Of a stretch of 64,000 bases of DNA, positions 1 through 64,000 are shown in pieces. Positions within the stretch are counted from its first letter, which is position 1, and every line of letters starts with the position of its first letter. The notes under the pieces were generated by a model. It did not search any database and had not been told where the DNA came from. It was given only the letters and a program-made list of their open reading frames with translations. Source of the stretch: Pseudomonas sp. MMS21 TM103 (GTDB lineage: Bacteria > Pseudomonadota > Gammaproteobacteria > Pseudomonadales > Pseudomonadaceae); contig NZ_JAJISP010000007.1 in the NCBI RefSeq assembly GCF_022132145.1, forward strand, positions 62,001 through 126,000, in the 5' to 3' direction. The position numbers and the translations under genes were made by a program.

Positions 1-973
1 CCTGGAACAGCTGGGCAACTTCGTTACCCTTGCTGGTCACCGCGATGCCGGCGAGATCGCGGTTCATCAACTCGGCTACGGGGCGGTGCAAATCAGCGGT
101 GACCAGGCTGCTCAGCCGCAGGCCACCCTGGTAATGGCCTTTGCGGTCGACCACCATCAGCATGTCGGTCTGTGGCGGCAGCTTTTCCAGCAGGCGCAGA
201 TAGCGCAGCACCGTGCTGACTTGTACATCGGCACGGATCTGGATGGCGTCGGCGTTCATCAAGCCGCCGGCGGAGTCCTCGGGGTAGGACAGCATCGACT
301 CCAGCTGCTTACGCTGGCTAGCGCTGCTGGCGTACAGCAGTTTATTGCCCAGCTCGGCGGGCAGGGTCTGGATCAGGTCGACTCGGTCATCGAGTTCGAG
401 GTGCTCGGCCGAGGCGATCAGGTCTTCAAGGTCGAGTTCGAGTGCCAGGGCGACGCGTATTGCATCGTGAAGATAGGTCAGGACTTTACCGGTCCGGTCG
501 GTGTCGACCATGCTCCAGACGCTGCGGCGTTCTACGGGAGGCAGCGACTCGAGGAGACCAGCGATCTTGGCCGGGTGCATGCGCTGCAGAAGCTTGCCGA
601 CCCGCTTGAGCTTCTTCTGGTTCAGCGCATCGCGCACGGCTTCCAGATGGTTGACGCTGCTGTGTGCGTGTTCCTGTTCTGGCCTGGCGTGAGTCGTGTC
701 CGTCGCATCGCCGGCCAGCTGACTGATCAGCTCGATACTGAGGTGGGGCAGGATGCGCACTTCGAGTGCGGGGTCGATTTGTTGCCAGAGCGCCATGCGC
801 TGCTCGGCTTCAAGCCTCTCAAGCATGGCGGCGATCTTGGCCGGATGCATACGGCTGAGAAACTTTCGCGCACGTTTGTTCTTTCCGGCGCGCAGGGCCT
901 GAATTATATGTTCGCTGTCAGTCAGCGTGTGGTTCTCGTCACTGAGACTTGGAGCCGGCTTGATCGGATTCAT
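1..973 (-). CDS. mgtE: MgtE-type magnesium transporter, N-terminal part (cut by window edge)
   Basis: The reverse strand is open from an ATG at 973 to the window edge, giving the first 324 residues. I see an MgtE intracellular N domain followed by the start of the CBS domain; the linker holds YPEDSAGGLMN near residues 228-238, a hallmark of MgtE. The CBS part continues with hydrophobic strands (MLMVVDRKG). The membrane domain lies outside the window. MgtE is an inner-membrane Mg2+ channel gated by Mg2+ binding to the N and CBS domains. Unusually, residues 41-48 (RMHPAKIA) recur exactly at 131-138, so the N domain carries an extra partial copy at its start. The long plus-strand ORF over this region is a shadow. 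A GC-rich hairpin separates it from aguA. Confidence 0.88.
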   Translation of the reverse strand, partial: MNPIKPAPSLSDENHTLTDSEHIIQALRAGKNKRARKFLSRMHPAKIAAMLERLEAEQRMALWQQIDPALEVRILPHLSIELISQLAGDATDTTHARPEQEHAHSSVNHLEAVRDALNQKKLKRVGKLLQRMHPAKIAGLLESLPPVERRSVWSMVDTDRTGKVLTYLHDAIRVALALELDLEDLIASAEHLELDDRVDLIQTLPAELGNKLLYASSASQRKQLESMLSYPEDSAGGLMNADAIQIRADVQVSTVLRYLRLLEKLPPQTDMLMVVDRKGHYQGGLRLSSLVTADLHRPVAELMNRDLAGIAVTSKGNEVAQLFQ

Positions 974-1030
974 GGCCGCCAGAGTAACACCCGAGCCGGG
1001 ACTATCGGGAGGCCAATCCCAAGCGGGGCC

Positions 1031-1057
1031 CCGGGCAGGCTGCACTCGCCTGCCCGG
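1031..1057. terminator. GC-rich hairpin between aguA and mgtE
   Basis: A perfect 10-bp inverted repeat (CCGGGCAGGC, 7-nt loop) lies 7 bp past the aguA stop and before the mgtE start, both read leftward. There is no T-run, so it may be a weak terminator or an mRNA-stabilising hairpin. Confidence 0.5.
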
Positions 1058-1063
1058 TTGCGC

Positions 1064-2170
1064 TCAAGCGCGTTGCGGCGCCGGCTGCTGCTGGGTAATG
1101 CAGTGGATGTTGCCGCCGCCGAGGAGGATCTCGCGGCCCGGCACCATCACCACGCGGTGCGCGGGGAACAGGCGCTGGAGGATGGCGCGGGCTTCCTCGT
1201 CCTTGGGGTCGTCGAAGCAGGGCGCGATGATGCCGCCGTTGACGATCAGGAAGTTGACGTAGGAGCCGGCCAGGCGCACCTCGGGGTTGCGCTCCTGGGT
1301 GCCGGCCACCAGGTCGACCCCGGCGCATTCCTCGGCGCTGGCATGCAGCGGGCCGGGGATCGGCATCTTGTGCACGATTAGCTGGCGGCCGCGGGCGTCG
1401 CGGGCGCCTTCGAGTACCTGCATTGCCGCCTGGCAGCGCGGGTAGTTGGGGTTCTGTGGGTCGTCGGTCCAGGCCAGCAGCACCTCGCCCGGGCGCACGT
1501 AGCAGCAGAAGTTGTCGACGTGACCGTCGGTCTCGTCGTTGAACAGGCCGTCCGGCAGCCAGATCACCTTGTCGATGGCCAGGTGGTCGCGCAGCAGCTG
1601 CTCGATCGCCTCGCGCCCCAGGTGCGGGTTGCGGTTGCGGTTGAGCAGGCACTCCTCGGTAGTGATCAGGGTGCCTTCGCTGTCGACGTGGATCGAGCCG
1701 CCCTCGAGGACGAAGCCCTCGGTGCGGTAGCGCGCGCAGCGTTCGATCTCGAGGATCTTGCTGGCCACCTGGTCGTCGCGGTTCCACGGGAAGTACAGGC
1801 CGCCATCGAAGCCGCCCCAGGCATTGAAGGTCCAGTCGACGCCGCGTATTTCTCCCTGGTCGTTGCTGACGAAGGTCGGGCCGGTGTCGCGGACCCAGGC
1901 GTCGTCGGTGCTGACTTCGACCAGGCGGATGGCCGCATGGTCAAGGCGGGCGCGGGCGTTCTCGTACTGGCCGGCGCTGACGCAGACGGTCACCGGCTCG
2001 AACGCGGCGATGGCCTTGGCCACCGCGGTAAAGGCGGCCTGCGCCGGCTTGCCGCCCAGGCGCCAGTTGTCCGGACGCTCGGGCCAGACCATCCAGGTCT
2101 GGCTATGGGCTTCCCACTCGGCCGGCATGCGGAAGCCGTCGGCGCGAGGAGTGCTGTGGAGTGTGGTCAT
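1064..2170 (-). CDS. aguA: Agmatine deiminase
   Basis: Peptidyl-arginine-deiminase-fold enzyme that hydrolyses agmatine to N-carbamoylputrescine and ammonia in the cytoplasm. From the ATG at 2170 the protein is 368 aa, the length known for Pseudomonas AguA, starting [13 protein letters not shown]. An in-frame start 15 codons upstream exists but adds residues foreign to the family. The C-terminal [13 protein letters not shown] carries the nucleophile Cys357; GHVDNF and EGGSIHVD supply the conserved His/Asp/Glu. It follows aguB on the same strand, with a gap of about 75 bp, so it is the second gene of the aguBA operon and feeds AguB. Confidence 0.95.
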
Positions 2171-2245
2171 TGCGTGTACCTGCAGGGGCAGATGGGGCGC
2201 GGCCTGGGCGGCCATCAGGCGCCCAGGCTGCGGCCAAGGGATGGG

Positions 2246-3124
2246 TCAGGATTCCAGGTAGCCGTCCAGGGTCTTGATCGGCCCGTAGAGGTTCGGCCGG
2301 CGGTCGCGGAAGCTGCCCCAGGCGCTGCGCGTGTGCTCCAGCTGATCGAGGTCGAAGCTGTGCACCAGCACGCCTTCCTCGGTCTGGTTCAGCTCTTCGA
2401 CCTTGGCCCCGAACTGGTCGGCGATGAACGAGGAGCCGTAGAAGTTGATGTGGTAATCGCCCTGGTCTTCGCGGCCGATGCGGTTGCTCGCCACCAGCGG
2501 CATCAGGTTGGCGCCGGCATGGCCCTGCTGCACGCGCTGCCAGTGCTCGCGCGAGGTGATATTGGGGTCATGCGGCTCGCTGCCAATGGCCGTCGGGTAG
2601 AACAGAATCTCGGCGCCGAGCAAAGCCATGCTGCGCGCGCACTCGGGGAACCACTGATCCCAGCAGATGCCCACGCCGATCTTGGCGTAGCGGGTGTTCC
2701 ACACCTTGAAGCCGGTGTCGCCCGGATTGAAGTAGTACTTCTCGTGGTAGCCGGGGCCATCCGGGATGTGGCTTTTGCGATAAATCCCGAGGTTGCTGCC
2801 GTCGGCGTCGATGATCGCGATGCTGTTGAAACGCGCCCGCCCGGCCAGCTCGAAGAAGCTGATCGGCAGCACCACCTCAAGTTCCTTGGCGACCTTCTGG
2901 AAGTGCGCAATGGCTTCGTTGGCCTCGACCGTGGTGGCCAGCTGCAGGTAGTCCGGGTTGGGCTTCTGGCAGAAGTACGGGGTCTCGAACAGTTCCTGGA
3001 TCAGGATGATCTGCGCGCCCTGGGCCGCCGCCTGGCGTACCAGCTTCTCGGCGTTGGCGATGTTGGCGGCGCGATCCCAGGAACAAGCCATCTGGGTCGC
3101 GGCGACGGTGACGATGCGGGACAT
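2246..3124 (-). CDS. aguB: N-carbamoylputrescine amidase
   Basis: Nitrilase-superfamily amidase of 292 aa that hydrolyses N-carbamoylputrescine to putrescine, CO2 and ammonia. The catalytic triad is visible as Glu44 (ILIQELFE), Lys117 (GIYRKSHIPD) and Cys154 (GVGICWDQWFPE). The start is an ATG preceded by GAGGT at good spacing. It is the first gene of aguBA; the product of AguA is its substrate and putrescine then enters the spu route. The AT-rich gap between aguR and aguB likely holds the promoter and AguR operator. Confidence 0.95.
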   Translation of the reverse strand: MSRIVTVAATQMACSWDRAANIANAEKLVRQAAAQGAQIILIQELFETPYFCQKPNPDYLQLATTVEANEAIAHFQKVAKELEVVLPISFFELAGRARFNSIAIIDADGSNLGIYRKSHIPDGPGYHEKYYFNPGDTGFKVWNTRYAKIGVGICWDQWFPECARSMALLGAEILFYPTAIGSEPHDPNITSREHWQRVQQGHAGANLMPLVASNRIGREDQGDYHINFYGSSFIADQFGAKVEELNQTEEGVLVHSFDLDQLEHTRSAWGSFRDRRPNLYGPIKTLDGYLES

Positions 3125-3243
3125 GGAACACCTCGTATAGGCAATGAGCGGTGGTCGTTACACGCTAGCAGACGACCGATGACGACGCCGTGTCGGCGGG
3201 CGGTTGCGTGACTTTATAATCGATAAAAATCCGTTTTAAAAGT

Positions 3244-3281
3244 TCATTCTGTCTATTTTGTTATTTATTTCGACAAAATGA
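3244..3281. promoter_or_regulatory. Candidate AguR operator upstream of aguB
   Basis: The 184-bp AT-rich gap between aguR and aguB contains the inverted repeat TCATTCTGTC / GACAAAATGA (9 of 10 bases paired, 18-bp spacer). It is flanked more distantly by ATCCG/CGGAT halves. A TetR-family repressor gene ends next to it, so an AguR site is the natural guess. This is inference from symmetry and position. Confidence 0.45.
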
Positions 3282-3308
3282 CGGATAAATATCTGTTTTT
3301 GGTCGCGG

Positions 3309-3956
3309 CTAGAGTGCTGCGCCGCGTTTTGGCAGATAGGGCGGCAGGTACAGGCCCAGGTAGGCGTCGAACACGCGCATGCCTTCTTCGGCCAGGCGCG
3401 GGGTAATGTTGCCGTGCAGCTGCACCGAGCGGGCATAGACGCGGTCGCCCAGTTCCATGGCCAGGGCGAACACATCGACATCGTCCGGCAGTGCCGGCAG
3501 CTCGAAATGCCGCTCGAACAGCACCTGCATCAGCCGGCCCAGCTCGATGTCGTGCTGGCGGTCGGCCTGGGTCACCTCGGTAAGCCCGTGCTGGGCCAGG
3601 ATCAGTTGCCGGGCCGCGGGGTCGGCCGCGTAGATATCCAGCATGCGCTGCTCGACGATGCGTGATAAATCGCGCCAGTCGCGCAGTTCGGCATGGGTGA
3701 TGGGCGCCTGCAAGCTGGCACGAAAGGCGGCGTGGATGTCGGCGGTCAGGCCTTCGAGCAGCGCCGGCACGCTGGCGAAGAAGTGGTAGACCGAGGACGC
3801 GGGAATGGCCGCGCGCTCGGCCACGCTGTAGATCGACAGATTGGCCACGCCCTGCTCGGCGAGCAGGGCGCGGGCGGCAGCGAGGATCACGGTAATCCGT
3901 GCCTGGCTGCTGGCGCGGGGTTTGCGGGCGGTGGCGCTACGCTGCATGGCAATCAT
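3309..3956 (-). CDS. aguR: TetR-family regulator of agmatine catabolism
   Basis: The N-terminal TetR helix-turn-helix is clear: SSQARITVILAAARALLAEQ, then LSIYSVAERA, then ASSVYHFFAS. The C-terminal half is helical and ligand-binding-like. In Pseudomonas the TetR gene upstream of aguBA is AguR, which represses aguBA until agmatine or carbamoylputrescine is present. The longest frame begins at a TTG (4004); ATGs at 3956 (215 aa) and 3947 are more plausible, neither with a strong ribosome binding site. It lies on the same strand just upstream of aguB. Confidence 0.88.
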   Translation of the reverse strand: MIAMQRSATARKPRASSQARITVILAAARALLAEQGVANLSIYSVAERAAIPASSVYHFFASVPALLEGLTADIHAAFRASLQAPITHAELRDWRDLSRIVEQRMLDIYAADPAARQLILAQHGLTEVTQADRQHDIELGRLMQVLFERHFELPALPDDVDVFALAMELGDRVYARSVQLHGNITPRLAEEGMRVFDAYLGLYLPPYLPKRGAAL

Positions 3957-4095
3957 CTCGGCAAGGGACGCGCTATTGGACGCCAGCCGGAGCTGTGCAG
4001 GCAAGTCGGCTGCAGCGCCTGCGGCCGCCGCCTAGGCTGGGATTCCGCCCGGGATTGCCTGCGGTGGGCTGCAAGGGTGCGCCGACCGGCCAGCG

Positions 4096-5190
4096 TTACA
4101 GCGACTGGGCGCCGTCACGAAAGCGCTGCCACACCCGGTCGCGGACCTGCACGTGCTTTTCCGCAAAGGCCTCCTGGGCATGCAGGCGGCGCTTGGTCTC
4201 GGCGTCCGGGTAGAGGCCGGGCTGGTTGCGCAGCGCCACGTCGAGGAACGCCTTGGCGTCGGCATTGCCGCTGGGGTAGAGGGTTTCCGTGGTGATCAGC
4301 GCGGCGACTTCGGGCTGCATCAGGTAGTCGATGAAGCGATGGGCCAGGTCGGCGCGGCGGGCGCTGCGCGGGATCACCAGATTGTCGATGAACAGCACCG
4401 AGCCCTCATCCGGGACCAGAAAACGCACCGGCTGGCCGGCATCGGCCGCCGCCAGGGCGTCGCCGACCCAGGCCATGGCAACACACAGGCGGCCATTGTT
4501 GAGGTCGTCGATATAGCGCTCGCTGTCGATGTAGCGCAAGTTCGGACGCAGGCCATCGAGCACACTGCTGGCGCGCTCGATGCGGCTCGGTGCGCTGCGA
4601 GTCAGGCTGCGACCTTGATAGTTGAGCAGCAACGACAGGGTTTCGTCCGGCGCATCCAGCACGCTGATGCCACAACTGGCCAGGCGCGTGCTCTGTTCGG
4701 CGTCGAACAGCAGGCTCCAGCTATTGGGTAGCGGGCCACCGAAGGCGGCTTCGGCCTGCGGGGTATTGATTGCCAGGCCAACTGCGCCCCACAGGTAAGG
4801 CACCGCGTAACGGTTGCTCGGATCGACCGCTGCGAGCTTGCTCAGCAGTAGTTTGTCCAGGTGCTTGCGGTTGGGCAGCAGGTTGAAATCCAGGGGTTGC
4901 AGCTGGTCGTCCTTGATCAGGCGCGGCAAGTCATTGTGCGAGGGGACAATGATGTCGATGGCCTCGCTGCCATCGAGCGCCGCCTGCATTTCCTCGGCAC
5001 TGCTGAAGGTATGGTATTCGACGCGGATGCCGGTTGCGGCCTCGAAGTCCTTCAGCACTTGCGGGGCGATGTAGTCGTTCCAGTTGTAGACGCGCAGGCT
5101 GTCTCCGGCCTTCTCCAGTGGCTCCACTTGCGCAGAGTGGGCCAGTAACGGCACTAGGGTGAGCAGTAGCGAAGCGCAGAAGCGCAGCAT
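4096..5190 (-). CDS. Periplasmic polyamine-binding protein (PotF/SpuD-like paralogue)
   Basis: A 364-aa protein with a signal peptide (MLRFCASLLLTLVPLLAHSA), then the PotD/PotF signature LRVYNWNDYIAPQVLKDFE and the conserved CGISVLDAPDE segment shared with SpuD. It should bind a polyamine in the periplasm and hand it to an ABC permease. AAGGAG precedes the ATG. It occupies the same place as the probable polyamine binder between aguR and spuI in P. aeruginosa. It is quite divergent from SpuD, and no permease genes adjoin it, so it may share SpuFGH or act as a sensor. Confidence 0.88.
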   Translation of the reverse strand: MLRFCASLLLTLVPLLAHSAQVEPLEKAGDSLRVYNWNDYIAPQVLKDFEAATGIRVEYHTFSSAEEMQAALDGSEAIDIIVPSHNDLPRLIKDDQLQPLDFNLLPNRKHLDKLLLSKLAAVDPSNRYAVPYLWGAVGLAINTPQAEAAFGGPLPNSWSLLFDAEQSTRLASCGISVLDAPDETLSLLLNYQGRSLTRSAPSRIERASSVLDGLRPNLRYIDSERYIDDLNNGRLCVAMAWVGDALAAADAGQPVRFLVPDEGSVLFIDNLVIPRSARRADLAHRFIDYLMQPEVAALITTETLYPSGNADAKAFLDVALRNQPGLYPDAETKRRLHAQEAFAEKHVQVRDRVWQRFRDGAQSL

Positions 5191-5374
5191 GGGTGTCTCC
5201 TTGACGGTGCGTCCACGCCAGCCGGCGCGGCCATTGGATTGAGTACGGCGAGCATCCTCAGAGGAATGCGGCGCAACACTATGCCGCCACAGGCTTGCGC
5301 GCGCGGCTGATCAGGTTGTTGGCAGTTTCAGCTGGATAAAACGACGCCGGCTCAGGGCCGGCGTCGGGGCTTGC

Positions 5375-6751
5375 TTACACGGTGTGCAGGTACCAGTTGT
5401 ACTCGAGGTCGGAGATCGAGTTCTCGAACTCGGCCAGCTCGCTTTCCTTGCAGGCGACGAAGATATCGATGTATTTCGGGTCGATATACCGCGCCAGGAT
5501 CTCGCTGTCGTCCAGCTCGCGCAGGGCATCGCGCAGGTTGTTCGGCAGGCTTTGCTCGTTCTGCTCGTAGGAGTTGCCTTCCACCGGTGCCGTTGGCTCG
5601 ACCTTGTTGGTCAGGCCGTGGTGGACGCCCGCCAGGACTGCCGCCAGCAGCAGGTAGGGGTTGGCATCCGCGCCTGCGACCCGGTGCTCGATGCGAACGG
5701 CATCGGCCGTGTCGTTCGGTACCCGCAGGGCAACGGTGCGGTTATCGATACCCCAGCAAGGCGAGTTGGGTACGTAGTACTGGGCGCCGAAACGGCGGTA
5801 CGAGTTGACGTTCGGGCAGAGGAAGGCCATCGAAGCCGGCATGGTTTCCAGCACACCGCCAATGGCGTGGCGCAGGGCATCGTTCTGCTCGGGATCTTCG
5901 CAGGCAAAAATATTCTTGCCGTCCTTGTCGAGGATCGAGATGTGCACGTGCAGCCCGTTGCCCGCCTGGTTCGGGTACGGCTTGGCCATGAAGGTGGTGT
6001 CCATCTCATGGTCGTAGGCGATGTTCTTCACCAGGCGCTTGAGCAGCAGCGCATAGTCGCAGGCCTTGATCGGGTCGGCGACGTGGTGCAGGTTGACCTC
6101 GAACTGCGCCGGGGCACTTTCCTTGACGATGGCGTCGGCCGGGATACCTTGCTCTTTAGCGCCCTCGAGAATGTCTTGCAGGCATTCGGCATATTCGTCG
6201 AGGTCGTCGATCAGGTAGACCTGGGTCGAATGCGGACGCTTGCCTGACAGCGGCGAGAGCGGCGGCTGCGGTCGACCGTTCACATTGGCCTGATCGATCA
6301 GGTAGAACTCGAGTTCGAAAGCGGCACAAATAGTGAGGCCCAGTTCGTCGAACTTCGCGACCACCTGACGCAACACTTCCCGTGGGTCGGCAAAGAACGG
6401 CTCGCCTTCCATTTCGTGCATGGTCATCAACAGTTGCGCGGTAGGGCGCTTCTGCCAGGGTTCATTGCACAGGGTGTTGGGGATGGGATAGCAGATACGG
6501 TCGGCATCGCCGATATCCAGGCCCAGGCCAGTGCTTTCCACTGTCGAGCCATTGATATCCAGAGCGAACAAAGACGCCGGGAGGTTGATGCCGCGTTCGT
6601 AAACCTTGTGCAGGCTCGCACGCTCGATGCGCTTGCCGCGCACCACTCCATTCATATCTGCAATGAGAAGGTCGACGAACAGGACCTCAGGATGTTTCTT
6701 AAGGAACGCGTTCGCTTCGTTAAGCTGAACGGCACGCGGGGGTACCGACAT
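5375..6751 (-). CDS. spuI: Glutamine-synthetase-like gamma-glutamylpolyamine synthetase
   Basis: A 458-aa member of the glutamine synthetase family, closest in context to SpuI/PauA-type enzymes that ligate glutamate to putrescine or other polyamines at the cost of ATP. Visible GS motifs include CAAFELEFYLID, NGLHVHISILD, and NRTVALRVP followed by RIEHRVAGADANPYLLLAA. The start ATG has AAGGTG at about 8 nt. It is divergent from spuA across a 277-bp AT-rich control region. The nearby GS-like spuB has low similarity in the N-terminal half, so the two probably differ in amine preference. Confidence 0.92.
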   Translation of the reverse strand: MSVPPRAVQLNEANAFLKKHPEVLFVDLLIADMNGVVRGKRIERASLHKVYERGINLPASLFALDINGSTVESTGLGLDIGDADRICYPIPNTLCNEPWQKRPTAQLLMTMHEMEGEPFFADPREVLRQVVAKFDELGLTICAAFELEFYLIDQANVNGRPQPPLSPLSGKRPHSTQVYLIDDLDEYAECLQDILEGAKEQGIPADAIVKESAPAQFEVNLHHVADPIKACDYALLLKRLVKNIAYDHEMDTTFMAKPYPNQAGNGLHVHISILDKDGKNIFACEDPEQNDALRHAIGGVLETMPASMAFLCPNVNSYRRFGAQYYVPNSPCWGIDNRTVALRVPNDTADAVRIEHRVAGADANPYLLLAAVLAGVHHGLTNKVEPTAPVEGNSYEQNEQSLPNNLRDALRELDDSEILARYIDPKYIDIFVACKESELAEFENSISDLEYNWYLHTV

Positions 6752-6945
6752 GATGCAACACCTTTATTGTTAAAAATATCAATCATTGAACTGCGATAAG
6801 CTGAGTCAATCTTAAACCTAGAGCTCTGTCAAGGGTGGTTTATTTTGCTCTAAAAAAGAGCATTGTGGCCGTTTTTAGGGCGCTTCAGGGCAGTGAACCC
6901 CCCCTCGGAGCCATGACTGGCGCGGTGCTCATTGGGGTGTGTACA

Positions 6946-6975
6946 ATTTTTTACATGGCTATTGTGTAAAAAAAT
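6946..6975. promoter_or_regulatory. Inverted repeat in the spuI-spuA divergent control region
   Basis: The AT-rich spuI-spuA gap contains ATTTTTTACA facing TGTAAAAAAAT with a 9-bp spacer, about 55 bp before the spuA start. Its symmetry and position suggest an operator for a polyamine-responsive regulator. Which regulator cannot be told from the sequence. Confidence 0.4.
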
Positions 6976-7028
6976 GAACAAGGCTAAGCTCCGGTTCAAC
7001 CCTCTAACAGCAATAAAACGGGTGTCTC

Positions 7029-7781
7029 ATGTCGCACCTGCCGTTGATCGGCGTCACCGCCTGCTCCAAACAGGTTGGTCTGCATCTTCACCATATAACA
7101 GGTGATAAATACGTTCGTGCCATAGCTATCGGAGCCGGCGGCTTGCCGCTGATCATTCCGGCGCTGGGCGAACTGATCGATCAGCCGACCCTGCTCGATA
7201 ATCTGCACGGTTTGCTGTTCACCGGCTCCCCGTCCAATATCGAGCCTCATCATTATAGCGGCTCGGCCAGCGAGGCCGGTACTGCGCACGATCCCGAACG
7301 CGATAGCACCACCTTGCCACTGATCCGCAAGGCGATTGCGGCAGGCGTCCCTGTGCTCGGCATCTGTCGCGGCTTTCAGGAGATGAACGTGGCCTTCGGT
7401 GGCACCCTGTACCAAAAGGTACATGAAGTCGCCGGCATGCTCGATCACCGCGAGCAGCCGGATGAGCCCCTCGATGTGCAATACGGCCCACGCCACCTGC
7501 TGCGGGTGCAGCCAGGTGGCATTCTCGCCGGCCTTGGCTTGCCGAGCGAAATTGCCGTCAATTCCATTCATGGTCAGGGCGTTGAGCGTCTGGCGCCTGG
7601 CCTTCGAGTCGAAGCGCTGGCGCCAGACGGGTTGATCGAATCCTTCTCCGTCGAAGGTGCGCCCAGTTTTGCGCTGGGGGTGCAATGGCACCCCGAATGG
7701 CAGGTAGGATCCAACCCGAATGATCTCGCCATCTTCCAGGCCTTTGGTGAGGCTTGCAGGAAGAGGGCGGGACTGTGCTGA
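7029..7781 (+). CDS. spuA: Gamma-glutamyl-GABA hydrolase-like class I amidotransferase
   Basis: A 250-aa peptidase C26/PuuD-like enzyme expected to hydrolyse gamma-glutamyl-gamma-aminobutyrate to glutamate and GABA. Catalytic residues visible are Cys113 (GICRGFQEMN), His221 and Glu223 (GVQWHPEW). It heads the spuABCDFGH cluster. The upstream sequence has only a weak ribosome binding site (GGGTG). Immediately after its stop a hairpin separates it from spuB. Confidence 0.93.
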   Translation: MSHLPLIGVTACSKQVGLHLHHITGDKYVRAIAIGAGGLPLIIPALGELIDQPTLLDNLHGLLFTGSPSNIEPHHYSGSASEAGTAHDPERDSTTLPLIRKAIAAGVPVLGICRGFQEMNVAFGGTLYQKVHEVAGMLDHREQPDEPLDVQYGPRHLLRVQPGGILAGLGLPSEIAVNSIHGQGVERLAPGLRVEALAPDGLIESFSVEGAPSFALGVQWHPEWQVGSNPNDLAIFQAFGEACRKRAGLC

Positions 7782-7803
7782 GCCGACTATATATAAGTCG
7801 GCT
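7781..7803. other. Hairpin between spuA and spuB
   Basis: AGCCGACT and AGTCGGCT form a perfect 8-bp stem around ATATATA, starting in the spuA stop codon. It has no T-run, so it is more likely a stabilising or processing hairpin than a terminator. Confidence 0.55.
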
Positions 7804-7824
7804 CTAACCAACCCCGAGGTCTCT

Positions 7825-9183
7825 ATGAGCAGCAAATTGGACCAGCTTTCGAGCTGGCTGAAAGAGCGCAAAATCACCGAAGTTGAATGCCTGATCAGCG
7901 ACCTTACCGGCATTGCCCGGGGCAAGATTTCGCCGACCAACAAGTTCCTCGACGAGAAGGGCATGCGCCTTCCCGAGAGTGTGCTGCTGCAGACCGTGAC
8001 CGGCGACTATGTCGAGGACGATATTTATTACGACCTGCTCGACGAAGCGGACATCGACATGTTCTGCCGTCCCGATGCCGATGCGGTGTTCCTGGTGCCG
8101 TGGGCCATCGAGCCGACCGCCATGGTCATCCACGATACGTTCGACAAGCAGGGCAACCCGATCGAGTTGTCGCCGCGCAACATTCTCAAGAATGTACTTA
8201 AGCTGTATGCCGATAAGGGCTGGAAGCCCATCGTGGCGCCGGAGATGGAGTTCTACCTGACCAAGCGTTGCAGCGACCCGGACTTCCCGCTGGAAGCGCC
8301 GATGGGCCGTTCCGGTCGCCCGGAAGTCGGTCGTCAGTCGTTCTCCATCGATGCGGCCAACGAATTTGACCCGCTGTTTGAAGATGTCTATGACTGGAGT
8401 GAAATCCAGGGGTTGGATCTCGATACCCTGATCCACGAAGACGGCCCGGCACAGATGGAAATCAACTTCCGGCATGGCGAGGCCTTGCACCTGGCCGACC
8501 AGATCACCGTGTTCAAGCGCACCATGCGCGAGGCGGCGCTCAAGCATGACGTGGCGGCGACCTTCATGGCCAAGCCGATCACCGACCAGCCGGGCAGTGC
8601 CATGCACATTCACCAGAGTGTGGTGGACATCAAAACCGGACAAAACCTGTTTTCCAATGCCGATGGCAGCATGAGCGAACTGTTTATGCAGCACATTGGT
8701 GGCTTGCAGAAATACATCCCCGAACTGCTGCCGCTGTTCGCGCCCAACGTCAATTCCTTCCGCCGCTTCCTGCCGGATACCTCGGCGCCGGTGAACGTCG
8801 AGTGGGGCGAAGAGAATCGCACGGTTGGCCTGCGCGTCCCTGAGGCCACGCCGCAGAACCGGCGGGTGGAAAACCGCCTGGCCGGTGCCGATGCCAACCC
8901 TTACCTGGTGCTGGCTGCCTCGCTGCTGTGCGGTTACATGGGCATGGTGGAACAGCTTGAACCTGGCGCGCCGGTCCAGGGCCGGGGTTATGAGCGGCGC
9001 AATCTGCGCCTGCCGATCACCATCGAGCACGCACTGGAGCGGATGGAGGCCTGCAAGGCGGCGGAAGAATACCTGGGTGCGAAATTCATCCGTGGTTACG
9101 TGGCGGTCAAGCGTGCCGAGCACGAAAACTACAAGCGGGTAATCAGTTCCTGGGAGCGCGAGTTCCTGCTGCTCTCGGTTTGA
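7825..9183 (+). CDS. spuB: Gamma-glutamylpolyamine synthetase
   Basis: Glutamine synthetase family, 452 aa from the ATG at 7825 (longer in-frame starts run back into spuA and lack family similarity). ATP-grasp-like GS motifs include APEMEFYL, AMHIHQSVVD, NRTVGLRVPEA and ENRLAGADANPYLVLAAS. It is expected to form gamma-glutamylputrescine from putrescine, glutamate and ATP, the first step of the glutamylation route. The next gene encodes the aminotransferase, and SpuA would release GABA at the end of the route. Confidence 0.93.
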   Translation: MSSKLDQLSSWLKERKITEVECLISDLTGIARGKISPTNKFLDEKGMRLPESVLLQTVTGDYVEDDIYYDLLDEADIDMFCRPDADAVFLVPWAIEPTAMVIHDTFDKQGNPIELSPRNILKNVLKLYADKGWKPIVAPEMEFYLTKRCSDPDFPLEAPMGRSGRPEVGRQSFSIDAANEFDPLFEDVYDWSEIQGLDLDTLIHEDGPAQMEINFRHGEALHLADQITVFKRTMREAALKHDVAATFMAKPITDQPGSAMHIHQSVVDIKTGQNLFSNADGSMSELFMQHIGGLQKYIPELLPLFAPNVNSFRRFLPDTSAPVNVEWGEENRTVGLRVPEATPQNRRVENRLAGADANPYLVLAASLLCGYMGMVEQLEPGAPVQGRGYERRNLRLPITIEHALERMEACKAAEEYLGAKFIRGYVAVKRAEHENYKRVISSWEREFLLLSV

Positions 9184-9247
9184 GCGAACGGGTGCCAGGG
9201 CGCGAGGCCCGCGGCACCCGCAGTTGGCGTACATTTTTGAGGTGGAT

Positions 9248-10621
9248 ATGACTAAGCAAGCAAGCAACCCGCAGACCCTTGAGTGGCAGGCCATGAGCCG
9301 TGACCACCACCTGGCGCCGTTCAGCGACTTCAAGCAGTTGGCGGAGAGCGGCCCGCGCATCATCACCAAGGCCGATGGCGTTTACCTGTGGGACAGCGAA
9401 GGCAACAAGATCCTCGACGGAATGGCTGGTCTCTGGTGCGTGGCCATCGGTTATGGCCGCGACGAGCTGGCCGATGCCGCCAGCAAGCAGATGAAAGAGC
9501 TGCCTTTCTACAACCTGTTCTTCCAGACCGCCCATCCGCCGGTACTGGAATTGGCCAAGACCCTCGCCGAGATCTCCCCCGCCGGCATGAACCATGTGTT
9601 CTTCACCGGCTCCGGCTCCGAAGGCAATGACACCATGCTGCGCATGGTCCGTCATTACTGGGCGATCAAGGGCCAGCCGCAGAAGAAGGTCATCATCAGC
9701 CGCATCAACGGTTATCACGGTTCCACCGTGGCCGGCGCCAGTCTCGGCGGCATGAAGTTCATGCACGAGCAGGGCGATTTGCCGATTCCAGGCATCGAGC
9801 ACATTGCCCAACCCTATTGGTTCGGCGAAGGCGGTGACATGAGCCCGGAGGAGTTCGGTATCTGGGCTGCCGACCAGCTGGAGAAAAAGATTCTCGAAGT
9901 CGGCGAGGAAAATGTCGCCGCCTTTATCGCCGAGCCAATCCAAGGCGCCGGCGGGGTGATCGTGCCGCCGGACAGTTACTGGCCGCGCATCCGCGAGATT
10001 CTCGCCAAATACGACATCCTGTTCGTCGCCGATGAGGTGATCTGCGGGTTCGGTCGCACCGGCGAATGGTTCGGCAGCGACTTCTACGGCCTGCAACCGG
10101 ACCTGATGACCATCGCCAAGGGGCTGACTTCCGGTTACATCCCAATGGGCGGCCTGATCGTGCGCGACGAAGTCGTCGAGGTACTCAACCAGGGTGGCGA
10201 TTTCAACCACGGCTTCACCTATTCCGGGCATCCGGTGGCGGCGGCGGTGGCGCTGGAAAACATCCGCATCCTGCGCGAAGAAAAAATCATTGAGCGGGTC
10301 AAGGCAGAAACGGCACCGTATTTGCAAAAGCGTCTACGTGAGTTGGCCGATCATCCGTTGGTGGGTGAAGTGCGCGGTGTCGGCATGCTTGGGGCGATCG
10401 AGCTGGTGAAGAACAAGGCCACCCGTGAGCGCTATCCGAGCGAGTCGGGGGCAGGCATGATTTGCCGTGGTCATTGTTTCGACAATGGTCTGATCATGCG
10501 TGCCGTGGGCGACACCATGATCATTTCGCCGCCGCTGGTCATCAGCAAGGCCGAGATCGACGAACTGGTAGACAAGGCACGTAAGTGTCTCGACTTGACC
10601 GCCGCGGAACTTGCCGGCTGA
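9248..10621 (+). CDS. spuC: Putrescine-pyruvate aminotransferase
   Basis: Class III PLP aminotransferase, 457 aa from an ATG with GAGG 6 nt upstream. Lys291 in TIAKGLTSGY is the PLP lysine, Asp262 lies in ADEVICGFGRTG, and GSGSEGNDTMLRM binds the cofactor phosphate. The family moves the terminal amino group of putrescine (and related diamines) to pyruvate, giving 4-aminobutyraldehyde and alanine. It belongs to the spu operon. The aldehyde dehydrogenase needed next is not in this window. Confidence 0.94.
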   Translation: MTKQASNPQTLEWQAMSRDHHLAPFSDFKQLAESGPRIITKADGVYLWDSEGNKILDGMAGLWCVAIGYGRDELADAASKQMKELPFYNLFFQTAHPPVLELAKTLAEISPAGMNHVFFTGSGSEGNDTMLRMVRHYWAIKGQPQKKVIISRINGYHGSTVAGASLGGMKFMHEQGDLPIPGIEHIAQPYWFGEGGDMSPEEFGIWAADQLEKKILEVGEENVAAFIAEPIQGAGGVIVPPDSYWPRIREILAKYDILFVADEVICGFGRTGEWFGSDFYGLQPDLMTIAKGLTSGYIPMGGLIVRDEVVEVLNQGGDFNHGFTYSGHPVAAAVALENIRILREEKIIERVKAETAPYLQKRLRELADHPLVGEVRGVGMLGAIELVKNKATRERYPSESGAGMICRGHCFDNGLIMRAVGDTMIISPPLVISKAEIDELVDKARKCLDLTAAELAG

Positions 10622-10630
10622 AACACGCCG

Positions 10631-10673
10631 CTCGTTACAGCGTTCAGCGGGCTACGCTGAACGCTGTAACGAG
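10631..10673. other. 19-bp perfect hairpin between spuC and spuD
   Basis: CTCGTTACAGCGTTCAGCG is followed by a 5-nt loop and its exact reverse complement. No T-run follows. Placed directly before the highly expressed type of gene (a binding protein), it may set the 5' end of a stable spuD message. Confidence 0.7.
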
Positions 10674-10676
10674 TGA

Positions 10677-11879
<1,203 letters not shown>

Positions 11880-11927
11880 TCGTAGGCCCAGCGAGGTGGT
11901 GAATGCAGGCGATCTGCTGAACCACCC

Positions 11928-11957
11928 GATTGCTGGCGGGGCATCCCGCCAGCAATC
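11928..11957. terminator. 13-bp perfect hairpin after spuD
   Basis: GATTGCTGGCGGG pairs exactly with CCCGCCAGCAATC around GCAT, 49 bp past the spuD stop. A mixed A-rich stretch follows instead of a T-run. It could stabilise the 3' end of a spuD transcript or partly terminate before spuFGH. Confidence 0.6.
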
Positions 11958-12562
11958 CTGATAATAAAAAAGGAAGCCCATATGCATCGTTCAACCCAGC
12001 TGGCCGGCCTCGTGCCCGTGCCATTCGCCATCCTGTTGCCTGCTGTTAGCCCGGCAAGCCTCAAGAGCGGGGCAGAACACACTGTCCGCTTGGTGTTGAG
12101 CCGTTGAACCACAGGAATTTGACCACTAACGAGGCCTCCCCTTTGCGGGGCGCCGGAGTTGAAGAGGACACGGCTGTGCGAAATGCCTCCGTCAGCGCCC
12201 CGGCGCTTGCCCTGCTGGCCAAGGCCCAGGCGACGATAGTTCAGCGACGCACGGCCAACCGCGACAAGCAGGCAGCGGCCTGCACGAGTCATTCAGTGAG
12301 CCCCGCGATAAGTGTCGGGGCCAGCGGTTACCTTGGCTACGCTAAGTCACATGACTGTGGCCCGTATCGATCGATCAGGGCGTAGCCAGAGACGCGGCGG
12401 TGTAGCCGCTGCGAGCAGTTTTGGACAGGTTGTTTCACTCGGCGGAGTTGCCGATCACAATACAAAGGCCAATGACCCGAAGCTGGAACAGGGTCGACTA
12501 AGGCCACAATTTCAAACGTCCGGCCGTCGGGGTTGGGCGCTACTTTTGCGGGAGTTTTGGTA
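11958..12562 (+). other. spuD-spuF gap: probable scar of spuE, no intact gene
   Basis: About 600 bp without a convincing gene where other pseudomonads have spuE. AAGGAAG precedes an ATG at 11982 that opens a 41-codon ORF (to 12107) with a signal-peptide-like start and the stretch GAEHTVRLV. This could be a decayed spuE beginning or chance. Downstream (12108-12533) I see short stop-bounded ORFs on both strands with no family resemblance and a few small GC hairpins. The spuF ribosome binding site GGGAG sits at 12550. Confidence 0.5.
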
Positions 12563-13705
12563 ATGGCAGTTGCTTCCAGTGCCTATAAAAAGGTTATTGA
12601 GGGAGATCAACAACCCAAAGAGGTGTTGGTCAAAATCGATCGTGTGACGAAGAAGTTCGATGAAACCATCGCTGTCGACGACGTCTCTCTGACCATCAAC
12701 AAAGGCGAAATCTTTGCCCTGCTCGGCGGCTCGGGTTCGGGGAAGTCGACCCTGCTGCGCATGCTCGCCGGCTTTGAACGGCCGACCCAGGGGCGCATCT
12801 ACCTGGATGGAGAAGACATCACCGATCTGCCGCCCTACGAGCGGCCGATCAACATGATGTTCCAGTCCTACGCGCTGTTCCCGCACATGAGTGTGGCGGA
12901 CAACATCGCCTTCGGCCTCAAGCAGGACAAGATGTCCCGGGCCGAGATCGAGGCGCGGGTCGAGGAAATGCTCAAGCTGGTGCAGATGACCCAGTACGCC
13001 AAGCGCAAGCCGCACCAGTTGTCCGGCGGCCAGCGTCAGCGCGTGGCCTTGGCCCGCTCCCTGGCCAAGAGTCCGAAACTGCTGTTGCTCGACGAGCCGA
13101 TGGGCGCACTGGACAAGAAACTGCGCTCGCAAATGCAACTGGAGCTGGTGGAGATCATCGAGCGGGTCGGCGTGACCTGCGTGATGGTGACCCACGACCA
13201 GGAAGAGGCCATGACCATGGCCCAGCGCATCGCCATCATGCACCTGGGCTGGATCGCCCAGATCGGCAGCCCGATCGACATCTATGAAACCCCGACCAGC
13301 CGCCTGGTCTGCGAGTTCATTGGCAACGTCAACCTGTTCGATGGCCAGGTGGTCGAGGACATGGAGGGCCATGCGCTGATCGACAGCCCGGACTTGGAGC
13401 GCAACATCTTCGTCGGTCATGGTGTCAGCACCTCGGTGCAGGACAAGAGCATCACCTACGCGATTCGCCCGGAGAAGCTGCTGGTCACCACCGAACAGCC
13501 GAGCTGCGAGTACAACTGGTCGCGCGGCACTGTGCACGACATCGCCTATCTGGGCGGCCATTCGGTGTTCCACGTGCAGCTGCCGAGCGGCAAGATCGTT
13601 CAATCCTTCGTCGCCAATGCCGAGCGTCGCGGCGCGCGGCCGACCTGGGATGACCAGGTCTTCGTCTGGTGGGAGGATGACAGCGGGGTGGCATTGCGCT
13701 CATGA
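12563..13705 (+). CDS. spuF: Polyamine ABC transporter ATPase
   Basis: PotA-type ATPase, 380 aa from the ATG at 12563 (MAVASSAYKKV), with GGGAG upstream. Walker A GGSGSGKST is at residues 55-63, then the signature LSGGQRQRVALA, Walker B LLLLDEPMGALD, and the switch histidine in VMVTHDQEEAM. A C-terminal TOBE-like regulatory domain includes YAIRPEKLLV. It energises polyamine import with SpuG and SpuH. Its stop overlaps the spuG start by 4 bp. Confidence 0.95.
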   Translation: MAVASSAYKKVIEGDQQPKEVLVKIDRVTKKFDETIAVDDVSLTINKGEIFALLGGSGSGKSTLLRMLAGFERPTQGRIYLDGEDITDLPPYERPINMMFQSYALFPHMSVADNIAFGLKQDKMSRAEIEARVEEMLKLVQMTQYAKRKPHQLSGGQRQRVALARSLAKSPKLLLLDEPMGALDKKLRSQMQLELVEIIERVGVTCVMVTHDQEEAMTMAQRIAIMHLGWIAQIGSPIDIYETPTSRLVCEFIGNVNLFDGQVVEDMEGHALIDSPDLERNIFVGHGVSTSVQDKSITYAIRPEKLLVTTEQPSCEYNWSRGTVHDIAYLGGHSVFHVQLPSGKIVQSFVANAERRGARPTWDDQVFVWWEDDSGVALRS

Positions 13706-14613
13706 ATATTTCCCGAAGCATCAGCCGGCGTATGCCCACAGGGAGGCACTTCGTTATCGGAGTGCCCTTCATCTGGTTGTTCCTGTTCTTCCTGCTGCCC
13801 TTCATCATCGTCTTGAAGATCAGCTTTGCCGAAGCCGACGTGGCCATTCCACCCTATACGGAGATTTACAACTGGGCGGAACAGCAACTGTCGATTGTCC
13901 TCAACCTGAGTAACTACATCTTCCTCAGCGAGGACGATCTGTACCTGGCCGCCTACCTCGGCTCAATAAAGATGGCCTTTATCAGTACCGCCTTGTGCGT
14001 GCTGATCGGTTATCCGATGGCTTATGCCATCGCCCGGGCTGACAAGGACATGCAGATGGTGTTTCTGTTGCTGATCATGATGCCGACCTGGACGGCGATT
14101 CTGATCCGCGTCTATGCCTGGATGGGCATCCTCAGCAGTAATGGCCTGCTCAACAGCTTGCTGCTGAGTATCGGGGTAATCGACTCGCCGCTGCGCATTC
14201 TCAACACCAACCTCGCGGTGTATATCGGCATCGTCTACTCCTACCTGCCGTTCATGGTGTTGCCGCTCTATGCCAACCTGGTGAAGCACGACCAGAGTCT
14301 GCTGGAGGCCGCCTCCGACCTGGGCTCGAGCAACATCAACAGCTTCTGGAGAATCACCGTGCCGTTGTCGAAGAACGGCATCATCGCCGGCTGCATGCTG
14401 GTGTTCATTCCGGCGGTCGGGGAGTTCGTCATCCCAGAGCTGCTCGGCGGTCCGGAGACACTGATGATCGGCAAGGTGCTCTGGCAGGAGTTCTTCAATA
14501 ATCGCGACTGGCCCGTGGCCTCGGCCTTGGCGGTGGTGATGCTGGCGGTTCTGATCATTCCGATCATTCTGTTCAACCGCAGCCAAGCTAAAGAAATGGA
14601 GGGCCGGGCATGA
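13702..14613 (+). CDS. spuG: Polyamine ABC transporter permease
   Basis: PotB/PotH-type permease, 303 aa, with about six membrane segments beginning at FVIGVPFIWLFLFFLLPFII. The EAA loop is EAASDLGSSNINSFWRITVP, which docks to the ATPase. Four-base overlaps (ATGA) with spuF and spuH show translational coupling. Confidence 0.95.
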   Translation: MNISRSISRRMPTGRHFVIGVPFIWLFLFFLLPFIIVLKISFAEADVAIPPYTEIYNWAEQQLSIVLNLSNYIFLSEDDLYLAAYLGSIKMAFISTALCVLIGYPMAYAIARADKDMQMVFLLLIMMPTWTAILIRVYAWMGILSSNGLLNSLLLSIGVIDSPLRILNTNLAVYIGIVYSYLPFMVLPLYANLVKHDQSLLEAASDLGSSNINSFWRITVPLSKNGIIAGCMLVFIPAVGEFVIPELLGGPETLMIGKVLWQEFFNNRDWPVASALAVVMLAVLIIPIILFNRSQAKEMEGRA

Positions 14614-15509
14614 AGCGTTTCAGTTTCTCCACCCTGATGTTGTGGGCAGGCTTCCTGTTTATCTACTTGCCGATGCTGATCCTGGTGATCTATTCGTTCA
14701 ACGGTTCGCGCCTGGTCACGGTGTGGGGCGGCTGGTCGGTGAAGTGGTACGTCGGTCTGCTCGACAACACCCAACTGATGGGCGCGGTGATGCGCTCCCT
14801 GGAAATCGCCTGCTACACCGCGATTGCCGCAGTTATCCTCGGCACCATGGCGGCCTTCGTCCTGACGCGGGTAACCCGCTTCAAGGGCCGCACCGTGTTC
14901 GGCGGGCTGGTCACGGCACCCCTGGTGATGCCGGAAGTGATCACCGGTCTGTCGCTGCTCCTGCTGTTCGTGGCCATGGCCCAGTTGATCGGCTGGCCGA
15001 GCGAGCGCGGCATCGTGACTATCTGGATCGCCCACACTACCTTCTGTACCGCCTATGTCTCGGTGGTGGTGTCCTCGCGTCTGCGTGAACTGGATCTGTC
15101 GATCGAGGAGGCGGCCATGGACCTGGGCGCCAAGCCCTTGAAGGTGTTCTTCATGATCACCATCCCGATGATCGCGCCGTCCCTGGCGGCCGGCGGCATG
15201 ATGTCCTTCGCCCTGTCGCTGGACGACCTGGTGCTGGCCAGCTTCGTCTCCGGACCCGGCGCCACGACCCTGCCGATGGAGGTGTTCTCCGCCGTGCGCC
15301 TGGGGGTGAAACCGGAAATCAACGCGATCGCCAGCTTGATCCTGTTGTCGGTGTCGCTGATGACCTTCATGGTCTGGTTCATCGCCCGTCGCGCCGAGGT
15401 CGCGCGCAAGAAAGCAGTACAGCAAGCCATGGATGAAACCGCTGGCGTTCGGGACCAAGTGGGCCCGGACAGCCGCCGCGATCCTTCGCAGGTGCATGCG
15501 CCCGCCTAG
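14610..15509 (+). CDS. spuH: Polyamine ABC transporter permease
   Basis: PotC/PotI-type permease, 299 aa, first membrane segment [20 protein letters not shown]. The EAA loop is [20 protein letters not shown]. With SpuG it forms the inner-membrane channel for putrescine/spermidine delivered by SpuD or its paralogue. It ends the operon and is followed within 25 bp by a strong terminator. Confidence 0.95.
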
Positions 15510-15531
15510 GCAGTTGTATGGGTAAACAAAC

Positions 15532-15557
15532 AAGGGTCACTGCGGTGACCCTTTTTT
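15532..15557 (+). terminator. Rho-independent terminator of the spu operon
   Basis: AAGGGTCAC and GTGACCCTT form a 9-bp stem around a TGCG loop, followed directly by a T-run, 22 bp past the spuH stop. Confidence 0.9.
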
Positions 15558-15611
15558 GTGGGGATTTTGCGCACGACTCCTGCGCAGGGAGGCTTCGGCG
15601 CAGTTGTTGGC

Positions 15612-15815
15612 TCACTCGAGGCTCCTGCCTTCGCCGGCTTCCTCATGGGGCACCTGGTCGTGGATGGGCGTGAAGGAGGGGATGTCTTGTCCATCATGAG
15701 TGACGACAATGATTGCCGTCTCGAACTTGCGCGCCGTGTCGTTGAGGATGCGCATGACCGCCATGGCGCGCGTGCCATCAATCCGCCATGGAGCAGCACC
15801 AACGCCGTCAGTTAA
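15612..15815 (-). pseudogene. Decayed C-terminal fragment of an ABC transporter ATPase
   Basis: On the reverse strand the sequence reads IDGTRAMAVMRILNDTARKF, then ETAIIVVTHD, then after a frame change FTPIHDQVPHEEAGEGRSLE and a stop at 15612. This is the D-loop, H-loop (VVTHD) and tail of a MacB/DevA-like ABC ATPase. The Walker A, signature and Walker B are absent. At least one frameshift lies between GQDIP and FTPIHD, and another near the damaged D-loop. Nothing of the permease or membrane-fusion partner remains nearby. Confidence 0.7.
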
Positions 15816-16089
15816 AGCTTCTCTTCCATTCGGTCCACTACACTGCGGCGATGCGGGTAGCGTCTTTGCCGCTCGGCCGTTTCGGCGGCGAAGATCATCG
15901 TGTCCTGGTCAGGTGCTGCGTGGGGGTACCTGTCTCCCTGCCGGCGCGGGTTCAGGCGCGCGGATCATGGGGTTTTTGCCGGCAAGTCCCCTCGCGGGTC
16001 GAATAATAGGGCTCCCAATTGCGTGGCCCGCACTGCGACGCGGCTTCGCCGACAATCGGGTGAAGATTCCACGCTGAGTCCATATAAAT
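15816..16089. other. Non-coding stretch before the ECF operon
   Basis: About 270 bp between the ATPase scar and the sigma-factor promoter. ORFs here have no recognisable similarity, and one merely extends the sigma factor frame upstream of its promoter. I see no RNA gene or terminator. Confidence 0.5.
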
Positions 16090-16115
16090 GGAACATTTGC
16101 CCGGCTGGCAGCGTT
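16090..16115 (+). promoter_or_regulatory. ECF-type promoter of the sigma operon
   Basis: GGAAC (16090-16094), exactly 17 bp, then CGTT (16112-16115), 52 bp before the sigma factor ATG. The surrounding ATGGAACA and an internal CCCGG recur in the promoter at 17636, which supports autoregulation by the encoded sigma factor. Confidence 0.65.
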
Positions 16116-16166
16116 AAATCCGTAACGCAGCGTGCAGGGGCCGATGTCTTGGGCAGAAAAGTTGAT

Positions 16167-16727
16167 ATGCACGATTCGGAAGAACAGTTGATCAAGCAGG
16201 CTCAAGCAGGCAATCGGCATGCCTTCGGCTCGCTGATGCAGCGCAACCAGGCGCGCGTATTCCAGTTTGTCCGGCGTCTGTGCGCAGGCGGCGACGAGGC
16301 CCTGGACATCACCCAAGACACCTTCCTCAAGGCATATCTGGCCTTGGACAAATGGCGGCCCGAGGCACGCTTTCAGACCTGGTTGTTGCAAATCGCCCGC
16401 AACACCACCCTGGATGCGTTGCGTCAGCGGCGGCGCCAGCCATGCGAAGCCCTCGAGGACGCCAGTCAACTACTCAGCCCTGTGGCTTCTCCGGAACAAC
16501 AGTTAGCTGGCTCGCAGCGCATTGCCCTGTTGGAGCGCCTGCTTGCCCGGCTGCCGCTGGAGCACCGCGAAATCTTGCTGCTGCGTGAAGTCGAGGGCCT
16601 GTCTTATGCTGAGCTGGCAACCACCTTGGGAATCCAGCAAGGAACGGTCAAGTCGCGGCTGGCCCGGGCCCGCGAGGCCATGCTGAGCAGTTATCGACAC
16701 GCGAGCGGAGGGCAACTAAATGACTGA
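16167..16727 (+). CDS. ECF-family RNA polymerase sigma factor
   Basis: A 186-aa sigma-70 family protein of the ECF type. Region 2 is seen as HAFGSLMQRNQARVFQF and DEALDITQDTFLKAYLAL with RFQTWLLQIARNTTLDALR. Region 4 is ERLLARLPLEHREILLLREV then LSYAELATTLGIQQGTVKSR. The ATG at 16167 is chosen because the frame further upstream crosses its own likely promoter. Its end overlaps the anti-sigma gene by 8 bp. Together with the next two genes it forms a cell-envelope stress module; the signal is probably a metal, judging from the third gene, but this is inference. Confidence 0.93.
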   Translation: MHDSEEQLIKQAQAGNRHAFGSLMQRNQARVFQFVRRLCAGGDEALDITQDTFLKAYLALDKWRPEARFQTWLLQIARNTTLDALRQRRRQPCEALEDASQLLSPVASPEQQLAGSQRIALLERLLARLPLEHREILLLREVEGLSYAELATTLGIQQGTVKSRLARAREAMLSSYRHASGGQLND

Positions 16728-17163
16728 GCACCCGGATATGGAGGCGCTGTCCGCCTACCTCGATGGCGAGTCTGATCCACTGGCAAGCCGCTTTATCGCC
16801 ACGCATTTGGCCGTCTGCCCCAGTTGCGCCACGGTTGTTCGCGACTTGCAGGCAATCAGCCAAGGCTTGCGTGCGCTGGTGCCAGAGCAACCGCCGGTCG
16901 ATCTAACCGCGCGCGTCAGCGTCTTGCTCGAGAGCCCGCGCCTGAGCCCCCGCCGATCGGCCAGATGGCGTAATCGGCTGCCGGTCGCAGCGGGGGCGGC
17001 GGCATCGGTACTGTTTGGCGTGCTGATCGGCTCCGCCTTACCCCCGGAACCGCCGGCGTCCGCTTCGCTGAGCCTGAATGCCCTGGCCGTGCTGGGGAGC
17101 GCCCCGCCCGGCGCGCTTTGTGCTCGCCCTGAATCCTGCTACCTGAAGGTAACCCTGAAATGA
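16720..17163 (+). CDS. Anti-sigma factor, zinc-binding (ZAS) membrane protein
   Basis: A 147-aa protein whose N-terminus carries the ZAS motif His29-x3-Cys33-x2-Cys36 (HLAVCPSC) in the context YLDGESDPLASRF. A membrane segment follows near residues 87-105 (LPVAAGAAASVLFGVLIGSA), then a short periplasmic tail with two cysteines. It should hold the ECF sigma factor at the membrane. It overlaps the sigma gene and the next gene (ATGA). Confidence 0.88.
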   Translation: MTEHPDMEALSAYLDGESDPLASRFIATHLAVCPSCATVVRDLQAISQGLRALVPEQPPVDLTARVSVLLESPRLSPRRSARWRNRLPVAAGAAASVLFGVLIGSALPPEPPASASLSLNALAVLGSAPPGALCARPESCYLKVTLK

Positions 17164-17624
17164 CGCACGCCTCCCTTCGTACCGCACTGGTCTTTTCGTT
17201 ACTGGTCAATGTCGGCGTACTCGCCGCCGCAGGCTGGCAAATGCTCCCGCGTGATGGTCTGCCGATGCCCTCAGGGGCGCCTACCAGCCTGTCCCGTCAC
17301 CTCCAGTTGAGTGCCGATCAACTGCAACGCTGGCATGACGCCGAGGTGCTGTTCTTCACCCAGTTGCACGCCTCCGGCGGCGCCATCAAAGAGCACCGTG
17401 ACCGGCTGATCGAGGCGATCTTCGGAGATACCCCAGACCCTGAATTGATCGAGCGCGAGCGGGTCGCGATCGCCCGCCTGCAAGACGCACAGCAGCAACA
17501 GGTTATCGAGCAGCTTCTGCTCGAACGGACCATTCTGACTTCCGAACAACGTCAACGGCTGGCGCAACTGCTCACGCAGCAGCCGGTCGGGCCATCCGGT
17601 TTCGAAAGCCTGCACCGTGAATAG
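17160..17624 (+). CDS. Periplasmic heavy-metal-sensor-like protein (CpxP/Spy/ZraP type)
   Basis: A 154-aa protein with an N-terminal membrane anchor or signal (TALVFSLLVNVGVLAAAGWQ). A helical periplasmic domain then carries LQLSADQLQRWHDAE and repeats of Q/E-rich helices ending LTSEQRQRLAQLLTQ. This is the pattern of the Metal_resist/CpxP group. It overlaps the anti-sigma gene by 4 bp, so it likely modulates the anti-sigma factor or acts as an envelope chaperone. The metal or stress sensed is not shown by the sequence. Confidence 0.75.
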   Translation: MTHASLRTALVFSLLVNVGVLAAAGWQMLPRDGLPMPSGAPTSLSRHLQLSADQLQRWHDAEVLFFTQLHASGGAIKEHRDRLIEAIFGDTPDPELIERERVAIARLQDAQQQQVIEQLLLERTILTSEQRQRLAQLLTQQPVGPSGFESLHRE

Positions 17625-17635
17625 GCGCAAAAGAT

Positions 17636-17661
17636 GGAACAAAAAACTCCCGGGCGACGTT
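17636..17661 (+). promoter_or_regulatory. Second ECF-type promoter, upstream of the exported-protein gene
   Basis: GGAAC (17636-17640), exactly 17 bp, then CGTT (17658-17661), 65 bp before the ATG at 17726. It matches the promoter at 16090 in both boxes, spacing, the ATGGAACA context and a shared CCCGG in the spacer. Confidence 0.65.
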
Positions 17662-17725
17662 CAAGTAAATGAAATCAGTCGCTGAGATCGGCGACCATCA
17701 TTTACTGCATTGACGGAGTCCCACC

Positions 17726-18214
17726 ATGAACCTGCCCCCCCGTACAGCCATTCTCGCCCTGATCCTGGGCGCTTCCTCTCTGAGCTTTGCCCACGCCAGC
17801 CTGGCTAGCGAAGCCGCGCACCAGCACGGAGCCTCCACGCATGAGCTGCAACTGAACGCTGGCGAAAAATGGGCTACCGATGCGCCGTTGCGCAAGGCCA
17901 TGGGGGCGCTGAATGGCGCCATGCAGACGTCATTGCCGGCCATCCATGACAACCAGCTGGGCGATGCGCAGTACGACCAACTGGCCGCTCGGATCAATGA
18001 TGAAGTGGCCTATATGGTCAAGCATTGCAAGCTGGCACCCGAGGCCGACGCACAACTGCACCTGGTTATCGCCGAGCTGTTGGCCGGTGCCGACAGCATG
18101 GCCGGCAAGACTCCCGACGAGGCCCGTCGAAATGGGGCGGTCAAAGTCCTTGGTGCATTGCAAACCTATGCCACGTACTTCGCCGATACCTCCTTCGACA
18201 CCATCGAGCATTGA
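17726..18214 (+). CDS. Exported protein of unknown function, probable target of the ECF sigma factor
   Basis: A 162-aa protein with a signal peptide (ILALILGASSLSFAHASLAS) and a His-containing mature start (AAHQHGASTHE). A helical domain follows with LNAGEKWATDAPLRKAMGAL, MVKHCKLAPEADAQLHLVIA and ADSMAGKT. Similar exported proteins occur in other proteobacteria, sometimes loosely annotated DnrO-like; no function is established that I can cite. The single Cys next to His (KHC) and the His cluster fit metal binding, as does the module next door. Confidence 0.75.
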   Translation: MNLPPRTAILALILGASSLSFAHASLASEAAHQHGASTHELQLNAGEKWATDAPLRKAMGALNGAMQTSLPAIHDNQLGDAQYDQLAARINDEVAYMVKHCKLAPEADAQLHLVIAELLAGADSMAGKTPDEARRNGAVKVLGALQTYATYFADTSFDTIEH

Positions 18215-18263
18215 GCTGATTCTGATGCAGGTTGCACCAATGCCTGACTGGGCATGGCCGACG

Positions 18264-18285
18264 GAGGGTCACCGCAGTGACCCTC
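18264..18285. terminator. Hairpin after the exported-protein gene
   Basis: GAGGGTCAC pairs with GTGACCCTC around CGCA, about 50 bp past the stop. The T-run is poor (TGTCGTGT). The arms resemble the spu terminator at 15532. Confidence 0.55.
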
Positions 18286-18432
18286 TGTCGTGTAGTTGGC
18301 GATGCTCGGCAGCTGCTCGCTTTCCAGGTCGGCGATGCACCCAACGATTTTAACTGTACATCCATACAGATTAAGGTTGCCTGAACCCGCGCCACTGCGC
18401 ATGCTGTGTGCCATCGCGACAAGGAATCAATG

Positions 18433-20382
18433 ATGGCGGCCATGCAGCTCTTCCTCTGTGAGAAACCCTCCCAGGCCAAAGACATCGCCAAGGTGCTCGG
18501 CGCCAACCGGCGTGGCGATGGCTGCTGGCTGGGCAGCAACCTGACGGTGACCTGGTGCATTGGCCACCTGCTGGAAACCGCCCCGCCGGATGCCTACGAT
18601 GCCCGCTACAAACGCTGGGTGCTGAGTGACCTGCCAATCATCCCCGAGCGCTGGAAGATGCTGGTCAAGCCCAAGACCTCCGGCCAGTTCAAGGTGGTCA
18701 AGCGCCTGCTCGGCGAAGCCGGCGAGCTGGTCATCGCCACCGACGCCGACCGCGAGGGCGAGATGATCGCCCGCGAGCTGGTCGAGCATTGCCGCTATCG
18801 CGGGCCGATCCGGCGCCTCTGGCTGTCGGCCCTGGACGACGCCTCGATCCGCAAGGCCCTGGCCGCGCTCAAGCCCGGCGCCGAGACCTTCAGCCTCTAC
18901 CATTCGGCGCTGGGCCGCTCGCGCGCCGACTGGCTGATCGGCATGAACATGAGCCGGCTGTTCACCCTGCTCGGCCAGCAGTCCGGTTATCAGGGCGTGC
19001 TGCCGGTGGGCCGGGTACAGACCCCGACCCTGCGCCTGGTGGTCGATCGCGACCGCAGCATCGCCGATTTCGTGCCGCTGCCGTACTGGGCCATCGAGGT
19101 GCCGCTGCTGGCCGACGACACCACGTTCAGCGCCCAGTGGCGAGCCGCGGCGGATGTCTGTGACGAGCAGGGCCGTTGTTTGCATCAGGCGCTGGCGCAG
19201 GAGGCGGCGATCGCCATGGGTAATGCGGGCAGTGCACGGGTGGTGAAACTGCGCACCGAGCGCATGCGCGAAGCGCCGCCGCTGTTGTTCGATCTGGGCA
19301 CCCTGCAGGAAGTCTGCTCCAAGAAGCTTGGCCTCGGCGCCCAGGAAACCCTGGATATCGCCCAGGCGCTCTACGAAACCCACAAGGTAATCACCTACCC
19401 GCGCAGCGACTGTGGCTACCTGCCGCTCAGCCAGCACGCCGAGGCGCCGGCCATCCTCGCTGCGCTGGGCCGGGCCGATTCAGGCCTGGCCGGCCTGCTC
19501 GAGCACTTGGACCCGCAACGCCGCTCGCGGGCCTGGAACGATGCCAAGGTCAGCGCCCACCACGGCATCATCCCGACCGCCGCCGCGCTGAACCTGGAGC
19601 GCCTGGTCGGCAAGCAACGGGCGGTCTATACCCTGATCCGCGCCCGCTACCTGGCGCAGTTCCTGCCCAGCCACGAATACGACCGCACCCAGGCGGATTT
19701 CGACTGCGCCGGCCAGGCCCTGCGCGCGGTCGGCAAGGTCATTGTCGAACCTGGCTGGCGCCGTGCCTTGCCCGAAGCCCTGGCACCCGCCAAAGGCCGC
19801 GAAGCGCCAGTCGCACAAGCACTGCCGGCCCTGCGCCAAGGGCAGGACTGCGCAGTGCTGGGCGTGACCCTCAAGGACCTCTGGACCCAGCCGCCGAAAC
19901 CCTTCACCGAGGGCGACCTGATCAAGGCGATGAAGAACGTCGCCAAGCTGGTCGAGGACCCGCGGCTCAAGCAGAAACTCAAGGACACCACCGGCATCGG
20001 CACCGAAGCGACCCGCGCCGGCATCATCCAGGGCCTGCTCGACCGCGGCTACCTGCTCAAACAGGGCAAGGCACTGGCGGCGACTCCGGCCGCCTTCAGC
20101 CTGATCGATGCTGTCCCCCGCGCCATCGCCGACCCCGGCACCACGGCAATCTGGGAGCAGGCGCTGGACATGGTCCAGAGCGGCGAGATGAGTCTGGACG
20201 ACTTCGTCGCCAAACAGTCGGCCTGGATGAGCAAGCAGGTGCAACGCTGCGCCGGCCTGCGCCTGACCATCAGCGGCCCCGCCAGCCCGGCCGCTGCCGC
20301 GCCCTGGAAAGGCAAACGCAAGACCGGCAAGCGCAAGGCGACGGCGAGTAAGCGGGTAGGCAAGCCGGTTGCGCGAGGGTGA
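18433..20382 (+). CDS. topB: DNA topoisomerase III
   Basis: Type IA topoisomerase, 649 aa from the second of two adjacent ATGs; AAGGA lies 7 nt upstream of it. Toprim motifs are MQLFLCEKPSQAKDIAKVLG and ATDADREGEMIARE. Tyr322 in ITYPRSDCGYLP is the DNA-linking tyrosine. LPVGRVQTPTLRLV and GIGTEATRAGII are typical. The tail is short and Lys/Arg-rich (GKRKTGKRKATASKRVGKP), suited to DNA binding, with no zinc fingers. It resolves recombination and replication intermediates. Confidence 0.95.
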   Translation: MAAMQLFLCEKPSQAKDIAKVLGANRRGDGCWLGSNLTVTWCIGHLLETAPPDAYDARYKRWVLSDLPIIPERWKMLVKPKTSGQFKVVKRLLGEAGELVIATDADREGEMIARELVEHCRYRGPIRRLWLSALDDASIRKALAALKPGAETFSLYHSALGRSRADWLIGMNMSRLFTLLGQQSGYQGVLPVGRVQTPTLRLVVDRDRSIADFVPLPYWAIEVPLLADDTTFSAQWRAAADVCDEQGRCLHQALAQEAAIAMGNAGSARVVKLRTERMREAPPLLFDLGTLQEVCSKKLGLGAQETLDIAQALYETHKVITYPRSDCGYLPLSQHAEAPAILAALGRADSGLAGLLEHLDPQRRSRAWNDAKVSAHHGIIPTAAALNLERLVGKQRAVYTLIRARYLAQFLPSHEYDRTQADFDCAGQALRAVGKVIVEPGWRRALPEALAPAKGREAPVAQALPALRQGQDCAVLGVTLKDLWTQPPKPFTEGDLIKAMKNVAKLVEDPRLKQKLKDTTGIGTEATRAGIIQGLLDRGYLLKQGKALAATPAAFSLIDAVPRAIADPGTTAIWEQALDMVQSGEMSLDDFVAKQSAWMSKQVQRCAGLRLTISGPASPAAAAPWKGKRKTGKRKATASKRVGKPVARG

Positions 20383-20882
20383 GCGGGACATCCAGGCTGC
20401 ATCGCTTAATCACGCAAGCCACGACTGCTGGGCCAGATTAAACGCCTTGGCGCGTCGGCGGCTGAAAGCGCGCGCCTTCACGTAGACGACCGCCTGGGGA
20501 TGGCCCGAAGTAGTCATGTGTTACTTCGACCCTTGCCGAGGTTAAAAGCGCAACAACAAGCCATTGCCCGCGCCTTTGCGTCTTTCTGGCTGCCGACAAC
20601 CCCTCTTCACGACTGTTTCCCTCGCTCTGCCCGCAGGCCGAATGTGCAACTGAGGGAAACCAGTTGCTCAACCGCGTGCGCTTCTGGTTTGAGGTCAATC
20701 TGGGCGTGCGCCTGTGTGATCTGCTGCTCCGCGCCAAGGCCCTTGGTGTCAGCGTGGCCGGTTTGCCGCGGGATTTGGTAGCAGCAGAGCTTTCGCCACC
20801 TGCACGATGAGGTGCGTAGCCTGCAGCTTTGCCGTGTTGTCGCCGTTCTATCCCGTTTTCCGGTTTCGGCAGGGCGACCGTG
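20383..20882. other. 500-bp gap without a supported gene
   Basis: No ORF here has a ribosome binding site and recognisable family. On the plus strand a stop-free stretch ending at about 20809 reads LLNRVRFWFEVNLGVRLCD and on to a stop. On the minus strand a 99-codon ORF (20438-20737) contains FPSVAHSACGQSEGNSREEG. I have an unverified impression that this second string recurs in Pseudomonas intergenic DNA, which would make it a dispersed repeat. Confidence 0.4.
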
Positions 20883-22382
20883 CTAGCTGCTGACGCGAAA
20901 GCGCCGGCTCAGGCTGTTCAACCGTTCGGCCAACGTGCTGAGCTGCTGACCATCACTGCTGAGCTTTTGCGCATCGCTGAGATTCTGCTCGGCCACTTGC
21001 TGCACGCTGTTGAGGTGCTGGCTGACTTCCGCACTGGTCGCCGCCTGCTGGTGGGTGGCAGCTGCAATCAGTTCGTTCATCTGGGTGATGGCGTTGATGT
21101 CCTGCGCCACTGCGCCGAGCAGTTCGGCGGTGGCCTGACTGTCCTTCACGCAATTGCGCACGCTGTCGCGGCTTTCCTGCATGGCAGAAGCGGCTTGCCG
21201 GCTACCCTGTTGCAGGCTGCTGATGATCTGCTGGATTTCGGCGGTGGACAGCGCGGTTTTCTGCGCCAGGTTGCGCACCTCATCGGCGACTACGGCAAAG
21301 CCACGGCCCTGATCGCCTGCACGGGCAGCTTCGATGGCGGCGTTGAGGGCCAGCAGGTTGGTTTGTTCGGCAATCGAGCGGATCACCTCCAGCACCTTGC
21401 CGATCTGTTCGGATTGATTGGCCAGCGCTTGTACTTCACTTTCGGTGACGTCGATCTGCGTGGCCAGCTTGCCGATCTCGCTGCGCACATGGTTGACCGA
21501 GCGGCTGCCCTCGGAGGCCTGCTGGTTAGCCGTTTGCGCCGCACTCGCGGCCCCGTCTGCATGCCCAGCGACTTCATCGATGGCATTGCTCATCTGCTGC
21601 ATGGCCGAACTCATGTAGGCAATTTCACCCTGCTGGCGGTCTGCACCGCTGCTTAGATGACCGGTGGCCTGCACCAGGTTGTCGCCCATTTGCTGCAGCC
21701 CCTGGGTGTCCTTGATCACATCGCTGACCAGCTCATCGAGGGTGTTGAGAAAGCGGTTGAAGCCTTTGCTGACCTCGCCCTGTGCGCTGCTGCGGTAGCT
21801 AAGATCAATCGTATCGTCGTGTTTGGTGAGTTGTTCGGCGGCCTGCATCAACGCCGCGCCTTCGACTGCTTCGGCATGAGTCTGTCGGGCCAGGTAGATC
21901 AGGATCGCGCTTTCCATCACGACATAGAACGCATGCAGGAAGATGATCGGCCAGCTGCCATCGTTCACCACAACCACCTCAACACCCTGCGATTGCAGGG
22001 CGAAGAAACTCAGGTGATGCACTGCAATCACCGTGGCGGCCACCACGATGGGCAGCCAATCGCGGTAATACACCAGAAATGCCAGCAGCACGAAGATGCC
22101 AAAGTGCATTTCCAGCATGCCGCCAGCCTGGTTGATGTGCAGCGCCGACATCACCATAAAGGCCGCGCCAATCGCGCAACGCAGCAGACGCCTGCCGGCG
22201 ATCAGCTGATGCAGCACACTCATCACCGCCACCGTACCGCCGCCGACCAGCAGTGCCTGGCCCCAGGTGCCTTGCCAAGCCGCGAGGCCCAGCGAGTAGA
22301 GGAACATCAGCCAGAGCACGCCCAGCATGATGCGATCCGCTTTGCGGTAGTGCTGTTCAAGGGGAGAAAGACTGTCAGGCAT
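20883..22382 (-). CDS. Methyl-accepting chemotaxis protein with polytopic N-terminal domain
   Basis: About 499 aa from ATG 22382 (a GTG at 22415 is an alternative; neither has a clear ribosome binding site). Instead of a periplasmic sensor domain the first ~190 residues form five or six membrane segments rich in histidines ([27 protein letters not shown]). A HAMP-like linker and a full MCP signalling domain follow. The hairpin tip is [20 protein letters not shown] with [14 protein letters not shown]. No CheR-binding pentapeptide is at the C-terminus (FRVSS). It likely senses a membrane or small diffusible signal and talks to CheA/CheW. Confidence 0.9.
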
Positions 22383-22677
22383 GTCGAGGCACTCGGTTAA
22401 TGGCGTTGTACTCACTGCTGAGTATGGCGGCCATCCGTGGGCTCGCAGAGTATTTTCTGGTACCTAAGTTATACAAGATAATTACTTTGTACAACTGTCG
22501 TTAAATTATTGTGGGTTGTTGCTGGGCCGCAGACAGCCGGTTGCAGGGAGTGACCGCGATAGGCTGAATCTAGCCTTCCAAGCGGGCCGGGCAGGGGTTC
22601 TCTAGTGTGCTTCTACCGGAAGTGAGGTGCGGTAGTTCCCCCGGCGGCGTGTGCCCGCTGGTTTGAATTTGAAATAG
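22383..22677. other. Gap between chemoreceptor and thioredoxin-like genes
   Basis: Contains AT-rich sequence with TACAA-type half sites (TATACAAG, TTTGTACAAC) near 22470-22500, probably the promoter region of the leftward chemoreceptor gene. No gene is seen. Confidence 0.4.
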
Positions 22678-23250
22678 TCAGTTGCTCTGCCAGTCGCAGA
22701 AGCAGCCTAGCGCCAGGGTGTTGCTGGCATTGACCGGGCGCCCAGCGCTCAGGGCCTCGAGGATGGGCTCGATGAAGCTGTTACTGGAGGTACAGGTGAC
22801 CCCTTCGCTGTAGGGGCCGAAATAGGCCAGCTGACCCTGCTTGTCCCAGATCGCCACTGCGGGGCTGGCCGGTATGCCCGCGCTGCCGGGGAGCGCGGCC
22901 AGGGCTTGAATGGCGCTCAGGCTGGCCGGTAACTGACCCTTGCTGCCAGGTTTCTGCACGGCATGGAAGCTCACGCCCAAGGGGCCGAAGTGCTTGATCA
23001 GTTCGCCCAGGTGTTGCTGATTGCCGATGTTGCACGGGCAGGCCGGATCCCAGAAATGCACCAGGCGAATCGGCCCGGGGCCGGCCAGTTCGGCGGGCAG
23101 GCGCAGCTGCTCACCATAGAACAAGGCGGCCTGCTCGCTGAAACTGCGCAGGTAGCGTGCTTCATACCACCAATAGGCGGCGAACATGGCAGCGGCCCAG
23201 AGCAGGATCAGCAGGCTGGCGAGTAGGGTCTTGCGGTTGGGGCTGGACAT
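22678..23250 (-). CDS. Membrane-anchored thioredoxin-like protein (DUF6436 type)
   Basis: A 190-aa protein with one N-terminal membrane helix (LLASLLILLWAAAMFAAYWW) and a thioredoxin-like periplasmic domain. The active-site-like segment is HFWDPACPCNIGNQQHL, that is a C-P-C rather than CxxC. Two further Cys pairs occur in VTCTSS and GCFCDW. A redox or metal-handling role in the periplasm is possible; the family is uncharacterised. Confidence 0.72.
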   Translation of the reverse strand: MSSPNRKTLLASLLILLWAAAMFAAYWWYEARYLRSFSEQAALFYGEQLRLPAELAGPGPIRLVHFWDPACPCNIGNQQHLGELIKHFGPLGVSFHAVQKPGSKGQLPASLSAIQALAALPGSAGIPASPAVAIWDKQGQLAYFGPYSEGVTCTSSNSFIEPILEALSAGRPVNASNTLALGCFCDWQSN

Positions 23251-23439
23251 GGCACATTCGGCAGGTGAAAGGACGCATAGCTTGCCATGGCCTGCCGGGC
23301 AGCAGAATATCTTTAACAGTCCGCCGCTTGCTGGAAAACGGCGAATGCCTTTGCGAGTACGGCCTACGCGCCCCCGCGTTATTCAACGGCCTGCTGTATC
23401 TGTTCCGCGGGAAGCCCGCCTGATTTGATGGAAAGTTTT

Positions 23440-24372
23440 ATGCCAGACCGTTTTAAGCCCGCAGACCTGGTCGCCAGTCTGCGACCCTTGGCCGCCGCGA
23501 CCATGGCTTTGCCACACGAGCAGGCGTACCGGCGTTTCTACGGCTTCGGGCAGTTGCCGACCGAGGGCAGCCTGCTCGGCTATTTTCAGGTCGGCGCATA
23601 CCGAATTGCCGCTCAGGTCTGGTTGCCGCCGGCTCCGCGCGCCACCTTGCTGTTAATCCATGGCTATTACGACCACAGCGGCCTGTATCGCCATGTGATC
23701 GAGTGGGCGCTTGGCCTTGGCTTTGCCGTGTTGGCGATCGACCTGCCAGGGCACGGTCTGTCCAGCGGCGCGCGCGCCAGCATCGGCGACTTTTCCGAGT
23801 ATCAACTGGTGCTGCAGGGTGCGCTGGAGCAGGCCGCCGCCCTTGACCTGCCGCAGCCCTGGCACCTGTGCGGGCAAAGTACCGGCGGCGCGATCCTGAT
23901 CGACTATCTGTTGACCGGCAAACCCGGGCCCGAAGTGGGCGAGGCGATTCTGCTGGCGCCGCTGGTGCGGCCGCGGGCCTGGGCCTGGTCGCAGTTGAGC
24001 TATCGACTGCTGAAGCCCTTCATCCGCGAGATTCCACGGCGCTTCAGCGACAATTCGAGCGATCCCGAGTTTATCGACTTCGTGCACAATCGCGATCCGT
24101 TGCAGTCGCGCAGCCTGCCAACCGCCTGGGTTGGCGCCTTGAGCCAATGGGTGCCGCGGATCGAGGGGGCGCCACGCAGCGCGCGCAGCCCGCTGATCAT
24201 CCAGGGCGAAGCGGACATGACCGTGGACTGGCAGCACAACCTGAGGCTATTGCAGGACAAGTTCGCCGCGCCGGAGATCCTGCGCCTGGCCGAGGCGCGC
24301 CATCACCTGGCCAACGAGTCGGCAGCACTGCGCCAGCGCTATTTCGATTTTCTGCGCGAGCGTTTGGCCTGA
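23440..24372 (+). CDS. Alpha/beta hydrolase, lysophospholipase/monoacylglycerol-lipase-like
   Basis: 310 aa from ATG 23440, which has GGAAAG just upstream; another ATG 12 nt earlier is possible. The alpha/beta-hydrolase core shows TLLLIHGYYDHSGLYRHVI (oxyanion HGxxDH), the nucleophile elbow CGQSTGG, and a C-terminal acid and histidine (GEADMTVDW, ARHHLANE). This is the serine aquaporin-lipase pattern HGxxxHxxxY. No signal peptide. The substrate is probably a lipid ester. Confidence 0.85.
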   Translation: MPDRFKPADLVASLRPLAAATMALPHEQAYRRFYGFGQLPTEGSLLGYFQVGAYRIAAQVWLPPAPRATLLLIHGYYDHSGLYRHVIEWALGLGFAVLAIDLPGHGLSSGARASIGDFSEYQLVLQGALEQAAALDLPQPWHLCGQSTGGAILIDYLLTGKPGPEVGEAILLAPLVRPRAWAWSQLSYRLLKPFIREIPRRFSDNSSDPEFIDFVHNRDPLQSRSLPTAWVGALSQWVPRIEGAPRSARSPLIIQGEADMTVDWQHNLRLLQDKFAAPEILRLAEARHHLANESAALRQRYFDFLRERLA

Positions 24373-24392
24373 GCGGCTGGGGGGCAACTTAG

Positions 24393-24409
24393 GCTGGGCG
24401 AAGCCCAGC
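24393..24409. terminator. Hairpin between convergent genes
   Basis: GCTGGGC and GCCCAGC around GAA lie between the stops of the hydrolase and the leftward DUF2059-type gene. It could serve both, though no T-run follows. Confidence 0.45.
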
Positions 24410-24430
24410 GCAGGCTATTCAGCTGCGCTG

Positions 24431-25198
24431 TCAGATCCCCCGGGGTGCCGGCGCCAGGTCGGCGCTGCTCTGGCCGACGGCCAGGCCGGCGCGGATGGCT
24501 GCCAGGGCGGCCTGATAGTAGGCCTGACCTGCTGTCGATTGGGCGAAGCTGACGAATTCTTCCAGCTCCGGATCGGACAGTTCGCGGTAGACGTGCAGCA
24601 GGGTGTTGTCCAGGTCCGCGCCGATCTGCTCCATCAGGCGCTGGCGCTGGGTGTTGAGCAAACCCTGGGCGCTATCGCCACCGAACAGGCCGGGGAGCAT
24701 CTGGCTGAGGCTATCGGCCGCGACCCCGGCGAGGGCCAGGCTGACTTCGGCGCCGGCCTCCTTGGCCGGCAGCGCCTGGGCCAGGTGGCGGATCAGCAGG
24801 CGACGGGTGGCGGCGGCTTCGATGCGCGGCAAGCCTTTTTCATAGAGTGCCAGCTGGTCGCGGCGGGTGGCGAGTTGTTCGGCGGCGATCACCTTGCGAC
24901 CCAGTTCCGACTGGAAAAACTGCAGGGCCGGTAGCGGGTCGGTGAGGTTTCGCCGCAGGCTTTGCTGCGCGCGTTGATCGATGGCCAGCGGGGCGAAGCG
25001 CTGGTTGCTGTTGTTCACCAGCGCCTGGTAGACCGCTGGCGGCAGGCTGTTGCGATAGCGCGTCTGTGCGGCACTCAGGGCATCGTTGAAATGCACGCGT
25101 TGCTGCGGCCAGCCGGCTGCCTGGTAGAGCTGATCTTGCGCATCTGCCAGGCTGGGGAGGCTGAGGAACAACAGTAAAACTATGGATAGGACGCGCAT
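24431..25198 (-). CDS. Exported DUF2059-domain protein
   Basis: A 255-aa protein with signal peptide (MRVLSIVLLLFLSLPSLADA) and a C-terminal helical domain containing YRELSDPELEEFVSFAQSTA and GQAYYQAALAAIRAG, the DUF2059 signature. AGGAG precedes the ATG. Function unknown; periplasmic. Confidence 0.8.
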   Translation of the reverse strand: MRVLSIVLLLFLSLPSLADAQDQLYQAAGWPQQRVHFNDALSAAQTRYRNSLPPAVYQALVNNSNQRFAPLAIDQRAQQSLRRNLTDPLPALQFFQSELGRKVIAAEQLATRRDQLALYEKGLPRIEAAATRRLLIRHLAQALPAKEAGAEVSLALAGVAADSLSQMLPGLFGGDSAQGLLNTQRQRLMEQIGADLDNTLLHVYRELSDPELEEFVSFAQSTAGQAYYQAALAAIRAGLAVGQSSADLAPAPRGI

Positions 25199-25284
25199 AC
25201 AGACTCCTGTCTAGCGGGCAGCTATTTTCGGTGGCTTGGCGGAGCTTGTCGAGGCGTAGCCAGCAGACTGATAGAATCGCCGGC

Positions 25285-25908
25285 ATGACTATTTCAACTC
25301 ATTCTGCGCTGTTGGCGCGCATCGTTGACGACCTGGCCGAACAAGGTTGGTCGCTGCAAACGTTGTTCGCTCCACAGACTCTGACCCTCGAACTCGCCGA
25401 AGAGTGCCGCAAACGTGCTGCGCAGGGTGAATTAACCCCCGCCAGCATCGGCCGCGGCACTGGCCAGGAGATACGCGAAGGGGTGCGCGGCGATCGTATT
25501 CAATGGCTGGATGCCGGCTTGTCGCCGGCTTGCGACCAGTATCTGGCGCTGATGGACGGGCTGCGCCAGGCACTCAATCGCGAGCTCTATCTGGGCCTGG
25601 AAGACTACGAGTGCCACTTTGCCATGTATCCGCCCGGCGCCTTCTACCAGAAACATCTCGATCGTTTCCGCGATGACGACCGCCGTGCGGTGTCGGCCGT
25701 GTTCTATCTCAACCCACAGTGGCAGCCCGAGCAGGGCGGCGCCTTGCGCCTCTATCTGGCGGACGCGACGACGCGTGATGTGCCACCAGAGGCCGGCAGC
25801 CTGCTGGTGTTCCTTTCCGCGGACATGCCCCATGAGGTGTTGCCGGCGACCCGCGAGCGCTTGTCACTGACCGGCTGGTTCCGTCGGCGCGGCGACGACC
25901 CGCTGTAG
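25285..25908 (+). CDS. 2-oxoglutarate/Fe(II)-dependent oxygenase (prolyl-hydroxylase-like)
   Basis: 207 aa from ATG 25285. The iron site is His124-x-Asp126 (YQKHLDRF) with the distal His183 (DMPHEVLP); an Arg in ATRERLSLTGW follows for 2-oxoglutarate. The P4H-like core includes YECHFAMYPPGAFY and GGALRLYL. Pseudomonas has related enzymes that hydroxylate protein targets, but this substrate is unknown. The DUF523 gene follows closely on the same strand. Confidence 0.87.
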   Translation: MTISTHSALLARIVDDLAEQGWSLQTLFAPQTLTLELAEECRKRAAQGELTPASIGRGTGQEIREGVRGDRIQWLDAGLSPACDQYLALMDGLRQALNRELYLGLEDYECHFAMYPPGAFYQKHLDRFRDDDRRAVSAVFYLNPQWQPEQGGALRLYLADATTRDVPPEAGSLLVFLSADMPHEVLPATRERLSLTGWFRRRGDDPL

Positions 25909-25942
25909 GTCAGCCGATGGCTGATAGTCCCCAGGAGAATGT

Positions 25943-26458
25943 ATGCAGAAGATTCTGGTCAGTCGCTGCCTGCTCGGTCACCGCGTGCGCTACGACGGCG
26001 GCGCCCATGGTCCCTTCGATCTGCTCCAGCGTTGGCAGGCCGAGGGGCGGGTGGTCGCGCTCTGTCCGGAAGTCGCCGGCGGCTTGCTGACCCCGCGAGC
26101 GGCGGCGGAAATCCCCTCGGGCCAGGGGGCGCCGGTGCTCGACGGCCTGCTGCCGGTACGGACTATCGATGGCGAGGACGTCACGGCGGCCTTCGTCGCC
26201 GGCGCCGAACAGGCCCTGAGCCTGGTCCGGCAGCACGGCATCCGTCTGGCGCTGCTCAAGGCGCGCAGCCCGTCGTGCGGCAATCGCGAGAACTACGACG
26301 GCAGCTTCAGCGGTGTGAAAGTCGCCGGCGAAGGTGTCACCGCTGCCGCCCTGCGCCGTGCCGGAGTGCTGGTGTTCAGCGAGGAAGAACTGGAAGCGGC
26401 GTCCTTGGCGCTGGCGGCGCTGGAGGATTTGCCAGGCGAAGGCGCGCCCCTCGACTAG
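25943..26458 (+). CDS. DUF523-family protein
   Basis: A 171-aa cytosolic protein beginning MQKILVSRCLLGHRVRYDG, with CPEVAGGLLTPR, LLKARSPSCGNRENYDGSF and a conserved set of cysteines. These are all DUF523 hallmarks. The conserved Cys residues suggest an Fe-S cluster or metal site. AGGAG lies just upstream. The family is uncharacterised. Confidence 0.87.
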   Translation: MQKILVSRCLLGHRVRYDGGAHGPFDLLQRWQAEGRVVALCPEVAGGLLTPRAAAEIPSGQGAPVLDGLLPVRTIDGEDVTAAFVAGAEQALSLVRQHGIRLALLKARSPSCGNRENYDGSFSGVKVAGEGVTAAALRRAGVLVFSEEELEAASLALAALEDLPGEGAPLD

Positions 26459-26493
26459 AGTCATAGTTCTCGTCTTTGCTTGAGGTATGCGCT

Positions 26494-26928
26494 ATGAATC
26501 CTGTGTTCGCTGGTCTTGGTCTGCTTGCCGCGCTGCTCGCGCCCCTCGGTTCGGCCTGGGCGCAAACGCCGCGCACCCCGGCGCCGGAAGGGGCGCAGGT
26601 GTACTTTATCGAGCCGGCCGATGGCGCGATGGTGGGACAGCACTTCACCGTCAAGTTCGGCCTCAAGGGCATGGGTGTGGCGCCAGCCGGCACGGATGCG
26701 CCGGCCACTGGTCATCACCATCTGCTGGTGGATGTCGCTGAACTGCCGGCGATGGACATGCCGCTGCCGGCGACCGACAACATCCGCCACTTCGGCAAGG
26801 GCCAGACCGAGACCGAGCTGAGCCTGCCGCCGGGCCAGCACACCCTGCAACTGCTGATCGGCGACAAGAGCCATGTGCCGCTCGATCCGCCAGTCATGTC
26901 GCAGAAGATCAGCATCACGGTGCAGTAA
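26494..26928 (+). CDS. Exported DUF4399-domain protein
   Basis: 144 aa from ATG 26494 with GAGG upstream. Signal peptide MNPVFAGLGLLAALLAPLGS, cleavage near AWA. The mature domain holds VYFIEPADGAMVGQHFTVKF, ATGHHHLLVD and a C-terminal LPPGQHTLQLLIGDKSH, the DUF4399 pattern. The HHH and surrounding acidic residues could bind metal. Periplasmic, function unknown. Confidence 0.82.
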   Translation: MNPVFAGLGLLAALLAPLGSAWAQTPRTPAPEGAQVYFIEPADGAMVGQHFTVKFGLKGMGVAPAGTDAPATGHHHLLVDVAELPAMDMPLPATDNIRHFGKGQTETELSLPPGQHTLQLLIGDKSHVPLDPPVMSQKISITVQ

Positions 26929-27036
26929 CGCGGGGCGACCTTGCTGCTCCGGCGGACTGACGCACCGCGACGAAAGGACTCATCGCGCCTTTTCGCATCG
27001 TCCCGGTGAGCCCTTTTCACGCCGCCTGAGGCGTGT

Positions 27037-28257
27037 TCAGCCGGCGCCGCTGAACCAGCCAAAGCCCAGCAGCAGCTGCACCAGGGTGGCGTTGGCGATG
27101 TCGATGAAGAAGGCACCGAGCAGCGGGATCACCAGGTAGGCCTTGGGGCTGGGGCCGAAGCGGCTGGTCAGGGCGTTCATGTTGGCGATGCCTACCGGTG
27201 TGGCGCCCAGGCCCATGCCGATGAAGCCGGCGCAGATGCAGGCTGCGTCATAGTCGCGCCCGAGCAGGGGAAACACCAGCCACACGCTGAACAGGGCGAT
27301 CACTGCGGCCTGGATCAGCATTATCAGGCTGATCATGCCCAGCGCGCCCTGCAGCGACAGCAGCGGCAGGCTGATCAGGCTCATGCCGAGAAACAGTTGC
27401 AGGCTCAGGTCGCCCATCAGCTGGATCGGTCGCTGATCCACCTCGATCTTGCACAGCTCCAGGCCATTGGTCAGCAGGATTCCGAGGAGCATGGCGGTGA
27501 GAAAGGCCGGCAAGCGTGTTCCCAGCGCAGCCAGCCAGTCATACACGGCCGCGCCCAGGGCGAAGCACAGGGCCATCAGCAGCACCGCGGTCAGCAGGCT
27601 ATTGAGGTCAATCAAGTAGGTGGTGCGCTTGCCGACTTCGATGTGCGGCAGTTCAGGCTCGCGGTGAGCGGGCGACAGACGGTGCCGGCGGATCAGGAGG
27701 GCCGCGACGGGGCCGCCGATCAGTCCGCCGCTGATCAGCCCGACAGTGGCGAAGGTCATGCCCAGGGTGCTGGCATTTGCCAGGCCGAAGTGTTGCTCGA
27801 ACAGCACCCCCCAGGTAAGCGCTGTGCCGTGGCCGCCGGCCAAGGAAATGCTGCCACCAATCAGACCGTAGAGCGGGCTTTTACCGGCAAGCATGGCCAG
27901 CGCCGTGCCAGTGAGGTTCTGGAAAAGCAGGAACACCACGGCCAGGCCCAGCATTATCGCCAGTGCCTTGCCGCCCTCAAGCATCTGGCGCAGCTTGGCG
28001 GACAGGCCGATGGTGCTGAAGAAGCCGATCAGTAGCAGGTCACGCAGTTGCAGGTCGAAGCGGATTTGCCAGCCGGTGGGTAACTCAATGAGCGCGACCA
28101 GGGCGCTGATCAGCAAACCGCCGCTCACCGCAGGCGGAATGTTGTAGCGATTGAATACGCTGATTTTGTGGTTTATGCGATAGCCCAGCCACAGCGCGAC
28201 TATCGCCAGTGCCAGGGTGGTTGCGGTGTTGACCAGGATAATCGGAGGAACTTGCAT
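27037..28257 (-). CDS. gltS: Sodium/glutamate symporter
   Basis: A 406-aa polytopic inner-membrane protein with the GltS signature: PPAVSGGLLISALVALIE, GLIGGSISLAGGHGTALTWG and the matching second repeat GFIGMGLGATPVGIANMNAL. It imports glutamate with Na+. It is a single gene transcribed leftward between a DUF4399 gene and serA. Confidence 0.94.
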   Translation of the reverse strand: MQVPPIILVNTATTLALAIVALWLGYRINHKISVFNRYNIPPAVSGGLLISALVALIELPTGWQIRFDLQLRDLLLIGFFSTIGLSAKLRQMLEGGKALAIMLGLAVVFLLFQNLTGTALAMLAGKSPLYGLIGGSISLAGGHGTALTWGVLFEQHFGLANASTLGMTFATVGLISGGLIGGPVAALLIRRHRLSPAHREPELPHIEVGKRTTYLIDLNSLLTAVLLMALCFALGAAVYDWLAALGTRLPAFLTAMLLGILLTNGLELCKIEVDQRPIQLMGDLSLQLFLGMSLISLPLLSLQGALGMISLIMLIQAAVIALFSVWLVFPLLGRDYDAACICAGFIGMGLGATPVGIANMNALTSRFGPSPKAYLVIPLLGAFFIDIANATLVQLLLGFGWFSGAG

Positions 28258-28402
28258 GGGCTGCCTTTGAGCGCGTGCTGCTCATGGCCTGGCGGCGACT
28301 CGCGCTCCCGCAGGAGCCTGTCGTGGGGGCGCTCGATTGCAAGATGACCACTCCAAGCGCTCATCTTGCCCCCTCAAGCTTAGTCAGGACCAAACGCGGC
28401 GC

Positions 28403-28427
28403 AAAAAAAGGGAGGCCTGAGCCCCCC
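28403..28427 (-). terminator. Rho-independent terminator of serA
   Basis: Read on the minus strand, a 7-bp G-rich stem with one G-T pair and TCAG loop is followed by seven T, about 22 bp past the serA stop. Confidence 0.8.
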
Positions 28428-28448
28428 ATGTGCACTGTCGATGCAGCG

Positions 28449-29678
28449 TTAGAACAGGACGCGGCTACGGATGGTGCCGTTGACGTGTTGCAGCTTCTCC
28501 AGCGCCAGGTCGGAATAGTCGGCGTCGACGTCGATCACCACATAGCCAACCTTGTCGTTGGTCTGCAGGAACTGACCGGAGATGTTGATGCCGTTTTCGG
28601 CGAACACCTGGTTGATCTCGCTCATCACGCCCGGCACGTTCTGGTGAATGTGCAGCAGGCGGTGCTTGCCCGGATGTGCCGGCAGGGCGACTTCGGGGAA
28701 GTTGACCGAGGACACCGAGGTGCCATTGTCGCTGTACTTGACCAGTTTCTCCGCCACTTCCAGGCCGATGTTGGCCTGTGCCTCGGCGGTTGAGCCGCCG
28801 ATATGCGGGGTCAGGATCACCCGATCCAGGCCGCGCAGCGGGCTCTCGAACTCTTCGTCGTTGGACTTGGGCTCGACCGGGAACACGTCGATGGCCGCGC
28901 CGATCAGGTGTTCATCCTTGATTGCCTGGGCCAGGTGCTCCAGCTCGACCACGGTGCCGCGGGCGGCGTTGATCAGGATGCCGCCCTTCTTCATGGCGCG
29001 GATTTCCTTCTCGCCGATCATCCACTGGGTGGACGGCAGTTCCGGCACGTGCAGGGAAATGATGTCGCACATCCCCAGCAGGTCATGCAGCTTGGCGATC
29101 TGGGTGGCGTTGCCCAGCGGCAGCTTGGTCACGGTGTCGTAGAAGAACACCTGCATGCCCAGGGCTTCGGCCAGAACCGAAAGCTGGGTGCCGATCGAGC
29201 CGTAGCCAACGATGCCGAGCTTCTTGCCGCGGATTTCGAAGGAGTTGGCTGCGCTCTTGATCCAGCCACCGCGGTGGCAGGAAGCGTTCTTTTCCGGGAT
29301 GCCACGCAGCAGCAGGATGGCCTGGGCCAGCACCAGTTCGGCCACCGAGCGGGTGTTCGAGTAGGGCGCGTTGAACACGGCGATACCGCGCTCACGGGCG
29401 GCGTCGAGGTCGACCTGGTTGGTGCCGATGCAGAAGCAGCCAACTGCCACCAGGCGGTTGGCGCAATCGAAGACTTCGGCGGTCAACTGGGTGCGCGAGC
29501 GAATGCCAATGAAGTGCGCGTCGGCGATCTTTTCTTTCAGCTCGTCGTCGGACAGTGCGCCCTTGTGGTACTCGATGTTGGTGTAGCCGGCAGCCTTCAG
29601 GGTGTCCACGGCATTCTGGTGGACGCCTTCGAGAAGAAGGAACTTGATCTTGCTCTTGTCGAGAGAGGTCTTGCTCAT
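28449..29678 (-). CDS. serA: D-3-phosphoglycerate dehydrogenase
   Basis: 409 aa from the ATG at 29678 (MSKTSLDKSKIKFLLLEG). NAD site GKKLGIVGYGSIGTQL, catalytic Arg/Glu/His region including NAARGTVVE and ILTPHIGGSTAEAQ, and a C-terminal ACT domain (HIHQNVPGVMSEINQVFAEN) for serine feedback. It makes 3-phosphohydroxypyruvate, the first step of serine synthesis, and in this family also reduces 2-oxoglutarate to D-2-hydroxyglutarate. Its neighbour on the other strand removes that product. Confidence 0.96.
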   Translation of the reverse strand: MSKTSLDKSKIKFLLLEGVHQNAVDTLKAAGYTNIEYHKGALSDDELKEKIADAHFIGIRSRTQLTAEVFDCANRLVAVGCFCIGTNQVDLDAARERGIAVFNAPYSNTRSVAELVLAQAILLLRGIPEKNASCHRGGWIKSAANSFEIRGKKLGIVGYGSIGTQLSVLAEALGMQVFFYDTVTKLPLGNATQIAKLHDLLGMCDIISLHVPELPSTQWMIGEKEIRAMKKGGILINAARGTVVELEHLAQAIKDEHLIGAAIDVFPVEPKSNDEEFESPLRGLDRVILTPHIGGSTAEAQANIGLEVAEKLVKYSDNGTSVSSVNFPEVALPAHPGKHRLLHIHQNVPGVMSEINQVFAENGINISGQFLQTNDKVGYVVIDVDADYSDLALEKLQHVNGTIRSRVLF

Positions 29679-29755
29679 CGGAGTACCTGTTGTCCCACAA
29701 ATAGTGTCAGGGAAAGGGCCAGCGGCGTTGCTGACTGCGTCCCGCAGATCGGCCA

Positions 29756-29900
29756 TCAGCAATTGAAAGCCACTGGGCTCGGCCATAAAGCGTTGAAGCC
29801 TGGCTGAAAATGCGCATTTCCACTGAGCAAACTGCGCCTTCCCGGCTGCTTTCGGCTTGTCTGGCCTTGGCTCGCTACGCTTTCAATGCCCTGCTGGAGG
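29756..29900. repeat. Palindromic repeat, degenerate copy (serA-D2HGDH gap)
   Basis: Shares the core order of the better copies at 43238 and 54706: AAAATGCGCATTT, then AAACTGCGC, then TTG-CC, then TCGCTACG. The outer ends AATTGAAAGCC and GCTTTCAATGCC are imperfectly inverted. It fills much of the 329-bp gap between the divergent serA and D2HGDH genes, whose promoters must lie around it. Confidence 0.6.
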
Positions 29901-30007
29901 GCACGATTCACGGGGTGCGTATGCTAGCATAAGCGCCCCGCGAAACACCCACCCCTGGCACATGAAGCGTGCTCAGGGTGACCATGAATCGTTTGAGAGT
30001 TCCGTAG

Positions 30008-31402
30008 ATGACCAATCCTGCGCTGATCGAAGAGCTGAAGACCCTGGTTGAGCCCGGCAAGGTGTTGACCGACGCCGATTCCCTCAACACCTATGGCAAG
30101 GATTGGACCAAGCATTTCGCCCCGGCTCCCTGCGCCATCGTCTTTCCCAAGAGCATCGAGCAGGTGCAGGCCATCGTCCGTTGGGCCAATCAGCACAAGG
30201 TCGCCCTGGTGCCGTCGGGCGGGCGCACCGGGCTGTCGGCCGCAGCCGTTGCCGCCAATGGCGAAGTGGTGGTGGCCTTCGATTATATGAACCAGATTCT
30301 CGCGTTCAACGAATTCGACCGCAGCGTGGTCTGTCAGCCGGGTGTGGTGACCAAGCAGCTGCAGCTGTTCGCCGAAGAGCACGGGCTGTACTACCCGGTG
30401 GATTTCGCCTCCAGCGGATCGAGCCAGTTGGGTGGCAATATCGGCACCAATGCCGGCGGGATCAAGGTGATTCGCTACGGCATGACCCGCAACTGGGTGG
30501 CCGGTCTCAAGGTCGTCACCGGCACCGGCGAGCTGCTGGAGCTGAACAAGGACCTGATCAAGAACGCCACCGGTTACGACCTGCGCCAGCTGTTTATCGG
30601 CGCCGAAGGCACCCTGGGCTTCGTGGTCGAGGCCACCATGCGCCTCGATCGCACCCCGCAGAACCTCACCGCCATGGTCCTCGGCGCCGCCGACTTCGAC
30701 TCGATCATGCCGGTGCTGCACGCCTTCCAGAACAAGCTGGACCTGACCGCCTTCGAGTTTTTCTCCGACAAGGCCCTGGCCAAGATCATGGGCCGTGGCG
30801 ACGTGCCGGCACCGTTCGAGACCGACTGCCCGTTCTATGCGCTGCTGGAGTTCGAAGCCAGCACCGAGGAAGTGGCCGATGCCGCTCTCGCCACCTTCGA
30901 GCATTGCGTCGAGCAGGGCTGGGTGCTCGACGGCGTGATGAGCCAGAGCGAACAGCAACTGCAGAACCTGTGGAAGCTGCGCGAATACATCTCCGAGACC
31001 ATCAGCCACTGGACCCCGTACAAGAACGACATCTCGGTCACGGTGTCGAAAGTGCCGGCCTTCCTGCACGATATCGACGCCATCGTCGCTGAACACTACC
31101 CGGACTTCGAGATCGTCTGGTTCGGCCACATTGGTGACGGCAACCTGCACCTGAACATCCTCAAGCCGGAAAACCTGTCCAAGGACGAGTTCTTCGCCAG
31201 GTGTACGACGGTCAACAAGTGGGTGTTCGAGACCGTGCTGAAGTACAAGGGCTCAATCAGTGCCGAACATGGTGTCGGCATGACCAAGCGCGACTACCTG
31301 CACTACAGTCGCTCGGAAGCAGAAATCGGCTACATGAAGGCAATCAAGGCGGTGTTCGACCCGAACGGGATCATGAACCCGGGCAAGATCTTCCCGCTCT
31401 GA
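30008..31402 (+). CDS. D-2-hydroxyglutarate dehydrogenase (FAD-linked oxidase)
   Basis: A 464-aa FAD-binding PCMH/GlcD-type oxidoreductase: FAD motifs PSGGRTGLSAAAV and SQLGGNIGTNAGG, VTGTGELLELNK, GAEGTLGFV, and C-terminal metal/substrate motif FGHIGDGNLHLN and EHGVGMTKRDYL. The gene next to serA in Pseudomonas encodes D2HGDH, which oxidises the D-2-hydroxyglutarate made by SerA and passes electrons to ETF; the coupling has been shown in P. stutzeri. A generic D-lactate/glycolate oxidase is the alternative reading. Confidence 0.9.
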   Translation: MTNPALIEELKTLVEPGKVLTDADSLNTYGKDWTKHFAPAPCAIVFPKSIEQVQAIVRWANQHKVALVPSGGRTGLSAAAVAANGEVVVAFDYMNQILAFNEFDRSVVCQPGVVTKQLQLFAEEHGLYYPVDFASSGSSQLGGNIGTNAGGIKVIRYGMTRNWVAGLKVVTGTGELLELNKDLIKNATGYDLRQLFIGAEGTLGFVVEATMRLDRTPQNLTAMVLGAADFDSIMPVLHAFQNKLDLTAFEFFSDKALAKIMGRGDVPAPFETDCPFYALLEFEASTEEVADAALATFEHCVEQGWVLDGVMSQSEQQLQNLWKLREYISETISHWTPYKNDISVTVSKVPAFLHDIDAIVAEHYPDFEIVWFGHIGDGNLHLNILKPENLSKDEFFARCTTVNKWVFETVLKYKGSISAEHGVGMTKRDYLHYSRSEAEIGYMKAIKAVFDPNGIMNPGKIFPL

Positions 31403-31617
31403 AAGCTGCTGCGCTTGGACATGCGGCGTAGGCAAAGTCAGGAAAAATGCGGATTGGCAGTAGCCAACTCCGCTTTTTCCCGGCTCCGCCGCCTTGCCTT
31501 CGCTCGCGAGGCATTCAGCCAGCTGATTGACTCTTTGGTCGAAACGACAGCCCGCGATGATTCGCCGACTATGGGCGATCAACTATTCCGATCGTAGGGT
31601 GGCTTTGCCCGCCCTAC
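31400..31617. repeat. Possible degenerate palindromic repeat plus small hairpin
   Basis: 31400-31525 has the same order of elements as the repeat family (AAAAATGCGG, CTCCGC, TTGCC) but is weakly conserved. A separate hairpin at 31594-31617 (GTAGGGTGGC-TTT-GCCCGCCCTAC) resembles the GGTGGGCT hairpin at 50293. No gene lies in this 267-bp gap. Confidence 0.4.
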
Positions 31618-31669
31618 ACAGCCTGCTCCCACAAAGAGCGGTGCAATGCATTCCCATAAGGAGTTGCCC

Positions 31670-32335
31670 ATGAGCTACCAGCATCAGTATGTCGATGGCA
31701 CCCATATCCATTTCCCCATGGGCAAGGTGGTGTGCATCGGCCGCAACTACGCCGAACACGCCAAGGAACTGAACAACCCGGTGCCGAGCGAGCCCCTGTT
31801 GTTCATCAAGGCCGGCAGCTGTGTGGTGCCGCTGGACGACGGTTTCGCCATCCCCGCTGAGCGTGGTGCGGTGCATTACGAGGCGGAAATTGCCGTGCTG
31901 ATCGGCAAGCCATTGTCGCGCACACCGAATGCCGAAGAAGTGCTGGACGCGATTTCCGGCTTTGCCCCGGCCCTCGACCTGACCCTGCGCGACCTGCAGG
32001 CCAAGCTCAAGGAGAAGGGGTACCCCTGGGAAATCGCCAAATCCTTCGATGGCGCCTGCGTGCTGGCGCCCTTCGTGCCGGGCGACGCGCTGGAGGACCT
32101 GAGCGACATCGGTATTCGCCTCTCGATCAACGGCGAAGTGCGTCAGGACGGCAACAGCCGCGACATGCTCAATCCGATTCTGCCGATGATCCAGCACATC
32201 GCCGGTCACTTCAGTCTGCAGCCGGGCGACGTGATCCTCACCGGTACGCCGGCCGGGGTCGGCCCGTTGCTCAAGGGCGATGAGCTGGTGCTCGAACTGG
32301 TCGGTCACTCGCGCTTCGTCAGCCGCGTGCTGTAA
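31670..32335 (+). CDS. Fumarylacetoacetate-hydrolase-family protein (FahD1/YcgM-like)
   Basis: 221 aa from the ATG at 31670, which has AAGGAG at ideal distance; an upstream ATG is weaker. Family motifs: KVVCIGRNYAEHAKEL, metal-binding glutamates in HYEAEIAVLIGKPL, and the terminal DVILTGTPAGVGPLLKGD. Members act as acylpyruvases or oxaloacetate decarboxylases on small beta-keto acids; the exact substrate is not evident. It follows D2HGDH as in other Pseudomonas. Confidence 0.9.
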   Translation: MSYQHQYVDGTHIHFPMGKVVCIGRNYAEHAKELNNPVPSEPLLFIKAGSCVVPLDDGFAIPAERGAVHYEAEIAVLIGKPLSRTPNAEEVLDAISGFAPALDLTLRDLQAKLKEKGYPWEIAKSFDGACVLAPFVPGDALEDLSDIGIRLSINGEVRQDGNSRDMLNPILPMIQHIAGHFSLQPGDVILTGTPAGVGPLLKGDELVLELVGHSRFVSRVL

Positions 32336-32437
32336 CAGGCTCGCCGCGAACGGGGTGCCTGGAGGCGCCCCATTGGGAATCGAACTTCAAGCCCTGGTCG
32401 CTAGTCTGACGGCCATGGTTTTCTCGAGTCGTGCCCA

Positions 32438-33376
32438 ATGCCTGTCCCACTCTGTCGTTTCATGCGCCTGCGCCGGCTGATGCTGGTGCTGCTGGTGCTA
32501 TTGGTCGCCACGGCGTTGCTGATCAATTTCTTGCGGCTGGACGAGCGCGCCTGGTTCTGGCTCGAGGAAGGCCGCCTGAGTGTGGTCGAGCAGCAGGCGA
32601 GCATCTGGCTGCCGGGCTATCGCGCCGTCATGCAGGGCAAGTCGCTGTCCGGTCTGGAGCAGGATGAAACCTCAGGCCTGACTTACAACCCCGCCACCGA
32701 CACCCTGTTCACCGTGACCGGCAAGCACCCGCAGCTGGTCGAGTTGACCCTGGGCGGCGAGGTGCTGCGGCGTATCCCGCTCAGCGGATTTTCCGATCCC
32801 GAGGGGGTTGAGGTCGTCTCTGACGGACGCCTGGCGATCATCGACGAGCGTCGGCGCAGCATGACGACGTTCAGTATCAGCGCCGACACCTTGAGCCTGG
32901 ATGCCGGGGACTATCCGTCGTTCGACCTGGGTTTCGCCGATTCCGGCAACAAGGGTTTCGAGGGGATTGCCTGGGATTCGCTCAATCAGCGCGTGCTGCT
33001 CGGCAAGGAACGCGGTCCGCTGGGACTGTTCAGCTTGCCGTTTCCCGGCGAAGACGGCGCGGCCAGGACGCTGCAGGCCTTGCCCTCGAAGCGCGCGTTT
33101 GTCCGCGATATTTCTTCGTTGAGTTTCGATGCGCGCAGCGGTCACACCCTGGTGCTGTCCGACGAGTCGCGTTTGCTGCTGGAGTTGGATGAGCAGGGGC
33201 AGCCGGTCAGCTTCATCAGCCTGATCGGCGGTCTCAACGGTCTACACGAGAGCATCACCCAGGCCGAAGGCGTGACCATGGATGCGGCGGGCAATATCTA
33301 CATCGTAGGTGAACCCAATCTGCTCTACGTCTTCAGCAAACCAGCACCTGTAGTGATGCCCACTCAGGTCGAATAA
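32438..33376 (+). CDS. SdiA-regulated-domain beta-propeller protein
   Basis: A 312-aa protein with an N-terminal membrane anchor (LMLVLLVLLVATALLINFL; an alternative ATG lies at 32462). The outer-face domain shows blade motifs DETSGLTYNPATDTLFTVTG, SDPEGVEVVSDGRLAIIDER, FEGIAWDS and AEGVTMDAAGNIYIVGEPN. It is a YjiK/SdiA-regulated family member of unknown function, anchored in the inner membrane. Confidence 0.82.
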   Translation: MPVPLCRFMRLRRLMLVLLVLLVATALLINFLRLDERAWFWLEEGRLSVVEQQASIWLPGYRAVMQGKSLSGLEQDETSGLTYNPATDTLFTVTGKHPQLVELTLGGEVLRRIPLSGFSDPEGVEVVSDGRLAIIDERRRSMTTFSISADTLSLDAGDYPSFDLGFADSGNKGFEGIAWDSLNQRVLLGKERGPLGLFSLPFPGEDGAARTLQALPSKRAFVRDISSLSFDARSGHTLVLSDESRLLLELDEQGQPVSFISLIGGLNGLHESITQAEGVTMDAAGNIYIVGEPNLLYVFSKPAPVVMPTQVE

Positions 33377-33386
33377 GCGCAGCGAT

Positions 33387-33407
33387 GCCTGCGCACAACC
33401 CGCAGGC
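33387..33407. terminator. Hairpin after the SdiA-regulated-type gene
   Basis: GCCTGCG pairs exactly with CGCAGGC around CACAACC, 10 bp past the stop. No T-run follows. The remaining gap up to 33602 holds a stop-free stretch ending GLGGDKLYPVSAADLFRLLQ near 33574, which I cannot assign. Confidence 0.45.
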
Positions 33408-33602
33408 AGTGCAGCGTGGTTGATCAGTGTGGCGCGCATCCTGGCGGGTTATCGCTGTTGCCCAGGCAGCAGGGACTCATGGCCTCGCATGCGCAGGCGC
33501 AGGGCTGGGCGGCGACAAGCTGTACCCGGTCAGTGCGGCGGATCTGTTCCGTTTGTTGCAGACGCAAGCCGAGTGAATACCCGGCCTTCGCCTGCCAGTC
33601 CG

Positions 33603-33935
33603 TCAGCTTTCGTCGTGCAGGGACGCCGACGGTGCATTTTTCTTCACCGATTCGACGCCGTTCTGGCAGCCAGACTCGCTGGCATATAGCTGGCTCTGAC
33701 CGACCACTTGGCCATTGGTAGCCTTGAGGACGAAGTGAAATTTGCCGCCGGCGGCGGGTTTGACCTCGAAGGCGCCCTCGCGCTGCGAGTTCTTCTGCAC
33801 CGATTCGATGCCATTGAGGGCCGAGGCCTTGGTCTTGTACAGCTCGCTGGTGAGAATGATCTCGCCGTTGCCGGCGAGCAGGTTGAAGTGAAACTGCCCG
33901 TCCTTGGCTGTTTTCAGGTGAAATTTGCTGGCCAT
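33603..33935 (-). CDS. yegP: YegP-family protein, two DUF1508 repeats
   Basis: 110 aa built of two tandem DUF1508 units: FHLKTAKDGQFHFNLLAGNG...SALNGIESVQKN and FEVKPAAGGKFHFVLKATNG...GCQNGVESVKKN. AAGGAA precedes the ATG. Small cytosolic beta-rich protein of unknown function, next to rpiA as in P. aeruginosa. Confidence 0.92.
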   Translation of the reverse strand: MASKFHLKTAKDGQFHFNLLAGNGEIILTSELYKTKASALNGIESVQKNSQREGAFEVKPAAGGKFHFVLKATNGQVVGQSQLYASESGCQNGVESVKKNAPSASLHDES

Positions 33936-34012
33936 GCTGAGTTCCTTGACGTGGGGTGGAGTACCCCAGCAAGCCTAGCTCTCATTGCCTATCCGGCCAG
34001 TCCGCTCAGAGG

Positions 34013-34050
34013 TTGTGAAAATATCGTCTTGGGCGAGCGATATTTCACAG
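34013..34050. terminator. Hairpin downstream of rpiA
   Basis: GTGAAAATATCG faces CGATATTTCAC (one bulged A) across 11 nt between rpiA's stop and the yegP start. Likely the rpiA terminator, though the T-run is weak. Confidence 0.5.
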
Positions 34051-34061
34051 CCGCCCAGTAC

Positions 34062-34733
34062 TCAGCGGGTCAGGGTTTTCACCCCGTCGGTCGTGCCGAG
34101 CAGCAGCACGTCTGCCGGGCGGGCGGCGAACAGGCCATTGGTGACCACGCCGACGATGTTGTTGATCTGCGCTTCCAGTTCGCGCGGGTTGACGATGGAC
34201 AGGTTGTAGACGTCGAGGATCTGGTTGCCGTTGTCGGTGCTCACGCCCTCGCGGTACACCGGGTCGCCACCGAGCTTGACCAGTTCGCGGGCGACATGGC
34301 TGCGCGCCATCGGAATCACTTCGACCGGCAGCGGGAAGGCGCCGAGCACCGGCACCAGCTTGCTGGCGTCGGCGATGCAGATAAAAGTCTTGGCCACGGC
34401 GGCGACAATTTTCTCGCGGGTCAGGGCGGCGCCGCCGCCCTTGATCAGATTGAGGTGCTCGTCGCTTTCATCGGCGCCATCGACATAGAACTCCAGGTCG
34501 CTGACGGTATTCAGTTCGTAGACCGGAATACCATGGCCTTTCAGGCGCGTGGCAGTGGCTTCGGAACTGGCCACGGCGCCGTCGAACTCGGCCTTGTGCC
34601 GGGCCAATGCATCGATAAAGCAGTTGGCCGTGGAGCCGGTGCCGACCCCGACAACGCTCTTGGCGTCGAGCTGGGGGAGGATGAAGTCGACGGCAGCCTG
34701 GGCGACTGCTTGCTTGAGTTGATCCTGGTTCAT
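34062..34733 (-). CDS. rpiA: Ribose-5-phosphate isomerase A
   Basis: A 223-aa enzyme with [16 protein letters not shown] (phosphate loop), [21 protein letters not shown] (catalytic Asp/Glu) and [18 protein letters not shown]. It interconverts ribose-5-P and ribulose-5-P. Single gene, leftward, within about 80 bp of preA's end. Confidence 0.96.
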
Positions 34734-34812
34734 CGCGGTCTGTGCCTGGGTGGAATTGGAAGGCGCGAATTATAGCCGCATGTGGCTGAAATCCTCGCCT
34801 TCCGCACGCCGT

Positions 34813-36087
34813 CTATGAGGCTTCGCGATACGGATTGCGCGGATCGTGCAGCCAGTCGAGGAACGGCTTGCCGGTGTCCTGCACCACCATCTCGATGCAG
34901 TCCTCGACTGGGCAGGTGATCTGGCACAGGTTGCAGCCCACGCATTCGTCGTCGATCACCTCGTATTTGTGGGTGCCGTCGGCCTGTTTGAGGCTGGCGA
35001 TGGCCTGGTGCGCAGTATCTTCGCAGGCGATGTGGCAGCGGCCACAGCCAATGCAGGCGTCCTGGTCGATCTTGGCAATCACCTGGTAGTTGATGTCCAG
35101 GTACTTCCAGTCGGTGGTGTTGCCCACCGCACGGCCTGAGAAGTCCGCGAGGCTCTCGTAGCCCTGACTGTCCATCCAGCGCGACAGGCCGTCTTTCATC
35201 TCCTCGACGATGCGAAAGCCATGCAGCATCGCGGCGGTGCACACCTGTACCGCGCCACAGCCTAATGCGACGAATTCCGCCGCGTCGCGCCAGCTGCCAA
35301 TGCCGCCGATACCGCAGATCGGCAAGCCTTGGGTTTCGGGGTCGCGGGCGATTTCAGCCACCATGTTCAGCGCGATCGGCTTGACCGCCGAGCCGCAGTA
35401 GCCGCCGTGGGTGCTCTGGCTGCCAACGATGGGGTTGGCGACCATACGCTCCAGGTCGACGCTGGTGATCGAGTTGATGGTGTTGATCAGCGAGACCGCA
35501 TCGGCCCCGCCGCGGTAGGCGGCGCGGGCGGCCAGGCGTATGTCGGTGATGTTCGGCGTGAGTTTGACGATCACCGGCAGCGAGCTGTAGGTCTTGCACC
35601 AGCGGGTGACTTGTTCGACGTATTCCGGCACCTGGCCGACCGCCGCGCCCATGCCGCGCTCGGGCATGCCGTGGGGGCAGCCGAAGTTCAGTTCGATGCC
35701 GTCGCAGCCGGTGGCTTCCACCAGTGGCAGGATGGCCTTCCAGGACTCCTCGACGCAGGGCACCATCAGCGAGACGATCATGGCGCGATCCGGCCAGTCC
35801 TTCTTCACCTGGGTGATTTCGCGCAGGTTGATTTCCAGCGAGCGGTCGGTGATCAGCTCGATATTGTTGAAGCCGAGCACTTCCCGGTTGGCGCCGTAGT
35901 GCGCCGAATAGCGCGACGACACGTTGACCGCCGCCGGGTCTTCGCCGAGGGTCTTCCAGACTACCCCGCCCCAGCCGGCCTCGAAGGCGCGGACCACGTT
36001 GTAGGCCTTGTCGGTCGGCGGCGCGCTGGCCAGCCAGAACGGGTTGGGTGCCTTGATACCGGCGAATTCGATGGATAGATCAGCCAT
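34813..36087 (-). CDS. preA: NAD-dependent dihydropyrimidine dehydrogenase, subunit PreA
   Basis: A 424-aa protein: N-terminal FMN barrel related to dihydroorotate dehydrogenase (NPFWLASAPPTDKAYNVVRA, ELNFGCPHGMPERGMGAAVG, GIGGIGSWRDAAEFVALG) and a C-terminal double 4Fe-4S domain (CIGCGRCHIAC, CVGCNLCQITCP). It reduces uracil and thymine with electrons from PreT. It starts on the base after the preT stop codon (36088-36090, minus strand), so the two are coupled. Confidence 0.95.
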   Translation of the reverse strand: MADLSIEFAGIKAPNPFWLASAPPTDKAYNVVRAFEAGWGGVVWKTLGEDPAAVNVSSRYSAHYGANREVLGFNNIELITDRSLEINLREITQVKKDWPDRAMIVSLMVPCVEESWKAILPLVEATGCDGIELNFGCPHGMPERGMGAAVGQVPEYVEQVTRWCKTYSSLPVIVKLTPNITDIRLAARAAYRGGADAVSLINTINSITSVDLERMVANPIVGSQSTHGGYCGSAVKPIALNMVAEIARDPETQGLPICGIGGIGSWRDAAEFVALGCGAVQVCTAAMLHGFRIVEEMKDGLSRWMDSQGYESLADFSGRAVGNTTDWKYLDINYQVIAKIDQDACIGCGRCHIACEDTAHQAIASLKQADGTHKYEVIDDECVGCNLCQITCPVEDCIEMVVQDTGKPFLDWLHDPRNPYREAS

Positions 36088-37455
36088 TTATGCGGCCTCC
36101 ACGGTGAGCGTGAGATGGGAGTGGATGGCCTCGGCGGCCAGCTTGCCGTGTTGCACGGCCTGGACGGTCAGGTCCTGGCCCAGCGCCGTGCAGTCACCGC
36201 CGGCATAGATGCCGGGGAGGCTGGTGCGCAGTTGATCGTCGACCCAGATGCGCTCGCCCTCGCGCTTGAGTTCCTGGGCCAGCGGGTCGACCAGGGCTGC
36301 GCCATCGAAGGCCTGGCCGATGGCGGTGAAGATGGCGTCGGCGGCCAGTTCGAAGGTCTCGCCGGTGGGCTGCAGGCGGCCGTTGTCCAGGCGGGTGCGG
36401 GCGAAGCGCATGCCGCGCACCTGACCCTGATCGTCGAGCAGCACCTGCTCGGGTTGGGCCCAGGTCAGCAGGCGTACCTGGTTGTCCTTGGCGATGGCCT
36501 GCTCATGTTCGGTGGCGCCCATTTCGCCGAGGCCGCGGCGATACACCAGGTTGACGTCGTCGGCACCGAGTTTGCTCATCTGCACCGCCATGTCGATGGC
36601 GGTGTTGCCGGCGCCGAGGACGATGCAGCGCTTGGCCAGTGGCAACTGGCTGAGGTCGTCGGTCTGGCGCAGTTCACGGATGTAGTCGGTGGCGGCAAGC
36701 AGGCCCGGCGCGGCGTCGTCGGCCAGGCCGAGGCGCTTGCTGGCAGCCAGGCCGATGCCGAGGAATACCGCATCGAACTGCTGGTGCAGCTCGGACAGGC
36801 TGAGGTCATCGCCCAGTTTGTGACCGTGGCGGATCTCGATGCCGCCGATCTGCAGGAGAAACTCCAGTTCGCGCTGGGCGAAATCGTCCACCAGCTTGTA
36901 CTTGGCAATGCCGTATTCGTTGAGGCCGCCGGCTTTCTCGCGGGCCTCGAAGATCACCACCTCGTGGCCGTGCATGGCCAGGCGATGGGCGCAGGACAGC
37001 CCCGCCGGGCCGGCACCGACCACGGCGATGCGCTTGCCACTGGCCGGGGCGCGCTGGAACGGGTGTTCGCTGAACTGCGCGTTGTCGATGGCATAGCGTT
37101 GCAGCAGGCCGATCAGTACCGGCGCGCACTCCTGTGCATTGTTACGCACGCAGGCCTGCTGGCAGAGGATTTCGGTGGGGCAGACGCGGGCGCAACTGCC
37201 GCCGAGGATATTCGCCGAGAGGATTTTCTCGGCCGCGCCCTGGACGTTTTCGTGGCTGATATTACGGATGAACGAGGGGATGTCGATCTCGCTCGGGCAG
37301 GCGTTGATGCAGGGCGCATCGTAGCAATACAGGCAGCGGGCGCTTTCCAGGGCGGCCTGGCGGGCGGTGAGCGGCGGGGCCAGATCGGTGAAGCGATCGG
37401 CCAGTTCGGCCGCGCCGGCATCCGGCCGCGGCAGGTGGCTGAGGGTGTCTATCAC
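36088..37455 (-). CDS. preT: NAD-dependent dihydropyrimidine dehydrogenase, subunit PreT
   Basis: A 455-aa GltD-like flavoprotein. The N-terminal Fe-S region has CLYCYDAPCINACPSEIDI and CARVCPTEILCQQAC. FAD and NAD folds are VVGAGPAGLSCAHRLA and CIVLGAGNTAIDMAVQM. The C-terminus is GIYAGGDCTALGQDL. It takes electrons from NADH for PreA. Gene order preT-preA follows the dihydropyrimidinase on the same strand, forming the uracil/thymine degradation operon. Confidence 0.95.
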   Translation of the reverse strand: MIDTLSHLPRPDAGAAELADRFTDLAPPLTARQAALESARCLYCYDAPCINACPSEIDIPSFIRNISHENVQGAAEKILSANILGGSCARVCPTEILCQQACVRNNAQECAPVLIGLLQRYAIDNAQFSEHPFQRAPASGKRIAVVGAGPAGLSCAHRLAMHGHEVVIFEAREKAGGLNEYGIAKYKLVDDFAQRELEFLLQIGGIEIRHGHKLGDDLSLSELHQQFDAVFLGIGLAASKRLGLADDAAPGLLAATDYIRELRQTDDLSQLPLAKRCIVLGAGNTAIDMAVQMSKLGADDVNLVYRRGLGEMGATEHEQAIAKDNQVRLLTWAQPEQVLLDDQGQVRGMRFARTRLDNGRLQPTGETFELAADAIFTAIGQAFDGAALVDPLAQELKREGERIWVDDQLRTSLPGIYAGGDCTALGQDLTVQAVQHGKLAAEAIHSHLTLTVEAA

Positions 37456-37553
37456 GGTTGTTGTCTCCCGGTTTTGTGGCTTTTATTGGGCAGTGAACAG
37501 CGGATAAGCGGCCGTCCGACCTCTGTGGGCCGGATCTGGCAGAGGGTGATGGG

Positions 37554-39582
<2,029 letters not shown>

Positions 39583-41073
39583 ATGCAACAGAGCAGATCG
39601 CAAGTGACCGAGCGCGATGGCTTGTACGAACTGGCCGCTGGCCCCGACGTACTCGACAGCCCGCGCTACAACCACGACATCGCCCCGACCAAGGTGCATG
39701 AGCGCACCTGGAACAAGTGGCACATCACCGCACTCTGGGTCGGCATGTCGATTTGCGTACCGACCTACACCCTCGGCGGGGTGCTGACCGCCTACTTCGG
39801 CCTGTCGGTCGGCGAGGCGCTGCTGGCGATCCTGCTGGCCAATATCGTGGTGCTGGTACCGCTGACCCTGAATGCCTTCCCCGGCACCAAGTACGGCATC
39901 CCCTTTCCGGTCCTGCTGCGCTCCTCCTTCGGCGTGATCGGCTCCAACGTGCCCTGTCTGATCCGGGCGGTGGTGGCCTGCGGCTGGTTCGGCATCCAGA
40001 CCATGTTCGGCGGCCTGGCCATCCACCTGTTTCTCGGTTCGATCTTCGAGGGCTGGAAGGATCTTGGCGGCACCGGCGAGGTGATCGGCTTCATGATCTT
40101 CTGGACCCTCAACCTGTGGGTGGTGCTGCGTGGCGCCGAGTCGATCAAGTGGCTGGAAACCCTCTCGGCACCGCTGCTGGTGCTGGTCGGCGCCGGCCTC
40201 TTGGTGTGGGCAATGCCGAATGTGTCGATGAGCGAACTGCTGGCACAGCCGCCCACTCGCCCGGAAGGTGCCAGCGTGACGGGCTACTTTCTCGCCGGGT
40301 TGACCGCCATGGTCGGCTTCTGGGCCACCCTGTCGCTGAACATTCCGGACTTCAGTCGCTACGCCAAGAGCCAGAAGGATCAGATCCTCGGGCAGATCAT
40401 CGGTCTGCCGTTGACCATGTTCCTGTTCGCCTCCCTGGGGGTGGTGCTGACCGCCGCGTCTGCCTCGCTGGTCGGTGAAACCGTGTCCGACCCGGTCAGT
40501 CTGATCGGCCACATCCAGAGCCCCGGCTGGGTCGCCCTGGCCATGGCGCTGATCATAGTCGCGACCCTGTCGACCAACACCGCGGCGAACATCGTCTCGC
40601 CAACCAACGACTTCCAGAACATCGCGCCCAAGCTGATCAACCGCACCAAGGCGGTGATACTGACCGGTTTTGTCGGTCTCGGCCTGATGGCCCACGAACT
40701 GCTGAAGAAACTCGGCCTGCTGGTCTCGGACCTGAGTCTGGAAAGCGTCTATTCCAACTGGCTGTTGGGCTATTCCAGCCTGCTCGGGCCGATTGCCGGG
40801 ATCATGGTGGTGGACTACTTCCTGATCAAGAAACAGCAACTCGACCTGGCCGGGCTGTACCGCGACGACGTCTATCCGGCGTGGAACTGGATCGGCTTTG
40901 TCGCCTTTGGCGTGCCGGTGGCGCTGACCCTGCTGTCGCTCGGCAGCAGTGCCTTCAGCTGGTTCTATGACTACGGCTGGTTCACCGGCTCCTTCCTTGG
41001 CGGCCTGCTCTATTTCGGCTTGTGCCGCCTGCGCAGCAGCAGCCCGGTTGCGCTCGCCAAACCCACGCTCTAA
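39583..41073 (+). CDS. NCS1-family nucleobase/hydantoin permease
   Basis: A 496-aa polytopic protein with NCS1 marks: WNKWHITALWVGMSICVPTY, GTKYGIPFPVLLRSSFGVIG, CGWFGIQTMFGG, LSLNIPDFSRYAKSQKDQI and STNTAANIVSPTNDF. It likely imports uracil, thymine, dihydropyrimidine or hydantoin with Na+ or H+. GGAGAGG precedes the ATG. It leads an operon with the carbamoylase gene and is divergent from the degradation genes. Confidence 0.92.
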   Translation: MQQSRSQVTERDGLYELAAGPDVLDSPRYNHDIAPTKVHERTWNKWHITALWVGMSICVPTYTLGGVLTAYFGLSVGEALLAILLANIVVLVPLTLNAFPGTKYGIPFPVLLRSSFGVIGSNVPCLIRAVVACGWFGIQTMFGGLAIHLFLGSIFEGWKDLGGTGEVIGFMIFWTLNLWVVLRGAESIKWLETLSAPLLVLVGAGLLVWAMPNVSMSELLAQPPTRPEGASVTGYFLAGLTAMVGFWATLSLNIPDFSRYAKSQKDQILGQIIGLPLTMFLFASLGVVLTAASASLVGETVSDPVSLIGHIQSPGWVALAMALIIVATLSTNTAANIVSPTNDFQNIAPKLINRTKAVILTGFVGLGLMAHELLKKLGLLVSDLSLESVYSNWLLGYSSLLGPIAGIMVVDYFLIKKQQLDLAGLYRDDVYPAWNWIGFVAFGVPVALTLLSLGSSAFSWFYDYGWFTGSFLGGLLYFGLCRLRSSSPVALAKPTL

Positions 41074-41134
41074 CGGAACCGGCGCCGGCAACCTCGCGGC
41101 GCCTTGCCCTGCATCCTTGCCTGAGGAGATCAGC

Positions 41135-42418
41135 ATGAACAGCACCCAATCCGTCCTCCAGTCCAGCCAGTCGCATATCAACGGTGAACGCCTGTGGCAG
41201 TCGCTCATGGAGCTGGCCCAGCTCGGTGCCACGGCCAAGGGCGGGGTCTGCCGCCTGGCCCTGACCGACCTCGATCGCCAGGCCCGCGACCTGTTCGTAC
41301 GCTGGTGCGAAGAGGCCGGTTGCAGCGTGACGGTCGATGCGGTCGGCAATATCTTCGCTCGCCGCCCCGGGCGTAATCCCGAGTTGCCACCGGTGATGAC
41401 CGGCAGTCATATCGACACCCAGCCCACGGGCGGCAAGTTCGACGGCTGCTTCGGCGTGCTCGCCGGGGTCGAGGTGCTGCGCACCCTGAATGACCTGGGC
41501 GTGCAGACCGAGGCGCCGCTGGAGGTGGTGGTCTGGACCAACGAGGAAGGCTCGCGCTTCGCCCCGTGCATGATGGGTTCAGGGGTGTTCGCCGAGAAAT
41601 TCACGTTGGAAGAAACCCTGGCCAAGCGCGACGCCGAGGGCGTCACGGTGGGCGAGGCGCTGAATGCCATCGGCTATGCCGGCAGCCGTGCGGTGAGCGG
41701 GCATGCGGTAGGCGCCTATTTCGAGGCGCATATCGAGCAGGGACCGATCCTCGAGGATCAACGCAAGACCATCGGCGTGGTGCTCGGTGCGCTCGGGCAG
41801 AAGTGGTTCGACCTCAACCTCAAGGGCGTCGAGGCGCATGCCGGGCCAACCCCGATGCACCTGCGCAAGGACGCCCTGGTCGGCGCCGCCGCGGTGGTGG
41901 CGGCGGTCAATCGGGTGGCCCTGGAGCACCAGCCGCACGCCTGCGGCACCGTCGGTTGCCTGCAGGCCTATCCCGGCTCACGCAACGTGATCCCCGGCGA
42001 GGTGCGCATGACCCTGGATTTCCGCCACCTCGAGCCGGCGCGCCTGGATTCGATGATCGCAGAGGTGCGCGGCGTGATCGACGCGACCTGTGCCCAGCAC
42101 GGCTTGAGTTACGAGCTGACGCCCACCGCCGATTTTCCGCCGCTGTATTTCGAACCGGGTTGTGTCGAGGCGGTACGCGGCGCGGCGCAGGGTTTGGGGC
42201 TGTCGCATATGGATATCGTCAGCGGTGCCGGTCACGACGCGATCTTCCTCGCCGAGCTGGGCCCGGCCGGGATGATCTTCGTGCCTTGCGAGGGCGGCAT
42301 CAGCCACAACGAGATCGAGAACGCCGCGCCGGCCGATCTGGCCGCAGGTTGCGCGGTGCTGCTGCGGGCGATGCTGGCCGCGTCGGCGGCCATCGGCAAA
42401 GGCAAACTGGCGGCCTGA
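41135..42418 (+). CDS. Beta-ureidopropionase / N-carbamoyl amino acid hydrolase (M20 family)
   Basis: 427 aa from the ATG at 41135 (GAGGAG just upstream; the frame runs further back into the permease gene). M20/AmaB motifs: GSHIDTQPTGGKFDG, VVVWTNEEGSRF, EAHIEQGPIL, GVEAHAGPTPM and GAGHDAIFLA. It hydrolyses N-carbamoyl-beta-alanine to beta-alanine, the last step after dihydropyrimidinase; a hydantoin-type carbamoylase role is the alternative. Confidence 0.93.
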   Translation: MNSTQSVLQSSQSHINGERLWQSLMELAQLGATAKGGVCRLALTDLDRQARDLFVRWCEEAGCSVTVDAVGNIFARRPGRNPELPPVMTGSHIDTQPTGGKFDGCFGVLAGVEVLRTLNDLGVQTEAPLEVVVWTNEEGSRFAPCMMGSGVFAEKFTLEETLAKRDAEGVTVGEALNAIGYAGSRAVSGHAVGAYFEAHIEQGPILEDQRKTIGVVLGALGQKWFDLNLKGVEAHAGPTPMHLRKDALVGAAAVVAAVNRVALEHQPHACGTVGCLQAYPGSRNVIPGEVRMTLDFRHLEPARLDSMIAEVRGVIDATCAQHGLSYELTPTADFPPLYFEPGCVEAVRGAAQGLGLSHMDIVSGAGHDAIFLAELGPAGMIFVPCEGGISHNEIENAAPADLAAGCAVLLRAMLAASAAIGKGKLAA

Positions 42419-42458
42419 TGGGCCGATTGGCCATCGACTAACGGCAGTTGGGTCATGG

Positions 42459-42689
42459 ACGACCGCCGGCCGGCGCGAGCTAAACAGCTTCGAGGTCACC
42501 CTGGCGGTGATCATCGCCCACCTGACCGGCGGCGCCGAGCAGGGCTTGCTCGATCGGTTGGCCATCGCCTTCGTCAGCAGTTGCGTGCTGTATTGGCGCT
42601 GCTACCTGGCCGCTTGGGCGGTGGTGCGCTCGCGGGTGTGGTGCGTCGACAGGGGGCTGATCATCAGCCTGTTCGTGGTCTCGGCGTGA
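42459..42689 (+). pseudogene. Decayed C-terminal MAPEG-family membrane protein fragment
   Basis: The plus frame ending at 42689 reads RELNSFEVTLAVIIAHLTGG, then a hydrophobic stretch with CYLAAWAVVRSRVWCVDRGL and a membrane end ISLFVVSA. This is the second half of a MAPEG protein (typical AHxNSFE, then RxxY/CYLAD, then LRS-W). No start codon or first membrane helix is present. It lies in the 373-bp gap after the carbamoylase gene. Confidence 0.65.
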
Positions 42690-42791
42690 GCCGTTGATCG
42701 CTGTGGCAAAACACCACACTTGGCCCGCTGGCAATGGATGGCGATACTGTCAGCCGTTCCTTTAGCCCAAGCTGTCTGTCGTGAAGGTGTT

Positions 42792-43241
42792 ATGAAGCTG
42801 AAAAGCCTGTTCCTCGTTGTGCTTGCCCTGACCCTGACCGCTTGCGGGGGTGTCGATCCGAATTCACCGGAGGGCCAGCGCCAGGCCATCTTCAAAAAGA
42901 TGCTCAAGGTCAGTGAAGACCTCGGCGGCATGCTGCGTGGGCGCATCCCCTTCAAGGAGCAACGTTTCGTCAGCGGGGCGGCCGAACTCGATCAACTGGT
43001 CCGCACGCCTTGGCAGCACTTCCCCCAGGTCAAGGAAGAGGGCGGTGAAACCCGCGCCAAGGATGAAGTCTGGCAGCGCCAGGAGCGTTTTCAGCAACTG
43101 GCACGCGAGTTGGAAGCAAACACGGCCGCGCTGGTTGCCGCGACCGCTGCCCTGCCGCTGAAAAGTACCGATCTGGCCGCGCCCGTGCAGCGTGTCGAGG
43201 ACAGTTGCAAGGCCTGTCATGAGGAGTTTCGCGCGTTCTAG
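42792..43241 (+). CDS. Cytochrome c'-like lipoprotein
   Basis: 149 aa from ATG 42792 with GAAGG upstream. Lipobox LTLTAC gives a lipid-modified cysteine; the mature protein has one haem site at the C-terminus (CKACHEEFRAF) in a four-helix cytochrome c' layout (RQAIFKKMLKVSEDLGGMLR). Likely periplasmic-face electron carrier or gas binder. Its stop codon TAG is formed by the first bases of the palindromic repeat that follows. Confidence 0.85.
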   Translation: MKLKSLFLVVLALTLTACGGVDPNSPEGQRQAIFKKMLKVSEDLGGMLRGRIPFKEQRFVSGAAELDQLVRTPWQHFPQVKEEGGETRAKDEVWQRQERFQQLARELEANTAALVAATAALPLKSTDLAAPVQRVEDSCKACHEEFRAF

Positions 43242-43384
43242 CAGGCCGTTGAAAACTACCTACGTTGCCGATACAGCGTTAAAAACAGGCTCGGAATGCT
43301 CATTTACAGCTCGTAAACTCCGCTTCCTCGCCTGTTTTTGCCTTGTCTCGGCTGCCTCGCCTACGTTTTTCAACGGCCTGCTAG
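43238..43384. repeat. MITE-like palindromic repeat with 18-bp perfect terminal inverted repeats
   Basis: CTAGCAGGCCGTTGAAAA at 43238-43255 is exactly inverted at 43367-43384. Inside, AAAAACAGGC and GCCTGTTTTT form a nested stem and CATTTACAGCTCGTAAACT an inner palindrome, so the 147 bp can fold into a long hairpin. A related copy lies at 54706, weaker ones at 29756 and 31400. No ORF inside. Confidence 0.85.
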
Positions 43385-43453
43385 CCGGTGGTCTTGCGGC
43401 ATAACCCCGGATCAGGTCGCGGCATTTACGGGGGCGCTGGTCAGCGTGCCAGC

Positions 43454-45620
<2,167 letters not shown>

Positions 45621-45745
45621 GGCGATTCTTCAGGTGGTCCAGATGGATCCTGATTATTGACCGGTTGGCTCAGGCTGGCGCACTCGCTTCGCGCGATTTG
45701 TCGCCCGCGCTGCTCATCTGTCTCAGGCTCCTGGGGGCGGACATA

Positions 45746-45777
45746 AAAATACCCGTACCTCTCGGTACGGGTATTTT
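45746..45777. terminator. Strong bidirectional terminator downstream of metK
   Basis: AAAATACCCGTACC and its exact reverse complement around TCTC form a 14-bp stem with A and T runs at the ends, 50 bp past the metK stop. Confidence 0.9.
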
Positions 45778-45826
45778 CTGCATCCGCCGCCTAGGCGGCT
45801 GAGCGGGGCTTTGCCTGGTGTCGCCG

Positions 45827-47017
45827 TTACAGGCCCGCAGCCGCACGCAGCTCGGCGGCCCGGTCGGTTTTTTCCCAGGTGAAGGAGGTGAAGGTGTCGC
45901 CGTCGACGGTCATCTCGGCCGGGGTGCGGCCGAAGTGGCCGTAGGCCGCGGTCGCCTGGTACATCGGGTGCAGCAGGTCGAGCATGTTGGTGATCGCGTA
46001 CGGGCGCAGGTCGAAGTGCTCGCGCACCAGTTGGATGATCATTTCGTCGCTGATCTTGCCGCTGCCGAAGGTGTTGAGCGAGATCGAGGTCGGTTGGGCC
46101 ACGCCAATGGCGTAGGACACCTGGATCTCGCAGCGCTCGGCGAGGCCGGCGGCGACGATGTTCTTCGCCACGTAGCGCCCGGCGTAAGCCGCCGAACGGT
46201 CGACCTTGGATGGGTCCTTGCCGGAAAAGGCGCCGCCGCCGTGACGGGCCATGCCGCCGTAGGTGTCGACGATGATCTTGCGCCCGGTCAGGCCGCAGTC
46301 GCCCACCGGGCCGCCGATGACGAACTTGCCGGTCGGGTTGATGTGGTACTGGGTGCCCTTGTGCAGCAATTCGGCCGGCAGAGTGTGCTTGACGATCAGT
46401 TCCATGACCGCTTCCTGCAGGTCGGCCTGGCTGATTTCCGGGTTGTGCTGGGTCGACAGCACCACCGCGTCGATGCCGACCACCTTGCCGTTTTCGTAGC
46501 GGCAGGTGACCTGGGATTTGGCGTCCGGGCGCAGCCACGGCAGCAGGCCGGACTTGCGTGCTTCGGCCTGGCGCTCGACCAAGCGGTGGCTGAACACGAT
46601 AGGCGCAGGCATCAGCACGTCGGTTTCGTTGCTGGCATAACCGAACATCAGGCCCTGGTCGCCAGCGCCCTGGTCTTCCGGCTTGACCCGGTCGACACCC
46701 TGGTTGATGTCCGGGGACTGCTTGCCAATGATGTTCAGCACGCCGCAGGTGGCGCCGTCGAAGCCGACGTCGGAGCTGGTGTAGCCAATGTCGCAGATGA
46801 CGTCGCGGACGATCTGCTCGAGGTCGACCCAGGCGCTGGTGGTGACTTCGCCGGCGACAATGGCCACACCGGTCTTGACCAGGGTTTCACAGGCCACGCG
46901 GGCGTGTTTGTCCTTGGCGATGATGGCGTCGAGCACCGCATCGGAGATCTGGTCGGCGATCTTGTCTGGATGGCCTTCGGAGACGGACTCGGAGGTGAAG
47001 AGGGAGTATTCGCTCAT
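45827..47017 (-). CDS. metK: S-adenosylmethionine synthetase
   Basis: A 396-aa enzyme starting [20 protein letters not shown], with [12 protein letters not shown] (active-site loop) and [19 protein letters not shown] (P-loop-like). It makes SAM from methionine and ATP. AGGAAA precedes the ATG. Only 53 bp separate it from the ArsR-methyltransferase gene upstream on the same strand, so they probably share a transcript. Confidence 0.97.
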
Positions 47018-47070
47018 CGATCGGTTTTCCTATTGTTTACCGGTGGGTGAGAGGGGCCTCGTGAGCCCGT

Positions 47071-48081
47071 TCATATGCGTGAGCCCGCTCTCGGGCCGTT
47101 GTGGTGATCTGGCTTGGCAAAGTGCCGCACCTGAATCTGGAAACCATTGCGTAAACCCACGTACAGGCTTTCGCCCGGTGTGAGTCCGGCGGCGATCGCC
47201 CAGCGGGCCAGGTCATCCTGCTCGAAGCCCAGCCAGAGATCGCCGCAGGCCTGCCTGGCCCAACTCTGGTTGTGGCTGCACAGCTCGGTGATCAGCAGGC
47301 TGCCGCCGCTGTTCACCTGCCGGGCCAGCTGTTTCAACGCCTCGGCAGGGGCGGCGAAATGGTGCAGGACCATGTTCAGCACCACGCAGTCGGCCGCCGG
47401 GTAGTCATCGTTCAGGGCATCGGCGAGTTGCAGCTCGACGTTCACCAGACCCTCTGCCGTGCAGCGCGCACGGGCCAGTTCGAGCATCGCCGGGCTGTTG
47501 TCCAGCGCCGTGACCTGGCGGAAGCGGCGTGCCAGTTCGGGCAAAAAAGCACCGTCGCCGGGACCGATTTCCAATGCCGTCGCCGCGCGGGTAAAACCCA
47601 GGGCGTCGAGCAGTGCCAGCAGGCTGTCGCGGTATTGCGCCAGGCCGGCGATCAGATCCTGCTGGGCCTGGAAACTGGCCGCCGTACGGGCGAAAAAATC
47701 CTGGCTGGCGGCGGCGCGCTGGCTGTGGACCTCGGCGATACGTGCCTGAATAGCGTCAGGCAGCGCCAGGGCATCGACTTCATCGAGTAGCGCCGCGTGC
47801 AGGGTGCCGCCCAGGCGCTCGCCTTGGGCCAGGGCGCGGCGGTAGAAGATTGCGTTGCCCTCGCGCCGTGTGGCCACCAGGCCGGCCTGGGCCAGCACCT
47901 TCAAGTGGTGGCTCATGCCGGACTGACCGGTGGCGAAGATCTGCGCCAGTTCCAGCACGCCGAAGGAATCGTTGGTCAGGGCGCGCAGCACGTTCAGGCG
48001 CAACGGGTCGCCGCCGGCCTTGCACAGGGCGGCGAGGGCGTCGACGGGTTGGAAGGCCAGATGTGAGGCGCGCATATTCAT
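47071..48081 (-). CDS. ArsR-type regulator fused to a SAM-dependent methyltransferase (SamR/SahR-like)
   Basis: 336 aa. The N-terminal ~100 residues are an ArsR winged helix (GDPLRLNVLRALTNDSFGVL, QSGMSHHLKVLAQAGLVATR). The C-terminal half is a class I methyltransferase (ALEIGPGDGAFLPELARRF, VVLNMVLHHFAAPAEAL). The fusion next to metK suggests a regulator of the SAM cycle that reads SAM or SAH with its methyltransferase fold. A large palindrome lies 33 bp upstream of its start. The exact start could be the ATG at 48081 or 48075. Confidence 0.88.
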   Translation of the reverse strand: MNMRASHLAFQPVDALAALCKAGGDPLRLNVLRALTNDSFGVLELAQIFATGQSGMSHHLKVLAQAGLVATRREGNAIFYRRALAQGERLGGTLHAALLDEVDALALPDAIQARIAEVHSQRAAASQDFFARTAASFQAQQDLIAGLAQYRDSLLALLDALGFTRAATALEIGPGDGAFLPELARRFRQVTALDNSPAMLELARARCTAEGLVNVELQLADALNDDYPAADCVVLNMVLHHFAAPAEALKQLARQVNSGGSLLITELCSHNQSWARQACGDLWLGFEQDDLARWAIAAGLTPGESLYVGLRNGFQIQVRHFAKPDHHNGPRAGSRI

Positions 48082-48113
48082 AGGCCGAGCAGTTTAGTCG
48101 GTCATTTTTCATC

Positions 48114-48155
48114 CAGCAATACCAATATCAAAAAGTTTTGATATTGGTATTGCTG
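48114..48155. promoter_or_regulatory. 42-bp near-perfect palindrome between the ArsR-methyltransferase gene and tkt
   Basis: A 20-bp arm (ending in ATATCAAAA) and its exact reverse complement are separated only by AG. It sits in the divergent gap, 33 bp from the regulator's start and 121 bp from that of tkt. ArsR dimers bind such AT-rich dyads, so it may be the operator for the neighbouring regulator. Confidence 0.65.
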
Positions 48156-48276
48156 CGGTGCAAGCCAGAAAACATTGGCTCTGCGACTATCTGTCATTGC
48201 CCCGGCGGGCTCTGCTGGGCGAAAATGGCCGCCTTTTTCGACCTTCCTGTTGCAAAAACCCGTAGGAGATTCAGTG

Positions 48277-50274
48277 ATGCCCAGCCGTCGTGAGCGAGCC
48301 AATGCCATTCGTGCCCTGAGCATGGATGCCGTGCAGAAAGCCAACAGCGGCCATCCGGGTGCTCCTATGGGGATGGCGGACATCGCCGAAGTCCTCTGGC
48401 GCGACTACCTCAAGCACAACCCGAGCAACCCGAGTTTCGCCGACCGCGACCGCTTCGTGCTGTCCAACGGCCACGGCTCGATGCTGGTCTATTCGCTGTT
48501 GCACCTGACCGGCTACGACCTGGGTATCGAAGACCTCAAGCAGTTCCGCCAGCTGCACAGCCGCACGCCCGGCCACCCGGAATATGGCTACACCCCGGGC
48601 GTGGAGACCACCACCGGCCCGCTCGGCCAGGGCCTGGCCAATGCCGTGGGTTTCGCCCTCGCCGAGAAGGTGCTGGGCGCCCAGTTCAACCGCGACGGCC
48701 ACCAGATCGTCGACCACTTCACCTACGTCTTCCTTGGCGACGGCTGCATGATGGAAGGCATCAGCCATGAGGTCAGCTCCCTGGCCGGCACTTTGGGCCT
48801 GGGCAAGCTGATCGCCTTCTACGACGACAATGGCATTTCCATCGACGGCGAAGTCGAGGGCTGGTTCACCGACGACACGCCGAAGCGCTTTGAAGCCTAC
48901 GGCTGGCAGGTGATTCGCAATGTCGACGGCCACGACGCCGAAGAAATCAAGATCGCCATCGACACCGCACGCAAGAGCGAGCAGCCGACCTTGATCTGCT
49001 GCAAGACCACCATCGGCTTCGGTTCGCCGAACAAGCAGGGCAAGGAAGATTGCCACGGCGCACCGCTGGGCGTTGACGAGATCGCCCTGACCCGTGCCGC
49101 CCTGGGCTGGAACCACGGTCCGTTCGAGATCCCGGCGGACATCTACGCCGAGTGGGACGCCAAGCAAGCCGGCGCCGCCGCCGAAGCCGAGTGGGATCAG
49201 CGCCTCAAAGCCTACGCCGCCGCCTATCCGGAACTGGCCACCGAGTTCAAGCGCCGCATCAGTGGCGAGCTGCCGGCCGATTTCGCCGAGAAGGCCACCG
49301 CCTATATTGAGGAAGTCGCGGCCAAAGGCGAAACCATCGCCAGCCGCAAGGCCAGCCAGAACGCGCTGAACGCCTTTGGTCCGCTGCTGCCGGAATTCCT
49401 CGGCGGCTCGGCCGACCTGGCCGGCTCCAACCTGACCCTGTGGAAGGGCTGCAAGGGCGTGTCGGCCGAAGACGCTTCCGGCAACTACATGTTCTACGGC
49501 GTGCGCGAGTTCGGCATGAGCGCGATCATGAACGGCGTCGCCCTGCATGGCGGCTTCGTGCCCTACGGCGCAACCTTCCTGATCTTCATGGAATACGCGC
49601 GCAATGCCGTGCGCATGTCGGCGCTGATGAAAAAGCGCGTGCTCTACGTGTTCACCCACGACTCCATCGGTCTGGGCGAAGACGGCCCGACTCACCAGCC
49701 GATCGAGCAGTTGGCCAGCCTGCGCTGCACGCCCAACCTCGACACCTGGCGTCCCTGCGACGCGGTGGAATCGGCGGTGGCCTGGAAGTACGCGATCGAA
49801 CGCAACGACGGTCCCAGCGCGCTGATCTTCAGCCGACAGAACCTGCCGCACCAGGGGCGCGATGCCCAGCAGTTGGCCGACATTGCCCGTGGCGGCTACG
49901 TGCTCAAGGACTGCGCCGGCGAGCCGGAGCTGATCCTGATCGCCACCGGTTCGGAAATCGGCCTGGCAGTCGCCGCCTACGAGCAGCTCAGCGCCCAGGG
50001 TCGCCAGGTGCGCGTGGTGTCCATGCCGTCGACCAGCGTGTTCGATGCTCAGGATGCCGGCTACAAGCAGGCGGTATTGCCGCTGCAGGTGGGCGCGCGG
50101 ATTGCCATCGAGGCGTCCCACGCCGACTACTGGTACAAGTATGTCGGTCTGGAAGGTCGCGTCATCGGCATGACCACCTTCGGTGAGTCGGCCCCCGCGC
50201 CGGCACTGTTCGAGCACTTCGGCTTCACTGTCGAGAACCTGCTGGAAACCGCCGCCGAACTGCTGGAAGACTGA
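48277..50274 (+). CDS. tktA: Transketolase
   Basis: 665 aa from ATG 48277, with TAGGAGA upstream. TPP motifs [17 protein letters not shown] and [17 protein letters not shown]; also [16 protein letters not shown] and [13 protein letters not shown]. It moves two-carbon units between ketoses and aldoses, producing erythrose-4-P, the substrate of the next gene product Epd. It heads the operon tkt-epd-pgk-fba. Confidence 0.97.
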
Positions 50275-50292
50275 GTCATACCGACAGAGTAG

Positions 50293-50310
50293 GGTGGGCT
50301 TCAGCCCACC
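50293..50310. other. Small palindrome between tkt and epd
   Basis: GGTGGGCT and AGCCCACC around TC, just after the tkt stop, with no T-run; a partly similar hairpin is at 31594. Possibly an mRNA-processing hairpin. Confidence 0.45.
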
Positions 50311-50347
50311 CGACCTCGCCATCTCCCTCGTTTCGGTGAGCCTTTCT

Positions 50348-51415
50348 ATGCAGCAACGCCCCTACAGAATCGCCCTCAACGGCTACGGCCGCATTGGCCG
50401 TTGCGTGCTGCGCGCGCTGCATGAGCGCGGTGCCGGGGCGCGTCTGGAAATAGTCGCGCTGAATGACCTGGCCGATCAGGCCAGCATCGAATACCTGACC
50501 CGCTTCGACTCCACCCACGGGCGCTTTCCCGGTGAGGTGAAGGTCGACGGTGACTGTCTGCATATCAATGGCGACTGCGTGCGGGTGCTGCGCCAGGCGA
50601 CGCCGGAAGGCATCGACTGGGCGGCGCTGGGTATCGACCTGTTGCTGGAGTGCTCCGGCGCCTATCACACGCGCGCCGACGCCCAGCGTTTCCTGGCGGC
50701 CGGCGCGCCGCGGGTGCTGTTCTCCCAGCCGATGGCCAGCGAAACGGCGGTCGATGCCACCGTCGTCTTCGGGGTCAATCAGCAGTGCCTGACTGGCGAG
50801 GAAAAGCTGCTGTCCAACGCCTCCTGCACCACCAATTGCGGGGTGCCGCTGCTCAAGCTGCTCAACGAGGCGGTGGGCCTGGAGTACGTTTCCATCACCA
50901 CCATCCACTCGGCGATGAACGATCAACCGGTAATCGACGCCTACCACCACGAAGACCTGCGCCGCACGCGCTCGGCCTTCCAGTCGGTGATTCCAGTGTC
51001 CACCGGCCTGGCGCGGGGCATCGAACGCTTGCTGCCGGAACTAAGCGGGCGGATCCAGGCCAAAGCCATACGCGTACCGACGGTAAACGTGTCCTGCCTG
51101 GACATCACCTTGCAGACCGCGCGTGACACCAGCGCCGCTGAAATCAATCAGGTGCTGCGTCAGGCCGCCGAACGTGGCCCGCTGCAGGGCTTGATCGCCT
51201 ACACCGAGTTGCCCCACGCCAGTTGCGACTTCAATCACGACCCGCACTCGGCCATCGTCGATGGTAGCCAGACCCGGGTTTCCGGCCCGCGCCTGGTGAA
51301 TCTGCTGGCCTGGTTCGACAACGAGTGGGGTTTCGCCAATCGCATGCTCGACGTGGCTGAACACTTTCTCGCCGTGTCTCCTGTTTCCATTCAACCAGCC
51401 CCCGTGAAGGACTGA
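50348..51415 (+). CDS. epd: D-erythrose-4-phosphate dehydrogenase
   Basis: A 355-aa GAPDH-family enzyme from ATG 50348: NAD site [18 protein letters not shown], catalytic Cys in [31 protein letters not shown] and the C-terminal [15 protein letters not shown]. It oxidises erythrose-4-P to 4-phosphoerythronate for pyridoxal phosphate synthesis. Operon position between tkt and pgk is typical of Epd rather than glycolytic GAPDH. Confidence 0.95.
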
Positions 51416-51419
51416 TTCC

Positions 51420-52583
51420 ATGACCGTTCTGAAGATGACCGACCTCGACCTCCAAGGTAAGCGCGTGTTGATCCGCGAAGACCTCAACGTGCCGGTAAAA
51501 GACGGCGCGGTGACGAGCGACGCGCGCATCCTCGCCTCGTTGCCGACCATCAAGCTGGCCCTGGAAAAGGGTGCGGCAGTCATGGTCTGCTCGCACCTGG
51601 GTCGCCCGAGCGAAGGTGAATACTCCGCAGAGAACAGCCTCAAGCCGGTCGCCGACTACCTGAGCCAGGCGCTCGGCCGTGAAGTGCCGCTGGTGCGCGA
51701 TTACCTCGACGGTGTCGCGATCCAGCCCGGCGAACTGGTACTGCTGGAAAACGTGCGCTTCAATCCGGGCGAGAAGAAAAACAGCGACGAACTGGCCCGG
51801 CAATATGCCGCGCTCTGCGATGTGTTCGTCATGGACGCTTTCGGCACCGCCCACCGCGCCCAGGGTTCGACCCATGGCGTGGCCAAGTTCGCCAAGGTAG
51901 CTTGCGCCGGCCCGTTGCTGGCGGCTGAGCTGGATGCCCTGGGCAAGGCGCTAGGCAATCCGGCCAAGCCGATGGCGGCCATCGTCGCCGGCTCCAAGGT
52001 GTCGACCAAGCTCGATGTGCTGACCAGCCTGAGCCAGATCTGCGACCAGCTGATCGTCGGCGGCGGGATTGCCAACACCTTCCTCGCTGCCGCCGGTTTC
52101 CCGGTCGGCAAGTCGCTGTACGAGGCCGACCTGCTGGATACCGCCAAAGCCATCGCCGCCAAGGTCAGCGTGCCGCTGCCGGTGGACGTGGTGGTGGCCA
52201 AGGAGTTCGCCGAATCCGCCACCGCCACCGTCAAACTGGTCGCCGACGTGGCCGCTGACGACATGATCCTCGATATCGGCCCGCAGACCGCGCTGCAATT
52301 CGCCGAGCTGCTGAAGTCGTCGAAGACCATTCTGTGGAACGGTCCGGTCGGCGTGTTCGAGTTCGCCCAGTTCGGTAACGGCACCAAGGTGCTAGCCGAA
52401 GCCATCGCCGCCAGCCCGGCCTTCTCGATTGCCGGTGGTGGCGACACCCTGGCGGCCATCGACAAATACGCCGTGGCGGACAAGATTTCCTATATCTCCA
52501 CCGGCGGCGGCGCCTTCCTCGAGTTCGTCGAGGGCAAGGTGCTGCCAGCCGTGGAAGTGCTGGAGCAGCGCGCCAAGGGCTAG
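51420..52583 (+). CDS. pgk: Phosphoglycerate kinase
   Basis: 387 aa, starting 5 bp after the epd stop. Motifs: [60 protein letters not shown] and [13 protein letters not shown]. It makes ATP and 3-phosphoglycerate, which also feeds SerA. Confidence 0.97.
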
Positions 52584-52892
52584 CGCCTGTTGCTCGGGAG
52601 GGCCGTGGCGAGGCTGAACCAGGCTCTCTGCAGGTTGTCGATTGACCTGCGCGCGGCGTGGGCCGGCTATCCTTTTACCGCAAGGGCAAAGAAGGGCTGG
52701 TCTGCTCGGCCGCTGCCGATGATGTACTCGGTCGCCCTGGCGGCTTTGTTCGGATGTAATCCGGGCTGCGAATTTCATCCCCTGGTGCGCCAGGGGCGGA
52801 CGAGCTGACCCCTTGTCCCTGAATACTTGAATAGCGCCTGCCCCTGCGGCAGGCTTGCACGATTAACGAGTCCCTCCGGGAGAAAGAACACC
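52584..52892. other. pgk-fba gap with a hairpin and no supported gene
   Basis: 309 bp. A 7-bp perfect stem CCCCTGG-TGCG-CCAGGGG lies at 52779-52796. A 72-codon ORF across the gap has no ribosome binding site or known family and is not called. Confidence 0.5.
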
Positions 52893-53957
52893 ATGGCACT
52901 TATCAGCATGCGCCAGATGCTCGACCACGCCGCCGAATTCGGCTACGGCGTGCCGGCTTTCAACGTCAACAACCTCGAGCAGATGCGCGCCATCATGGAA
53001 GCGGCCGACAAGACCGATTCCCCGGTGATCGTCCAGGCTTCCGCCGGTGCCCGCAAGTACGCCGGAGCACCCTTCCTGCGTCACCTGATCCTGGCGGCCA
53101 TCGAAGAATTCCCGCATATCCCGGTGTGCATGCACCAGGACCACGGCACCAGTCCTGACGTCTGCCAGCGCTCGATCCAGCTGGGCTTCAGCTCGGTGAT
53201 GATGGACGGCTCGCTGAAGGAAGACGGCAAGACGCCGGCCGACTACGACTACAACGTCGCCGTGACCCAGCAGACCGTAGCCTTCGCCCACGCCTGCGGC
53301 GTCTCGGTGGAAGGTGAGTTGGGCTGCCTGGGCAGCCTGGAAACCGGCATGGCCGGCGAAGAAGACGGCGTCGGCGCCGAAGGCGTGCTCGACCACAGCC
53401 AGATGCTCACCGACCCGGAAGAAGCCGCCGACTTCGTCAAGCGCACCCAGGTCGACGCCCTGGCCATTGCCATCGGTACCAGCCACGGCGCCTACAAGTT
53501 CACCAAGCCGCCGACCGGTGACATCCTCGCCATCGACCGGATCAAGGAGATCCACAAGCGCATCCCCAACACCCACCTGGTGATGCATGGTTCTTCTTCG
53601 GTGCCGCAGGAGTGGCTGGCGATCATCAACCAGTACGGCGGTGACATCAAAGAAACCTACGGCGTGCCGGTCGAAGAAATCGTCGAAGGCATCAAGTTCG
53701 GCGTGCGCAAGGTCAACATCGACACCGACCTGCGCCTGGCGTCCACCGGTGCGATGCGTCGCCTGATGGCGACCAACCCGAGCGAGTTCGATCCGCGCAA
53801 GTTCTTCGGCGCCACCGTGACGGCCATGCGCGACATCTGCATCGCCCGTTACGAAGCCTTCGGCACCGCCGGCAACGCTTCGAAGATCAAACCGATCTCA
53901 CTGGAAGCCATGTTCCAGCGCTATGCCAAGGGTGAGCTGGCCGCCAAGGTCAACTAA
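52893..53957 (+). CDS. fba: Fructose-bisphosphate aldolase, class II
   Basis: 354 aa from ATG 52893. The zinc site is visible in [14 protein letters not shown] and [25 protein letters not shown] and [11 protein letters not shown] bind substrate. It interconverts fructose-1,6-bisphosphate with DHAP and GAP. The gene ends the tkt-epd-pgk-fba block and is followed by a strong terminator. Confidence 0.97.
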
Positions 53958-53972
53958 GCCTCGGCTGCAACG

Positions 53973-53998
53973 AAAAGCCCGCTCTCGAGCGGGCTTTT
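53973..53998 (+). terminator. Rho-independent terminator of fba
   Basis: AAAAGCCCGCT and AGCGGGCTTTT pair around CTCG and run into T5, 15 bp past the stop. Confidence 0.93.
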
Positions 53999-54144
53999 TC
54001 GTGATCCAGGGTGCCGCCGCGCTGACGGCGGTACCTGTGGTTGCCTGATGAGTCGGCTCTTGCTCACAGGCTCAACGCGAGTGAGTGCAATCGCCAATAT
54101 ACCGCCTGAACAGACGGCTATTCGCTCGGTGCCCTTTCACCTCG

Positions 54145-54429
54145 TTAGACGAAGGGTTGGCCACCAAACCCTCTCGGGAGTCGCTGCAGTCCCGGCATGT
54201 CGGCGAGCTTCTCCCGCCACGCGGCGCGCCAGTCATTCGACACATGAGCGGTCTTGGATCTTCGCGCGGCTCTGCGCGCCGCATTCCGTTCGGCTTTCCG
54301 AGCCTCCTTGTACACGTCCGTATTACGACAGTTATGGCATTTCACCTGATTCAGTTTGGTGCTGGAGGCAAGGTTGCTGCCGTGGCTGCCGCAGGCGAGA
54401 TGACCCGCGACCTTGTAGTGAGTAACCAT
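54145..54429 (-). CDS. Small Cys/Arg-rich protein of unknown function
   Basis: 94 aa with an excellent AAGGAG 8 nt before the ATG. The N-terminal half has GHLACGSHGSN and VKCHNCRNTDVYK, so C-x2-C plus an outer Cys and His, a likely zinc site. A basic helix EARKAERNAARRAARRSK follows, apt for binding nucleic acid or ribosomes. Similar small proteins exist in pseudomonads in my recollection, without known function. It stands alone between fba and the PL7 gene. Confidence 0.7.
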   Translation of the reverse strand: MVTHYKVAGHLACGSHGSNLASSTKLNQVKCHNCRNTDVYKEARKAERNAARRAARRSKTAHVSNDWRAAWREKLADMPGLQRLPRGFGGQPFV

Positions 54430-54705
54430 CGGTTAATCTCCTTATGTTGAGTGCAGCGCAAGCAAGGCGATACGAGATCGGTTGCTTTGAAGCAGATGCC
54501 AAAGCGAAGCCGCCAAGGCGCTTGCAGCGAACCAGAGGCCTTACCCTGGCATGGACTCGCACCACCAGAGAGCGAATGAACTTACCTGCACCTAAGCAGC
54601 ATAGTCCCGCTCACGGCTGCGATCCCGGAGTTCGATTGGACCACTCCCTGTGGGGCGGGTTCGCCGACGAGCGGCGAGGTCATGCACGCCCCGAGGCGTT
54701 GTTGA
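54430..54705. other. Gap upstream of the small Cys/Arg-rich gene
   Basis: Holds the promoter side of the leftward small gene. A plus-strand ORF here (54444-54710) lacks a ribosome binding site and family and looks spurious. Confidence 0.45.
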
Positions 54706-54834
54706 TCTGAAACCGCTCGGCCATGCTGCGTTAAACAACAGGCTAAAAATGCGCATTTACAGCTCGTAAACTGCGCTTTCTCGCCTATTTTTGCCTTGCC
54801 TGATCTTCGCTCGCTACGTTTTCACACGGCCTGT
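54706..54834. repeat. Palindromic repeat, second clear copy
   Basis: Shares CATTTACAGCTCGTAAACT and the flanking AAAATGCG / TGCGCTTTCTCGCCTATTTTTGCC order with the copy at 43238; the terminal repeats are decayed (TTTTCACACGGCCTG at the right). It lies just beyond the end of the PL7 gene. Confidence 0.75.
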
Positions 54835-54853
54835 CTCGTGCGGGCTTTTTGCG

Positions 54854-55537
54854 TTATGGCGCAGGGCTGGCCAGCGCTCGGTGCTCGATGCCCAGCTTGT
54901 AGAATTGTGCGGCGCCGGCCTCGGTTTCGTAACCACTGTTGTCCTGGGGGTAGGCCCCGGCTTTGAAGTACAAGGATTTCGCCGCCCAAGCCGAATCGAT
55001 CGGGCTATTCCAGTTGATGTCGTTGAGGCTGATCGACAGGGTTCCCTTCGGGGTCAGGTGGATGGCGTAGGTGAAGCGCTGATTGAGTTCGATGTGGCGG
55101 GCGATGGTGATGACCTGAATCGGCGCGTCGGGACTCAAGCGCAGCTTGGCGACGATATTGCCGCTGGCCAAATACGCCTTGTATTGGTACTCCAGCTTGA
55201 GCAGCGGTGCGCTGCTCTGCTGGGCGTGGATCTGGCCGATGACCAGCTTGCCGGTCGAAGGTACCTGGCTGATCGCCAGGGCGGCGCGCAGGAAATTGTC
55301 GGCGCTGGGGTAGGTCCAGTTGCGCAGCTTGCCGTCGGCGAAGGTTTCGCGCAGCTCGCTGCGCGGGTACTTGGCATTCTCGGTGGTGCTGCCGTTGACC
55401 GGGGCCCAGAAGAAGATTGCCCCGTCTTTCGACTGGAAGTAATGATCCTGGTAGCCGCCGACCAGCAGGGGGGTGTCGATGGTGGTGGCGGGGACGCCGA
55501 CGGGAATGCTCAGGTTCCAAGTGGCAAGATCGATCAT
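54854..55537 (-). CDS. Alginate lyase, polysaccharide lyase family 7
   Basis: 227 aa from ATG 55537 (AGGAG upstream). PL7 motifs are complete: RSELRE (59-64), QIH (102-104) and YFKAGAYPQ (190-198), with DIATWNLSIP-like start MIDLATWNLSIPVG. QIH is usual for enzymes that accept polyG or mixed alginate. No signal peptide is seen, so it may act in the cytoplasm or leave by a non-Sec route; a similar leaderless PL7 is known in P. aeruginosa. No alginate genes adjoin it. Confidence 0.92.
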   Translation of the reverse strand: MIDLATWNLSIPVGVPATTIDTPLLVGGYQDHYFQSKDGAIFFWAPVNGSTTENAKYPRSELRETFADGKLRNWTYPSADNFLRAALAISQVPSTGKLVIGQIHAQQSSAPLLKLEYQYKAYLASGNIVAKLRLSPDAPIQVITIARHIELNQRFTYAIHLTPKGTLSISLNDINWNSPIDSAWAAKSLYFKAGAYPQDNSGYETEAGAAQFYKLGIEHRALASPAP

Positions 55538-55993
55538 GACTGGTTCTCCTGGAAGAGAAATGACGTCAGTCGAGGGGCACATCTCATCCTTGAGTCAGTA
55601 ACGGCTTACTTGGCATCCCTGCGGGTGGCACACGCGAACTGATGGGAGGTTAGGGGGCTGCCGTTGGTCGCGAGAGGCGCTTGTCTTTATAGCGGCAGGC
55701 TGCTCGGGGGTATGATGGCCGTTCGTCGATATACTGGCGCCAAAATATAACCATGACGAGCCCGGCACCGTATCTGCTCCGAGAGGCAGCCGCGCGCGGT
55801 TGCCAAGGGGATTTCGGGTGGCCGCGAGGGGGCATGAGCTGGCGCGCTGTTGCTGGCAGCGGCGGTTTTTCCAGCGGCTGGGGACACAGGCGCCGACCAC
55901 TAGTAGGCTGGCGGCGGCAGTGGCGGCTTGCCCGATCGGCGGGTTGCGGCATACTGCGCACCCAGGCCCTACGAGAACCGCTCGGTACCGTCC
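55538..55993. other. 456-bp gap between divergent genes
   Basis: Contains promoter-like AT-rich sequence near 55690-55755. ORFs on both strands overlap each other, lack ribosome binding sites and match nothing I know. Confidence 0.45.
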
Positions 55994-56500
55994 ATGACCC
56001 CTCTGAAATTTCTCCAGGGCTACCCGCTGCAGCTGCAAGAGCAGATCCGCCAACTGATCGCCCAGGAGCGTCTGGGCGACTACCTGGCCCAGCGTTACAA
56101 CGGCAAGCACGGCGTGCAGAGCGACAAGGCGCTGTATGCCTATATTCAGGCGCTCAAGCAGGAGCACCTGAAGAACGCGCCGGCCATCGACAAGGTGTTG
56201 TTCGACAACCGCCTCGACCTTACCCATCGCGCCCTCGGCTTGCACACCGCGATTTCCCGGGTGCAGGGCGGCAAGCTCAAGGCCAAGAAGGAAATCCGCG
56301 TCGCCGCCCTGTTCAAGGACGCCGCGCCAGAGTTTTTACAGATGATCGTGGTGCATGAACTGGCCCACCTGAAAGAGGCCGAGCACAACAAGGCGTTCTA
56401 CAAACTCTGCGAATACATGCTGCCCGATTATCACCAGGTGGAATTCGATCTGCGCGTGTACCTGACCTGGCGCGAGCTGCAAGGGCGTAGCCCGGCCTGA
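55994..56500 (+). CDS. YgjP/DUF45-type metallopeptidase
   Basis: 168 aa from ATG 55994. The zinc motif is VVHELAHLKEAEHNKAFYKL, i.e. HExxH with a third histidine after six residues (HELAH...H), typical of YgjP-like (WLM/DUF45) proteins. No signal peptide, cytosolic. The biological substrate is unknown. Confidence 0.88.
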   Translation: MTPLKFLQGYPLQLQEQIRQLIAQERLGDYLAQRYNGKHGVQSDKALYAYIQALKQEHLKNAPAIDKVLFDNRLDLTHRALGLHTAISRVQGGKLKAKKEIRVAALFKDAAPEFLQMIVVHELAHLKEAEHNKAFYKLCEYMLPDYHQVEFDLRVYLTWRELQGRSPA

Positions 56501-56535
56501 ACTCGCGGGTGGCCAGCCAGTCGCCGAGTGGCTTC

Positions 56536-56769
56536 TCAGCCGCGCAGCAGCAGATTAAGCTGATCGACCACTTCCGCCCAGTCGGCGTCCTCGAGAATTT
56601 CCTCGCGCAGAAAGCTGGCCTGGGCAGCGGTCCAGAAGGGCGCATCGGCCAATTTGCAGGTTTGCGGCAGCGGCGAATGGGTGCTGATGAAACGCTCGAT
56701 GCTGGCTTGTTCGGCGGGCAAGCCGAGCTGTTTGAACAGTGCCGATAGATCGTGGCTAGGGTTTTCCAT
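56536..56769 (-). CDS. DUF2789-domain protein
   Basis: 77 aa from ATG 56769: MENPSHDLSALFKQLGLPAE, then FISTHSPLPQTCKLADAPFW and FLREEILEDADWAEVVDQLN. This is a small helical DUF2789 protein of normal length. The longer upstream frame is not family-like. Function unknown. Confidence 0.9.
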   Translation of the reverse strand: MENPSHDLSALFKQLGLPAEQASIERFISTHSPLPQTCKLADAPFWTAAQASFLREEILEDADWAEVVDQLNLLLRG

Positions 56770-56897
56770 GATGTGCTCCTCTGGAGAGTGGACTCGCCCA
56801 TACAGCCTAGCGTATATCGACCAATATCTGTCGCAGGATGCTGGCCAGCAGGGCCTGCCTGCAGGCAAGATTTTCACCGGTGCGAGGTGGTCACGGC

Positions 56898-57662
56898 ATG
56901 CATTCAGGGGTTTCGCGCAGGTTGCTCGCGGTGCTGGCCAGCCTTGCACTGCTGCTCCCGCCGTTGGCACTGGCGCGCGAGTTGCTGGCGGTAGGCAGCG
57001 ATTTCCCGCGGGTATTCGAGCGTTCGGGCGCAGGCGTGTATCAGGGGCTCGGCCCGGATGTCCTGCGCCAAGTGCTCGAGCCGCGAGGCTACAGCCTGCG
57101 CTTCGCGTCATACCCCTGGGCCCGCGCGCAGCGCATGGTCGAACTCGGTCGGGCCGACATCCTTATCGGTCCCTATCGTAATCCAGCGCGCGAGGCGCGT
57201 TTCGCGTTTGTCGGGCCGGCCTTCTATCGCGACCGGATCGTCCTTTATTGCCGCAGCGGCAGGTCGTGTCAGTGGTCTGGCGATCTCCGCCAGCTGTCCG
57301 GCCGGCGCATCGGCGTGGTGCGCGCCTGGGCCTACGGCGCGCGTTTCGATAGCGCGCGCGACGTGCTCGAGCTGGTCACCGTGGAGGGGGTCGGCAACGG
57401 CCTGAAAATGCTCAGTCTGGGCCGACTCGAACTCCTCGCCAGTAATCAGCGCAACACCCTGCCGCTGTTGCAGGTGCTGGGTTTGACCGATGAAATCAGC
57501 CAGCTCGAGCCCCCTGTCGATACCCTGGACGGTTACTTCGCGTTCCCTCTGCATAGCAGCCATGCCCGCCTGCGCGAGGATTTCGACGAGGGCTTTCGGC
57601 AGCTGGTCGAGCGTGGACAGCTGGCCCGGCTGGCAGCCCAGTGGCAGGTGGACATTCCTTGA
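56898..57662 (+). CDS. Periplasmic solute-binding protein (SBP_bac_3-like)
   Basis: 254 aa from ATG 56898 with GAGGT upstream. Signal peptide LLAVLASLALLLPPLALA, then a two-lobe binding fold: VGSDFPRVFERSGAGVYQGL, PYRNPAREARFAFVGPAFYR, GRRIGVVRAWAYG, and FAFPLHSSHARLREDFDEGF. There is no transporter nearby, so it may be an orphan binder or a sensor. Two cysteines (CRSGRSC) may form a disulfide. Confidence 0.83.
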   Translation: MHSGVSRRLLAVLASLALLLPPLALARELLAVGSDFPRVFERSGAGVYQGLGPDVLRQVLEPRGYSLRFASYPWARAQRMVELGRADILIGPYRNPAREARFAFVGPAFYRDRIVLYCRSGRSCQWSGDLRQLSGRRIGVVRAWAYGARFDSARDVLELVTVEGVGNGLKMLSLGRLELLASNQRNTLPLLQVLGLTDEISQLEPPVDTLDGYFAFPLHSSHARLREDFDEGFRQLVERGQLARLAAQWQVDIP

Positions 57663-57767
57663 GAAAGGCCCTGCGCCGGTGAGGTTATGCGGCTCGAGGT
57701 GGGGCCGGCCAGCCCAGGCTCAATCTAGCCCCGGTGGGCTTCCCTGCAGAACCTCGAGTTCGGCCGT

Positions 57768-58250
57768 TCAGCAGACCCGCAGCACTTCGAAGCGCTGCGT
57801 GCTGCTACCCATGCGAAGCTCCACCTGATCGCCTTCAGCGCAGCCGATCAGGCGTTGTCCAAGCGGTGCGCGCGGGCTGATCACCCGTACTTCCTCGCCT
57901 TCCAGCAGCAGCTTCAGGCCGGCACCGTCCGGGCCAAGGAACAGGCACTGCTCGACACCCTGAGCATCGGCTAGCCACACCAAGGCGCTGAGCTGAATGC
58001 CCAGTTGCGCATCGAAGGGCCGCAGCCGGAGCTTTTCCCAGGCGCTCAGGGCCTGGCGAATTTCCTCGACCCGGCGCGCCTGCCCGGCGGCCAGATAGGA
58101 AGCCTCCAGGCCCAGGGTGTCGTATTTGTTCTCGGCAATATTCTCTTCATGGGTGGCCGCTTCATAGGCGGTCAACGCCGCTTGCTGGGCCAGCGCCAGA
58201 TCGCTGTGCAGCTTGTCGAGAATCAGTTGCTGGAGCAGAGCTTTGTTCAA
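57768..58250 (-). CDS. GreA/GreB-family transcription factor-like protein
   Basis: 160 aa with an N-terminal coiled coil (LALAQQAALTAYEAATHEEN, LEASYLAAGQARRVEEIRQA) and a C-terminal FKBP-like domain (EEVRVISPRAPLGQRLIGCA then GDQVEL). Start is TTG (TTGAACAAAGC), the only in-frame start in reach. GreA/B proteins reach into RNA polymerase to rescue backtracked complexes; the usual acidic tip residues are partly present (THEENIAENKYDT). It could instead be an anti-Gre type factor. Confidence 0.78.
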   Translation of the reverse strand: MNKALLQQLILDKLHSDLALAQQAALTAYEAATHEENIAENKYDTLGLEASYLAAGQARRVEEIRQALSAWEKLRLRPFDAQLGIQLSALVWLADAQGVEQCLFLGPDGAGLKLLLEGEEVRVISPRAPLGQRLIGCAEGDQVELRMGSSTQRFEVLRVC

Positions 58251-58366
58251 CGGTCACTCGCAGGGTCGGCAGGAAAAATATCGGCCTATGCACCAAAGTC
58301 TAGTGTCGCTATGGCTACCGAAGGCGGCATTGTGCACAGGTTGCTACTAAAAGTGAGGGTGTGGGA

Positions 58367-58597
58367 ATGAACATGATGCGGTCGATGGGATTTTTCTTCC
58401 TGTTTCTGCTGGTGCCGCTGGGCGCCTTGCTGGCCAGCTACCCAGGGCCGATTGCCGAATGGTTGAGCGCTCTGTTCGGTGTACCAATCAGCCGGGGCAA
58501 CCTCGGCGCCGGCTTTATGGTGCTGGCGGCGATCTGCCTCAAGGTCGATCTGACCATTCGTCGTCGTGCCCAGGTCAGCCAGGCGAGCATCGCCTGA
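58367..58597 (+). CDS. Small inner-membrane protein, two membrane segments
   Basis: 76 aa from ATG 58367 with GAGG at a workable distance. Segments GFFFLFLLVPLGALLASY and GNLGAGFMVLAAICLKVDLT, with a basic cytoplasmic end (IRRRAQ). No family recognised. Confidence 0.6.
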   Translation: MNMMRSMGFFFLFLLVPLGALLASYPGPIAEWLSALFGVPISRGNLGAGFMVLAAICLKVDLTIRRRAQVSQASIA

Positions 58598-58682
58598 TCG
58601 CGAGTGGGCAACCTGCCATCAAGCTGGCGCAATAGATCCCTGCCGTGGTTACACTGCGCTCCATCTGCGGCGGGAGGCCATG

Positions 58683-59540
58683 ATGGAGACGACACAGTCG
58701 GACTACTCGATTTATCGGCAGGTAGTCACGCAACTGATGAATGACCAGGAGCAGCTGCCCAGCCTGCCGATGTTGACCCTGGAGATTCGCCGGGCGCTGG
58801 CCAGGCCGGAGGTCAGCATGCCCCAGCTGGTCGGCCTGATCAGCAGAGATCCGGCGCTCAGCGCGTTGCTGATGAAATACGCCTCCAGTGCCTTGCTGCG
58901 CACCCGCGTGGCGCCGAAAACCCTGCAGGACGTGTTGCGCGTACTCGGCCTGCAGCAGGTGGATCGGGTGGTGATGCTGCACAGCGTCAAGAGCCTGTTC
59001 GTGCTGCACAGTCCCGGCCACAAGCTGCTGTTCATGGACGCCTGGCAGCGACTGACCCTGAAGGCGAGCATCTGCGGCTTTCTCGCGCGCAAGGTGGGGC
59101 AGGTGCAGGCCGATCATGCGGTGCTCGCCAGCCTGCTCAGCGAGGTGGGTTCGCTCGCGGTACTCTCGGCCTTCAAGGGCGGCGATCTGGTGCCGACACC
59201 GGCGCGTTACCACAGCCTGTGCCAGGCCTACAGCAAATCGCTGGGCCTGATGCTGCTGAAGAAGTGGGCGGTGGACGAAGCCTACGTGGACATCGTGCGC
59301 GAGGCGGGCAACTGGCCGCTGCAGCGCCAGCGGCAGATCGAGTTGCTCGATCTGGTCAACCTGAGCCTGTTCCATACCCTGCTTGATAGCGGCAGCGAAG
59401 CGCAGTTACCCGCGCTGGCCAGTCTGGCCGCCTATGCCAAGCTCAATGGCTTGCACAATGAGGTGGCGGCGGACGGCAGCCTGGCCCTGGTCAGCCAGCA
59501 TTGGGACGAGATCCAGGAACTGGCGGCGGTGCTGCGCTAG
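58683..59540 (+). CDS. HDOD-domain protein
   Basis: 285 aa from the second of two adjacent ATGs, which has GGGAGG at correct distance. The HDOD fold is seen in LPSLPMLTLEIRRALARPEV, LVGLISRDPALSALLMKYAS and KTLQDVLRVLGLQQVDRVVM. It lacks an HD catalytic pair, as usual for HDOD. Such proteins often relay stress or c-di-GMP signals. A leftward YccS-type gene follows. Confidence 0.88.
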   Translation: METTQSDYSIYRQVVTQLMNDQEQLPSLPMLTLEIRRALARPEVSMPQLVGLISRDPALSALLMKYASSALLRTRVAPKTLQDVLRVLGLQQVDRVVMLHSVKSLFVLHSPGHKLLFMDAWQRLTLKASICGFLARKVGQVQADHAVLASLLSEVGSLAVLSAFKGGDLVPTPARYHSLCQAYSKSLGLMLLKKWAVDEAYVDIVREAGNWPLQRQRQIELLDLVNLSLFHTLLDSGSEAQLPALASLAAYAKLNGLHNEVAADGSLALVSQHWDEIQELAAVLR

Positions 59541-59573
59541 GGTTTCCCCAGGCATAAGCCTGAAAACTGCCCG

Positions 59574-61751
59574 CTAGGTCTTGCTCCGGTCCTTGAGCAG
59601 GTGGGCGGTGAGGGTGCGCAACGGCCCGAGTTGCCGGCAGATCAGCGCCAGCTGGGTCTGTACCAGGCGCTGCTGGTCGTCCAGGGCATCGGTGCGCTGC
59701 TCCAATTCGGCGGCCAATTGCTCTTCGGCATCGCTCTGAATCGCCACCGCCCGCTCTTCGGCAAGGCTTTTGGCGATTTCATCGAGGCTGGCGGCGAGGC
59801 GCGCGGCGCTCGCCGGCAGCGGACTCTGCTGGTCGCCGAGGAGGATCTCACCGCGGTGCGCGCCAAGGCCCGAGAGATAACTCAAGAGGGTGTGCGACAG
59901 CACCAGAAAGCGGAAGCCGATGTCCGCCTCCTTCCGGAAATGCCCAGGCTCCATGAGCATGTTGCCCAGGGTGGTGGACAGCGCGGCTTCGGCGTTGTGC
60001 GCATTGCGCCGGGCCAGGCGGTAGGCCAGGTCGTCGCGTTTGCCGCTGACATACTGCTGGATGATCTGACGCAGGTAGATGCTGTTGCAGCTGAGGGTGT
60101 TGGCCAGCATGCGGTTGAGTCGGCGCCCCTGCCAGTCCGGCAGGATCAGGAACACCGCCAGCCCGGCGATCAGGCTGCCGATCAGGGTGTCGACCAGGCG
60201 TGGCAGGATCAAGCCGTAGCCGTCGCCGACCTGGTTGAAGCAGAACAGCACCAGCAGGGTGATCGCTGCGGTGGCCAGGGTGTAGCGACTGCTGCGGGTG
60301 GCGAAGAAGGCCACCCCGGCGGCCACGGCAAAGAAGGCCTGCACCAGCGGGCTGGGGAACAGGTCGAACAGCGCCCAGCCGAGGATCAGGCCGAGCACCG
60401 TGCCGGCGATCCGCTGCACCAGCTTGAGGCGGGTGGCGCCATAGTTCGGCTGGCAGACGAACACCGTGGTCAGCAGGATCCAGTAACCCTGGGTCGGATG
60501 CATCCAGTGCAGCACGCCATAGCCGGCGGCCAGGGCGATGGCCAGGCGCAGGGCGTGGCGGAACAGCAGTGAGGTGGGCGTCAGTTGCTGGCGCAGACGC
60601 TCCGCGACTTCCTTCAACGAGTGCGGTTCGCGATCCAGCAGGCTGCTGTCCTGCTGCTCGGCCAGGGCATCGGGGTTGCTGGCGTGGCCGAGCAGTTGGT
60701 CGAGAGCCGCCAGGTTGCCGGCTAGGGCGCCGAGGGAGCGCAGCAGCTGGCGCCAGGCCGGATTGCTCTGCAGATTCAGGTGCTGCAAGGAGGCATGCAG
60801 GTCATCCAGCGCCTGGCTGCACTGCTCGCGGTACTCGAACGGCTGGCGCAGTTCGATGGCCTGGGCCAGGCGCTGACAGGCCTCGCCATGCAGGCGCAGC
60901 AGGCGCTGGCAGCGGAACAGCACATCGCTGTGAAAGAAGGCTTCGGCCAGTTCGTTGTAGGGGTAATGCGAGGAACTGGCGCGCTCGTGGATGTCCTGGG
61001 CGAGGAAGTACAGCTTGAGGTAGCGACTGACCTTGCTGCCCGGTCGGTCATTGCCGACGCGGTGCAGGATGATTTCCTTGGCGGCATTCAGTGCCGCCAC
61101 CACCCGACCGTTCTGCCTGGCCAGGGCCAGGCGCCGCTCCTCCACGTCGAGCTGGCGCAGCGGCTCGAACAGGGCAGCCTTGAGCTTGAGGTACTGGCCC
61201 AGTTCGCGGAACAGCCGGGCCAGGCTGTGCTGCACCGGCTGGTTGGCGAATAGCGCATTCCAGATCACCGACAGCACCCCGTACCAGGCCGCGCCCGCCA
61301 TCATAATCAGCGGTTCCAGCCACAGGCCGGCGATGCCGCCCCGCTGCTCCACGCCGATCATGCTGTAGATCGCCAGGATCAGGGTGGCCGAGCCCAGGGT
61401 GGCGTAGCGCTCGCCGAGGGCGCCGAGCATGGTCAGGGCGAATCCCGACAGCGCCAGGGCGCTGACGAACAGCCAGGGATAGGGGAACAACCACTCGACC
61501 GTGTAAGCCGCCGCGCTGAAGCAACCGAGGGTCACCAGCAGCGCGGTCAGGCGGCCTTGCCAGCTGTCGTCAGTCTCGGCCAGAGCGCTGGCGATCACCC
61601 CGAGAAACAGCGGAGTCAGCGCCTGCATCCAGTCTTGCGCCCAGCACAGCCACAGGCTGCCGCTGAGGGCGATGAACACCCGCAGGCTGTAGCTGAATTT
61701 ATCCAGCGCCCACAGACGGCGCAGGGAATGGCGAAAAGAGCTGGCGGACAT
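59574..61751 (-). CDS. YccS/YhfK-family FUSC membrane protein
   Basis: A 725-aa protein with two sets of membrane helices (residues ~20-160 and ~400-540), each followed by a long cytoplasmic helical region. Family marks: ALTPLFLGVIASALAETDDS, GERYATLGSATLILAIYSM, HPTQGYWILLTTVFVCQPNY and GATRLKLVQRIAGTVLG. Related to aromatic-acid exporters (AaeB/FUSC). The exact transported substrate is unknown. Confidence 0.9.
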   Translation of the reverse strand: MSASSFRHSLRRLWALDKFSYSLRVFIALSGSLWLCWAQDWMQALTPLFLGVIASALAETDDSWQGRLTALLVTLGCFSAAAYTVEWLFPYPWLFVSALALSGFALTMLGALGERYATLGSATLILAIYSMIGVEQRGGIAGLWLEPLIMMAGAAWYGVLSVIWNALFANQPVQHSLARLFRELGQYLKLKAALFEPLRQLDVEERRLALARQNGRVVAALNAAKEIILHRVGNDRPGSKVSRYLKLYFLAQDIHERASSSHYPYNELAEAFFHSDVLFRCQRLLRLHGEACQRLAQAIELRQPFEYREQCSQALDDLHASLQHLNLQSNPAWRQLLRSLGALAGNLAALDQLLGHASNPDALAEQQDSSLLDREPHSLKEVAERLRQQLTPTSLLFRHALRLAIALAAGYGVLHWMHPTQGYWILLTTVFVCQPNYGATRLKLVQRIAGTVLGLILGWALFDLFPSPLVQAFFAVAAGVAFFATRSSRYTLATAAITLLVLFCFNQVGDGYGLILPRLVDTLIGSLIAGLAVFLILPDWQGRRLNRMLANTLSCNSIYLRQIIQQYVSGKRDDLAYRLARRNAHNAEAALSTTLGNMLMEPGHFRKEADIGFRFLVLSHTLLSYLSGLGAHRGEILLGDQQSPLPASAARLAASLDEIAKSLAEERAVAIQSDAEEQLAAELEQRTDALDDQQRLVQTQLALICRQLGPLRTLTAHLLKDRSKT

Positions 61752-61959
61752 CCGGGCGACCTTATGCAGCGGTAATAGTGAGCAGACTAACGGAGTATGC
61801 GGACCTCTGGCACTCCCCTGTTGGCAGCTTTTGTTGCCTGTCTGTCCGCTCGGGGCGAGGATGCCGGCTCTGCGCGAAAAGTCATGGACTATCCTTCTAA
61901 GCAGACAACCGTACTTAGCAAGTCTTTTGCCACCTGTAGCGGCTGTCGTGGAGAGGGCC

Positions 61960-63369
61960 GTGAAGGTTTTCCCGATATTGCGTTTGCTCTTGGTCCTGGC
62001 CCTGTTGCTCTTGCCTGCGGGGTTGATGGCGGCACCTGGAATGGTGGTGGAGTTGCGCGTCGATGGTGCGATTGGTCCGGCCAGCGCCGATTACGTGGTG
62101 CGTGGCCTGTCCCGCGCGGTAGACGAGGGCGCGCAACTGGTGGTGCTGAGCATCGACACCCCCGGCGGTCTGGACACCTCGATGCGCTCGATCATCAAGG
62201 CGATTCTCGCCAGTCCGATTCCGGTGGCCAGCTTTGTTGCCCCCAGTGGTGCACGGGCCGCCAGTGCCGGCACCTATATCCTCTATGCCAGCCATATTGC
62301 GGCGATGGCGCCGGGCACCAATCTTGGCGCGGCCACCCCGGTGCAGATCGGCGGCATGCCCGGTTCACCGTCGCCCGCACCGGACCAGCCGGAAAGCGCC
62401 GATAAGGGCGACAAGCCCGGCGAGGCCAGCGAGGCCGAGAAGGCCGGCGTACCGACCGATACCCTGAGCAAGAAACAAATCAACGATGCCTCCGCCTATA
62501 TCCGGGGGTTGGCGCAGATGCGCGGGCGCAATGCCGAGTGGGCCGAGCGGGCGGTGCGGGAGTCAGTCAGCCTGTCCGCCGAAGAAGCGCTCGCCCGCAA
62601 GGTGGTCGACTACCTCGCCCGTGACCTGGCCGACCTGCTCAGGCAACTGGACGGTAAGCGCTTCACCGCCGCGGGCGTCGAGGTGACGCTGCAAACCGCC
62701 GATGCCGTGGTGGTCAGCCGCGAGCCGGACTGGCGGGCACAGTTGCTGGCGGTGATCACCAATCCCAGTGTGGCGCTGCTGTTGATGATGATCGGCGTCT
62801 ATGGACTGTTCTTCGAGTTTTCCAACCCGGGCAGCGGCGTCGGCGGCGTGCTCGGCGGTATCTGCCTGATTCTGGCGCTGTATGCCCTGCAGCTGTTGCC
62901 GGTCAACTACGCGGGAGTGGCCTTGATCCTGCTCGGCATCGCCTTTATCGCCGCCGAAGCATTCCTGCCGAGTTTCGGCGTGCTCGGGATTGGCGGGCTG
63001 GTCGCTTTCGTCTTCGGCGCCTTGATCCTGATCGACACCGAAGTGCCCGGCTTCGGCATTCCCCTGGCGTTGATCGTGACCCTGGCCCTGACCACTGGCG
63101 GAGTGATTTTCGCCATTCTCAGCATGGCCTTGCGCGCCAGGCGCCGCGCCCTGGTCGGCGGCGACAGCGAATTGATCGGCAGCCTGACGCGGATCCAGGC
63201 GGTGCAGCCAAGCAACCCGCTGGGCGGCTGGGTGCAACTGCAAGGCGAGAACTGGCAGGTCGTCAGCCAGGTGCCGCTGCAACCCGGCCAGCAGGTGCGG
63301 GTGCTGGCGCGCAAAGGCTCGACGCTGGACGTCGCCACCACTGAAGACACACCGCCACAAGGAGACTGA
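61960..63369 (+). CDS. NfeD-family membrane serine protease (long form)
   Basis: 469 aa from a GTG at 61960 with GGAGAGG close upstream and a good signal peptide ([16 protein letters not shown]); in-frame codons further upstream lack such a start. The ClpP-like protease domain has [16 protein letters not shown] and the catalytic Ser102 in [12 protein letters not shown]. Four to five membrane helices follow, then an OB-fold NfeD domain. It partners with the SPFH protein encoded 2 bp downstream of its stop; archaeal homologues cleave stomatin. Confidence 0.92.
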
Positions 63370-63370
63370 C

Positions 63371-64000
63371 ATGGGTTTCGAATTGAGTTTTGCCACGCTG
63401 GCAGTGCTGTTGATGGCGCTGCTGGTTTCGGCGTTTCGTATCCTGCGCGAATACGAGCGCGGCGTGGTGTTCCAGTTGGGGCGCTTCTGGCGGGTCAAGG
63501 GGCCGGGTCTGGTGATCATCATTCCGGGCATCCAGCAGATGGTGCGCGTCGATCTGCGCACCATCGTGCTGGACGTGCCGACCCAGGACGTGATCTCCCG
63601 CGACAACGTCTCGGTCAAGGTCAATGCGGTGATCTACTTCCGCGTCCTCGACCCGCAGAAGGCGATCATCCAGGTCGAGGATTACCACGGCGCCACCAGC
63701 CAGTTGTCGCAAACCACCCTGCGCGCGGTACTCGGCAAGCACGAGCTGGACGAGATGCTCGCCGAGCGCGAACGCTTGAATATCGATATCCAGCAAGTGC
63801 TGGACGCGCAGACTGACGCCTGGGGCATCAAGGTGGCGAATGTCGAGATCAAGCATGTCGACCTCGACGAATCGATGATTCGCGCCATCGCCAAGCAAGC
63901 CGAGGCCGAGCGTGAGCGGCGGGCCAAGGTGATTCATGCCGAGGGTGAATTGCAGGCCTCGGAAAAACTCATGCAGGCCGCCGAAATGCTCGGTCGTCAG
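63371..64000 (+). CDS. SPFH/stomatin-like protein (cut by window edge)
   Basis: 210 codons are visible from ATG 63371, with GGAG upstream. One N-terminal membrane helix ([18 protein letters not shown]) is followed by an SPFH domain: [57 protein letters not shown] and [20 protein letters not shown]. It is the scaffold partner of the upstream NfeD protease, probably forming membrane microdomains. The C-terminus lies outside the window. Confidence 0.92.

Follow-up and report, generated by a model that had tools for sequence, protein, structure and literature searches.

The CnrYXH system of Cupriavidus metallidurans is a cobalt-nickel sensing ECF system, in which the sigma factor, a membrane anti-sigma factor and the membrane-anchored CnrX are encoded together, with an efflux pump as the target. 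For the SigF-NrsF pair of Caulobacter crescentus, the relevant sections of PMC3511200 describe a small regulon in which the sigma operon and an adjacent operon are preceded by highly similar promoter motifs, and an NrsF with two conserved, probably periplasmic cysteines and six predicted transmembrane segments. The SHP/DHC/cytochrome b operons have been reported to adjoin the sensor kinases SK1-SK3, and SHP to oxidise NO to nitrate, in the passages of PMC2909971 that deal with them. The regulators of nitrogen-oxide metabolism named in the pertinent part of one survey (PMC1274295) are FNR-like, two-component, NorR and NsrR proteins.

The locus compared here with these systems lies in a window of 64,000 nt, that is, the whole stretch of DNA analysed, from Pseudomonas sp. 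MMS21 TM103 (NZ_JAJISP010000007.1; all positions are window coordinates). On the forward strand it encodes an ECF sigma factor of 186 aa (16167..16727), a ZAS-type membrane anti-sigma factor of 147 aa (16720..17163), a membrane-anchored CnrX-like periplasmic sensor of 154 aa (17160..17624) and an exported protein of 162 aa (17726..18214), and this gene order, proposed in the initial annotation, is upheld by the gene coordinates and domain matches. The overlap of the first three genes indicates one operon. The sigma protein matches sigma2 (PF04542, region 2) and sigma4 (PF08281, region 4) over cut-off, with no region 3 match listed, as expected for the ECF type (group IV). The anti-sigma factor, which passes the cut-off of zf-HC2 (PF13490), is of the ZAS zinc type by its motif H29-x3-C33-x2-C36, with all three residues invariant in 28 distinct sequences, zinc and sigma binding being putative; it has one predicted transmembrane segment (about 87-107, by hydropathy) and, on its far side, a short tail with C134-x5-C140, both cysteines being likewise invariant in the 28 distinct sequences. 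An Rfam scan of 15400-18500 gave no match, a sigma-70 promoter scan of 15900-18420 found none, and the terminator predictions in 15900-18420 were at chance level only.

The third gene product had been called a CpxP/metal-sensor-like protein, and its CpxP/CnrX type is supported by the match to PF13801 (65.6 bits, cut-off 29.2) and suggested by structural matches. Its N-terminal hydrophobic segment (6-24, by hydropathy) is the predicted membrane anchor, and its model, of low confidence in the N-terminal part (residues 1-42), has CnrX as the top structural matches (Z 10.8, rmsd 2.8, 102 aligned; helical models often reach such Z), with CpxP and Spy also matched at Z 7.3-9.3; the best E in the Foldseek search was 0.04. 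No His, Met or Cys of the helical core is invariant in 27 distinct sequences, as judged by invariance within the set; E62 is invariant there, and H152 near the C-terminus is the sole invariant His, Met or Cys.

The exported protein has a His-rich, by hydropathy signal-peptide-like N-terminus, and the family residues H32, M59, C101 and H112 are invariant or nearly so. Its best Pfam match was DUF6655 with 19.2 bits at a cut-off of 27 bits, and the NCBIfam and PHROGs scans returned none; among 26 family members scanned, DUF6655 was listed for three (best E 0.00077) and TIGR03931 for one (E 0.005), the cut-offs being shown for the first member only. The protein is modelled as a four-helix bundle, for which the fold searches give generic bundles only (best Foldseek E 0.17); cytochrome c' (Z about 8, rmsd 2.9, 101 aligned) appears there alongside numerous unrelated bundles, and the protein, with the single cysteine C101, has no CxxCH haem-attachment motif of cytochrome c'. 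The search of its sequence against solved structures returned nothing, with a best E = 1 in the profile search.

Two ECF promoters were predicted by motif conservation, P1 of the sigma-ZAS-sensor operon (16090-16115, +) and P2 of the exported-protein gene (17636-17661, +); both copies of GGAAC-N17-CGTT sit within ATGGAACA, and their annotated distances, 52 bp ahead of the sigma ATG (16167) and 65 bp ahead of the exported-gene ATG (17726), were reproduced. The two matches in the 64 kb window compare with 0.40 expected, and at least two matches occurred in 7 of 100 shuffles. The suggested genome-wide enrichment near genes was not obtained, as the whole genome holds 22 matches vs 47 for the reversed pattern, and a genome-wide regulon for the loose motif was rejected on these counts. 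Since a loose motif is not enriched in this one genome, the window alone proves little; the negative result is consistent with a regulon limited to two local promoters. Of the 22 loose-motif sites, 18 are contained in mechanically called ORFs longer than 150 aa, both strands considered; as the same is true of P1, this overlap test says little. The motif with a relaxed -10 element (GGAACWWW-N14/15-GTT) was matched 4-8 times per genome in a set of five, fewer than the 13-26 matches per genome of the reversed control; a 26-base string is common to the relaxed-motif sites of two genomes (G000 and G120). The ATGGAAC form of the motif gave three matches vs 0 for the reversed pattern in the whole genome, the third being inside a 187-aa gene.

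The conservation of the two sites was followed in 38 loci with the order sigma-ZAS-sensor-exported from 36 distinct genomes, two loci being second copies. The motif stands ahead of the exported gene in 38/38 loci (36/36 distinct genomes) and ahead of the sigma gene in 35/38 (33/36), counts which, like the co-occurrence counts below, are not independent, as the module genomes come mostly from few genera. It was found ahead of the ZAS and sensor genes in 0/38 loci (0/36 distinct genomes), and before the exported-gene relatives without the module in 0/32 (0/20 and a further distinct 0/12); in the smaller comparison that gave the 0/20, 11/11 module or orphan loci carried the exported-gene motif. 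The sigma-side motif is unmatched in L032 (which has AGTT), L038 and L175. The claim of identical spacing holds for the window, with N17 twice, and gives way to 16 or 17 across relatives; the CCCGG of both spacers is not conserved among them. A conserved promoter ahead of the module's own operon is supported by the 35 loci, with autoregulation itself as a prediction from sequence, and the exported protein as a dedicated target lacking a family model is supported by the 38 loci and the negative Pfam and NCBIfam scans. With the refined motif, 2/2 sites in each of four relatives' whole genomes and 2/3 in the window's own genome lie at the module; in Denitrificimonas, ANT_H4, ANT_H12B and PS723 more sites lie elsewhere than at the module. 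From the conserved sites at two promoters and the scarcity of further close sites, the small regulon suggested earlier is predicted, and it appears to consist of the own operon and one exported protein; further degenerate promoter sites may be present in the genomes. An FNR-type box (TTGAT-N4-ATCAA, <=2 mismatches) was found before only two of 14 module-less exported-gene relatives (L040 and L042, one each, at 236-237 bp), from which nothing follows on the regulation of such relatives.

The distribution was assessed in 398 Pseudomonadaceae genomes, 139 norB-positive and 259 norB-negative. The exported family occurs in 61/139 of the former vs 2/259 of the latter; conversely, norB is present in 61/63 exported-positive genomes vs 78/335 others. 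The exported family is present in all 38 sensor-positive genomes of the sample. Denitrification does not require the circuit, since 102 genomes lacking a sensor match carry norB. Paralogues of the exported family adjoin norB, norD, dnr, RIC-type and NorR-like genes or, in two cases (L156, L164), nosZ-nosL; the family is also met next to TetR-HlyD-MacB-like ABC genes and, in one relative, beside genes of a copper chaperone and P-type copper ATPases. In the genus g15 (L157, L158, L165), exported relatives have a dnr-like gene and a DnrN-like gene of the ScdA/RIC type as neighbours, a gene order that suggests a putative link to DnrO of Pseudomonas stutzeri (dnrNO). In the PMC open-access literature, nothing was found joining dnrO, dnrN and denitrification, the matches to dnrO and nitric oxide being medical or veterinary by title.

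The module often adjoins SHP/DHC cytochrome genes, with a DUF1924 (SHP-type) gene at <=1.7 kb from the sensor gene in 21/29 full-module genomes of the sample. By its match to the upstream neighbour in relatives, the window retains, as a remnant, the 3' end of a dihaem cytochrome c gene of the DHC type (16042..16077, +; ending in RRGFADNRVKIPR-stop): the 22 bases 16057-16078 are identical to the end of the L168 DHC gene, which lies at the same position relative to the sigma promoter, and the tblastn match of the remnant (64% over 11 aa, E=18) is weak alone. Both the distribution and the neighbouring genes suggest a link with denitrification and with periplasmic cytochromes. Of the metal or envelope stress response assumed in the initial annotation, the envelope part is retained; the metal part is weakened by this context and by the lack of an invariant core His, Met or Cys in the sensor, with copper kept as a candidate.

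The reading favoured here builds on sequence findings, namely the identified parts, the conservation of both promoter sites, the rarity of other close sites and the norB co-distribution. It proposes an envelope-stress circuit like CnrYXH, closed and self-amplifying, with periplasmic redox or nitrogen-oxide stress as the most likely signal and one exported four-helix protein as the output (probability of about 0.55). At rest, the membrane ZAS protein would hold the sigma factor, and the CnrX-fold protein in the same membrane would monitor the periplasm. Redox or nitrogen-oxide stress arising in denitrification, the most probable signal, would be perceived jointly by the sensor and the C-x5-C cysteines of the ZAS tail, and the sigma factor would be released. 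Free sigma would then fire P1, giving amplification through its own operon and also a reset, since the inhibitor is made as well, and P2, giving the exported protein, which may act in the periplasm by binding or buffering either the stressor itself or a cofactor, metal or haem. A narrower version is put forward tentatively, as a rather doubtful extension: a circuit dedicated to a periplasmic denitrification intermediate (NO or its product), sensed by the anti-sigma cysteine pair and a CnrX-fold protein with a lost metal site, whose sole output would be a new periplasmic four-helix family handling nitrogen oxides or the cofactor they damage.

The main rival, possible and clearly less probable than the favoured reading, is a circuit for copper or another thiophilic metal, in which the CnrX-like protein or the anti-sigma cysteines would respond to a surplus of copper in the periplasm, with the exported protein as a copper buffer or chaperone, useful to denitrifiers for copper enzymes such as NosZ. 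The CnrX-like sensor model agrees with it, the CnrX family having solved Ni, Co, Zn and Cu forms, as do the invariant or nearly invariant H32, M59, C101 and H112 with the His-rich N-terminus of the exported protein, the nosZ-nosL and copper-gene neighbours of its relatives, and the precedent of SigF-NrsF, an ECF system responsive to Cr and Cd whose inhibitor has paired, probably periplasmic cysteines (in the relevant part of PMC3511200). It is opposed by the sensor core with no invariant His, Met or Cys, and by the lone extra refined-motif site of the window's genome, which points into the end of an opposite-strand gene, so that no metal exporter stands under the refined motif there. A general sensor of envelope-protein damage, acting as a CpxP/Spy-like chaperone-type titration switch with the exported protein as a helper chaperone, would explain the PF13801 match and the presence of CpxP and Spy among the structural matches, but CnrX outranks both by about 1.5 Z and the distribution is tied to norB, which makes it unlikely. 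Still more improbable is the service of both promoters by another cellular ECF sigma factor whose own preference resembles GGAAC/CGTT: the AAC/CGT pattern is common among ECF promoters, canonical EcfG using AAC/CGTT (as given in the pertinent passage of PMC8103513), and two genomes retain the exported gene and its promoter with the sigma gene absent; yet the exported-gene site is confined to loci that have, or once had, the module, the refined motif lies nowhere else in four whole genomes, and the two genomes may have lost the sigma gene recently, as their orphan promoters agree over a 25-base stretch with the promoter of L038, where the sigma gene is present. A chance motif pair in a high-GC genome, to which the shuffles and the lack of genome enrichment would lend themselves, is practically negligible given the sites conserved in place across genera in 36 distinct genomes.

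An unnamed cluster becomes testable in this way, as a minimal loop of regulation that is conserved in 36 distinct genomes and predicted to have a single output, and the exported family deserves study as one with no Pfam or NCBIfam model and with members in nor and nos clusters. An ECF route watching the periplasm would add to the nitrogen-oxide regulators named in the cited part of the survey (PMC1274295). The search of the PMC open-access literature for ECF sigma, periplasmic heavy metal sensor and Pseudomonas returned only work on an Azospirillum flagellin sigma factor, and nothing was found there joining sphaeroides heme protein with a sigma factor. As in the SHP/DHC/cytochrome b operons, cytochrome genes of these kinds neighbour a regulatory unit, which here is built on an ECF sigma factor and there on SK1-SK3; the main text of PMC2909971 contains the word sigma 0 times. 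With SigF-NrsF it shares a small predicted regulon, two similar promoters and paired inhibitor cysteines; the inhibitor has one predicted transmembrane segment vs six in NrsF, the targets differ, and a CnrX-like partner is encoded here, none being mentioned for SigF-NrsF in the relevant sections of PMC3511200. Like CnrYXH, it encodes an ECF sigma factor, a membrane anti-sigma factor and a CnrX-type sensor together, the sensor model matching CnrX best; unlike CnrYXH, it has a zf-HC2 ZAS anti-sigma factor, where CnrY is called class II (in the passage concerned of PMC7406223), a sensor without the invariant core His or Met of a CnrX-type site, and, as its predicted target, not an efflux pump but a single small exported protein.

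The module consists of four genes read in the same direction, those of the ECF sigma factor (16167-16727), the membrane anti-sigma factor of the zf-HC2 type (16720-17163), the CnrX-like PF13801 protein, or sensor (17160-17624), and the exported protein (17726-18214). Overlaps of 8 and 4 bases join the first three, which therefore look like one operon. The motif GGAAC-N17-CGTT was recovered by a pattern search of the window where the initial annotation had placed it, at 16090-16115 before the sigma gene and at 17636-17661 in the 101-base gap before the exported gene. The genome is of 4.95 Mb; among the named relatives found, Pseudomonas aestuarii is the nearest, with 95% identity of the exported protein.

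On the evidence of the window's genome alone, the motif is barely beyond chance: shuffling the window 100 times gave two or more hits in 7 cases, and the genome-wide enrichment proposed in the initial annotation as its own test fails, because the whole genome holds 22 matches versus 47 for the reversed pattern. At the sequence level, the question is settled by conservation across 38 module loci, all with the genes in the order sigma-ZAS-sensor-exported, namely the window, nine of 25 homologue loci (L031-L036, L038, L041, L045), 25 from a family-wide sensor search (L098-L122) and three retrieved by position (L170, L174, L175), which represent 36 distinct genomes, L098 and L119 being the same genomes as L036 and L041 by identical contig positions (L119 and L041 are 100% identical). 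With the pattern GGAAC-N15..18-CGTT within 200 bp of the gene, the motif was found upstream of the exported gene in 38/38 loci and of the sigma gene in 35/38 (missing in L032, L038 and L175), and before the two inner genes in none of the 38. The 16 distinct sigma-side and 21 exported-side sequences all have a spacer of 16 or 17, and start with GGAACATTT in 12 and GGAACAAA in 17 cases, respectively. The motif was rightly noticed and is stronger than the window alone could reveal; the CCCGG reported in both spacers is present in the window's pair, but is not conserved across the module loci.

A refined motif, GGAACWWW-N13/14-CGTT, derived from the first module loci, was searched in ten whole genomes. 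It occurs exactly twice, both times at the module, in P. aestuarii, P. borbori, P. benzenivorans and Acidovorax SRB_14, while the totals (at the module) are 3 (2) in the window's genome, 3 (2) in Serpens, 5 (2) in Denitrificimonas, 3 (1) in ANT_H4, and 7 (1) and 4 (1) in ANT_H12B and PS723, two genomes with an orphan exported gene; the reversed control gave 1-20 matches per genome. The matches at the module are there by construction, the absence of further sites in some genomes is not. The one site in the window's genome that lies outside the module faces into the end of an opposite-strand gene. The small regulon suggested earlier, with two predicted promoters, is well supported by sequence. 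The module promoter of L120, GGAACCTTT, found later, would be missed by the refined motif, and therefore weaker sites elsewhere in these genomes are possible.

Among 31 loci of the exported family, the motif precedes the gene in all nine module loci and in the two orphans (L037, L039), and in none of the 20 loci without the module; it was also absent from 15 further module-less loci, 12 of them distinct (L148, L153 and L155 duplicate L162, L161 and L163). That another sigma factor can use the exported-gene promoter is best argued from these orphans, whose genomes hold no sigma relatives at E up to 1e-30 and nonetheless keep the promoter. Over 25 bases this promoter is the same as in L038, where the sigma gene is present; L039 also retains a sensor-gene stump, and the sigma gene looks to have been lost recently from both genomes. 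In L037 (1901-3606), the orphan gene and its promoter adjoin a chemoreceptor carrying a CZB zinc-binding domain, at the place that the sigma operon takes in relatives.

The exported protein has no Pfam or NCBIfam match over cut-off, and its 26 aligned relatives gave only weak hits (DUF6655 in three, TIGR03931 in one). Its model is a bundle of four helices over residues 53-151 (mean pLDDT 80); the structures it matches are generic bundles, one of them cytochrome c' at Z about 8, and CxxCH is absent. H32, W49, D52, M59, C101 and H112 are invariant across the 26 relatives, M59 being at least 90% conserved, not invariant, in 28 distinct module sequences. Aromatoleum toluclasticum carries a tandem pair of copies (L044, 4270-5405), the first without the W-x-T-D motif. 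The plasmid-borne genes of Paracoccus denitrificans (L058, 4782-5375) and Rhizobium sp. Khangiran2 (L061, 1805-2398) are identical at 582 of 594 bases, apparently a sign of horizontal transfer.

In a single set of 398 Pseudomonadaceae genomes, the sensor was found in 38, the exported family in 63, the nitric oxide reductase gene norB in 139 and the SHP-type cytochrome gene DUF1924 in 35. Every one of the 38 genomes with the sensor also carries the exported family. Of the 63 with the exported family, 61 contain norB, and G378, one of the two that do not, is only 73% complete; the exported family thus occurs in 61/139 norB-positive versus 2/259 norB-negative genomes, although Fisher values overstate this association because the genomes are related. 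The sensor is lacking in 102 norB genomes. The window's genome contains norB and no DUF1924 gene; among 119 genomes of its genus, drawn separately, the exported protein was found in only five, the window's included. The neighbours of 30 exported-family loci that have neither the module nor an orphan promoter were inspected (20 plus 10 hand-picked for context). Nine of these loci (L046, L047, L049, L156, L157, L158, L161, L164, L165) carry a norB, norD, dnr, ScdA/RIC-type or nosZ/nosL gene nearby, with at least 72% identity to queries that themselves came from L156 and L157; L051 and L059 show less similar matches to norB or norD, of 43% and 55%. A link of the module to denitrification is likely. 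The family also stands beside a TetR-HlyD-MacB-like ABC cluster in L032-L034, L041, L043, L048 (at the end of a contig, with just the ABC genes), L050, L059, L162 and L173, five of these ten being module loci (L032-L034, L041, L173); this context recurs in gamma- and betaproteobacteria.

In Serpens (L036), P. benzenivorans (L035), L168 (genus g5) and L169 (g15, possibly Stutzerimonas), cytochrome b/flavin reductase, DUF1924 and dihaem cytochrome c (DHC) genes precede the module, and the last codons of a DHC gene persist in the window at 16042-16077, directly before the sigma promoter, with 22 bases identical to L168. By coordinates, 21 of the 29 full-module genomes of the sample (26 loci plus L170, L174 and L175) have DUF1924 at most 1.7 kb from the sensor; in G163 the distance is 70 kb, and the other seven lack a DUF1924 match. 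A NO dioxygenase activity of SHP is reported in PMC2909971. Since the refined motif has no match ahead of the cytochrome b, SHP and DHC genes of P. benzenivorans, these are neighbours of the module rather than established targets. Full modules were seen around 29 of the 39 sensor matches; of the other ten, seven have DUF1924 at most 0.6 kb away, and the four inspected (L123-L126) have no sigma or anti-sigma gene within 1.5 kb. The sensor may have its own role with DHC-type cytochromes, since its relatives in L166 (6469-6924, minus strand) and L167 (6290-6751, plus strand) directly follow DHC genes without a sigma gene.

The sensor carries a hydrophobic anchor at its N-terminus, and its model (mean pLDDT 71.6) is nearest to CnrX, then to a VirG-like STV protein, ZraP, Spy, NccX and CpxP. 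Among 27 distinct sensors E62 is invariant, unlike any His, Met or Cys of the core, and the window's own sensor lacks cysteine altogether. Thus, the set resembles CnrYXH in its layout, but the metal site of CnrX is apparently not retained; metal may still be the signal. With that site seemingly lost, the best candidates for signal input are the cysteines of the anti-sigma tail. This protein has one predicted transmembrane segment with the zinc motif ahead of it and a short tail after; H29, C33 and C36 do not vary among 28 distinct sequences, nor does PPG-x-L-C134-x5-C140 of the tail. C134 and C140 might serve as a redox, nitrosation or metal input, for which the paired periplasmic cysteines of Caulobacter SigF-NrsF, as described in PMC3511200, would be an analogous precedent. 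Taken together, the module is likely a variant of the CnrYXH-like sigma/anti-sigma/sensor set, linked to denitrification, with a single predicted output, an exported family without Pfam or NCBIfam model.
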